Positions 1 through 40,296 of a stretch of DNA of 40,296 bases are shown piece after piece. Within the stretch, counting starts at the first letter, position 1; each line of letters starts with the position of its first letter. The stretch lies in NCBI RefSeq assembly GCF_947302755.1, contig NZ_CAMYWM010000007.1, forward strand, positions 1 through 40,296, read 5' to 3'. The notes below the pieces were generated by a model. That model ran no database searches and was not told the DNA's origin. It saw nothing but the letters and a program-made list of their open reading frames with translations. The translations under genes and the position numbers were made by a program. This DNA is from an uncultured Anaerovibrio sp. Lineage in GTDB: Bacteria > Bacillota > Negativicutes > Selenomonadales > Selenomonadaceae.

Positions 1-1
1 T

Positions 2-1102
2 TATCGTATCGCCCACGTTTCCCATCATCGTACCGGTGATGAGTGGTGCATTTATCCAATGTACGACTTTGCCCACCCTCTTTCTGATGCTATTGAGGAA
101 ATTACTCACTCCGTATGTACACTGGAATTTGAGGATCACCGCCCATTCTACGACTGGCTGCTGGAGGCATTGGACTTCAAGGTTGGGGCCCGTCCTCGTC
201 AGATTGAGTTTGCCCGTTTAAATCTTACCAATACGGTAACCTCCAAGCGCAAGCTGCGTCAGCTGGTGGAGGAGGGCTATGTTTCCGGTTGGGATGACCC
301 TCGTATGCCCACTATTTCCGGCCTGCGTCGTCGCGGCTACACCCCTAATTCCCTTCGCACCTTCTGTGAGGAAATCGGTGTGGCCAAGGCCAACAGTCTG
401 GTGGATGTGGCCATGCTGGAGCATTGTGTCCGGGATGATTTAAATAAGAATGCTGACCGTATTATGGCCGTTCTTCACCCGTTGAAGGTGGTTATTACCA
501 ATTACCCTGAGGGTAAGAAGGAGTTTATGCTGGCTGACAATAATCCAAATACCTCTGCCCACCGTTACGTACCATTCTCCCGGGAGCTGTACATTGAGCA
601 GGAGGATTTCATGGAGGATGCCCCCAAGAAGTTCTTCCGCTTAAAGCCAGAGGGTGAGGTCCGTTTAAAGCACGGCTATATAATTAAGTGTGAGGAAGTT
701 ATTAAGGATGAGGCAGGCAAGGTGGTGGAGCTTCACTGCACCTATGACCCTGAGTCCAAGACTGGTGGCGCTACGGCTAACCGCAAGGTGAAGGGCACCA
801 TTCATTGGGTATCGGCAGAGGATGCCATTGAGGCTGAGGTCCGCCTTTATGACTATCTTATTGAAACCGACGAAAACGGCGAGGTGCCGGCGGATTTTCT
901 GGCCGCAGTAAACAAGCAGTCTCTGGAGGTTGTAGAGCACGCTCTCATTGAGCCAAGTGCCAGCTTTACCGCTGTGGGAACCCATTATCAGTTCCTGCGC
1001 ACCGGTTATTTTGTAGTTGACAAGGATACTACCCCTGAAAAGCTGGTATTTAACCGGGTAGTTGGTCTGAAGGACAGCTGGGCCAAGGCCAAGAAGGGCT
1101 AA
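2..1102 (+). CDS. glnS: Glutaminyl-tRNA synthetase, C-terminal 366 residues (5' end outside window)
   Basis: Charges tRNA-Gln with glutamine in the cytoplasm. The frame is open from base 2, before the first internal ATG, and starts inside the catalytic domain with [20 protein letters not shown], a hallmark GlnRS stretch, followed by [11 protein letters not shown]. The class I signature region reads VTSKRKL, where E. coli GlnRS has MSKRKL, so the KMSKS-type Met is Thr here. Next comes [19 protein letters not shown], then the anticodon-binding beta-barrels. Family members are about 550 residues, so roughly the first third is missing upstream. Many Firmicutes lack GlnRS and use GatCAB amidation, so its presence is informative about lineage. 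A small unknown gene follows 24 bases later, probably in the same transcript, ending at the terminator at 1503–1550. Confidence 0.95.
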
Positions 1103-1126
1103 GTAGAGCCAGAAAGGGATAGGACT

Positions 1127-1450
1127 ATGGGAAAGATACCAAAGGGATTATCTGATAAGGATATGCTGGATGGTTATGTCGAAGAAGTAACCATGGAAGC
1201 ACAGTTTATGGCGGCGGAGGCTGCCGAGGACAAAAAGCGTCGGGAAAAGATTTTCGGCACGGGCAAGAACAGTCTGTCCATGTCCGGTCTCGATGATGAA
1301 ACCCTGGAAAAGCTGGGCCGGAAGCTCCTGGAATTAAAAATGGAGCTGTTCCGGGAGGGCATCAAGAATTATACCCTTAAGGTAAAACGGGAGGATTGGG
1401 ATATCGTTATCACCCCGGTGGTAAAGGGCCAGTCTGTGAAGAAAAAGTAA
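1127..1450 (+). CDS. Hypothetical protein, 107 residues
   Basis: I do not recognise this family. It starts at the ATG at 1127 after an AGAAAGGGATAGG purine stretch that can serve as ribosome site, 24 bases after glnS, and is followed by a clear terminator. The protein is charged and predicted soluble. Residues about 15–45 are rich in Glu, Ala and Lys and likely helical (AEAAEDKKRREKIF). The middle LDDETLEKLGRKLLELKMEL looks like an amphipathic helix. The tail NYTLKVKREDWDIVITPV looks like beta strands. No signal peptide or membrane segment is seen. Codon use resembles the neighbours. Co-transcription with glnS is inferred from spacing only. Confidence 0.75.
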   Translation: MGKIPKGLSDKDMLDGYVEEVTMEAQFMAAEAAEDKKRREKIFGTGKNSLSMSGLDDETLEKLGRKLLELKMELFREGIKNYTLKVKREDWDIVITPVVKGQSVKKK

Positions 1451-1502
1451 ATAGCATTATATTGAGATGCAAAACAAAAATAATCAGATATAGTATTTTA
1501 AA

Positions 1503-1550
1503 AGGGGTACTGCTTGATAAAAATATCAAATGCGGTACCCCTATTTTCTT
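1503..1550 (+). terminator. Rho-independent terminator after glnS and the small gene
   Basis: The arms AGGGGTAC (1503–1510) and GTACCCCT (1535–1542) pair, with a second inner pairing TTGATA/TATCAA, and are followed by ATTTTCTT. The T-run overlaps the -35 box of the next promoter (1549). Confidence 0.8.
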
Positions 1551-1577
1551 GAACACCGAGTGCTCTTATGCTAAAAT
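1549..1577 (+). promoter_or_regulatory. Sigma-A promoter of the toxin-like peptide mRNA
   Basis: TTGAAC (1549–1554), a 17-base spacer and TAAAAT (1572–1577) give a near-consensus promoter. The start would fall near 1584, leaving a leader of about 60 bases before the peptide ATG at 1647. Confidence 0.7.
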
Positions 1578-1646
1578 AAATCCGAAAAGGTGTTTGCTAT
1601 AAATGGTAGGCGGTTAATACTTGGCCCCTGAAAGGGGGCAATGCCT

Positions 1647-1715
1647 ATGAGTGTATATGATTTTTTCGCATTTCTGATACTTCTGATTGCGTTAATCGTT
1701 TCTCTTAAAGCATAA
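1647..1715 (+). CDS. 22-residue membrane peptide, type I (holin-like) toxin family
   Basis: This is a tiny gene of 22 codons. The peptide begins MSVYDFFAF and continues with the hydrophobic LILLIALIVSL before ending KA, a single membrane span. The start MSVY followed by one hydrophobic helix matches the 'putative holin-like toxin' peptides (Hol_Tox type) common in Firmicutes. AAAGGGGG lies 8 bases upstream of the ATG at 1647; an in-frame ATG at 1641 is too close to it. The surrounding architecture supports a toxin: its own promoter, a conserved-looking GC-rich hairpin right after the stop (1720–1750), a terminator (1772–1801), and a strong opposing promoter (1812–1840) reading antisense over its 3' end. 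By family analogy the peptide would insert into the cell's own membrane. It is shorter than typical relatives (about 26–33 residues). Toxicity is not shown. Confidence 0.7.
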   Translation: MSVYDFFAFLILLIALIVSLKA

Positions 1716-1805
1716 GAAAAGCCGCCCTAGGCCTGCAAGCATAGGCGGCTGATCTTAATCACCACTTATATGGGGCTGACCGTTTACCGGCAGACCCTTT
1801 TCCTT
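1711..1805 (-). ncRNA. Antisense RNA opposing the holin-like peptide mRNA (antitoxin candidate)
   Basis: The consensus promoter on the - strand (1840–1812) would start an RNA near 1805 that runs leftward and is complementary to the 3' part of the peptide mRNA. It meets a hairpin with arms AGCCGCC (1720–1726) and GGCGGCT (1744–1750). Read on the - strand this hairpin is followed by TTTTCTT, a proper intrinsic terminator. The product would be about 90–100 nt. Convergent, 3'-overlapping antisense RNAs are the antitoxins of Bacillus type I systems such as TxpA/RatA. The 3' end and the function are inferred. Confidence 0.65.
1772..1801 (+). terminator. Terminator of the toxin-like mRNA
   Basis: An imperfect GC-rich hairpin (GGGGCTGACCG and CGGCAGACCC arms around TTTAC, one mismatch and one bulge) is followed by TTTTCC. 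Confidence 0.65.
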
Positions 1806-1811
1806 GCCTTT

Positions 1812-1840
1812 ATTATACTGTCCTGGGGGAATACCGTCAA
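1812..1840 (-). promoter_or_regulatory. Strong sigma-A promoter for the antisense RNA
   Basis: On the - strand: TTGACG (complement of 1835–1840), exactly 17 bases, then a perfect TATAAT (complement of 1812–1817). It is stronger than the toxin promoter, as expected for an antitoxin RNA. Rightwards, 1842–2003 is AT-rich with no gene seen. Confidence 0.75.
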
Positions 1841-2003
1841 GATTATACTTTTTATAAAATAGTAAACAAAAGTATAGAAAATACAAAAAGCTAGGCGCAA
1901 AATATAAAATAACGTGCCAAAAATATAAACAATGAACACAAAAATATTAAAATCGTATACAAAGCATAAAGAGTAAAATTGAAAAGTTAAGATATTCCTT
2001 TAT

Positions 2004-2032
2004 TTGACGATACAAACATATTGTTCTACAAT
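2004..2032 (+). promoter_or_regulatory. Sigma-A promoter of leuS
   Basis: TTGACG (2004–2009), 17 bases, TACAAT (2027–2032). Transcription would start near 2040, giving a 5' leader of about 145 bases before the leuS GTG. Confidence 0.75.
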
Positions 2033-2042
2033 ATAACGAGGT

Positions 2043-2076
2043 CTAACCTCATTGTGACACGAACGAAGTGAGTTAG
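2043..2076 (+). promoter_or_regulatory. Hairpin at the start of the leuS leader
   Basis: CTAACCTCA (2043–2051) pairs with TGAGTTAG (2069–2076), one bulged C, around a loop containing ACGAACGAAG. It sits at the predicted mRNA 5' end. The loop and the following AGTCCTTTAGGG resemble the core of the palindromic elements near 14.4 kb. No T-box consensus is visible in the leader, so its role is unknown. Confidence 0.45.
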
Positions 2077-2184
2077 TCCTTTAGGGAGACGCTAATTGGT
2101 AGATTTTTCCTCTGGAGAAGAAAATTTGAACAATGGCGTTATAACGTATTGAATTTTAAATTAAAACGTATGGGGGGCTTCACT

Positions 2185-4668
2185 GTGGAGAAATACATGC
2201 CACAAAAGATTGAAAAGAAATGGCAGAAAAAATGGCTTGAGTCCAATGTCTATAAGACGGAAATGGACCCTAAGAAGCCTAAATATTATACCTTGGAGAT
2301 GTTTCCGTACCCATCGGGAAATCTTCATATGGGTCATGTGCGCAATTACTCCATTGGTGATGTGCTGGCCCGTTACAAGACCATGGAGGGCTTTAATGTC
2401 ATTCATCCCATGGGCTTTGATGCCTTTGGCATGCCGGCGGAAAATGCGGCTATCAAGCATGGGGTAAAGCCGTCTGACTGGACCTATTCCAACATGGACA
2501 ACATGAAGCGGCAGCAGCGGGAAATGGGCCTGTCCTATGACTGGGACCGGGAGGTGGCTACCTGCCGTCCAGATTATTACAAGTGGACCCAGTGGCTCTT
2601 TGAGCTGTTCTATAAGCGTGGGCTGGCCTACAAGAAGAAGGCCTATGTAAATTGGTGTAATACCTGCGGTACGGTACTGGCCAATGAGCAGGTTATTGAT
2701 GGTCTGTGCTGGCGCTGTGATAACGAAGTAGTAAAGAAGGATTTGTCCCAGTGGTTCTTTAAGATTACCGATTATGCCGATGTGCTGCTGAAGGATTTGG
2801 ATTTATTAAAGGGTTGGCCGGAGCGTGTTAAAATAATGCAGGACAACTGGATTGGCCGCAGTGAGGGCCTGGAGCTGAATTTTGAGGTTCCGGAGCTCAA
2901 GGATACCCTGTCCGTATATACCACCCGTCCTGATACCGCCTATGGTATTACCTTTGTGGCCTTGGCCGCCGAGCATCCAATGGTGGAGACTATCTGCCAG
3001 GCCAAGCCGGAAAAGGCTGAAGCAATCCGGGCCTTTGTAAAGAAGGTTCAGAGCCAGTCCGATATTGAGCGTACCTCCTCCGAGTCCGAAAAGGAGGGTG
3101 TAGGCACTGGCGTATACATGATTAATCCATTTAACGGCAACAAGGCGGAAATCTGGGTTACCAACTATGTACTTGCTGACTATGGTACCGGTGCCGTTAT
3201 GGGTGTTCCCTCTGAGGATCAGCGTGACTGGATGTTTGCCAAGAAATATAATTTGGACATAATTGTTACCCTGCAGCCAAAGGGTGTTGAGCTGAAGCTG
3301 GCGGAAATGACGGAGGCTTATACCGACAAGGAGGGTATCCTCTGTAATTCCGGTGAATTTGATGGACAGGATATTAAGACGGCCAGCAAGGGGATTATGG
3401 ACAAGGCGGAGAGAGAGGGCTTTGGTAAGCGTCGGGTAAATTACCGCCTCCGTGACTGGCTGATTTCCCGTCAGCGGTATTGGGGCGCCCCAATTCCGGT
3501 TATTTACTGTGATGATTGCGGTGAGCAGCTGGTTCCTGAGGATCAGCTTCCTGTAATGCTGCCGGAGAATGTAAACTTTGAGGCTGGTGCAGTTTCCCCG
3601 CTGGCTCAGTGCGAGGAATTTGTAAATTGCACCTGTCCGAAATGCGGCAAGCCAGCCAAGCGGGAAACGGATACTATGGATACCTTTATCTGTTCCTCCT
3701 GGTATTATCTCCGCTATACAGATCCCAAGAATGATAAAAAGCCCTTTGATACCGACAAGGTTAATTATTGGGCTCCTGTTGACCAGTATATTGGTGGTAT
3801 TGAGCATGCTATTCTCCATTTGCTCTATTCCCGGTTTGTAACTAAGGTGCTTCGTGATGAGGGACTGGTGGACTTTGCAGAGCCCTTCAGCAATCTCCTG
3901 ACCCAGGGCATGGTGCTGAAGGACGGCAGCAAAATGTCCAAGTCCAAGGGCAATGTGGTATCCCCTGAGGAAATTATTAATGAATACGGTGCGGATACGG
4001 CTCGTCTGTTCATTATGTTTGCGGCCCCGGTGGATCGCGATCTTGATTGGAGCGATGAGGGAGTAGCCGGCTCCTTCCGCTTCCTTAACCGGGTATGGCG
4101 TATTGTCAGCCAATTTGAGGATAAGATTAAGTCCGCAGCTGATGACTATGATAAGAGCACTCTCACTGACGATGAGAAAGAGCTGCGCCGTGTTCTTCAT
4201 GTTACCATCAGGAAGGTGACGGAGGATATTCGGGATCGCTTTATGTTCAACACGGCCATCAGTTCCGTTATGGAGCTGGTTAATGAGTTCTATAAGTTCC
4301 AGAATGATGAAAATGTGAATGCCGGTCTTGTCCGTGAGGTTTCACTGAACCTCATCAAGATGCTGGCTCCATTTGCTCCCCACATGACCGAGGAGCTGTG
4401 GTCTGAGCTTATCGGTGGGGACAGCAGCGTTCATGCCCAGCACTGGCCGGTATGCGATGAGGCGGCCACCCTTAAGGCTGAGGTGGAAATCGTTCTCCAG
4501 ATTAACGGCAAGGTTCGCGACCGCATTATGATTGCCACCGGTATCAGCCGGGAGGAAATGGAAGCAGCCGCCAAGAACAACAGCCGGGTTCAGGAGCTTA
4601 CCGCTGGTAAGACTATCGTAAAGCTGATTTGTGTGCCTGATAAGCTTGTAAACGTAGTTGTAAAGTAA
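2185..4668 (+). CDS. leuS: Leucyl-tRNA synthetase
   Basis: Class I synthetase that charges tRNA-Leu. Visible in order: [18 protein letters not shown] (HIGH motif at residues 48–51), a zinc-type CNTCG...CWRC pair, the CP1 editing domain with [12 protein letters not shown] and [10 protein letters not shown], a second cysteine cluster (CTCPKCGKP), the KMSKSKGN loop, and the C-terminal anticodon-binding part ending near NGKVRDRI. The frame is open from an ATG at 2149, but that would add 12 odd residues. GTG at 2185 has GGGGGG seven bases upstream, and the product then begins [14 protein letters not shown] like other bacterial LeuRS. It gives 827 residues, within the family range. It has its own promoter (2004) and terminator (4698). 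Confidence 0.96.
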
Positions 4669-4697
4669 CAGGCTTCAACTGAACATGTTAATAAAAT

Positions 4698-4740
4698 GGG
4701 TCCTGCCAGGGATATGGATTTTTGGCAGGACCCTTTGCTT
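4698..4740 (+). terminator. Terminator of leuS
   Basis: GGGTCCTGCCA (4698–4708) pairs perfectly with TGGCAGGACCC (4723–4733), followed by TTTGCTTTG. The next 150 bases (4741–4890) hold no gene or signal that I can support. Confidence 0.85.
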
Positions 4741-4890
4741 TGACCATACCTATCGGCTCCCGACCGAAGGCCAGGTAAATTATGTGCAGCTGTCTTAAAA
4801 ATGGACTGTTACAACCGTCTAATGTTGTTATTTGATATATCCTCATAGAAAGGATTTTTAGCATAAATGTCCGTACAGAGGGGAATTTTC

Positions 4891-4935
4891 TTGACAGGAT
4901 TGTCCACCACCACTAGAATATGTTTCTAGGTGGTG
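4891..4935 (+). promoter_or_regulatory. sstT promoter with a dyad over the -10 box
   Basis: TTGACA (4891–4896), 17 bases, TAGAAT (4914–4919). An inverted repeat covers the -10: CACCACTAGAA (4908–4918) and TTCTAGGTGGTG (4924–4935), one extra G in the right arm. A dyad in this place is typical of a repressor operator. A second TATAAT lies at 4947–4952 without a good -35. Confidence 0.65.
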
Positions 4936-4978
4936 TACCACCGAAGTATAATATTATAAACATAAGGAGTTTATTTTT

Positions 4979-6208
4979 ATGGTAACAGCATTTAGAAAAT
5001 GGCAGAGCATCAGCCTGATATTGCGTATTTTAGGTGGCTTGGCGGTAGGTATTGTCCTGGCCCTTGCTCTTCCCGATAATGGGGTGGTGCCAATTTTTGG
5101 TAACCTGTTTGTAGGCTTATTAAAGGGCATTGCCCCGATACTGGTATTTGTGTTGGTTATCAGTGCCCTGGCCAATGCCTCCGGTGATATTGGGGGACGG
5201 TTTAAAACCGTTGTGTTCCTGTATGTAGTGGGAACTCTCCTGGCGGCTGCGGCTGCCGTTTGCTTCAGCTTTGCCATGCCTGTGGGCATGGTGCTTACCG
5301 ATGCGGCAACCAATACCCCTCCAGGCGGTATCGGAGAGGTTATAAGGACCATCCTGACCAATATGGTGGCCAATCCCGTTGCTGCCTTGATGAATGCCAA
5401 CTATGTAGGTATCCTCTGCTGGGCGATTATTTTTGGTATGGGCTTTAAAAAGCTGGCCTCGGAGGGGACCAGGGAAATGGTGGCCGAAATAGCTGCAGTG
5501 GTATCCCGGGCTGTGTCCTGGATTATTCAGCTGGCTCCATTTGGTATTATGGGTCTGGTTTATTCCGCTGTGTCGGAAAATGGTATGGCCATCTTCGTGG
5601 ATTATGGTATGCTGCTGGTGGTTTTGGTGGGTACCATGTTCATCATGACCTTTATTGTAAATCCGTTGATTGTATTTATGTTCCTGGGGAGAAATCCATA
5701 TTCCCTGACCTGGAAGTGCCTCCGTACCTCCGGTGTCACTGCCTTCTTTACCAGAAGCTCCGCCGCCAACATTCCTGTTAACATGGAGCTGTGCAAGGAG
5801 CTGGGTCTGGATGAGGATTTCTATTCTGTGTCGGTTCCCCTGGGGGCAACCATTAACATGGAGGGGGCTGCCATAACCATTACGGTTATGACCCTGGCCG
5901 TAGCCCATACTCTGGGTATTCAGGTGGATATTCCTACGGCGATTATCCTGTCTGTGCTGGCCACGGTGGGTGCCTGTGGTGCTTCCGGTGTAGCCGGTGG
6001 TTCCCTGTTGTTGATTCCTATGGCCTGCTCCCTGTTTGGTATCTCCAACGACATTGCCATGCAGGCAGTGGGTGTTGGCTTTATCATCGGAGTTATTCAG
6101 GATTCCTGCGAGACAGCCCTGAATTCCTCTACGGATGCCCTGTTTGCGGCCACGGCAGAATTTAAGGAGCGGCTGGCTCACGGTGAAGAGATTAGTATGA
6201 AGTTCTGA
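4979..6208 (+). CDS. sstT: Serine/threonine:Na+ symporter, SstT-like
   Basis: An inner-membrane carrier of the dicarboxylate/amino acid:cation symporter (DAACS) family. The 409 residues match E. coli SstT (414) in length. Family marks are TSGVTAFFTRSSAANIPVNM (the serine-rich re-entrant loop) and PLGATINMEGAAITI (the NMxG Na+/substrate site), with SCETALNSSTD in the last helix. About eight hydrophobic segments are seen. SstT couples serine and threonine uptake to Na+; that substrate is assigned by family resemblance. AAGGAG lies upstream of the ATG at 4979. It is monocistronic, with its own promoter/operator and a terminator at 6241. A related carrier is encoded at 22142. Confidence 0.88.
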   Translation: MVTAFRKWQSISLILRILGGLAVGIVLALALPDNGVVPIFGNLFVGLLKGIAPILVFVLVISALANASGDIGGRFKTVVFLYVVGTLLAAAAAVCFSFAMPVGMVLTDAATNTPPGGIGEVIRTILTNMVANPVAALMNANYVGILCWAIIFGMGFKKLASEGTREMVAEIAAVVSRAVSWIIQLAPFGIMGLVYSAVSENGMAIFVDYGMLLVVLVGTMFIMTFIVNPLIVFMFLGRNPYSLTWKCLRTSGVTAFFTRSSAANIPVNMELCKELGLDEDFYSVSVPLGATINMEGAAITITVMTLAVAHTLGIQVDIPTAIILSVLATVGACGASGVAGGSLLLIPMACSLFGISNDIAMQAVGVGFIIGVIQDSCETALNSSTDALFAATAEFKERLAHGEEISMKF

Positions 6209-6240
6209 TTTTCCTTTTTACATAAAAATTAATTTTAAAA

Positions 6241-6279
6241 AGAAGGATTTTCTATCATGGCGGTAGAAAATCCTTTTTG
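6241..6279 (+). terminator. Terminator of sstT
   Basis: AAGGATTTTCTA (6243–6254) pairs with TAGAAAATCCTT (6264–6275), followed by further T residues; flanking A-run gives it a possible bidirectional character. Confidence 0.8.
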
Positions 6280-6315
6280 ATTGGAATTTTTATTTGCTAG
6301 ACAGGAGAGGTTCCT

Positions 6316-8301
6316 ATGAGTAAAAACAATTCAAATTCAGTGTGGCTGAATAGAGGAAATTCCTTTATAAATCCACATGAATATAAAATTTTTGTCGGCG
6401 ACGATGAAACGGCACGTTATCTTCTTAATCAATATATGGAGGCTGTAATATATTTTACCTTTACCGATGATATAATCAGGCTGGAGCTGGCCAATGACCA
6501 ATATGAGGAAAATATTTTGTCCCGGGTGTCCCTGGACAGGGTGGGAATTGACGGCCAGTGGCAGTTTTCCGATGATGAGGAAAAGGAAAAATTTGCCCGT
6601 TTGCTGAAGCAGGCTGATGGGCATACTGGATATGCGACAGATGGAATATGGTTCAGGTCATTTTCTCAGTGCTGTGGCTACCAGGAATGCTGTATTGTTT
6701 TTCAGCTTCGGGTGGTGGCCCGGTATGAAGGGGAAATACTGTATTGTGCGTTGCTGAACAATGATACGGAAATGCAGCATTCCTTTAAGAATATAGCTGA
6801 TAATGAAGCAAAATTCCGTATGGCAGCGGAACAGGCCAATATATATGCCTGGGAGTATGATATTGCCACCCATGAAATGCGGCCATGTACCAGATGTATG
6901 CGGGATATGGGGTTGCCTCCGGTATTGGAAAATTATCCTGACCCGGTATTTGAAATGGGGATTTTCCCCCGGGATTATGAGGATATGTACCGCAATTGGC
7001 ATAAGCGACTGGACCAGGGCGAGGCTCAAATTCAGGGGGTTATTCCTTTAACGCCGGAAAGAATACCATTTCATGTACGATACATAACGGAATTTGATAA
7101 GCAGGGCAAGCCAATAAAGGCCTATGGATCAGCTACCCTGGCAGTGGACAACGAAAAGGAGCTTCAGCTGCGGGAAATAATATCCTCCCTTACCATGAGA
7201 TATGCTACGGTGTTAAAGGTGGATTTGACCACCGGCACCACAGAGGTACTGAATGTTGGCAATGAATCCTCTGTCCAGGTACAGAACTATTATTACGAAA
7301 ACAGAACCTTTCCCTTTGATGAATTGCGGGATAGCTACATTAGGGAATACGTTCATGGGGATGATAAGGGGAAAATGGCCCGAATGTTCTCCATAAATTC
7401 CATACAGAGTATCTTGGCCAATGAGCAGGATTTTACGTACAGCTATCGGATTATTCGCAAGCAGAAAACAGTCTATATGCAATGCCGGCTGTTCAGTATG
7501 GCAGACAAAAAAAGTGCTATTATCGCCATTCGCAATGTGGATGATATAATGAAGCTGCAGCTGGAGTCAGAGGATAAGCTGAAGCTGGATATAAAAAATG
7601 CCATGGATGCCATGGATGTGAATAACGCAGTTATCAATAATATGGCAGACAATATGTCCGACGTGATATCCATTATGAACCATATGATGCACAATGATGC
7701 GCCGCCATCGGCCAAGGATATGGAGCTTTTCAAAATGGATTTGGCCCTGATGGATGAGCTGGCCGAGGATATTCAGATTGCCAGTGAGCTGCGGGCAGTC
7801 AAGGAACAGAAAAAGCCGGAGACCTTTGACCTCTGTGATGTTTATAAATATGTTAAGGCCTTTGCGGAGCCTATTGCCAAGGTGAAAAAAATCGCGCTCT
7901 ATGAGGAGGAGAATGTAAGTACGCTGAAATATTCCGAGGTGGTGGGGAATATGCTTTATGTAAAGCGCATTTTGTTCAATATAGTACATAATGCGTTGAA
8001 ATACAGTCCGGAAGGGTCAGAGATACACTGCTCCACGGAGGTCCATGCCCATGGGGGACGGATTAATTGCAGGGTGAAGATTTCCGATGAGGGCATTGGC
8101 ATATCACCGGAGTTTCAAGGTAAAATGTTTGAGGCCTATACCCAGGAAAACCGGCAGGTGGACCCTTGGGCCAATGGTCAGGGACTGGGGCTCTATGTGG
8201 CCAAGCAGCTGCTGGACAAAATAGGGGGCAGTATTGCGGTATACAGTGCCGTTGACTTAGGCACTATTGTTACGGTAACCATGTCCTTTGATATTGCCTG
8301 A
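6316..8301 (+). CDS. PAS-domain sensor histidine kinase with no recognisable H-box
   Basis: 661 residues, no clear membrane segment, so probably cytoplasmic. Residues about 160–285 resemble a PAS domain (KFRMAAEQANIYAWEYD). A second sensory-like segment follows (about 290–410). Residues about 550–660 are a clear HATPase: N box NIVHNALKYSPEG, G1 box DEGIGIS, G2 box GQGLGLYVAKQLLDKIGG. Where hybrid-type kinases carry NMSHEIRTPLN, this protein has DNMSDVISIMN: Asp449 stands at the phospho-acceptor His position and the Pro is absent. Nearby histidines (HMMH) are out of register. It may therefore signal by other means or use another residue. No response regulator gene is adjacent. AGGAGAGG precedes the ATG. 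Confidence 0.82.
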   Translation: MSKNNSNSVWLNRGNSFINPHEYKIFVGDDETARYLLNQYMEAVIYFTFTDDIIRLELANDQYEENILSRVSLDRVGIDGQWQFSDDEEKEKFARLLKQADGHTGYATDGIWFRSFSQCCGYQECCIVFQLRVVARYEGEILYCALLNNDTEMQHSFKNIADNEAKFRMAAEQANIYAWEYDIATHEMRPCTRCMRDMGLPPVLENYPDPVFEMGIFPRDYEDMYRNWHKRLDQGEAQIQGVIPLTPERIPFHVRYITEFDKQGKPIKAYGSATLAVDNEKELQLREIISSLTMRYATVLKVDLTTGTTEVLNVGNESSVQVQNYYYENRTFPFDELRDSYIREYVHGDDKGKMARMFSINSIQSILANEQDFTYSYRIIRKQKTVYMQCRLFSMADKKSAIIAIRNVDDIMKLQLESEDKLKLDIKNAMDAMDVNNAVINNMADNMSDVISIMNHMMHNDAPPSAKDMELFKMDLALMDELAEDIQIASELRAVKEQKKPETFDLCDVYKYVKAFAEPIAKVKKIALYEEENVSTLKYSEVVGNMLYVKRILFNIVHNALKYSPEGSEIHCSTEVHAHGGRINCRVKISDEGIGISPEFQGKMFEAYTQENRQVDPWANGQGLGLYVAKQLLDKIGGSIAVYSAVDLGTIVTVTMSFDIA

Positions 8302-8409
8302 ATTGAGACCGGGCTATTTTTATACAGTCCAAATCCGAAGGATGCAGATGAGCTTTAGATTTCGTTGTAAGGGCGTAGCGCAAAACACCGTTTCACATGA
8401 AGTTTTCTG

Positions 8410-8454
8410 TGGCAAAAATTGAATATATGGAGTATAATAACGATAATATGTTCT
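8410..8454 (+). promoter_or_regulatory. Possible uvrB promoter with weak LexA/DinR-like half site
   Basis: TGGCAA (8410–8415), 17 bases, perfect TATAAT (8433–8438). Just downstream, CGATAATATGTTCT (8441–8454) keeps one arm (GTTC) of the Gram-positive GAAC-N4-GTTC SOS box but has two mismatches in the other arm. The promoter is plausible; the SOS box is a weak guess. Confidence 0.4.
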
Positions 8455-8488
8455 ATTATACTGGGTTGATTTTTTAGGGGGTAGAGAA

Positions 8489-10513
8489 ATGGCAGAGGTC
8501 CCTAAATTAAATAATATAGACTTTGGGGAGGGAATTCCCTTTAAGGTGGTAGCTCCCTTTGAGCCCATGGGCGACCAGGCCAGAGCCATTGCAGATTTGG
8601 CCGGGGGCATAGAAAATGGGCAGGAGGCCCAGGTGCTGCTGGGGGCCACCGGTACGGGAAAAACCTTTACCATTGCCAAGCTGATTGAAAGGGTGCAGAA
8701 GCCCACATTGGTTATTGCTCATAACAAAACCCTGGCGGCCCAGCTGGCCAGTGAATTTAAGGCCTTTTTTCCGGAGAATTATGTGGGCTATTTTGTGTCC
8801 TATTATGATTACTACCAGCCGGAGGCCTACATTCCTTCTACGGATACCTATATTGAAAAGGATGCGTCCATTAATGATGAAATAGATGAGCTGCGTCATT
8901 CAGCAACCTGTTCCCTCTTTGAGCGGCGGGATGTGATTATCGTGGCCAGTGTGTCCTGTATTTACGGCTTGGGTTCTCCTGAGAGCTATCACGAGATGGT
9001 GCTGTCCCTCCACAAGGGCCAGGAAATTGACCGCAATGATATTTTGCGCCGCTTGGTCAATATGCAGTATGACCGTAACGATATTGTGCTGGAACGGGGC
9101 CATTTCCGGGTGCGGGGCGACGTGGTGGAGGTTTTTCCGGCGGGCTACAACAATCGCGGGGTACGGATAGAAATGTTTGGCGATGAGATTGACCGCATTG
9201 TGGAATTTGAAGTGCTGACGGGGGAAATCTTTGGTGAGCGGACCCACTCCATGGTTTTTCCGGCTTCTCATTATGTAACTCCCAAGGAGGATCTGGAGAT
9301 TGCCATGGGCACCATAAGGGCTGAGCTGGAGGAGCAGGTGAAGCTTTTCAGGGAGCAGAATAAGCTCATTGAGGCCCAGCGCATTGAACAGCGCACCAAT
9401 TACGATTTGGAAATGATTCAGGAGATGGGCTATTGCTCAGGCATCGAGAATTATTCCCGTCACCTTACCCAGCGGGCTCCCGGGGAGGCACCATATACCC
9501 TTTTGGATTATTTCCCTGAGGACTTTATGATGGTTATCGACGAATCCCATGTTACCCTGCCCCAGCTCAGGGCCATGTATGCCGGGGACCGTTCCCGGAA
9601 GGAATCCTTAGTGGATAATGGCTTCCGCCTGCCCTCTGCCTTTGATAATAGGCCGCTTCGGTTTGAGGAATTTGAGCAGCGAATAAATCAGATTGTTTAT
9701 GTATCTGCCACTCCGGCCAAGTATGAGCTGTCTGGGGCCCAGCAGGTGGTACAGCAGATTATCCGGCCAACGGGGCTGCTTGACCCGGCAGTGGAGGTAC
9801 GTCCGTTGGAGGGCCAGATTGATGACCTGTTGGGGGAAATAAAGCTCCGGGTAAAGAAGGACCAGCGGGTGCTGGTAACCACCCTTACGAAAAAGATGGC
9901 AGAAAATCTTACGGAATATCTGAAGGAAACCGGTATAAGGGTGCGGTATCTTCATTCGGATATTGCCACCTTTGAGCGGGCGGAAATAATCCGGGATTTG
10001 CGGGCCGGTGAATTTGATGTGCTGGTGGGTATAAATCTTCTCCGGGAGGGCCTGGATATGCCGGAGGTGTCCCTGGTGGCCATTTTGGATGCGGACAAGG
10101 AGGGCTTTCTCCGCTCTGATACATCCCTTATTCAGACCATTGGCCGGGCGGCCCGTAATGCTGAGGGACAGGTTATCATGTATGCTGACCGGATAACGGA
10201 TTCCATGAAGCGGGCCATAGATGAAACGGAGCGCCGCCGGGAAATCCAGCAGGCCTACAATAAGGAGCATGGCATAGTGCCGAAAACCATTGTTAAGCCG
10301 GTCAAGGCTTTGATTGAAACCACCCTGGTGGCTGAGGCGGCTGCCGCCTATAAGGTGGAAGAGGGCAAAAGGAAAAAGAAGCTTACGGCCAAGAATAAGG
10401 AAGCTCTCATTAAGACCCTTACCAGGGAAATGCAGCAGGCCTCCCGGGCGTTGGAATTTGAGAAGGCGGCTGAGCTGCGGGATATGATTTGGGAGCTGGA
10501 GGGCAAAAGGTGA
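8489..10513 (+). CDS. uvrB: Excinuclease ABC subunit B
   Basis: The damage-verification helicase of nucleotide excision repair: it receives DNA from UvrA and recruits UvrC. 674 residues, full length. Walker A GATGTGKT at residues 52–59, the beta-hairpin region [20 protein letters not shown], the Walker B variant DESH, helicase motif [11 protein letters not shown], and a C-terminal UVR motif ([20 protein letters not shown]) that pairs with UvrC. The start ATG at 8489 follows AGGGGGTAGAG. The gene heads a cluster with a phosphatase and uvrA; the stop codon borders the purine tract at 10514. Confidence 0.97.
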
Positions 10514-10560
10514 GAAAGAAAGGAAAGGAAGGAAAGGAAGGAAGGAAAGGAAAGGAAGAT
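10514..10560 (+). repeat. Purine-only GGAAA/GGAAG microsatellite between uvrB and the phosphatase
   Basis: About 45 bases without a pyrimidine, made of irregular GGAAA and GGAAG units, directly after the uvrB stop. Several units look like ribosome-binding sites and the last ones lie 8–15 bases before the phosphatase ATG at 10567. Unit number could vary by slippage. Confidence 0.8.
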
Positions 10561-10566
10561 TTTATT

Positions 10567-11301
10567 ATGATGAGGAAAGGTTTTACGGGTATAAGCTGTT
10601 TAGTGGCAGGAATTATGTTTTTGCTGTGTCTGGTTGTGACTATGCCCATCGGGGAGGCCAAGGCTGAGGTTACACGGATCATTTTAGTTCGTCATGGTCA
10701 GACTGATTACAATGTACAGGATCTTTACCAGGGAAGTCTGGATATTCCCTTAAATGAAACTGGCCTTATGCAGGCCGATATGCTGGCGGAAAGTATTAAG
10801 GAGCTGCCTATTGATGTGTTTATTTCCAGTCCATTGGAGCGGGCCTATGTGACCACGGAAAAATGCGCCAAGGCCAAGGGCATGGAGATAAGCTATACAG
10901 ATCCGCGCCTTACGGAAATCAGCTATGGCGAGTGGGAGGGCCGAACCAAAAAGGAAGTGTCCAAGGAAAATAAGGAATTGGCCAAGAAGTGGAAGAAGGA
11001 GCCCTGGAACACCCAGATTCCAGGGGGCGAAACCCTTCAGCAGCTTCAGGAGCGGTATCGGGCTGCCATTGACGATGCTGTGGAGCGTTATCCCGGCAAA
11101 ACCATCTTTATTGGAGCCCATTCCAAGGGCAATATGGCCCTGATGTGCAGTATATTGGGCATTGGACTGGATCATTATTTACAATTCAAGCAGGATAATA
11201 CCTGCATAAATGTTTTAGAATATAAAAAGGGTCAATGGAAGCTGGTGCTGCTGAATTCCATTGCTCATACCGGCAAGCTTTACAAATCACAGAAGAGGTA
11301 A
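10567..11301 (+). CDS. Exported histidine phosphatase (phosphoglycerate mutase-like)
   Basis: Histidine phosphatase family (branch 1). After the start come a lysine/arginine-poor hydrophobic stretch, [17 protein letters not shown], and GEAKAEV, which look like a signal peptide or anchor; the catalytic part should then be outside the membrane. VRHGQTDYN is the phospho-His motif, [11 protein letters not shown] holds the acid, and IGAHSKGN supplies the second His. Substrate unknown. The frame is open back to 10489 inside uvrB, but that start would translate the purine tract, so ATG 10567 (or 10570) is preferred: 244 residues. It lies between uvrB and uvrA, with only 4 bases to uvrA, so co-transcription is likely; a role in repair is not implied. 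Confidence 0.85.
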
Positions 11302-11305
11302 TTTG

Positions 11306-14131
11306 ATGGAAAAATATATCAGAATCAAGGGGGCGAGAGTCCACAATCTGAAAAATATAAACGTAGATATTCCCCGGGACAAAATGGTAGTAGTCACGGG
11401 ACTGTCAGGGTCAGGGAAGTCCTCCCTGGCCTTTGATACTGTGTACGCTGAGGGACAGCGTCGCTATGTGGAGTCCCTGTCTTCCTATGCCCGCATGTTT
11501 TTGGGACAGATGGATAAGCCGGATGTGGACTATATTGAGGGCCTTTCACCGGCTATTTCTATTGACCAGAAAACCACCAGCCGTAATCCCCGTTCTACGG
11601 TGGGAACTGTAACGGAAATATATGATTATATGCGTTTGTTGTTCGCCAGGGCTGGGCGACCCCATTGTCCGAAGTGTGGCAAGCCGGTAAATCAGCAGTC
11701 CATTGACCAGATGCTGGGCCAGCTGCTGGAGCTGCCGGAGCGCACCAAGCTATTGATAATTGCCCAGGTGGTGCGGGGCAAGAAGGGCGAGCATAAAAAG
11801 CTGCTGGAGCATATCCGCAAGGAGGGCTACATCCGCCTCCGCATTGACGGTGAAATAATGGATGCTGGCGAGGAAATCAATCTGGAGAAAAACAAGAAGC
11901 ATACCATTGAAGTGGTGGTGGACCGCCTGGTTATCCGTGATGAAATCCGTCAGCGTTTGGCGGAGTCCATGGAGGCGGCCCTGAAGCTGGGGGAGGGAGT
12001 GGCATATGTACAGATAGTGGATGGGGAAATGCTCATGTTCAGCCAAAACTTTGCCTGTGTGGACTGCGGTATCAGTCTGCCGGAAATTGCTCCCCGCATG
12101 TTCTCCTTCAATAATCCATTTGGAGCCTGTCCTGCCTGCAGTGGTCTGGGCAGTCATAGCGAGTTTGATATTGAATTGGTAATGCCGGATACTTCCCTTA
12201 GCTTGGCGGAGGGGCTTATTGTGCCCCTTAGCAGTAATGTAAAATCCTATAGTATGTGCCAAATGGGGGCTATTTGTGAGGCCTATGGGGCGACCCTTGA
12301 TACTCCCTGGGACGAGATGAAGCCGGAGCTTCAGGAGGAGCTTCTTTATGGAACTGGGGAAAAGAAATACAGCTTCGGCTATGAGAACATGTTTGGTGTG
12401 TATAAAATTCACACGGGGCCCTTTGAGGGGGTAATGCCTCTGCTGGACCGCCGTTATCGGGAGTCGGACTCCGATGCCATGCGGGAGGATTTGGAAAATT
12501 ACATGACCATCCATAAATGTCCGGTATGTAATGGAGCCCGCCTGAAGCCTGAGTCCCTGTCGGTAACCGTTGGGGAAAAGAATATTCAGCAGGTAACGGA
12601 AATGACTGTGCGGGACTGCGCCACCTTCTTTGATGGTTTGGAGCTGAACCAGCGGGAGCAGAAAATTGCGGCCCAGATTTTAAAGGAAATCCATGCCCGT
12701 TTGGGCTTTTTGGTAACGGTGGGCTTGGATTATCTTACCCTGTCCAGAGCAGCGGGAACCCTGTCCGGCGGCGAGGCCCAGCGTATCCGTCTGGCCACCC
12801 AGATAGGCTCCGGCCTTGTGGGGGTACTGTATATTCTTGATGAGCCAAGTATCGGCCTTCATCAGCGGGATAATGAGCGGCTCCTGTCTGCATTGAAAAA
12901 TCTTCGGGATTTGGGCAATACTCTCCTTATTGTGGAGCATGACGAGGATACCATGTTTGCGGCGGACCATATTATAGATATTGGCCCGGGAGCCGGAACC
13001 AATGGCGGCACTGTGGTGGCCCAGGGTACCGCCCAGGAAATCATGGCGGTGGATGAGTCCATAACGGGACAATATTTAAGCCGGAAACGGTTCATTCCGG
13101 TGCCAAAGGAACGCCGCCAGGGCAATGGCCTTTTTGTGGAAGTCGTTGGGGCCAGGGAAAATAATCTGAAAAATCTTTCGGTGAAGCTTCCGTTGGGCAC
13201 CTTTATAGTGGTTACCGGGGTTTCCGGCTCCGGCAAAAGTACCCTTATTAATGAAATATTATATAAGGGTATAGCCTCCAAGCTGTACCGTACCAAGGGA
13301 AAGCCAGGGCAGTTCAAGGCGATTAATGGTTTAAATAATATTGACAAGATTATCAATATTGACCAGTCCCCAATAGGCCGAACCCCACGCTCCAATCCGG
13401 CCACCTACACCGGGGTTTTTGATATGATACGTACTCTGTTCAGCCAGACCACGGAGGCCAAGCTGCGGGGCTATAAGCCGGGGCGGTTCAGCTTCAATGT
13501 AAAGGGCGGACGCTGTGAGTCCTGCCGGGGGGATGGCATTATAAAGATAGAAATGCACTTCCTGCCTGACGTATACGTGCCTTGCGAGGTCTGCAAGGGA
13601 GCCCGTTACAATACGGAAACCCTGGAGGTTAAGTACAAGGGCAAATCCATCGCCGATGTGCTGGATATGATAGTGGATGAGGCAGTGGAGTTTTTCAAGA
13701 ATGTACCTCGTATTGCCAATAAGCTGCAGATAATGCAGGATGTGGGATTGGGCTATGTTAAGCTGGGCCAGGCGGCTACTACCCTGTCCGGCGGTGAGGC
13801 CCAGCGGGTGAAGCTGGCTACAGAGCTGTCCAAGCGATCCACCGGCAAAACCATGTATATATTGGATGAGCCCACCACGGGCCTTCATGCAGCGGATATC
13901 CATAAGCTGCTGGCTATTCTCCAGCGTCTGGTGGATGGGGGGGACACCGTGGTGGTTATTGAGCATAATCTTGATGTAATAAAATCCGCAGACCATATTA
14001 TTGATCTGGGCCCGGAGGGCGGCGACAAGGGCGGCACCATCGTGGTGGAGGGCACCCCGGAAAAGGTGGCCAAGTCCAAGAAATCATATACGGGTAAGTT
14101 CTTGAAGCCCTTGCTAGAGGAAAAGCATTAA
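11306..14131 (+). CDS. uvrA: Excinuclease ABC subunit A
   Basis: The DNA-damage sensor ATPase that loads UvrB. 941 residues from ATG 11306, which AGAAGAGG precedes; an in-frame upstream ATG at 11261 lies inside the phosphatase gene and adds 15 unlikely residues. Two ABC modules are seen: Walker A GLSGSGKS at 32–39 and GVSGSGKST near 640, signatures [18 protein letters not shown] and [16 protein letters not shown], Walker [12 protein letters not shown] and [11 protein letters not shown]. Zinc sites: CPKC...; CVDCG with CPACSG and CPVCNG in the first half; CESCRGDG with CEVCKGAR in the second. All key residues appear intact. It ends the uvrB–uvrA group; uvrC is 458 bases away beyond two large palindromes. 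Confidence 0.97.
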
Positions 14132-14145
14132 AAATTATTATTATT

Positions 14146-14326
14146 GGGCAGAGACGTTGCCTATAGCACGAAGCTGTTGCTAAAAATTTTCCTTGCCATA
14201 ATATAACGGTAAAAATTACAACTCGCTGCGCTCAGACAAGTAATTTTTCCCGTTAAAATAAGTGAGGGCAAGAAAAATATTTTTTGACGCACCAGCTTCT
14301 ATTGCTCTAGGCAATCGCCTCTACCC
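14146..14326 (+). repeat. Large imperfect palindrome 1 (181 bases) between uvrA and uvrC
   Basis: The outer arms run from GGGCAGAGACG (14146) to CGCCTCTACCC (14326) and stay paired almost throughout: TGCCTATAGCA with TGCTCTAGGCA, GAAGCTG with CAGCTTC, CCTTGCC with GGGCAAG, then AAAAATTAC with GTAATTTTT around the centre. The central loop is ACTCGCTGCGCTCAGACA. No ORF is present. As RNA it would be one long hairpin; as DNA it could extrude a cruciform. It looks like a palindromic miniature element or a very long structured RNA. Confidence 0.75.
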
Positions 14327-14348
14327 TTATCATGATGCAGTAAATCAT

Positions 14349-14556
14349 GTCAGGGGCAAATTGGCTGAAGCATTAGGGCATGGAACGTTAAGAAACTATT
14401 TTTTGTTATCCTGCATTAGTGGAAAAAATCATCTGTTTGAGCGACGCGAAGCTAGTCCTGTAAGGGCGAAGCGAGTTATGATTTTTTTCGCTATTTGATA
14501 TAGACAAAACAATAGTTTTAGTTCCATGTCCCGAGCTGAGGCCCACTGCTCCTGAC
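14349..14556 (+). repeat. Large imperfect palindrome 2 (208 bases) upstream of uvrC
   Basis: The outer arms GTCAGGGGCA (from 14349) and its partner in CTCCTGAC (to 14556) continue with GGGCATGGAAC against GTTCCATGTCC, AAACTATT against AATAGTTT, and a 15-pair stem AGTGGAAAAAATCAT / ATGATTTTTTTCGCT (with G·T pairs). The centre, about 14439–14476, holds GAGCGACGCGAAGCTAGTCC and GGGCGAAGCGAG, resembling the reverse complement of the palindrome 1 loop. It ends 33 bases before the uvrC ATG, so it lies in the uvrC leader unless a promoter sits in the last stretch (TAATAT at 14564 has no good -35). Confidence 0.72.
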
Positions 14557-14589
14557 CTAATAGATAATATTACTTTTGGAGGTGACAGA

Positions 14590-16401
14590 ATGAACAACAC
14601 AATAGAGGAAAAGCTGGTCCTTCTGCCACATTCTCCCGGTGTCTATATAATGAAGGACGCCAAGGGCAAAATAATCTACGTGGGGAAGGCCATCAGCCTG
14701 AAAAACCGCGTTACCCAGTATTTCCGCCACAACAGCAGTCATTCTGTCAAGGTTAAGGCCATGGTGGCCCACATAGAGGATTTTGAAACCATTCTCACCG
14801 GCTCCGAGGTGGAGGCCCTGATTTTGGAGTGCAATCTTATAAAGAAGCACCGTCCCAAGTACAATATCAGCCTTAAGGATGACAAGAATTATCCATATTT
14901 AAAGGTCACCACCAACGAGGTTTTTCCCCGCGTTCATATAACCAGACGGGTGGCAAGGGACGGCGCCAGGTATTTTGGGCCTTACACCGATGCTACAGCC
15001 TTGCATGAAAGTCTGCGGCTGTTAAAAAAGCTGTTCCCCCTGCGGAGCTGCCGCCGCATGGATTCGGACCGTCCATGTCTGGAGCACCATATTAAACGGT
15101 GTCTGGCTCCCTGTGCGGGAAAAATATCCCCAGAGGAATACAAGCTCATGATAGATGAGGTTTTACTGTTCCTGGAGGGACGCACGGAGCAGGTAGAATA
15201 CAACCTGAAGCATAGGATGAATGAGGCAGCTGACAAGCTGGAATTTGAACGGGCAGCCCGCCTGCGGGATCAGCTGTTGGCCGTACAGAAGATTTCCGAA
15301 AAGCAGCGGATTATTACCGGTGTGGGGGATCAGGATGCCATTGGCATGGCCCGGTCCGGTTTAGGCGTTTGCATGCAGATTTTTTACGTCCGCAGTGGTA
15401 AAATGGTAGGCAGGGATTATTTCCTGCTGGATGGCAGTGAGGAAGAAACCGATGAAGCGTTGCTCATAGCCTTTTTGAAGCAGTATTATAATCAGGCCAC
15501 CTTTATTCCCAGGGAAATTTTGCTTCCTATGGAAATAGAGGAGCAGGAGCTGCTGGAGCAGTGGCTGGGTGAGCAGACCAAATACAAGGTGTCCATTAAT
15601 GTGCCCAAGCGGGGTACCAAGCGGGATATTGTGGAAATGGCCATTGGCAATGCGGAAAAGGCTTTGGCTGATGAAAGCGCCCGCCTGAAGCAGGCCAATG
15701 CCCAGACTGTGGGGGCTGTGCAGGAGCTGGGTAAATACCTTGGCCTGGTAAATCCCCCAACCCGTATGGAATGCTTTGATATTTCCCACACCCAGGGCTC
15801 GGAAACCGTGGCCTCCATGGTGGTATTTGAGGATGGGGTGCCGAAAAAATCCGATTATCGCCGGTTTAAAATTCGCAGTGCAGAGGGCAAGCCGGATGAT
15901 TTCAAATCCATGCGGGAGGTCACCATGCGCCGTTATGGCAAGGCCGATGCGGAAATGCCGGATTTGATTATCATTGACGGCGGCAAGGGACAGCTCAGCT
16001 CTGCCTGTGAAATAATCCGGGGAGCCGGTCATCTGACTGTCCCTGTGGTGGGACTGGCCAAACGCTTTGAGGAGGTTTACCGGGAAGGGGAATCTGATCC
16101 GGTGATACTGCCACGCAGCAGTCAGGCCCTGTATCTTATTCAGCGTATCCGTGATGAGGCCCATCGCTTTGCCATAACCTATCACCGCAAGCTGCGCAAT
16201 AAACGTAATCTGGTTTCCGTGCTTGATAATGTGGAGGGCATTGGCCCTAAACGGCGCAAGCTTCTGATGGACCATTTTGGCACCATAGAAAAGATAAAGC
16301 AGGCCTCCGTGGAGGAAATGGCTGGCCTTGATGGCATGAATACCCCATCAGCAGAAGCCGTGTATAATTTCTTTAAGGCCCGGGAAATACTGAAGGGCTA
16401 G
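14590..16401 (+). CDS. uvrC: Excinuclease ABC subunit C
   Basis: The dual-incision nuclease of excision repair. 603 residues, full length. The N-terminal GIY-YIG nuclease (GVYIMKDAKGKIIYVG, residues 17–32) makes the 3' cut; a UVR motif near 217–230 (LEFERAARLRDQL) contacts UvrB; the RNase H-like domain (CFDISHTQGSETV near 395, LIIIDGGKGQLS near 460) makes the 5' cut; a helix-hairpin-helix (VEGIGPKRRKLLMDHFG near 550) binds DNA. GGAGGTGA sits 6 bases before the ATG. It is followed 38 bases later by the PHP gene, probably in one transcript ending at 17326. Confidence 0.97.
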   Translation: MNNTIEEKLVLLPHSPGVYIMKDAKGKIIYVGKAISLKNRVTQYFRHNSSHSVKVKAMVAHIEDFETILTGSEVEALILECNLIKKHRPKYNISLKDDKNYPYLKVTTNEVFPRVHITRRVARDGARYFGPYTDATALHESLRLLKKLFPLRSCRRMDSDRPCLEHHIKRCLAPCAGKISPEEYKLMIDEVLLFLEGRTEQVEYNLKHRMNEAADKLEFERAARLRDQLLAVQKISEKQRIITGVGDQDAIGMARSGLGVCMQIFYVRSGKMVGRDYFLLDGSEEETDEALLIAFLKQYYNQATFIPREILLPMEIEEQELLEQWLGEQTKYKVSINVPKRGTKRDIVEMAIGNAEKALADESARLKQANAQTVGAVQELGKYLGLVNPPTRMECFDISHTQGSETVASMVVFEDGVPKKSDYRRFKIRSAEGKPDDFKSMREVTMRRYGKADAEMPDLIIIDGGKGQLSSACEIIRGAGHLTVPVVGLAKRFEEVYREGESDPVILPRSSQALYLIQRIRDEAHRFAITYHRKLRNKRNLVSVLDNVEGIGPKRRKLLMDHFGTIEKIKQASVEEMAGLDGMNTPSAEAVYNFFKAREILKG

Positions 16402-16439
16402 AATAAAGCCAGGAAAAGGTTTTGTAAAGGATTGATTTT

Positions 16440-17294
16440 ATGATAGATTTACATGTTCATTCCACCGTTTCAGACGGTACCTACACCCCAAGGGATACAG
16501 TAGATTTGGCCAAGGAGAAGGGACTGGAGGCAGTGACCCTCACCGACCACGAATCCATTGCAGGAAATGGGGAAGCGGCAGATGAAGCCAAAAAGCTGGG
16601 GATTAATTTCATAAACGGCATGGAAATGACCGTGGCCTATGAGGACCACAAGCTGCACATTGTGTGCCTAGGCTTTGACGAGGCCAATCCTGATTTTAAA
16701 CAGCTTTATGCCAAGATTCGCCATAACAAGGAAAGGAATATGGACCAGGTGGTGGAATATATTCAGCGTAAGGGTTTGGATATCACCATGGACAAGGTAA
16801 AAAAGCATGCTTCCGTTCATTTGGACCGTTATGCCATTATGCGTACTCTTGTGGCCATGAATCTCCCATGCAAGATTCAGACATTGTGGGATGAATATCT
16901 AAATCCGGGCCTTAAGGAAGCAGGTGTATATGGAGATATTTCCGCCGAAGAAGCCCTGCCGGTTATAAAGAAGGCCGGAGGCGTAACCTCCTTGGCCCAT
17001 TATCATAAGGATATTGGCATGAAGGGCTGGTCCTGGGAGAAGAAGGAGAAAGCCCTGAAGGAGCTTATGTCCTTTGGCCTTGACGGCATGGAGCGGTATT
17101 ATCCCAATTATTCTGAGGAAGATAGTGAGTTCGCTGGCCGGATGATAGAGAAGTACAATATGCTGGCCACCGGCGGCACCGACTTCCACGGAGCCAATCG
17201 CAGGGGCATAGAGCTGGGCACCGGCCGGGAGGGCAATATGAATGTGCCATTTGAATTTTATGAAAAGATAATGGTTCGCATAGGGCGTAAATAA
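16440..17294 (+). CDS. PHP-domain phosphoesterase (RnaAM/YciV-like)
   Basis: 284 residues of a metal-dependent PHP fold. Motif I HVHSTVSDG (residues 5–13), motif II TDHESI (35–40), GMEMT near 60, HIVCLGF, LAHYHKD in the second half and GGTDFHGANR near the end are the metal ligands expected of the family. Relatives include YciV/RNase AM, a 5'-3' trimming enzyme that also dephosphorylates 3',5'-nucleoside bisphosphates; the exact substrate here is not determined. It follows uvrC closely and shares its terminator. AAAGGATT lies upstream of the ATG. Confidence 0.85.
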   Translation: MIDLHVHSTVSDGTYTPRDTVDLAKEKGLEAVTLTDHESIAGNGEAADEAKKLGINFINGMEMTVAYEDHKLHIVCLGFDEANPDFKQLYAKIRHNKERNMDQVVEYIQRKGLDITMDKVKKHASVHLDRYAIMRTLVAMNLPCKIQTLWDEYLNPGLKEAGVYGDISAEEALPVIKKAGGVTSLAHYHKDIGMKGWSWEKKEKALKELMSFGLDGMERYYPNYSEEDSEFAGRMIEKYNMLATGGTDFHGANRRGIELGTGREGNMNVPFEFYEKIMVRIGRK

Positions 17295-17325
17295 AATACT
17301 AAGTTAATAAAATGCGCAAAAAGTA

Positions 17326-17370
17326 AAAACTGCGGTTGAGATGAGTGATCATTTCAACCGCAGTTTTGAT
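17326..17370 (+). terminator. Terminator after the PHP gene
   Basis: AAAACTGCGGTTGA (17326–17339) pairs with TCAACCGCAGTTTT (17354–17367); it is symmetrical and could work on both strands. Confidence 0.85.
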
Positions 17371-17418
17371 AAAATTTAGCCGCTGGATTCCAGAAAATGG
17401 ATGAAGGTGGCTATTTGA

Positions 17419-17465
17419 GTTTTTCCTCCCTAACTCTATAAAATAACAAGTTATGGAGGAAAAAC
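17419..17465. repeat. Inverted repeat in the 365-base gap before the TPR gene
   Basis: GTTTTTCCTCCCTAACT (17419–17435) and AGTTATGGAGGAAAAAC (17449–17465) are inverted with one mismatch around 13 AT-rich bases. There is no T-run after it. The rest of the gap (17466–17578) shows no gene. Confidence 0.6.
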
Positions 17466-17578
17466 CAATTGAATATTGATTTTCCAATCTTATGGTAAAA
17501 GAGAAATAGAGTATCGTGAAAAATAATTAGAATAAAATGAGAAAGGGATTATACCTCCATTAAACAAGGGCGGCTTTA

Positions 17579-17607
17579 TTGCGTGGGGTGGACGATGGTG
17601 CTATAAT
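17579..17607 (+). promoter_or_regulatory. Promoter of the secreted TPR gene
   Basis: TTGCGT (17579–17584), 17 bases, perfect TATAAT (17602–17607). The start would be about 45 bases before the ATG. Confidence 0.6.
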
Positions 17608-17659
17608 CGTAGACGGCTTGTGGGGTTGCAGGCCAAAATAACATCATGGAGGAATGGTT

Positions 17660-19867
17660 ATGAAATTACGAAAGGTATTGGCAATTTTTTGGATGATATT
17701 GCTGATGCTGACGGCAACATCCTACGCGGAGAATACGGAAAATCCGATTATAGCTGACACACAAAACGGTTATTTACGCATGGATGTTCCTTATGTCAAA
17801 GAGGTTAAGTTCTACGGGCGCAGTTATATTCGATGTGCCTTTTCTACCCACGAAGAGCAGTATTTGCCTTATGGAATACCTGTGGTAAATGAAATTGGTA
17901 AGGACTATGTTTTGTTCGATCCAATTGATGATACGGTAACATATTTCCGTAATCCTATTCACATTGAGAACGTGACAATGTGTAAATACCGCTTTGTAAA
18001 AATTTCCGGTAATACACTTACGGTATACAACACAGTAAAAAGCATGTTCCCGGATCTGTGCAATAAGGTGATTGCGGCCAATCGGTCCTTCGACGCTGCA
18101 TATGGCGATGCTTTTAACCAGGCAGAAAGGGCTGTAGATGAAAAGGATTGGGACAAGGCATACAAGTTTTTAAAGAAGCTCTACGATGACGGCTGCCATG
18201 ATCATGCTATTATTCGTGATCTGGGCAAGGCATGCTGGGAATTGGGGAATTATGATGAAGCCCTGGAGTGGGACACCAAGCGTATTGAAGTTACGCCTAA
18301 TGCAGCAACATATAATAATAGGGCATGGCATAATTACTTATTGGGAAATTATGAACAGGCCCTTGATGATGCCAACTGGGCAGTAATGAAGGATAAGGAA
18401 GATGACAATTATCTTGATACAAGAGGCTCTATTTATTACGCATTGGGCCAATATGATAAGGCCATGGCGGATTTTAATAAGAGCTTGGAAATAAATGACA
18501 AGTCGGCTCATACCTATTATTATCGGTCTTTGTGCAATCAGGCATTGGGCCGGATGAGTGAGGCGGACTCTGACTACGGGAAGGCTGAGAAATACGATCC
18601 TAATATCATAGACGATATTGGTAAATTCCAACATGAACGTTTGAAGCACGCCAACGCCAAGCAGCAGCGTCATCAGGGCAAGATGAATAAGTACAAGGAT
18701 GACTTAAAGAAGCTGAATGATGCTATATACGTTACCAATAATTCTTCCCAGTTCCCTGCCAGAACCGTATGGGAGAATGATGGGGTTATTATATCGGTTA
18801 TTGGTAACATAAAGCAAAACGAAAATGATGATTTTTATAAGGAAGTAGTACCACAGGAGGTACGGACCAAGTATGAGGGCGGCGTATATCAGCAGCAGTA
18901 TGAACAGCTGGGTCCAGAGGTTAACGCAGCTGCTCCTATGCCTGGTACCGGCAACGGTCCGCAGCTGGCTTCTGACGGTGCTATTGCCGCTGCACCAAGC
19001 ACCCTGCCAACTAACAGCTCTGAGGAAATTTATGACTTGAATAGTACTGTCCTGAAATATTACTCAGAGGGACAGCGGTATATCCTTTCCTATGAAGACC
19101 CAATTAAGACCTACAATTACCTGAAGGCTAATTATGGCCCAACTACTGTGGATTTCGTTGACCGTCCACATGGTAGATATCTGTTTAAACAGGATTATGG
19201 TTATATTTGGGGTGACTTCTCCTTCGATTACGATTATGATACCCATGAATATCTCATTTATGATGGTGCCGGCTTAAAGCAGGCAGTTCGTTATGATGAT
19301 GGGAATGAGGCTGTTATAGTAAGGGATTTTGTTAATAGTCAGGAAAGTGGCGTATATGAGTACAGTCAGCCATTGGCTGCTTATGTTCTGTATCCACAGA
19401 ATTACACCATTAAGCCACACATTTTAACCTTGGTACGTAACACTATTTTCAATGGTGACAGTGAAATCGGTGCCCAGTACGAGGTGCAGGATGGCCGTGG
19501 GGTAATATATGAGGTAGCGCTGTATCCTGAAAAGGAAGCAGAAGCCCGTCCAAACCTGCCTGCTATGTGGTATAAGATGACCAATGAAGATAATCCAAGC
19601 GTGTGGACTGCATTTACTTATGATCAGGCCACAAATGTGTTTACCATGTATGCTAATGACGGAACAACAATAATGAATTATGCCAAACGGTGGTTTACTG
19701 ATGCAAATCATATCGAAAACCATTTGACTGATACTCCGTTGAATGGCGCAATGGATGGCGTATATGAGCGTACCAGCTCCGGCGAGTACTACAGTGGTTA
19801 TAGCAGTATTTTCACCTATGTAACTGATGGTTTGTTTAACTTCATGCATTATGTAAAGAAATTCTAA
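17660..19867 (+). CDS. Secreted TPR-repeat protein of unknown function, 735 residues
   Basis: The start ATG 17660 is preferred over 17654 because GGAGGA ends directly before 17654. The N-terminus is a classic signal peptide: MKLRK, hydrophobic VLAIFWMILLMLTA, and a likely cut after TSYA. Residues about 160–330 contain four or five tetratricopeptide repeats (ACWELGNYDEALEWD, AWHNYLLGNYEQALDDAN, IYYALGQYDKAMADFNKSLE, ALGRMSEADSDYGKAEKYDP). Then comes a Lys-rich helical linker, a Pro/Ala/Thr-rich spacer near 430–460, and a C-terminal part rich in Tyr and Asp with beta-like segments (DYGYIWGDFSFDYDYDTHEY). The C-terminal part is not a family I know. It stands alone between its own promoter and terminator. 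Location would be envelope or outside; TPRs suggest protein contacts. Confidence 0.85.
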   Translation: MKLRKVLAIFWMILLMLTATSYAENTENPIIADTQNGYLRMDVPYVKEVKFYGRSYIRCAFSTHEEQYLPYGIPVVNEIGKDYVLFDPIDDTVTYFRNPIHIENVTMCKYRFVKISGNTLTVYNTVKSMFPDLCNKVIAANRSFDAAYGDAFNQAERAVDEKDWDKAYKFLKKLYDDGCHDHAIIRDLGKACWELGNYDEALEWDTKRIEVTPNAATYNNRAWHNYLLGNYEQALDDANWAVMKDKEDDNYLDTRGSIYYALGQYDKAMADFNKSLEINDKSAHTYYYRSLCNQALGRMSEADSDYGKAEKYDPNIIDDIGKFQHERLKHANAKQQRHQGKMNKYKDDLKKLNDAIYVTNNSSQFPARTVWENDGVIISVIGNIKQNENDDFYKEVVPQEVRTKYEGGVYQQQYEQLGPEVNAAAPMPGTGNGPQLASDGAIAAAPSTLPTNSSEEIYDLNSTVLKYYSEGQRYILSYEDPIKTYNYLKANYGPTTVDFVDRPHGRYLFKQDYGYIWGDFSFDYDYDTHEYLIYDGAGLKQAVRYDDGNEAVIVRDFVNSQESGVYEYSQPLAAYVLYPQNYTIKPHILTLVRNTIFNGDSEIGAQYEVQDGRGVIYEVALYPEKEAEARPNLPAMWYKMTNEDNPSVWTAFTYDQATNVFTMYANDGTTIMNYAKRWFTDANHIENHLTDTPLNGAMDGVYERTSSGEYYSGYSSIFTYVTDGLFNFMHYVKKF

Positions 19868-19877
19868 AAAGTATTCC

Positions 19878-19908
19878 GGGGTGTGGCTTTCTGCCACACT
19901 CCTTTTTT
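19878..19908 (+). terminator. Terminator of the secreted TPR gene
   Basis: GGGGTGTGGC and GCCACACTCC pair around TTTCT, followed by six T residues (19903–19908). Confidence 0.85.
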
Positions 19909-19951
19909 GTAAAGGCTGGTCATAGAAGTCTTTTTTGCTTATTGTTATTCA

Positions 19952-19980
19952 TTGATTAATTCATAAGTATTTGTTATAAT
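19952..19980 (+). promoter_or_regulatory. Promoter of mdh
   Basis: TTGATT (19952–19957), 17 bases, perfect TATAAT (19975–19980), about 70 bases before the mdh ATG. Confidence 0.7.
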
Positions 19981-20051
19981 ATTATTAGTTTAAAAGTTCG
20001 GATTGTGACCATACGCAATCTGTGGTAAATAAAAGGAGGAATTTAATTATT

Positions 20052-21005
20052 ATGAAAGTTACAGTTGTAGGTGCAGGTAACGTAGGCGCTACCGCAGCAA
20101 ATGTTATTGCAAGTGCCGGTTATGCCAGTGAAGTAGTACTTCTCGATATTAAAGAGGGCGTTTCCGAAGGTAAGGCTATGGATATGATGCAGACCGCTCA
20201 GATCCTTAACTTCAACACTACTATCACCGGTGTTACCAACGATTACTCTGCTACTGCAGGATCCAAGGTTGTTGTTATTACTTCCGGTATTCCTCGTAAG
20301 CCTGGTATGAGCCGTGAGGACCTTATCGGCACTAACGCCAAGATCGTAGGCAGTGTTATTGAGCAGGCTGTTAAGTATTCCCCAGATGCAATCTTCATTG
20401 TTATCTCCAACCCAATGGATGCAATGACTTATCTTGCATTTAAGAATTCCGGCCTTCCTAAGAACAAGGTTATCGGCATGGGCGGTATGCTGGACAGCTC
20501 CCGCTTCCGTTATTTCCTGTCCTGCGCATTGAAGAAGAAGGGTTATCCTGCAACTCCTACCGACATCGAGGGTATGGTTATCGGTGGTCATAGCGACAAG
20601 ACCATGGTTCCACTGGGATCCATCGCAACTTACAAGGGTATTCCTGTAACTCACTTCCTCAGCGATGCTGAGCTTGAGGATGCTATTGCACAGACCAAGG
20701 TTGGCGGTGCTACCCTGACTGGTCTTCTGGGCACTTCTGCTTGGTATGCTCCAGGTGCTGCTGCTGGTGAGCTGGTTAAGTCCATCATCACTGATGGCAA
20801 GAAGCTCATTCCTTGCTGCGTATACCTGGAGGGTGAGTATGGTGAGGACGATCTCTGCATCGGTGTTCCAGTAATTCTGGGCGAGAACGGTATTGAGAAG
20901 ATTGTTGAGCTGAAGCTTGAGGGCAAGGAGAAGGAGCGCTTCGCTGAGTCCGTACAGGCAGCCCGCAATACTCAGAACAACCTGGGGGATGCACTGAAGA
21001 AGTAA
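20052..21005 (+). CDS. mdh: Malate dehydrogenase
   Basis: NAD-dependent interconversion of malate and oxaloacetate, cytoplasmic. 317 residues of the LDH/MDH family, LDH-like MDH branch. The nucleotide-binding GAGNVGATAA (residues 7–16) and the acidic LDI at 31–33 suit NAD. The substrate loop IPRKPGMSRED carries Arg82 and Arg88; an Arg at the first place is what makes the enzyme prefer malate over lactate. Arg151 (DSSRFR) and catalytic His180 (GGHSD) are present. The frame is open from 20022, but AAAGGAGG at 20032–20039 fixes the start at ATG 20052. It is single, with promoter and terminator. With the fumarase and reductase genes at 35.3–39.6 kb it would form the reductive C4 route to succinate. 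Confidence 0.94.
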   Translation: MKVTVVGAGNVGATAANVIASAGYASEVVLLDIKEGVSEGKAMDMMQTAQILNFNTTITGVTNDYSATAGSKVVVITSGIPRKPGMSREDLIGTNAKIVGSVIEQAVKYSPDAIFIVISNPMDAMTYLAFKNSGLPKNKVIGMGGMLDSSRFRYFLSCALKKKGYPATPTDIEGMVIGGHSDKTMVPLGSIATYKGIPVTHFLSDAELEDAIAQTKVGGATLTGLLGTSAWYAPGAAAGELVKSIITDGKKLIPCCVYLEGEYGEDDLCIGVPVILGENGIEKIVELKLEGKEKERFAESVQAARNTQNNLGDALKK

Positions 21006-21040
21006 TTTACTTCTGAAAAATGTAATTTAGTATGTACATG

Positions 21041-21071
21041 AAAGGTCTGCAGTTATTTGTGGGCCTTTTTT
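21041..21071 (+). terminator. Terminator of mdh
   Basis: AAAGGTCTGCA (21041–21051) pairs imperfectly with TGTGGGCCTTT, followed by a T-run to 21070. Confidence 0.7.
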
Positions 21072-21217
21072 GTACTTTATGAGGGCACCCATGGCAATTT
21101 CCGGGGAATAGGTTAATTTAACGTCAAAATCTATCGATATATTTGTCAAGAAGATATAGTTAATTATTTTTGGGGGTTATGGTTCATGTATTGAGAATGT
21201 AAAGTGAGGTGATCATC

Positions 21218-21481
21218 ATGTTGGAGAAGGTTGAGCGGGTAGCAAGAGTAAAGGGTGTTGACTGTGACGTGAACAGTCCTTTCCTGCGGAAAAACAGCGG
21301 TGATGATCAGTACAATGGTAGATCTCCATTCCATAAGATGCTGAACGAGAAGCTGCGGCAGCAGCAGGAGGAGGCTAAGGTTACAGAAGCCTATGTGCTG
21401 GATTGTCAGCAGGTTACCCAGTCCCTGTTCTATCAGGGGGGCATTGATTTACGTTTTTTTACAGCCGGTAAGGAGGCATAA
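21218..21481 (+). CDS. Small hypothetical protein before tadA
   Basis: 87 residues from ATG 21218 (GTGAGG 8–12 bases upstream); an in-frame GTG at 21209 is part of that ribosome site. I do not recognise the family. The protein is charged and soluble: a basic N-terminus (KVERVARVKGVDCDV), then a Gln/Glu-rich helix (HKMLNEKLRQQQEEAKVTEA) and a short hydrophobic tail. Its stop TAA abuts the tadA ATG with no gap, so translational coupling with tadA is likely. Confidence 0.75.
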   Translation: MLEKVERVARVKGVDCDVNSPFLRKNSGDDQYNGRSPFHKMLNEKLRQQQEEAKVTEAYVLDCQQVTQSLFYQGGIDLRFFTAGKEA

Positions 21482-21994
21482 ATGGTATTAGATGACGAAC
21501 AGTATATGAATATTGCCCTGGCAGAGGCTGAAAAGGCCTATCAGCTCGGGGAAGTTCCTATAGGTGCCGTCCTTGTGGCCAAGGACGGCACTGTTGTTTC
21601 TGTGGGCCATAATCTTCGGGAGACGGCCAAGGATGCCACTGCCCATGCGGAGATAGAGGCTATTCGATCCGCCAATCAAAAATTGGACAGGTGGCGTCTT
21701 TCCGGTACCACCCTTTATGTAACAATTGAACCATGCCCCATGTGTGCCGGGGCAATTGTAAACAGCCGCATTGATCGGGTGGTATACGGTGGGACTGATT
21801 TGAAGGCCGGTGCCGTTCATTCGATTTTCAACGTGTTGACCAACAGCAATCTGAATCATCAGACAGAGGTGCGGGCCGGAGTGCTGGAGGACAGGTGTTG
21901 CAATATCATGAAGGATTTTTTTAAGATGTGCCGGGCACAAAACAAGAAAAGAAAATCCAATAATGGTGACAGTGGTTCAGAATTACAACAATAA
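21482..21994 (+). CDS. tadA: tRNA-specific adenosine deaminase
   Basis: Converts A34 to inosine in the anticodon of tRNA-Arg(ACG). 170 residues. The cytidine-deaminase zinc site is complete: HAE at 55–57 (His ligand and the catalytic Glu) and PCPMC at 84–88 (two Cys ligands). EPCPMCAGAIVNSRIDRVVYG is typical of TadA. The tail beyond about residue 150 is Lys/Ser/Asn-rich and unlike the family core. GGAGG lies in the end of the preceding gene and the ATG follows its stop immediately. Confidence 0.94.
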   Translation: MVLDDEQYMNIALAEAEKAYQLGEVPIGAVLVAKDGTVVSVGHNLRETAKDATAHAEIEAIRSANQKLDRWRLSGTTLYVTIEPCPMCAGAIVNSRIDRVVYGGTDLKAGAVHSIFNVLTNSNLNHQTEVRAGVLEDRCCNIMKDFFKMCRAQNKKRKSNNGDSGSELQQ

Positions 21995-22046
21995 ACTTGT
22001 TTACTGGAAAAATAGTGATAAAATGTAAAGTAATGATGAATATTCA

Positions 22047-22111
22047 TTGACAATGAAGTACATATTGGTTATCATATAAAACATATAAGTATTACCGACT
22101 ATAATGGTCGG
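22047..22111 (+). promoter_or_regulatory. Promoter and leader dyad of the second symporter gene
   Basis: TTGACA (22047–22052), 17 bases, TATCAT (22070–22075). Just after the predicted start lies the dyad CCGAC (22095–22099) / GTCGG (22107–22111), which could be an operator or a small leader hairpin. Confidence 0.6.
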
Positions 22112-22141
22112 AATAAGTGTGTGTGAAAGAAGGGGAAGGAT

Positions 22142-23416
22142 ATGTCGAAGGAAAATGATGTACAGCAGAAGGCCCAGGAAGCCATAAGGCAAACTGATCA
22201 AAAGGGTCAGCTTAAACAGATGGTATTGTGGTTTGCCGCCCTGATTGCAGGTGGTATCCTGGGCTGGCTCAATATACCTGTACTCAATGATTTGTTTAGT
22301 TTTGTGGCTACGGTATTTACCCGGCTGTTCCAGTTTGTGGCAGTGCCCACCATTGCCCTGGCGGTGATTACCACCTTGGCCACCTTGGGTACCAAGAAGG
22401 AGACGGGCCGTATATTTGGTCATGCAGTGGTATATACCATGCTGACCACTATTGCGGCGGCGGCTGTGGGCTTGGCCCTGTATATTTTCATAGCACCGGA
22501 AAATCTGCCGGCAGATGTTATTGGGGCCGGGGTTGCTGAGGTACCGGATAAGTTGGGCAAGCTGTCCTATTATGATCATTTTTTGTCCGTTATTCCGAAT
22601 AATCTGCTTCAGCCCTTTTTGGCCGGGAATGTGCTGTCTATTCTGCTGATTGCCTTTGCTGTGGGTCTTGGTTTGGCCCATATGCCAAAGACCGACAATG
22701 TGCAGGCCCTTCTGAAGGTGATAAATGGTCTTCAGGAGCTGCTCTTTACCCTGATAAGGGGTATCGTATATGTACTGCCAATTGGTATCGTGGCCTTTGC
22801 CGGTCAGCTGGCGGCTCAGATTGAGGCAGGGGTTATTGTGGGTTCCCTGGGCAAGTACGTGGCTGTGGTTATGGGTGGAAATGTGCTGCAGTTCTTCATT
22901 GTTTTGCCAATTTTCCTGATTTTAAGGGGATTAAATCCTGTTACCGTGTTCAAAAAAATGTCTCCGGCCCTGGCCGTAGCCCTGTTTACCAAAAGCTCCG
23001 CGGCTACCCTGCCGGTTACCATGGCTTCAGCTGAGGATAATCTGAAGGTGAACAGGAAGGTTTCCCGATTTGTTCTGCCAATTTGTACCACGATTAATAT
23101 GAATGGCTGTGCGGCCTTTATTTTGGTCACCTCCCTGTTTGTAATGCAGAATGCCGGCTTTGAGCTGTCCATGGGAACCATGATTACGTGGCTATTCGTG
23201 GCTGTCTTTGCGGCGGTGGGCAATGCCGGTGTACCCATGGGCTGTTATTTCCTTACCCTGTCCCTGATGTCTTCCATGGGAGCACCTTTAGGAATCATGG
23301 GGGTTATCCTCCCGATTTATACGATTATTGATATGATAGAAACGGCGGAAAATGTTTGGTCAGATTCCTGCGTTTGTGCCATGACCAATAATGATTTGAA
23401 GGATTCCCTGGATTAA
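22142..23416 (+). CDS. Dicarboxylate/amino acid:cation symporter (DAACS family)
   Basis: 424 residues, multiple membrane helices, same superfamily as SstT at 4979 but only distantly alike. Hallmarks: VALFTKSSAATLPVTM (SSAATLP re-entrant loop), ICTTINMNGCA (NMxG motif), and MGVILPIYTIIDMIETAENV in the last helix. The usual C-terminal DR...N(V/D) motif appears altered, ending ETAENVWSDSCVCAMT. Glutamate, aspartate or C4-dicarboxylate are the usual substrates; I cannot choose among them. The first 25 residues are a charged, Gln-rich cytoplasmic tail. GAAGGGGAAGG precedes the ATG. Own promoter and terminator. Confidence 0.88.
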   Translation: MSKENDVQQKAQEAIRQTDQKGQLKQMVLWFAALIAGGILGWLNIPVLNDLFSFVATVFTRLFQFVAVPTIALAVITTLATLGTKKETGRIFGHAVVYTMLTTIAAAAVGLALYIFIAPENLPADVIGAGVAEVPDKLGKLSYYDHFLSVIPNNLLQPFLAGNVLSILLIAFAVGLGLAHMPKTDNVQALLKVINGLQELLFTLIRGIVYVLPIGIVAFAGQLAAQIEAGVIVGSLGKYVAVVMGGNVLQFFIVLPIFLILRGLNPVTVFKKMSPALAVALFTKSSAATLPVTMASAEDNLKVNRKVSRFVLPICTTINMNGCAAFILVTSLFVMQNAGFELSMGTMITWLFVAVFAAVGNAGVPMGCYFLTLSLMSSMGAPLGIMGVILPIYTIIDMIETAENVWSDSCVCAMTNNDLKDSLD

Positions 23417-23437
23417 AATTAATATTTGCCCTTTACG

Positions 23438-23473
23438 GCTGCCGATTGAAATAGCTCAATTGGCAGCTTTTTG
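23438..23473 (+). terminator. Terminator of the second symporter gene
   Basis: GCTGCCGATTGA (23438–23449) pairs with TCAATTGGCAGC (23456–23467), then five T residues. Confidence 0.85.
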
Positions 23474-23495
23474 TATGCAGAGGTCCGTTGAGCTA

Positions 23496-23537
23496 TTGAC
23501 TTTTATTGGTGCTCCTACCATAATTATCAGGTAGGAG
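23496..23537 (+). promoter_or_regulatory. Promoter with perfect dyad upstream of the P-type-ATPase-like gene
   Basis: TTGACT (23496–23501), 17 bases, CATAAT (23519–23524). A perfect 8-base inverted repeat, CTCCTACC (23512–23519) and GGTAGGAG (23530–23537), straddles the -10 box. The AGGAG of the right arm is also the best ribosome site for the ATG at 23548. This placement suits a repressor operator. Confidence 0.6.
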
Positions 23538-23547
23538 TTGGTAAATT

Positions 23548-24678
23548 ATGTTTGATTATTTCCTGGAAAACAGGCTTGTGCTTTACGGCATGATTGCCGG
23601 TATTTTTATAATAGTCAATCTGCTGGCCTATTTGCTGTTGAAGCTTGTACTGCCATGGCAGGCCATGCGAACCTTAAAAAAATATAAATTACATGTCAAA
23701 AATCGTCATAAGCTGCCCCTGCTCAATCTTACGGGCCAGCTGGTAATGGGCCTGTCCGGGGCTGTTACCAAGGGGGTGCCCTTTGTATATGATATTATTC
23801 CGGCGGGAATTGCTCCCTCCAAGCTGATGACCTTTGCCGCCTCTGCTGAAGCGGGAATTGACCATCCATTGGCCGGGGCCATTGCTGAATGGGCGGAGGA
23901 GAAGCAATTGGAGCCCTGGGCGGCATCGGCCAACAACGCAGTGCCCGGTAAGGGGGTAGAGGCCCTTATAAATCATCAGGAGGTTCGGGTGGGTACTGCC
24001 GGCTTCCTGCAGGAACACGGGGTGAAAATTCCGGCAGAAATCCTTACCAGGGCTGATCAATTGGCCGGTAAGGGGAATGTGGTAGCCTTCGTGAGTATCA
24101 GCGGCTTTTGCCGTGGCTTTATCGTGTTTGGTGACTACCTGCGCCCCACGGTGCCTGGGGCCGTTAAGCTGCTGAATGACTATGGTATATCAACAACCAT
24201 AATCACAAGTGCCGCAGGCAGTACGGCCCGTAACCTTGGGCGGCAGGCGGGAATAAGCAATGTTTATTCTGAGCTGAACGCCATGGAGAAGGCCAAGAAA
24301 ATTACTATTATGAAAACCACCGCTTCCCTGATAGGGGCGGTGGCCACCACATATAATTCCCATGTTCTGGCCCAGTCAGCCGACATCAGCTTTGCCCTCA
24401 GCATCAGTGATGAGGCCATAAAGGAGCAATGTGATGTTTATGTGGATAGTGTGGACTTTGGTAATATAATGAGCGGGGTGGATATTGCCCGCTATACCTA
24501 TAGCAAGCGGAAAACCGGCATTCTGGTTACGGTGCTGTTTAACCTGGTGCTGGGAGCAATTACCAGCTATATTGTGGCCGAGGCGGCCCTGCCGTTTTTT
24601 GCCCCGGTTATGCCTGTCCTGGCCGGGGTGTTGTTCCTCATTGGCTTACTGGCCAATCAGGTCACCTATAATTATTGA
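23548..24678 (+). CDS. P1B-type ATPase-derived membrane protein lacking all catalytic motifs
   Basis: 376 residues with an intact frame. It aligns by eye to the soluble and last membrane parts of heavy-metal P-type ATPases. One helix is at 11–36. GLSGAVTKGVPFVYDI (68–83) stands where DKTGTLTxGxPxV should be, so the phosphorylated Asp is Gly68. The N-domain is kept: DHPLAGAI with His106-Pro107, then GKGVEA and VRVGTAGFL. In the P-domain TGDN is replaced by TSAA (220–223), Lys248 remains (MEKAKKI), and GDGINDAP is replaced by ATTYNSHV (266–273). Two helices near 325–370 match the family's last pair. The transport helices and the CPC site are absent. It cannot be an ordinary pump; a regulatory or scaffold role is a guess. 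Own promoter with a dyad; a TPR gene follows 20 bases later. Confidence 0.8.
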   Translation: MFDYFLENRLVLYGMIAGIFIIVNLLAYLLLKLVLPWQAMRTLKKYKLHVKNRHKLPLLNLTGQLVMGLSGAVTKGVPFVYDIIPAGIAPSKLMTFAASAEAGIDHPLAGAIAEWAEEKQLEPWAASANNAVPGKGVEALINHQEVRVGTAGFLQEHGVKIPAEILTRADQLAGKGNVVAFVSISGFCRGFIVFGDYLRPTVPGAVKLLNDYGISTTIITSAAGSTARNLGRQAGISNVYSELNAMEKAKKITIMKTTASLIGAVATTYNSHVLAQSADISFALSISDEAIKEQCDVYVDSVDFGNIMSGVDIARYTYSKRKTGILVTVLFNLVLGAITSYIVAEAALPFFAPVMPVLAGVLFLIGLLANQVTYNY

Positions 24679-24698
24679 TTATGAAGGAGCTAAAAATT

Positions 24699-25403
24699 AT
24701 GGATAAAGAAGAGTTTTCTTATTTGGTAGATACTGTCCTTGATAACGCTGCCCGTCCCCCTAGGGATTTATTTGCCAACGGGTATGATGACTGGCATTGT
24801 CGGGCCCGCCTGGGGCATTTTCTGGCCATGCCGGAATTTAACAATACGGACAAGGCCAAGGAACTGTTCCTGTCGGTGCTGGAGGTGGAGCCGGATGAGG
24901 AAAACAGCCAGGATGTGGAGGAAAAGGCCTATGCCCTCCAGCATTTAAGTCAGCTGGAAAAAAAGGAAAAGGATTACCGAAATGCACTTGAGCATATTAA
25001 TCGGGCAATCGAGCTGGCCGAGTCCTATGATTATCTCTATAAATATATTCTGCGGGGAGAGCTGTGGGCGGACCGCTGGAATATCATGCATCTCATGAAG
25101 CAGACTGAGGATGCGGAAGCAGAGGTGGATGAACGCATTGAGGTTTTCAAGGATATCCCTATAGAGCATAACAGCTATCTGTATTATGGGTACCGCTTCA
25201 AGGCCCAGCTGGCTGCCGAGCGGGGAGTTCCCCTTGTGGCCAAGGATTATATGCATATGGCTTTGCATAATATGGAGATTAATGAGCAGCACAAAAAAAG
25301 GCTGGATCAGGCCTTTGCCGCTACCCACGATAATATTTCCTGGATTTTGTCGGAAATTGACAAGGCTACCCCTAATCCTGACAATTTGCATTGGGATATC
25401 TAA
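24699..25403 (+). CDS. TPR-like protein of unknown function
   Basis: 234 residues from ATG 24699, with AAGGAG at 24684–24689; an in-frame ATG at 24681 lies upstream of that site. Soluble and acidic. Helical repeats include KAKELFLSVLEVEPD, a LSQLEKKEKDYRNALEHINR pair typical of TPR, and KDYMHMALHNMEINEQHKKR. It starts 20 bases after the P-type-ATPase-like gene and is most likely translated from the same mRNA, so the two may act together; no other clue to function. The last codons overlap the predicted promoter of the small RNA at 25421. Confidence 0.82.
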   Translation: MDKEEFSYLVDTVLDNAARPPRDLFANGYDDWHCRARLGHFLAMPEFNNTDKAKELFLSVLEVEPDEENSQDVEEKAYALQHLSQLEKKEKDYRNALEHINRAIELAESYDYLYKYILRGELWADRWNIMHLMKQTEDAEAEVDERIEVFKDIPIEHNSYLYYGYRFKAQLAAERGVPLVAKDYMHMALHNMEINEQHKKRLDQAFAATHDNISWILSEIDKATPNPDNLHWDI

Positions 25404-25414
25404 TTACATATGAA
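25386..25414 (+). promoter_or_regulatory. Promoter of the candidate small RNA
   Basis: TTGCAT (25386–25391), 17 bases, TATGAA (25409–25414). The expected start, about 25421, coincides with the first base of the outer stem of the RNA below. Confidence 0.5.
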
Positions 25415-25420
25415 AGTGAG

Positions 25421-25520
25421 GGGACTGCTGCACGAAAGCCTATCATCACAACATCTGGTATCCCATGACCTTTGGGAGGCTGGATATTGCTGTGAATCAG
25501 CTTAATGCAGCAGTTCTTTT
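25421..25520 (+). ncRNA. Candidate ~100-nt rod-shaped small RNA between the TPR gene and ispE
   Basis: The 5' end GGACTGCTGCA (25422–25432) pairs with TGCAGCAGTTC (25506–25516), followed by a T-run, so the outer stem doubles as terminator. Inside, CAACATCTGGTATCCCA (25449–25465) pairs with TGGGAGGCTGGATATTG (25473–25489) with three G·U pairs and two mismatches, capped by TGACCTT. An internal loop of about 16 bases lies on each side. The whole is one long rod. It is not SRP RNA (no GGAA apical/AGCA loop) and not 6S by size. It could instead be a large terminator of the operon before it. Confidence 0.55.
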
Positions 25521-25526
25521 TATTTG

Positions 25527-25556
25527 TTGAAGGGAAATATAAAAATGTGTTAGAAT
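25527..25556 (+). promoter_or_regulatory. Promoter of the ispE–gntR–glmU genes
   Basis: TTGAAG (25527–25532), 18 bases, TAGAAT (25551–25556), 45 bases before the ispE GTG. Confidence 0.55.
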
Positions 25557-25600
25557 CAATTGGATAATTCATAATGTATTTTTTTAAGGGAGTGGGAACA

Positions 25601-26479
25601 GTGAGTTCCGATAAAATCGAAATTTTGGCCAATGCAAAAATAAATCTTACCCTGGATATATTGGGTAAGCGGGAGGATGGCTACCATGAGGTGGCTATGG
25701 TCATGCAGGAGGTAAGCCTCCACGATACCCTGTATTTGGAAAGGCTTGACGCGGGAATTGAGCTGGAGATTATGGGGTCGGAGCTGGCACCGGACAAGTC
25801 CAATCTGTGCTACCGGGCGGCGGAGCTGATAATTGAGGAATGCGGCCTGACAGAGGGAGTAAGGATTAAGCTTCAGAAGCGGATTCCCCTTGCCGCAGGC
25901 TTGGCAGGAGGCTCCGCGGATGCAGCTGCTGTATTGAAGGGCATGAATCAGCTGTACCAGCTTAAGCTGTCGGAGGAAAAGCTATGCCAGCTGGGGGCGC
26001 GTCTCGGTTCAGACATTCCTTTTTGTATAATGGGCGGCACCATGCTGTCCACCGGCCGGGGGGAGCTCTTGGAGCGTCTGCCGGATTTCCCTGAGGTGGA
26101 TATAGTCCTGGCAAAGCCTAAGGTGGGGGTGTCCACTGCCTGGGCCTATAATACCTACGATGCCGGCTATGAGGGCCCTCACCCTGATAACAAGGCCATG
26201 ATACAGGCCATTGGCCAGGGGGATATAGCGGCTGCAAGTAAATTGTTGTGTAATGTGTTGGAACGTGTTACTATAAATGAGCATGCCATTATTGACCAAT
26301 ATAAGAATAAAATGCTGGAGGCAGGAGCCTTGGCAAGTATGATGTCAGGCAGTGGTCCTACGGTGTTTGGTATTGCCCCCAATGAAGCGGTGGCGGATAG
26401 GATGGCGGCAGCAATCAGGCATTTTGATAGTGAGGCGGCTGTGTTTACCGCAAAAACTGTTGGCAGAAATAGAGGTTAA
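25601..26479 (+). CDS. ispE: 4-diphosphocytidyl-2-C-methyl-D-erythritol kinase
   Basis: GHMP kinase of the methylerythritol phosphate route to isoprenoids; it phosphorylates CDP-ME with ATP. AKINLTLDILGKREDGYHEV near the N-terminus, the ATP loop PLAAGLAGGSADAAAV (about 94–109) and MMSGSGPTVFGI near 245 are all present. The frame is open from 25574, but GTG 25601 is preferred: AAGGGAG lies 9 bases before it and the product begins MSSDKIEILANAKIN as in relatives, 292 residues. The gntR gene begins 2 bases after its stop. The order ispE–regulator–glmU–prs parallels Bacillus ispE–purR–(yabJ–spoVG)–glmU–prs. Confidence 0.93.
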   Translation: MSSDKIEILANAKINLTLDILGKREDGYHEVAMVMQEVSLHDTLYLERLDAGIELEIMGSELAPDKSNLCYRAAELIIEECGLTEGVRIKLQKRIPLAAGLAGGSADAAAVLKGMNQLYQLKLSEEKLCQLGARLGSDIPFCIMGGTMLSTGRGELLERLPDFPEVDIVLAKPKVGVSTAWAYNTYDAGYEGPHPDNKAMIQAIGQGDIAAASKLLCNVLERVTINEHAIIDQYKNKMLEAGALASMMSGSGPTVFGIAPNEAVADRMAAAIRHFDSEAAVFTAKTVGRNRG

Positions 26480-26481
26480 TT

Positions 26482-27168
26482 ATGGATACTAAATTATCAC
26501 CCATTAAATTGGATAGCTATCAGCCTCTTCGTGAGGTGGTTTGTGAGACCCTCAGGGATGCCATTCGTAAGGGAAAGCTTAAGCCAGGTGAACGGCTTAT
26601 GGAAATCCAGTTGGCAGAGGATTTGGGCGTCAGCCGCACTCCGGTACGTGAAGCAATACGCAAGCTGGAGCTGGAGGGCTACGTCATTATGATGCCGCGC
26701 CGGGGCACCTATGTGGCCAATTTGTCCATACGGGATGTAAATGAGGTATTTGAAATCCGTACCTCCCTTGATTCCCTGGCCAGCGGGCTGGCAGCCGAGC
26801 GGATTACCGATGAGGAGCTGGAACGGCTTCAGCGGCTGCTGGTGGCTATTGGTGGCTATATCGAAGAAAATGATATGGATAAAATCGTGGAATGCGATAT
26901 GGAATTTCACGATCTGCTGTATCAGGCCAGCCGCAATTCCCGGTTGGTGGGGATAATTTTCAATCTGCGGGAGCAGCTCACCAGATTTCGCTCCACCTCC
27001 ATGTCCTTTCCAGGCCGCCTGAAGGCTACCTTGGAGGAGCATCGCCGTATTGTGGAGGCCATTGCCCAGGGGGATGTGGCCGAGGCCCGGGCGGCTGCCG
27101 AGTATCACATGGAAAAGTCTGAGCAGACCCTGTTGGAGAGTATGGAAGCCATGAAGGCTAAAAAATAA
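26482..27168 (+). CDS. GntR-family transcriptional regulator, FadR/FCD subfamily
   Basis: 228 residues. The winged helix is at about 10–80: LRDAIRKGKLKPGERL, LAEDLGVSRTPVREAIRKLE as the recognition region, and MPRRGTYVAN as the wing. The all-helical FCD domain follows (VNEVFEIRTSLDSLASGLAA, ECDMEFHDLLYQASRN, EHRRIVEAIAQGDVAEARAA); its D...H...H residues usually bind a metal and a small carboxylate. The effector is unknown. It starts 2 bases after ispE and ends 21 bases before glmU, taking the place that purR has in Bacillus. It may control these genes, but no operator is identified. Confidence 0.9.
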   Translation: MDTKLSPIKLDSYQPLREVVCETLRDAIRKGKLKPGERLMEIQLAEDLGVSRTPVREAIRKLELEGYVIMMPRRGTYVANLSIRDVNEVFEIRTSLDSLASGLAAERITDEELERLQRLLVAIGGYIEENDMDKIVECDMEFHDLLYQASRNSRLVGIIFNLREQLTRFRSTSMSFPGRLKATLEEHRRIVEAIAQGDVAEARAAAEYHMEKSEQTLLESMEAMKAKK

Positions 27169-27189
27169 TTATTTTGGAGGCAAATTTTA

Positions 27190-28557
27190 ATGCTGGATTT
27201 AGTAACAGTAATTTTAGCGGCAGGCAAGGGAACGAGAATGAAGTCCAAGCTGCCCAAGGTTTTACATAAGGTAGCAGGCAAGTCTATGCTGCAGCACGTT
27301 TTGGATGCAGCCACCAAGGCTGGCTCCAGACGCAATGTGGTGGTTGTAGGCTTCGGTGGGGAAACCGTAAAGGAAGCCATTGGCGACCAGGCCGAGTTCG
27401 TGGTACAGGCGGAGCAGCTGGGTACCGGCCATGCTGTGCAGCAGGCCGCCCCATTGTTGGCCAAGGAAAAGGGGACGGTTATGGTGCTCTGTGGCGATAC
27501 GCCGCTGGTAACCGATGACCTTATTTGCAAGCTCTATGAGGGCCACAAGGCGGCCGGTGCCAAGGCTACGGTGCTTACGGCCATTATGCCGGATGCCACC
27601 GGCTATGGCCGGATTATCCGCACTCCTGAAGGGAATGTGGCCCGTATTGTGGAGCAGAAGGATGCCACCGAGGAAGAACGTCAGGTGAAAGAGGTTAATT
27701 CCGGCATTTACTGCTTTGAGTGCCAGGATTTGTTTGCGGCTCTGGAGAAGGTGGGCTGTGACAATGCCCAGGGCGAGTATTATCTCCCGGATGTATTGGG
27801 AATTCTCCGTGAACAGGGGGAGAAAATCTGGGCTGTGGCGGCCGATGATTATGAGTCCACCCTGGGGATTAATTCCCGGGTTCAGCTGGCCGGGGCAGAG
27901 AAAATTCTGCGCCACCGCAAAAATGTTGAGCTGATGGATAATGGTGTAACCCTTATGGATCCGGACAGTACCTTTGTGGATGCTGATGTGGAGGTAGGAC
28001 CGGATACGGTTATTTACCCATTTACCTGGCTGGAGGGCCAGACCAGGATAGGCGCCAATTGTGAAATCGGACCAAATTGCCGTTTCTCCAATGTTACCAT
28101 TGGGGACGGGGTAAAGGGACAGTTTGCCTATGGTCATGATTGCGTTGTGGATGATGGGGTGGATTTCGGCCCTTATGTTCATCTGCGTCCGAATACCCAT
28201 ATTGGCAGGGAGGTTCATATCGGTAACTTCGTTGAAGTGAAGAATTCCAATATCGGTGAGGGTACCAAGCTTCCTCACCTTCAGTATATTGGTGATGCTG
28301 ATGTGGGAAGCCATGTTAATTGCGGCTGCGGTACGGTTACCGTCAATTATGATGGCAAGGAGAAGCATCGTACCGTTATTGGTGACAATGCCTTTGTGGG
28401 CTGCCAGACAGCCCTGGTAGCACCTGTAACCGTAGGCGATGGGGCATATATTGGAGCCGGCTCCACGATTACCAAGGATATCCCCGCCTCTGATTTGGCT
28501 ATTGCCCGGGCACATCAAAAAAATATTTCCGGGTGGGCCGATAAACGAAAAAATTAA
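27190..28557 (+). CDS. glmU: Bifunctional UDP-GlcNAc pyrophosphorylase / GlcN-1-P acetyltransferase
   Basis: Makes UDP-GlcNAc for peptidoglycan. 455 residues. The N-terminal uridylyltransferase has LAAGKGTRMKSKLPKVLHKV (residues 9–28), QLGTGHAV and GDTPLV; the C-terminal half is a left-handed beta-helix of hexapeptide repeats (IGANCEIGPNCRFSNVTIGD onward) with the acetyltransferase site (NYDGKEKHRTVIGDNAFVG). TTGGAGG precedes the ATG. Full length with all motifs intact. prs follows 107 bases later. Confidence 0.96.
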   Translation: MLDLVTVILAAGKGTRMKSKLPKVLHKVAGKSMLQHVLDAATKAGSRRNVVVVGFGGETVKEAIGDQAEFVVQAEQLGTGHAVQQAAPLLAKEKGTVMVLCGDTPLVTDDLICKLYEGHKAAGAKATVLTAIMPDATGYGRIIRTPEGNVARIVEQKDATEEERQVKEVNSGIYCFECQDLFAALEKVGCDNAQGEYYLPDVLGILREQGEKIWAVAADDYESTLGINSRVQLAGAEKILRHRKNVELMDNGVTLMDPDSTFVDADVEVGPDTVIYPFTWLEGQTRIGANCEIGPNCRFSNVTIGDGVKGQFAYGHDCVVDDGVDFGPYVHLRPNTHIGREVHIGNFVEVKNSNIGEGTKLPHLQYIGDADVGSHVNCGCGTVTVNYDGKEKHRTVIGDNAFVGCQTALVAPVTVGDGAYIGAGSTITKDIPASDLAIARAHQKNISGWADKRKN

Positions 28558-28594
28558 AGTAGATATTTCAGTGGTTTACTGATAATATATATAC

Positions 28595-28619
28595 GGAAAA
28601 TTTTACATAGGAATTTTCC
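28595..28619. repeat. Perfect inverted repeat between glmU and prs
   Basis: GGAAAATT (28595–28602) and AATTTTCC (28612–28619) around 9 bases, 46 bases before the prs ATG. It could be an operator or a weak mRNA hairpin; there is no T-run. Confidence 0.5.
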
Positions 28620-28664
28620 ACAAGAAGTAATTTGTTCTATTAAAGTTTGGAGGCTTTAAAAAAA

Positions 28665-29615
28665 ATGTCACAATCTGCAAAGAGTAACATGCGTCTTTTA
28701 GCTGGTAATGCGAATCCGGCCCTGGCACAGGAAATTGCCGATCATCTCGGTATCAGCCTTATCGAGGCCCAGGTAGGCCATTTTAACAATGGTGAAATCC
28801 AGGTAATGATCAGTGAAAGCATTCGCGGCAAGGATATCTTTATTATCCAGCCTACCAGCCAGCCGGTTAATGAGAATCTTATGGAGCTTCTCATTATGAC
28901 TGATGCTTGTAAGCGTGCCTCTGCTCATAGTGTCACCGCCGTAGTTCCTTATTATGCCTATGCCCGTCAGGATCGGAAGACCCGGGGCCGTGAGCCGATT
29001 TCCGCCAAGCTGGTGGCTAATCTCATGCAGTCCGCCGGACTAAATCGGGTGGTTACCGTTGACCTTCATGCCGGTCAGATTCAGGGCTTCTTTGATATTC
29101 CTGTGGACCATTTGGCAGCTGCTCCGGCCATGGCAGAGTATTTCAAGGAGCTGAAGCTGGAGGATGTAATAGTGGTTTCTCCGGATTTAGGCGGTGTTAC
29201 CCGTGCCCGCAAAATGGCTGACCTGTTGGATGTAGGCATTGCCATTGTCGAGAAGCGCCGTCCACGTCCTGGCTGTGCCGAGGTTATGAATCTCATTGGT
29301 GATGTTAAGGGTAAGACCTGTATCATGATAGATGATATGGTAGATACGGCCGGCTCCCTGTGCGAAGGTGCCAAGGCCCTGAAAAAGTTGGGGGCCAAGG
29401 AGGTTTATGCCTGCTGCACCCATGGTATTTTGACGGACCCTGCTGTTCAGCGCATAAATGACTCTGTTATTAAGCAGCTTGTTATTACCAATACTATTCC
29501 ATTGGCACCGGAAAAGCGTTCCAATAAGATTGTGAGCATTTCTCTGGCACCGATGTTGGCTGAATTCATTGATTGTATTTACAACAATGGCTCTGTAAGT
29601 AAGCTCTTCAAATAA
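28665..29615 (+). CDS. prs: Ribose-phosphate pyrophosphokinase
   Basis: Makes PRPP from ribose 5-phosphate and ATP for nucleotide, His and Trp synthesis. 316 residues, usual for class I enzymes. GHFNNGEIQVMISESIRGKD, PYYAYARQDRKTRGREPISA (flexible loop with the catalytic Arg/Lys), DLHAGQIQGFFDIP near 133 and the PRPP loop CIMIDDMVDTAGSL near 220 are all present. GGAGG lies 12 bases before ATG 28665, with an unusual run of eight A residues between them. Ends in a terminator at 29629. Confidence 0.96.
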   Translation: MSQSAKSNMRLLAGNANPALAQEIADHLGISLIEAQVGHFNNGEIQVMISESIRGKDIFIIQPTSQPVNENLMELLIMTDACKRASAHSVTAVVPYYAYARQDRKTRGREPISAKLVANLMQSAGLNRVVTVDLHAGQIQGFFDIPVDHLAAAPAMAEYFKELKLEDVIVVSPDLGGVTRARKMADLLDVGIAIVEKRRPRPGCAEVMNLIGDVKGKTCIMIDDMVDTAGSLCEGAKALKKLGAKEVYACCTHGILTDPAVQRINDSVIKQLVITNTIPLAPEKRSNKIVSISLAPMLAEFIDCIYNNGSVSKLFK

Positions 29616-29628
29616 TTTTCAAATAAGA

Positions 29629-29660
29629 CAAGGGGCGAATCTTGGTTCGCCCCTTTAGCT
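29629..29660 (+). terminator. Terminator of prs
   Basis: AAGGGGCGAA and TTCGCCCCTT (to 29654) pair perfectly around TCTTGG, followed by TAGCTTTAG; the T-run is short. Confidence 0.8.
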
Positions 29661-29683
29661 TTAGTAGGATTTTGAGGTGAACA

Positions 29684-30853
29684 ATGATGGAATTTGCAAA
29701 GAGAATGGACCAGTTTGGGGAAGGGGTATTTTCGCGGTTGGCGGAAATGCGCAAGGAACGGGTGGCTGCCGGCAGGGAGGTAATTGACCTCAGTATTGGT
29801 GCCCCCAATATTCCCCCGGCCAGGCGTATTATGGAAACCATGGCCAAGGCCGTAATGGATCCTGCCAATTATGTATATGCCATTTCTGACAGAAGGGCTA
29901 TGCTGGAGGCTGTGGCCCGGTGGTATCAGCGTCGCTACAATGTAACTCTGGATCCTGATACGGAAATATGCTCCCTGTTGGGCTCCCAGGATGGTCTGGC
30001 CCATATTGCCCTGTCTATTTTGGACCCGGGGGATATTATGCTGGTTCCTGACCCCTGCTATCCAATTTTTGCTGATGGGCCGCGGATTGCCGGGGCCGAG
30101 CTTTATTACATGCCTCAAAAAAAGGAGCACAATTACGTTATACAGCTTCAGGATATACCGGAGGATGTGGCGAAAAGGGCGAAGCTTATGCTGGTTTCCT
30201 ATCCCAATAATCCGACGGCAGCCATGGCACCAATTGACTTCTACAGGGAGCTTATCGACTTTGCCCAAAAATATGACATTATTGTTTTGCATGATAATGC
30301 CTATAGCGAGCTGGTCTTTGATGGCCGTCAGTGGGGAAGCTTTCTGGAGCTGCCGGGGGCCAAGGAGGTTGGGGTGGAATTCAATTCTCTGTCCAAGACC
30401 TACGGCCTGGCCGGGGCCCGTATCGGCTATTGCCTGGGTAATGCCAGGGTCGTTGGCATGTTAAAGACCCTGAAATCAAACATGGATTACGGCATGTTTT
30501 TGCCTATTCAGGCGGCGGCCATTGAAGCTATTTCCGGTGACCAGTCCATTGTGGCGGAGACCAGGGCGGCCTATGAGCGTCGCCGTGACGTCCTCTGTGA
30601 CGGCCTTATTGCTGCCGGCTGGCAGATGGATAAGCCGCCGGGAACCATGTTCGTATGGGCGCCAATTCCGGACCGGTATGAAAGCTCGGAGACCTTTGTC
30701 AGGGATTTGCTGGATAAAACCGGGGTACTGGTAACGCCGGGCAGTGCCTTTGGCCCATCGGGAGAGGGCTTTGTCCGTATGGCTCTGGTTCAGTCGGAGG
30801 AGGATATGCAGCGGGCTGTGGAGGCCGTAAAGCAATCGGGAATTTTCGCATAA
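29684..30853 (+). CDS. Class I/II aminotransferase (AlaC / DapL-like)
   Basis: PLP-dependent fold-type I enzyme, 389 residues. IDLSIGAPNIPPARRIMETM near the N-terminus, LGSQDGLAHIAL, PDPCYPIF, YPNNPTAAMAP, HDNAYSELVFDG, the Schiff-base Lys238 in SLSKTYGLAGARIG, and ARG-carboxylate motif GFVRMALV near the end. The pattern resembles alanine/LL-diaminopimelate-type aminotransferases; the substrate is not settled by sequence reading. GAGGTGA precedes two ATGs; 29684 and 29687 are both possible starts. A gene of its own between the prs terminator and the nhaC promoter, although read-through from prs is possible. Confidence 0.88.
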   Translation: MMEFAKRMDQFGEGVFSRLAEMRKERVAAGREVIDLSIGAPNIPPARRIMETMAKAVMDPANYVYAISDRRAMLEAVARWYQRRYNVTLDPDTEICSLLGSQDGLAHIALSILDPGDIMLVPDPCYPIFADGPRIAGAELYYMPQKKEHNYVIQLQDIPEDVAKRAKLMLVSYPNNPTAAMAPIDFYRELIDFAQKYDIIVLHDNAYSELVFDGRQWGSFLELPGAKEVGVEFNSLSKTYGLAGARIGYCLGNARVVGMLKTLKSNMDYGMFLPIQAAAIEAISGDQSIVAETRAAYERRRDVLCDGLIAAGWQMDKPPGTMFVWAPIPDRYESSETFVRDLLDKTGVLVTPGSAFGPSGEGFVRMALVQSEEDMQRAVEAVKQSGIFA

Positions 30854-30917
30854 GGCGGTAATTTTATTTTTCTATGCGCCAAAAGTTATATTAAACCCTT
30901 TAAGTATATAGATTAAG

Positions 30918-30946
30918 TTGAGAAAAAAACTATTTTGTATTAAAAT
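30918..30946 (+). promoter_or_regulatory. Promoter of the NhaC-type gene
   Basis: TTGAGA (30918–30923), 17 bases, TAAAAT (30941–30946), 44 bases before the ATG. Confidence 0.6.
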
Positions 30947-30990
30947 AAGTAGGTATTCATTCTCAATATATTAAGAAGGTAGGAAAAAAC

Positions 30991-32496
30991 ATGGTAGAAT
31001 CTATATGGTCCATATTGCCACCTATAATAACAATTGTGTTGGCATTGGCAACAAAGGAAGTGTATATGTCATTGCTTATCGGTATTTTTTCCGGGGCATT
31101 GCTGTATACCAATTTTAACGTCATCGAAGCCGTAATGACTATGTTCACTGTCCTGGCTGACAAGGTGGGCGGAAACGTCAACATTTTGGTGTTCCTGGTC
31201 ATTCTGGGAATTATTGTGGCGGCAATTACCCGCTCCGGGGCCACCCGGGCCTATGGCGAATGGGCGGCGGAGAATATCAAGGGACGGCGCAGCGCCATGT
31301 TCCTTACGGCTATTTTGGGGATTGTTATCTTCATTGATGATTATTTCAATTGCCTTACAGTAGGTACGGTAATGCGGCCAATTACCGATAAGTTTAAGAT
31401 TTCCCGGGCTAAGCTGGCCTATATTATTGATGCCACTGCGGCACCAATTTGTATTTTGGCCCCAGTATCCAGCTGGGCAGCTGCCGTGGGCTCTTCTTTG
31501 CCGGAGGGCAGTGAAATTGATGGCTTTGCTCTGTTTTTGCAGACCATACCATTTAATCTTTATGCCCTTTTAACCATGGCCTTTATGGTGTTTATTATCA
31601 TTTCCCAACGGGATGTATTCTCCATGGCGGCTTATGTCAAGAAAAATCAGGAGAATTTCATCGTGCCAAAGGAATACCGGGACAGCGAGCAGGAGGGACC
31701 TATCGGCAATGGGCGGATTATCGACCTTATTTTGCCATTGCTGGTTCTTATTGTGGCCTGTGTGTACGGTATGCTGTACACCGGCGGTATAAATGAGGGC
31801 AAGTCCATTGCGGAGGCCTTTGCGGATTGCGATGCTTCCCAGGGCCTGGTATTTGGCTCCTTTACCTCATTTGTGTTTACGGCTCTTTTGTATCTTCCCC
31901 GTGGGGTTATTTCCTTTAAGTCCTTTTGTGAAACCTTTGTACAGGGCTTCAAGGCCATGACGCCGGCCAATCTGATTTTGTGCTTTGCCTGGACTCTGTC
32001 CGGTATTTGCAGCGATAAGTATCTTAATCTTGGAGGCTATGTGGGTATGCTGGTAAGTGCCCATACCGATGTAATAATGTTCCTGCCGGTTATTTTCTTT
32101 GTGGTAGCAATTATTCTGGCCTTTGCCACCGGCACCTCCTGGGGTACCTTCGGTATTCTTATACCGATTGCTGTGGCGGTTATTGGGCCCAATGACGCCA
32201 ATTTGCTGGCTATAACCGTGGCAGCCATTTTGTCCGGTGCCGTAGGCGGCGACCATGCATCACCAATTTCCGATACAACGATTTTGGCATCGGCTGGTGC
32301 CCAGTGCAGTCATCTTGACCATGTAAGCACCCAGATTCCCTATGTGCTGATTGTGGCCAGTGCCAGCTTTGTGGGCTATGTTGTTGACGGCTATACCATG
32401 AACGGCTGGGCAGGCTTGGCCACGGCGGCAGCTATTTTGGCTGTGGTAATGGCTGTCATCTGTGCCAAGGTTAAGCCTGTTGATGTTGACCATTAA
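30991..32496 (+). CDS. NhaC-family Na+/H+ antiporter
   Basis: 501 residues with about eleven membrane segments. Family marks: IFIDDYFNCLTVGTVMRPIT with the charged DD pair inside the membrane, ATAAPICILAPVSSW, FATGTSWGTFGILIP, and GGDHASPISDTTILASAGA, all typical of the NhaC group. It would exchange Na+ for H+ across the inner membrane; some relatives move amino or organic acids instead. AAGGTAGG precedes ATG 30991. Own promoter and a terminator at 32519. With two Na+-dependent symporters in the window it may help close the sodium cycle (inference). Confidence 0.88.
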   Translation: MVESIWSILPPIITIVLALATKEVYMSLLIGIFSGALLYTNFNVIEAVMTMFTVLADKVGGNVNILVFLVILGIIVAAITRSGATRAYGEWAAENIKGRRSAMFLTAILGIVIFIDDYFNCLTVGTVMRPITDKFKISRAKLAYIIDATAAPICILAPVSSWAAAVGSSLPEGSEIDGFALFLQTIPFNLYALLTMAFMVFIIISQRDVFSMAAYVKKNQENFIVPKEYRDSEQEGPIGNGRIIDLILPLLVLIVACVYGMLYTGGINEGKSIAEAFADCDASQGLVFGSFTSFVFTALLYLPRGVISFKSFCETFVQGFKAMTPANLILCFAWTLSGICSDKYLNLGGYVGMLVSAHTDVIMFLPVIFFVVAIILAFATGTSWGTFGILIPIAVAVIGPNDANLLAITVAAILSGAVGGDHASPISDTTILASAGAQCSHLDHVSTQIPYVLIVASASFVGYVVDGYTMNGWAGLATAAAILAVVMAVICAKVKPVDVDH

Positions 32497-32518
32497 TTTT
32501 AAAAAATTATATTACTAC

Positions 32519-32555
32519 AACACCTGTGCATTTTTGTGCAGGTGTTTTATTTTCA
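32519..32555 (+). terminator. Terminator of the NhaC-type gene
   Basis: AACACCTG (32519–32526) pairs with CAGGTGTT (32539–32546), followed by TTATTTTCA. Confidence 0.8.
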
Positions 32556-32557
32556 TC

Positions 32558-32586
32558 TTGACATTCACGTTGTATAGATTTATCCT
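32558..32586 (+). promoter_or_regulatory. Promoter of the thioesterase operon
   Basis: TTGACA (32558–32563), 17 bases, TATCCT (32581–32586), about 45 bases before the GTG start. Confidence 0.65.
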
Positions 32587-32629
32587 TAATAGGTTGTAGC
32601 AGATTGAATAATAATGAGGAGATGATGTT

Positions 32630-33037
32630 GTGGTACATACTGTTCGCCACAAGGTTAACTTTTATGACACAGATGCTATGGCTGTGGTTCATCATTCAAA
32701 CTATATCCGATGGTTTGAAATTGGCCGTGTGGAATTTCTTCGTGAAGCGGGCATTACCCTTAATCAGCTGATGGATGACGGATTTGTTTTTCCCATTACC
32801 GAGGTTAGTGCCAAATATGTCAATTCAGCGAAATTTGATGATGAATTGATTATCGAGACCACACCGGAGGCTCTCACCAAGGCAAAAATGGCCTTTACCT
32901 ACCGTATCCTGCGGGCATCAGATGATACCCTGCTGGTAACCGGCAGAACCCAAAATGTGTTCACTTCGATGGAAACTGGTAAGATTACCCGTCTGCCGGA
33001 TACTTACTATAACAAATTAAAGGCAATGCTTGATTGA
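32630..33037 (+). CDS. Acyl-CoA thioesterase, YbgC/FadM hotdog family
   Basis: 135 residues of a single hotdog fold. VNFYDTDAMAVVHHSNYIRWF holds the catalytic Asp15 and the following HHSNY of the 4-hydroxybenzoyl-CoA thioesterase-like group. The remainder (FEIGRVEFLREAGIT, SAKYVNSAKFDDELI) is standard. It hydrolyses a short- or branched-chain acyl-CoA; substrate unknown. The start is GTG 32630, with GAGGAG upstream. First of three closely spaced genes ending at the terminator at 34323. Confidence 0.88.
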   Translation: MVHTVRHKVNFYDTDAMAVVHHSNYIRWFEIGRVEFLREAGITLNQLMDDGFVFPITEVSAKYVNSAKFDDELIIETTPEALTKAKMAFTYRILRASDDTLLVTGRTQNVFTSMETGKITRLPDTYYNKLKAMLD

Positions 33038-33067
33038 GCAAGGCATTGGCATTTGGAGGTATAACTT

Positions 33068-33628
33068 ATGGAAACCGTTTTATTGTGTATTGTAGTTATC
33101 ATAGTTGCTCTCGTAGTTTTGATGAAGCTGTATATTTGGCATTTAGGTCTGGAAAATCTGGTTGCCAAAACGGACAGCCGCAGTCCCTTCGTAGTTGATG
33201 AACAGACGGATACCAGTCTGACCCTCAGCACCAATGTGGAGTTTGAAAATTTTGGGAAGCAGTGCGCTACATTAGTGGATTGCTTTGTTCGTCCCCATCT
33301 TCCCTTTGAGCAATATGATGGACTTGATCTTAGAGGGCATGCAGAGCTGTTGTCGGCTCCCCGTGAGGATGATTATTTCGAGGCGTACCTCGTTCAGGGA
33401 AAGGGCTGCAAGGACAATTTGGATCATGCCGTTATTAAGGCTCAGATTAAGCTTACAGCCCGCAAGGGTATGACCATCAAGGAGGCCATATCAAAAATGC
33501 CTGACTTTAACTTCCAGATTATTTGGCTCCAGGCCGGACGTCGGGTCATTCGTTATCGTCAGGTCCGCATTGATGTTCCGGCAGAGGAAGTTGCGAAGCT
33601 GGCCGGTACTGAATTGGTGGACGCATAA
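33068..33628 (+). CDS. Conserved-looking membrane-anchored protein, unknown function
   Basis: 186 residues, not recognised. Residues 3–24 ([20 protein letters not shown]) are one membrane helix with a very short N-terminal side, so the rest is probably a single soluble domain on one face. That domain mixes strands and helices ([60 protein letters not shown]) and has four cysteines. GGAGG lies before the ATG. 30 bases after the thioesterase and 14 before the CofE-like start, so an operon is likely. Confidence 0.82.
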
Positions 33629-33642
33629 GGAGGATGGTTGCG

Positions 33643-34311
33643 ATGAGTAGTGATGTTAAGGTTGAGTTAATTCCGATCCCTACCAGAATTCTTACGGAAA
33701 GGGATAATATCGTTGATGTAGTGGAGCGTTATACTAAGGACAAGATTGGTCCAAATGATGTTATTTCCGTTGCAGAGAGCGTAGTGGCTATTACCCAGGG
33801 CCGGGCTGTGCGTCCTGAGGATTTGCATATAACCAGGGCAGCCCGTTTCTGCTGCCTCTTTATTCCGGACTTCGGTTCCCTGGCCAGTCCCCACGGTATG
33901 CAGTCCCTGATGGATGTGGAGGGAAAATGGCGTGTGGCCGGGGCCTTGTTCTTGGGCTTTTTGGGCAAGCTGGTAGGGCTTAATGGCCTGTTCTATAAGT
34001 GGGGCGGCGAGCAGACGGCACTTATTGATGATGTTACAGGTACCATGCCTCCATATGATAAGCACATTGTTTACGGCCCAAAGGATCCTGACAAGGTGGT
34101 TGAACAGCTTAAGGAGCGTCTGGGCTGCTTTGGCGGTCTGATTGCGGATGTAAATGATTTGAAGCGTTCCCGTGTAGTAGGACAGTCCAAGGGCCTGAAT
34201 GGCTTAATGGCGGCTAACCTGCTTATTGATAATCCATTTGGTAATGCTTCCCAGAAGACGCCAATTGTTATAATCAAGAATTATAAGCAATATCAGGAGC
34301 AAAACAGCTAA
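33643..34311 (+). CDS. CofE-like (coenzyme F420-0:L-glutamate ligase family) protein
   Basis: 222 residues. The N-terminal part, [21 protein letters not shown] and [21 protein letters not shown], resembles the metal-binding start of the F420_ligase (CofE/FbiB) fold; later segments ([26 protein letters not shown]) fit the same fold only loosely. No other F420 gene is visible, and such bacteria are not known to make F420, so the substrate is likely different. AAGGAGG (33627–33633) overlaps the preceding stop; ATG 33643 at 9 bases is preferred over ATG 33634, which touches the site. Confidence 0.72.
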
Positions 34312-34322
34312 GAATTATATAG

Positions 34323-34355
34323 CCCGTCGCCCGTTAAGGTGGCGGGTATTTTTTT
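34323..34355 (+). terminator. Terminator between the CofE-like gene and rph
   Basis: CCCGTCGCC (34323–34331) and GGTGGCGGG (34338–34346), one mismatch and one G·T, then TATTTTTTT. It stands only 15 bases before the rph ATG, so it may attenuate read-through into rph. Confidence 0.7.
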
Positions 34356-34369
34356 CCAAGGAGGAACAC

Positions 34370-35113
34370 ATGGACAGAAAAGATGGACGCAGCTATGAAC
34401 AGCTGCGCAGATGCACAATTAACAGGGGCTTTCAGATACATCCGGCGGGTTCTGTGCTTATAGAAATGGGGTATACAAAGGTTATTTGTGCGGCCACCAT
34501 TGAGGACCGGGTACCCAATTTTTTAAAGGGCAGCGGTGAGGGGTGGCTGACGGCGGAATACTCCCTTTTGCCAAGTGCCACCAATACCCGTACTGCCAGG
34601 GAAGCGGCCCGGGGCAGGCAGACTGGTCGTACCCAGGAAATACAGCGCCTGATCGGACGAAGTCTGCGGTCGGTAATGGATTTGAAGGCCCTGGGGGAGA
34701 GAACCGTTACCATTGACTGTGATGTAATCCAGGCTGATGGGGGCACCCGTACCGCCTCCATTACCGGAGCCTTTATTGCTCTGGTGGAGGCCTGCGCTAC
34801 CATATACGATGGCAGCAAGCCATTTCCTGTAAGGGATTTTTTGGCGGCTATCAGCGTGGGAATAACCTGCAACGGTGATCCGGTATTGGATTTGAATTAT
34901 GAGGAGGATTCCACCTGTATTGTGGACATGAACGTGGTTCGCACAGGTATGGGGCAATTTGTGGAGCTTCAGGGAACAGGAGAGGGGCGGCCCTTCAGCC
35001 GGGAGGAAATGGACAGGCTGTTAGCTTTGGCAGAAAAGGGAACGGATGAGCTTATTTCTTATGAAAAGGATATTTTGGGCAATGATTTGGTGTGGAAGGT
35101 TGGCCGTGAATAA
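34370..35113 (+). CDS. rph: Ribonuclease PH
   Basis: 3'-5' phosphorolytic exoribonuclease that trims tRNA 3' ends. 247 residues. [40 protein letters not shown] and [20 protein letters not shown] (basic RNA-binding and phosphate Arg residues), and the active-site [20 protein letters not shown] are all present. CAAGGAGGAAC precedes ATG 34370. No promoter is visible between the terminator at 34323 and the start, so it probably depends on read-through. Between its stop and fumA (35114–35262) I see only AT-rich sequence. Confidence 0.96.
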
Positions 35114-35262
35114 AAAAGTTTTAAAAAAATTTTTTCTGTAATAATTGCTAATGATAAGCTGTATGTTGCATAAACACTGATTATCACTGAATTATCAGGC
35201 AACTGACCAAAAATTACGAATAGCATTCATATTTTTTCTGCCAAACCCTTGTGGTTATTGGC

Positions 35263-35291
35263 TTGAAAGCATATTAAAATTATGATAATAT
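35263..35291 (+). promoter_or_regulatory. Promoter of the fumarase–fumarate reductase operon
   Basis: TTGAAA (35263–35268), 17 bases, TAATAT (35286–35291), about 45 bases before the TTG start. It would drive at least fumA and fumB; no strong promoter is seen between the later genes. Confidence 0.65.
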
Positions 35292-35341
35292 GAGAAATGT
35301 ATGCGAGTGTAATTTTTTTATTATATTAGGGAGGGTTTAAT

Positions 35342-36184
35342 TTGCGTACGATCAATGTTGAACAGATCACAGCAGAAGTAGCGCAGATGTGTAAGGAAGC
35401 TGCCTACTACTTACCTCAGGACGTGTATGAAGCTCTTAAGAAGGGCCGTGAGACTGAAGAGTCTCCAGTTGGTCAGGTGGTTCTTGACCAGATCATCCGC
35501 AATTCTGAGATTGCCAAGGCTGAGGATCGTCCTATCTGCCAGGATACTGGTATGACCATTATATTCCTTGAGGTGGGGCAGGATCTTCATATTGAAGGCG
35601 GCGATCTTACAGAAGCTATTAATGCCGGCGTTGCTAAGGGCTACACTGAGGGCTATCTCCGTAAGTCGGTTGTTGCTGAGCCTTTATTTGACCGTAAGAA
35701 TACTCAGAACAACACTCCGGCTATTATTTATACCAAGATTGTTCCAGGAAATCAGCTTAAGATTGAGCTGACCTGCAAGGGCTTCGGCTCTGAGAACAAG
35801 GGCGGCATCAAGATGCTGGTTCCTGCTGATGGTGTAGAGGGAGTTAAGAAGGCCGTTCTGGATATTATCCAGCATGCAAGCTGCAACCCATGCCCACCAA
35901 TGGTGGTTGGTGTTGGTATCGGTGGTACCATGGATCAGGCTGCTTATCTTTCCAAGCGTGCTCTTATGCGTAAGATTACCGATCGTAATCCTCATCCGGA
36001 TTATGCTGCACTGGAGAATGAGCTCCTTGGCCTTATCAACAAGACTGGTATCGGTCCTCAGCTGGGTGGTACTACTTCCGCATTGGCTGTAAATATCGAG
36101 TGGGGTCCTACCCATATTGCCGGCCTGCCTGTAGCAGTTACCATCTGCTGCCATGCTTGTCGTCATTCCCATCGCGTTCTTTAA
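35342..36184 (+). CDS. fumA: Class I fumarate hydratase, alpha subunit
   Basis: Iron-sulfur hydro-lyase, malate to fumarate, of the two-subunit (TtdA-type) class. 280 residues. Cys66 in [11 protein letters not shown] is a likely cluster ligand; [35 protein letters not shown] and [14 protein letters not shown] are family signatures, and [12 protein letters not shown] ends the protein with further cysteines. The start is an unusual TTG at 35342 with AGGGAGGG 6–7 bases upstream; no in-frame ATG fits. The [4Fe-4S] enzyme is oxygen-sensitive, as expected in an anaerobe. fumB follows 17 bases later. Confidence 0.92.
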
Positions 36185-36201
36185 TATAGGAGGTTTAGAT
36201 A

Positions 36202-36759
36202 ATGGCTGAGACAATTCGTATAACTACTCCTCTTAAAGAAGAGGATTCACGCAAGCTTCGTGCTGGCGACAGCGTGCTTATTACCGGTACTATCTACAGT
36301 GCCCGTGATGCTGCACACAAGGTTATGACTGAGGCTCTGGCCCGTGGCGAGAAATTGCCAATCGACTGGAACAATCAGATCGTTTACTATCTTGGACCTA
36401 CCCCTGCCAAGCCAGGTGATCCAATCGGCTCCTGTGGTCCTACCACTGCCGGTCGTATGGATGCTTATACCCCTACCATGCTGGAACAGGGTATCAAGGG
36501 GATGATCGGTAAGGGCTCCCGTGCTCCTGAGGTCGTAGAGTCCATGAAGAAGAACGGTGTTACTTACTTTGCTGCTGTTGGCGGTGCCGCTGCCCTCATT
36601 GCAAAGTCTGTTAAGAAGTACACTGTTATCGCTTATCCTGAGCTGGGCCCAGAGGCTTTGGCTGCCCTTGAGGTTGTGGATTTCCCTGCCATCGTGGTTA
36701 TCGATTCCGAGGGTAATGACTATTACGAGATTGGTCAGAAACCATATCGTAAGTTATGA
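36202..36759 (+). CDS. fumB: Class I fumarate hydratase, beta subunit
   Basis: 185 residues, partner of the alpha subunit; this half forms part of the substrate site. LRAGDSVLITGTIYSARDAA, YLGPTPAKPGDPIGSCGPTT, GRMDAYTPTMLEQGIKGMIGKG and YPELGPEAL are diagnostic. TAGGAGG precedes ATG 36202. Tightly linked to fumA and 45 bases before the cytochrome b gene, consistent with one operon from malate to succinate. The symbol follows the order here and is not the E. coli FumB. Confidence 0.92.
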   Translation: MAETIRITTPLKEEDSRKLRAGDSVLITGTIYSARDAAHKVMTEALARGEKLPIDWNNQIVYYLGPTPAKPGDPIGSCGPTTAGRMDAYTPTMLEQGIKGMIGKGSRAPEVVESMKKNGVTYFAAVGGAAALIAKSVKKYTVIAYPELGPEALAALEVVDFPAIVVIDSEGNDYYEIGQKPYRKL

Positions 36760-36804
36760 TATTAAATACTTTCCTGTGTGAAAGAAAATTTTAGGAGGTC
36801 AAGA

Positions 36805-37425
36805 ATGATTAACGTATCTTTTTATCTTCGTCGACTGCATTCCCTGTGCGGACTTGTATTGCTCGGCGGTGTGCTGATTGAGCATTTGCTCACAAATGCA
36901 TCAGCAATTGGCGGTCCTGAGGTGTTCAACAACGGCTTGGCAATGATGGAGCAGATTCCTCAGCCAATTTTCCTTGGCATTGAGATCTGTCTCTACGCTG
37001 TACCTATCCTCTTCCATGGTATCTACGGCGTATACATTGCTATGCAGGCTAAGAACAATCCTAGCGAGTATGGTTATTCCCGTAACTGGAAATTCGCTCT
37101 TCAGAGATGGACTGCTTGGTATCTCGTAGTATTCCTCATCTGGCATGTTGGTTACCTTCGTATTTACACTAAGGGCATCATGGGTGAGCATATCAGCTAT
37201 GCTTTGGTTCAGTCCACTTTGGCCAACCCGGTTGTATTTGTTCTGTATGCTCTTGGTATGTTTGCTGCAATCTTCCATTTCTGCAATGGTATCACTACCT
37301 TCTGCATGACCTGGGGTATCACCAAGGGACCTCGTTCCCAGTGTGTTGTTGACAAGGGTGCTATGGGTCTGTGTGCTCTCATGTGCCTCTTCACTTTGGC
37401 ATTCATGTCTTCTTACTTCATGTAA
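36805..37425 (+). CDS. sdhC: Succinate dehydrogenase/fumarate reductase cytochrome b558 subunit (type B)
   Basis: The membrane anchor that binds two haems and exchanges electrons with menaquinone. 206 residues, about five helices. Histidines 27, 71, 114 and 158 fall where the Bacillus SdhC haem ligands (28, 70, 113, 155) lie, so a di-haem type B enzyme is likely. RRLHSLCGLVLLGG and RNWKFALQRWTAW are typical. AGGAGG before ATG 36805 excludes the in-frame start at 36778. In a fermenter the complex probably runs as fumarate reductase (frdC is an equal name). Confidence 0.9.
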   Translation: MINVSFYLRRLHSLCGLVLLGGVLIEHLLTNASAIGGPEVFNNGLAMMEQIPQPIFLGIEICLYAVPILFHGIYGVYIAMQAKNNPSEYGYSRNWKFALQRWTAWYLVVFLIWHVGYLRIYTKGIMGEHISYALVQSTLANPVVFVLYALGMFAAIFHFCNGITTFCMTWGITKGPRSQCVVDKGAMGLCALMCLFTLAFMSSYFM

Positions 37426-37477
37426 TATAGTAAGAGTGTCGTAGTAGTAAAGATTTATTAATAAGGAGAGAACCTAC

Positions 37478-39280
37478 GTGGCTAAAAATAAGATTATTGT
37501 AGTAGGTGGCGGCTTATCAGGTTTGATGGCTACCCTTAAAATTTGTGAAGCTGGCGGCGAAGTAGATTTATTCTCTTACTGCCCAGTAAAGCGTTCTCAC
37601 TCCCTCTGTGCACAGGGTGGTATTAATGCCTGCATGGATACCAAGGGTGAGCACGATTCCATCTATGAGCATTTTGATGACACCGTATATGGTGGTGACT
37701 TCCTGGCTGACCAGTTGGCTGTAAAGGGCATGGTTGAGGCAGCTCCAAAGCTCATTAAGATGTTCGATCGTATGGGTGTACCTTTCACCCGTACTCCAGA
37801 GGGCGTTCTTGACCTCCGTAACTTCGGTGGTCAGAAGAATAAGCGTACCTGCTTTGCCGGTTCTACCACTGGCCAGCAGCTCCTCTATGCTCTTGACGAG
37901 CAGGTTCGTCGTTGGGAAGTTAAGGGCGGCGTAAACAAGTACGAGTTCTGGGAATTCGTAAAGATTTTCAAGGATAAGAACGGTGTTTGCCGTGGTATCA
38001 TTGCCCAGAGCATGAACTCCATGGAAATCAAGGCCTTCAAGGCTGATGTTGTTATCCTGGCAACCGGTGGCCCTGGTCAGGTCTTTGGCCGTTGCACCGC
38101 TTCCACTATTTGTAATGGTTCTGCAGTTTCTGCAGTTTATCAGCAGGGTGCAAAGATTGCCAACCCTGAGTTCATTCAGATTCACCCAACTGCAATCCCT
38201 GGCTCCGACAAGAACCGTCTGATGTCCGAGGCTTGCCGCGGTGAGGGTGGTCGTGTATGGGTTTACAGAGATGGTAAGCCTTGGTACTTCCTGGAGGATA
38301 TGTATCCTGCTTATGGTAACCTGGTACCTCGTGACGTAGCATCCCGTGCTATTTTCAAGGTTTGCGTTCACATGGATCTTGGTATCAACCATGACCGTCG
38401 TGTATACCTTGACCTGTCCCACATTCCTGCAGATTATCTGGAGCGCAAGCTGGGCGGTATCATCGAAATTTACACTGAGTTCGTTGGTAAGGACCCTCGT
38501 AAGGTTCCAATGGAGATTTTCCCTTCCGTTCACTATTCCATGGGCGGTATCTATGTAGATAGAAAGCATTTCACCAACATTCCTGGCCTTATGGCTTCCG
38601 GTGAGTGCGACCATCAGTATCACGGTGCAAACCGTCTTGGTGCCAACTCCCTGCTGTCCGCAGCATACTCCGGTACCGTTTCCGGTCCAGAGGCTATGAA
38701 GTGGGCCAAGGAGAATGTATCCAAGCTGTGCGAGATCACCGATGCTGAGATTGAGGCTGCACGTAAGCAGGTTCAGGATGAGTATGACAAGATCCGTCAG
38801 ATGAATGGTCCTGAGAATGCTCATAGACTCCATCAGGAAATGGGCGAAATCATGTATGAGTATGTATCCATCGAGCGTGATAACAACGGTCTGGATATCT
38901 GCCTTGGCAAGCTGAAGGAAATCCTGAAGCGCTGGGAGAACATCGGCGTAACTGACCATGGCAACTGGGCAAACCAGGAGGCTATGTTCGTACGTCAGCT
39001 CCGTAACATGATTATCTACGCTATGGCTATCACCAAGTCTGCTCGTTCCCGTGATGAGTCCCGTGGTGCACATGCAAAGATTATGCTGGATGAAAACGGC
39101 AAGCGCATTGAGAAAAATGGCGAGTTGCAGTTCTATCCTCGTAACGATGAGAAGTTCATGTTTACATCCGTTGTAAGCTTTGATGCAGCAACTGAGGAGC
39201 CAGTTGTAACTTATGAGGAGTTTGAGCATTCCCTCATTAAGGCACGTCCTCGTAACTACGCTGTTGCAAAGAAAGAGTAA
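37478..39280 (+). CDS. sdhA: Succinate dehydrogenase/fumarate reductase flavoprotein subunit
   Basis: Catalytic subunit with covalent FAD; reduces fumarate or oxidises succinate. 600 residues. FAD-binding GGGLSGLMATL (10–20), RSHSLCAQGGINACMDTKGE with the flavin-linking His, LATGGPGQVFG, the active-site HPTAIPGSDKNRLMSEACRG, and GSGECDHQYHGANRLGANSL region (ASGECDHQYHG). The start is GTG 37478 with AAGGAG before it. Between sdhC and sdhB as in Bacillus-type operons; codon use is that of a highly expressed gene. Confidence 0.95.
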   Translation: MAKNKIIVVGGGLSGLMATLKICEAGGEVDLFSYCPVKRSHSLCAQGGINACMDTKGEHDSIYEHFDDTVYGGDFLADQLAVKGMVEAAPKLIKMFDRMGVPFTRTPEGVLDLRNFGGQKNKRTCFAGSTTGQQLLYALDEQVRRWEVKGGVNKYEFWEFVKIFKDKNGVCRGIIAQSMNSMEIKAFKADVVILATGGPGQVFGRCTASTICNGSAVSAVYQQGAKIANPEFIQIHPTAIPGSDKNRLMSEACRGEGGRVWVYRDGKPWYFLEDMYPAYGNLVPRDVASRAIFKVCVHMDLGINHDRRVYLDLSHIPADYLERKLGGIIEIYTEFVGKDPRKVPMEIFPSVHYSMGGIYVDRKHFTNIPGLMASGECDHQYHGANRLGANSLLSAAYSGTVSGPEAMKWAKENVSKLCEITDAEIEAARKQVQDEYDKIRQMNGPENAHRLHQEMGEIMYEYVSIERDNNGLDICLGKLKEILKRWENIGVTDHGNWANQEAMFVRQLRNMIIYAMAITKSARSRDESRGAHAKIMLDENGKRIEKNGELQFYPRNDEKFMFTSVVSFDAATEEPVVTYEEFEHSLIKARPRNYAVAKKE

Positions 39281-39297
39281 TAGGGGGATAAAATAGA

Positions 39298-39711
39298 ATG
39301 GCAGAACAGAAGAAAACAGTTAAGTTTATTATTGAGCGTCAGGACAGCCCTACCAGCAAGCCTTACACTCAGGAGTTCGAGATTCCATATCGTCCTGCTC
39401 TGAATGTAGTAGCTTCCCTGATGGAAATTCAGAAGAACCCTGTAACTACTGATGGCAAGAAGGTTGCTCCGGTAGTTTGGGAGTGCAACTGCCTGGAGAA
39501 GGTTTGCGGTGCCTGTATGATGGTTATCAATGGCCGTGCCCGTCAGGCTTGCTGCACATTGATTGATGATTTGGAGCAGCTTCTCGCGCTGACCGAGCGT
39601 GATAATGTATTTCTTTTCGGTTCTTTCAAAAACGGTCTGAATTTTCATTTCGTCAGCCCCTTTCCGTTTGTCTGGCAACATCATAGCCCGTTAACCTTAA
39701 AAAAGGCTTAA
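39298..39711 (+). pseudogene. sdhB: Succinate dehydrogenase/fumarate reductase iron-sulfur subunit, cut after ~94 residues
   Basis: The first 94 residues are the plant-type ferredoxin domain: ECNCLEKVCGACMMVINGRA with the 2Fe-2S cysteines and then RQACCTLIDDLEQ. After DLEQ the family goes on with a proline-rich linker and a second domain with 4Fe-4S and 3Fe-4S clusters, about 240 residues in all. Here it continues with LLALTERDNVFLFGS and stops at 39711, with no second domain. The break near 39580 coincides with the start of foreign-looking sequence. As written the subunit could not carry electrons to the membrane. Starts at ATG 39298 with AGGGGG upstream, 17 bases after sdhA. Confidence 0.85.
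39580..39648 (-). CDS. Start of a VTC-domain (polyphosphate polymerase-like) gene, cut by the join
   Basis: Only about 23 residues: MKIQTVFERTEKKYIITLGQ and a few more. The pattern F-ER-EKKY-(I/L)T is the typical N-terminus of bacterial VTC-domain proteins, whose yeast relatives make polyphosphate at a membrane. Start ATG is at 39648–39646 with AAAGGGG upstream (complement of 39657–39663). The frame continues into sdhB-antisense sequence beyond 39580, which is not VTC-like. Confidence 0.55.
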
Positions 39712-39745
39712 AAATTTTTAAATTTTTTAAAATTGTTTTGCGATA

Positions 39746-39778
39746 CGAAAAATCGCAGCGCCGTTCTGGCGCTGCGAT
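39746..39778 (-). terminator. Terminator of the - strand acidic protein gene
   Basis: ATCGCAGCGCC (39752–39762) and GGCGCTGCGAT (39768–39778) form a perfect 11-pair stem; on the - strand it is followed by TTTTTCG. Confidence 0.85.
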
Positions 39779-39823
39779 AGTTTCATGATTTGTTATTCGC
39801 TTAATATGCTGCTGTAACCGGGA

Positions 39824-40294
39824 TTAATCTTCTTCGTAGTAGTCTTCGTCATAATCGCCGCCGTCGTCGCTGCTTTCTTTCTGATCCTCGCCGCCGGTTT
39901 TCTTGCTCGTCTGAGAAGAATGGCTGCTCTGCTCGCCGTCCTCGTTATCGTGTTCTTCATTCTGCTCTTCGTTCTGCTCCTCGTTCTGTTCGCCCTCTTC
40001 GTTGCTGCTGGACTGCTTGTCAGAAGAAGAACCGGAGGTGCTGCCGCCATTGAAGCCTGTGATAACCGTATTCATGTTCACGGTGCTGCCCGTTTTAACA
40101 AAGAAATAGCTGGTGGAGGAACCCGAAACGGTGGTACCGACAATCCAGCACTGCGCGCCTGTGTTATCAAAGCCGGGAATCGCGGAAACAACAGAGCTGT
40201 TTGCATCGGCATGCTTGAGCGCTTCTTCTCCTGCCTCCTGCTCCGTCATACCCGCATAAACAAAGGTCTCGGACTGACCGACAAGCTTGCTGGT
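39824..40294 (-). CDS. C-terminal part of a Ser/Glu/Asp-rich protein (5' end outside window)
   Basis: The frame is open to the window edge, 156 residues visible. It begins TSKLVGQSETFVYAGMTEQE, a small mixed segment to about residue 85 (AIPGFDNTGAQCWIVG), then turns into low-complexity tail: Gly/Ser-rich, NEEQ repeats, Ser/Lys/Thr, and a very acidic end (DDGGDYDEDYYEED). No family is recognised; PASTA-like or other extracellular domains are possible guesses. The internal ATG at 40249 is not needed as start. Belongs to the foreign-looking segment. Confidence 0.7.
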   Translation of the reverse strand, partial: TSKLVGQSETFVYAGMTEQEAGEEALKHADANSSVVSAIPGFDNTGAQCWIVGTTVSGSSTSYFFVKTGSTVNMNTVITGFNGGSTSGSSSDKQSSSNEEGEQNEEQNEEQNEEHDNEDGEQSSHSSQTSKKTGGEDQKESSDDGGDYDEDYYEED

Positions 40295-40296
40295 AT

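Follow-up and report, generated by a model that had tools for sequence, protein, structure and literature searches.

A shortened relative of copper-pumping P1B-ATPases in Anaerovibrio has lost its catalytic motifs and is kept under purifying selection

Why would a bacterium keep a P-type ATPase gene from which the catalytic motifs are gone? The question is raised by a gene in the window, the stretch of 40,296 nt from an uncultured Anaerovibrio sp. that was analysed as a whole. The gene lies at 23548..24678 on the plus strand, as do its parts and the neighbouring features given below, and its open frame encodes 376 amino acids followed by a stop codon, with a possible ribosome-binding site (AGGAG, 23533..23537) ahead of the ATG at 23548. 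The product, here called pseudo-CopA, is a truncated P1B-ATPase-like protein. The Selenomonadaceae, gut and rumen bacteria, keep a shortened copper-pump relative under selection in which the pump and phosphorylation parts are lost and the ATP-pocket residues are kept.

In the profile search pseudo-CopA matched TIGR01525 (P1B) with an E of 7e-29, covering profile positions 235-540 of 560, at a score of 101 bits that is far under the curated cut-off of 346 bits. The score against PF00702 (HAD-like hydrolase) was 38.4 bits, above the gathering cut-off of 26.4, and the PDB matches were copper-pump chains with E down to 1.3e-25. Alignment to the intact CopA of genome G030 bore out the motif replacements read in the initial annotation: DKTGT has become GLSGA with Gly68 (23749..23751) in the place of the phosphorylated Asp, TSAA (residues 220-223, 24205..24216) stands for TGDN, and ATTYNSHV (residues 266-273, 24343..24366) stands for GDGINDAP. 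All three replacements also stand against A. fulgidus CopA; the nucleophilic Asp expected of a HAD-like hydrolase is absent, with Gly68 there. The alignment to G030 shows further that the HP motif (His106-Pro107), the GxG motif as Gly134-Lys-Gly136, and Lys248 are kept; the HP motif and Lys248 had been claimed as preserved, along with the last two helices.

The AF2 model of pseudo-CopA gives a P+N fold and three membrane helices. The first one is long (residues 9-45, 23572..23682), and by the model, the alignment with intact CopA and hydropathy it takes the place of TM6, the CPC helix, although the CPC metal motif itself reads NLLAYL. The C-terminal helices 306-344 and 354-372 (24463..24663) are placed by the model and hydropathy at TM7-TM8, in agreement with the helices first noticed. 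TM1-5, the actuator domain (TGE) and the metal-binding domain are absent, and the Pfam search gives PF00702 alone. The statement that the transport helices are gone is accordingly right for TM1-5 and wrong for the TM6 place, where a helix still stands. Common descent with the P1B-ATPases is seen in the trees described below, and their P+N fold in the prediction.

Selection was estimated with our own Nei-Gojobori script on ten Anaerovibrio pairs, taking the whole gene as one unit without a split by domain. The dN/dS of pseudo-CopA was 0.034-0.139 in nine of the ten pairs, the tenth being saturated. It should be noted that several pairs have dS above 1; the four pairs with dS below 1 give dN/dS values of 0.034, 0.071, 0.074 and 0.113. 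Among the control genes ispE gave 0.050-0.148, while glmU (0.013-0.065) and gntR (0-0.036) were more constrained. Pseudo-CopA is under purifying selection, of a strength as for ispE. Loss of catalytic motifs and domains could also mark a relic in decay, and some lines do carry long branches (G173), an in-frame stop (G152) or no copy beside ispE (g11 and g22). Decay is nevertheless rejected on the dN/dS values along with the frames, which stay open in every one of the 16 genus genomes, even where identity falls to 38%, and conservation is centred on the N domain; we regard this reading as largely refuted and very improbable. The earlier view of a protein that is kept and repurposed instead of decayed has gained strong support from the 16 open copies, the family-wide losses, the low dN/dS in nine pairs and the grouping in one clade. 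Much work has been done on pseudoenzymes, pseudokinases among them, and pseudo-CopA is a probable pseudoenzyme derived from a P-type ATPase: by prediction the fold is kept, the catalytic residues are lost and selection is purifying.

As the missing parts form a single N-terminal block, pseudo-CopA might be thought half of a split, active ATPase that receives its actuator domain and first helices from another gene. The Asp itself is lost, however, and across the 16 genus genomes the PF00122 matches fall within frames of 620-924 aa, bar four (534 aa in G002, 282 and 602 aa in G005, and 262 aa in G010). On the lost Asp and this actuator-domain search we reject the split ATPase, which seems extremely improbable.

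To see how far the losses extend we used a family set of 189 genomes from 30 genera, with a match threshold of E 1e-25 against the window protein. Matches were found in 135 of the genomes and 26 of the genera; beyond Anaerovibrio the relatives include members of Selenomonas, Pectinatus, Schwartzia and Megamonas, and some of them are intact CopAs. All 16 genus genomes have pseudo-CopA without internal stop, the other 15 copies being 38-83% identical to that of the window. From 128 of the 135 matching genomes 129 proteins were gathered; the remaining seven (G099, G102, G117, G138, G143, G161 and G210) are left out of the motif table. Seven of the 129 proteins are intact ATPases and were kept apart (G024, G030, G084, G085, G151, G204 and the second one from G163); we call the other 122, from 22 genera, the dead lineage. 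Among these, 117 have another residue at the Asp site, one has Asp and four are unscored, so homologs with the same kind of losses occur family-wide. Of the 54 genomes below the threshold at least one, G016, has a similar frame without DKTGT, and the dead-lineage counts are hence lower bounds. The member with Asp, from G034 (L059, 6244-8184), has it within DRSGT and keeps a TGD as well, but has lost GDGxNDxP. In the match of G152 (C278, 9177-10169; L162) there is one in-frame TAG, from local decay or assembly error. A separate P1B fragment in a genus genome (G001, C66, 47773-48624) carries two internal stops and looks decayed, unlike pseudo-CopA with its open frame.

Conservation in the dead lineage peaks in the N domain (about residues 76-195, 23773..24132), which holds 14 of the 16 best conserved among 375 ranked columns, while the Asp column ranks 196th; the set was gathered by similarity to the window protein and favours members with a like N domain. 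Within it, the stretch 23848..23994 carries Glu101, His106, Gly134, Gly136 and Gly149, which we take from work on CopA and ATP7B to be ATP-pocket residues and which align with A. fulgidus CopA. Gly136, Gly149 and also Glu138 are found in 122 of 122 proteins, Glu101 in 115, His106 in 113 and Gly134 in 91. The initial annotation had guessed at a nucleotide- or metal-sensing regulator. Its nucleotide half fits the data, as the pocket columns are among the most conserved while the catalytic sites drift, and nucleotide binding is predicted. Its metal half does not. Descent from a csoR-linked copper pump speaks for a metal sensor, but the CPC motif and the metal-binding domain are gone, and no new conserved set of metal ligands was seen in the 40 best columns of the family alignment. 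Further, with frames of at least 80 aa considered, the csoR cluster occurs in the 40 fetched loci beside the intact CopAs of L045 and L050 only. A metal sensor thus seems highly unlikely.

Of the 129 family proteins, 60 (54 dead and 6 intact) went into the trees, together with 51 other ATPases, for 111 rows in all. In the careful tree the 54 dead rows lie together on one side of a branch with support 100/99, and the nearest rows across it are the Megamonas-type CopAs (G030 and G204). By the quick tree at least two changes in Asp state are required: Asp was either lost twice and retained in G034, or lost a single time and then regained. The short N terminus takes two changes on that tree. The phosphorylation Asp would therefore seem to have been lost once or twice, and on the best tree TM1-5 disappeared in two lines separately. 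Two copies of the Pectinatus group (g6) still have an actuator domain above the Pfam cut-off. An actuator stretch under the cut-off is left in the single copies of g47, g20 and g7 and in one of the two g5 copies, and the Pfam search gave none in the other g5 copy or in the g12 and g21 copies. This gradient looks like stepwise reduction.

Much of this seems to have taken place at one gene position. The anchor gene ispE, in the window at 25574..26479, lies at most four genes from the P1B-like gene in 27 of the 40 fetched loci and adjoins it in many family genomes, and in G030 an intact csoR-copA adjoins ispE. In G084 (L283, 1841-14280) the order is ispE, csoR, intact copA, cydA, cydB, two ABC genes, a divergent frame and the TPR gene described below; here the copper pump gene heads a cytochrome bd operon, as an intact csoR-copA-cydABCD, although the bd oxidase is not known to hold copper. 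Within one family we thus seem to have a stepwise series that runs from the intact csoR-copA-cydABCD over near-full-length dead forms (g6, Pectinatus) and forms with the actuator reduced or lost to minimal proteins of about 376-450 aa, and that makes it testable what use a P-type ATPase has once pumping is lost.

The same neighbourhood raises the possibility that pseudo-CopA serves cytochrome bd as a dedicated accessory, namely an assembly or regulatory factor of CydABCD. On the same strand cydA lies 156-995 bases past the matched part in at least 39 of the 135 matching genomes, from nine genera, 37 of them with a dead-lineage copy and two with an intact CopA. In 9 of the 40 fetched loci it follows directly; in L049 cydA, cydB and the two ABC proteins were confirmed by Pfam, and the TPR gene follows cydABCD in L064 and, past one divergent frame, in L283. 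In Anaerovibrio a cydA match is found in 11 of the 16 genomes, on contigs other than that of pseudo-CopA. The other five, including G012 and G013 at 99% completeness, have no cydA match and all keep pseudo-CopA, and for the pair G012 and G013 (JC8 and RM50) its dN/dS is 0.063 at a dS of 1.08. The g5, g12, g14 (G028) and g7 genomes likewise retain the gene without a cydA match. Conversely, cydA adjoins ispE in G036 (g22) with no P1B gene between, and is near ispE in G079 (g11) with one frame but no recognised P1B gene between them. The cydA-less genomes weaken a strict tie to cytochrome bd: the linkage to cydABCD is common yet unneeded for retention of the gene, and we consider a dedicated bd factor unlikely.

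The closer neighbour in Anaerovibrio is a gene for a TPR-like protein of 234 aa (24699..25403), whose ATG at 24699 is 20 bases past the pseudo-CopA stop codon and is preceded by a possible ribosome-binding site (AAGGAG, 24684..24689). The protein scores 21.1 bits against TPR_8, below the Pfam cut-off of 25.7, and gave no NCBIfam match at E 0.1. At E 1e-20 the gene, which is strongly conserved, has matches in 101 of the 189 family genomes, most with 51-92% identity. As to whether it is always the neighbour, it directly adjoins pseudo-CopA in g12, in the two g5 genomes and in 15 of the 16 from the genus, the exception being G004, where the genes are on separate contigs. In g13, however, the dead gene is present and the TPR search at E 1e-20 found nothing; in g8 and g11 the TPR gene is present with no dead-gene match at E 1e-25. 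Both observations weaken a strict tie, and with no TPR match in g13 the partnership is not obligatory.

Another candidate target would be an intact P1B-ATPase alongside it in the cell, which pseudo-CopA might modulate through mixed complexes or competition for a metal chaperone. At least one ATPase above the P1B cut-off is present in each of the 16 genus genomes, with four in G000. Those of G000 are on other contigs than pseudo-CopA, though, most transport helices are lost, and there is no sign of mixed complexes, which leaves this reading quite unlikely.

We consider it fairly probable that pseudo-CopA is a repurposed, non-catalytic, membrane-anchored nucleotide-binding protein that acts as an ATP-responsive switch or scaffold. 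Descent from CopA, motif loss, purifying selection, the predicted fold and retention of the pocket support it in the present analysis; ATP or ADP binding, the regulatory role and the partner are what we infer. The ancestor would have been a copper-type P1B-ATPase, probably beside ispE as csoR-copA-cydABCD in an ancestor of the Selenomonadaceae. The Asp was lost, together with the metal site and the remaining motifs of the P domain; the actuator domain went also, and TM1-5 on two lines of the best tree, with the membrane anchor and the pocket residues of the N domain retained. ATP or ADP may bind between the N domain and the P domain and open or close the one against the other, with no phosphoenzyme formed and no nucleotide hydrolysed. 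Such a movement could be read at the membrane by a partner, for which the TPR protein encoded next door is the obvious candidate in Anaerovibrio. The outcome would be a switch set by the energy state, or a scaffold. Further, with confidence a little short of even, we speculate that the family holds a conserved class of pseudo-P-type ATPases, non-hydrolysing membrane-bound ATP sensors that were twice independently reduced to one helix, P and N domains and two helices.

The closest relatives of pseudo-CopA are the CopA-type P1B-ATPases (A. fulgidus, L. pneumophila and the Megamonas CopA of L045/L087), from which it differs in having no Asp, TGD, GDGxND, CPC, TM1-5, actuator or metal-binding domain. 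Truncated eukaryotic P-type variants such as PINA of ATP7B and truncated SERCA1 have likewise lost transport helices; those are variants of an active gene, whereas pseudo-CopA forms an orthologous lineage of its own that lacks the Asp. A search of the open-licence PMC literature found no report of a pseudo-P-type ATPase of this kind. Human TMEM94 shares a P-type-like architecture and is reported to bind AMPPCP with micromolar affinity without detectable ATPase activity (PMC12134183), but it is a full-length eukaryotic protein that has ten helices and an A-like domain. Its status is disputed, as another report describes ERMA as the ER Mg2+ ATPase (PMC13322241).

The gene had also been credited with its own promoter and a dyad. 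A promoter-like site, TTGACT-17-CATAAT at 23496..23524, was found by pattern scan with 10 of 12 consensus matches; the region holds 10 such sites against 3.6 in shuffles, hence the site is weak evidence. The dyad is instead a terminator-like hairpin followed by a T run (23437..23468), after the upstream SDF transporter gene. It should be noted that the region is richer than its shuffles in both hairpins and promoter-like sites, and that these are consensus matches only. Elsewhere in the window, at 17654-19867, a 737-aa frame has a signal-like start and TPR-like repeats, and it found a match only in L032 among the 40 loci, which differ in reach.
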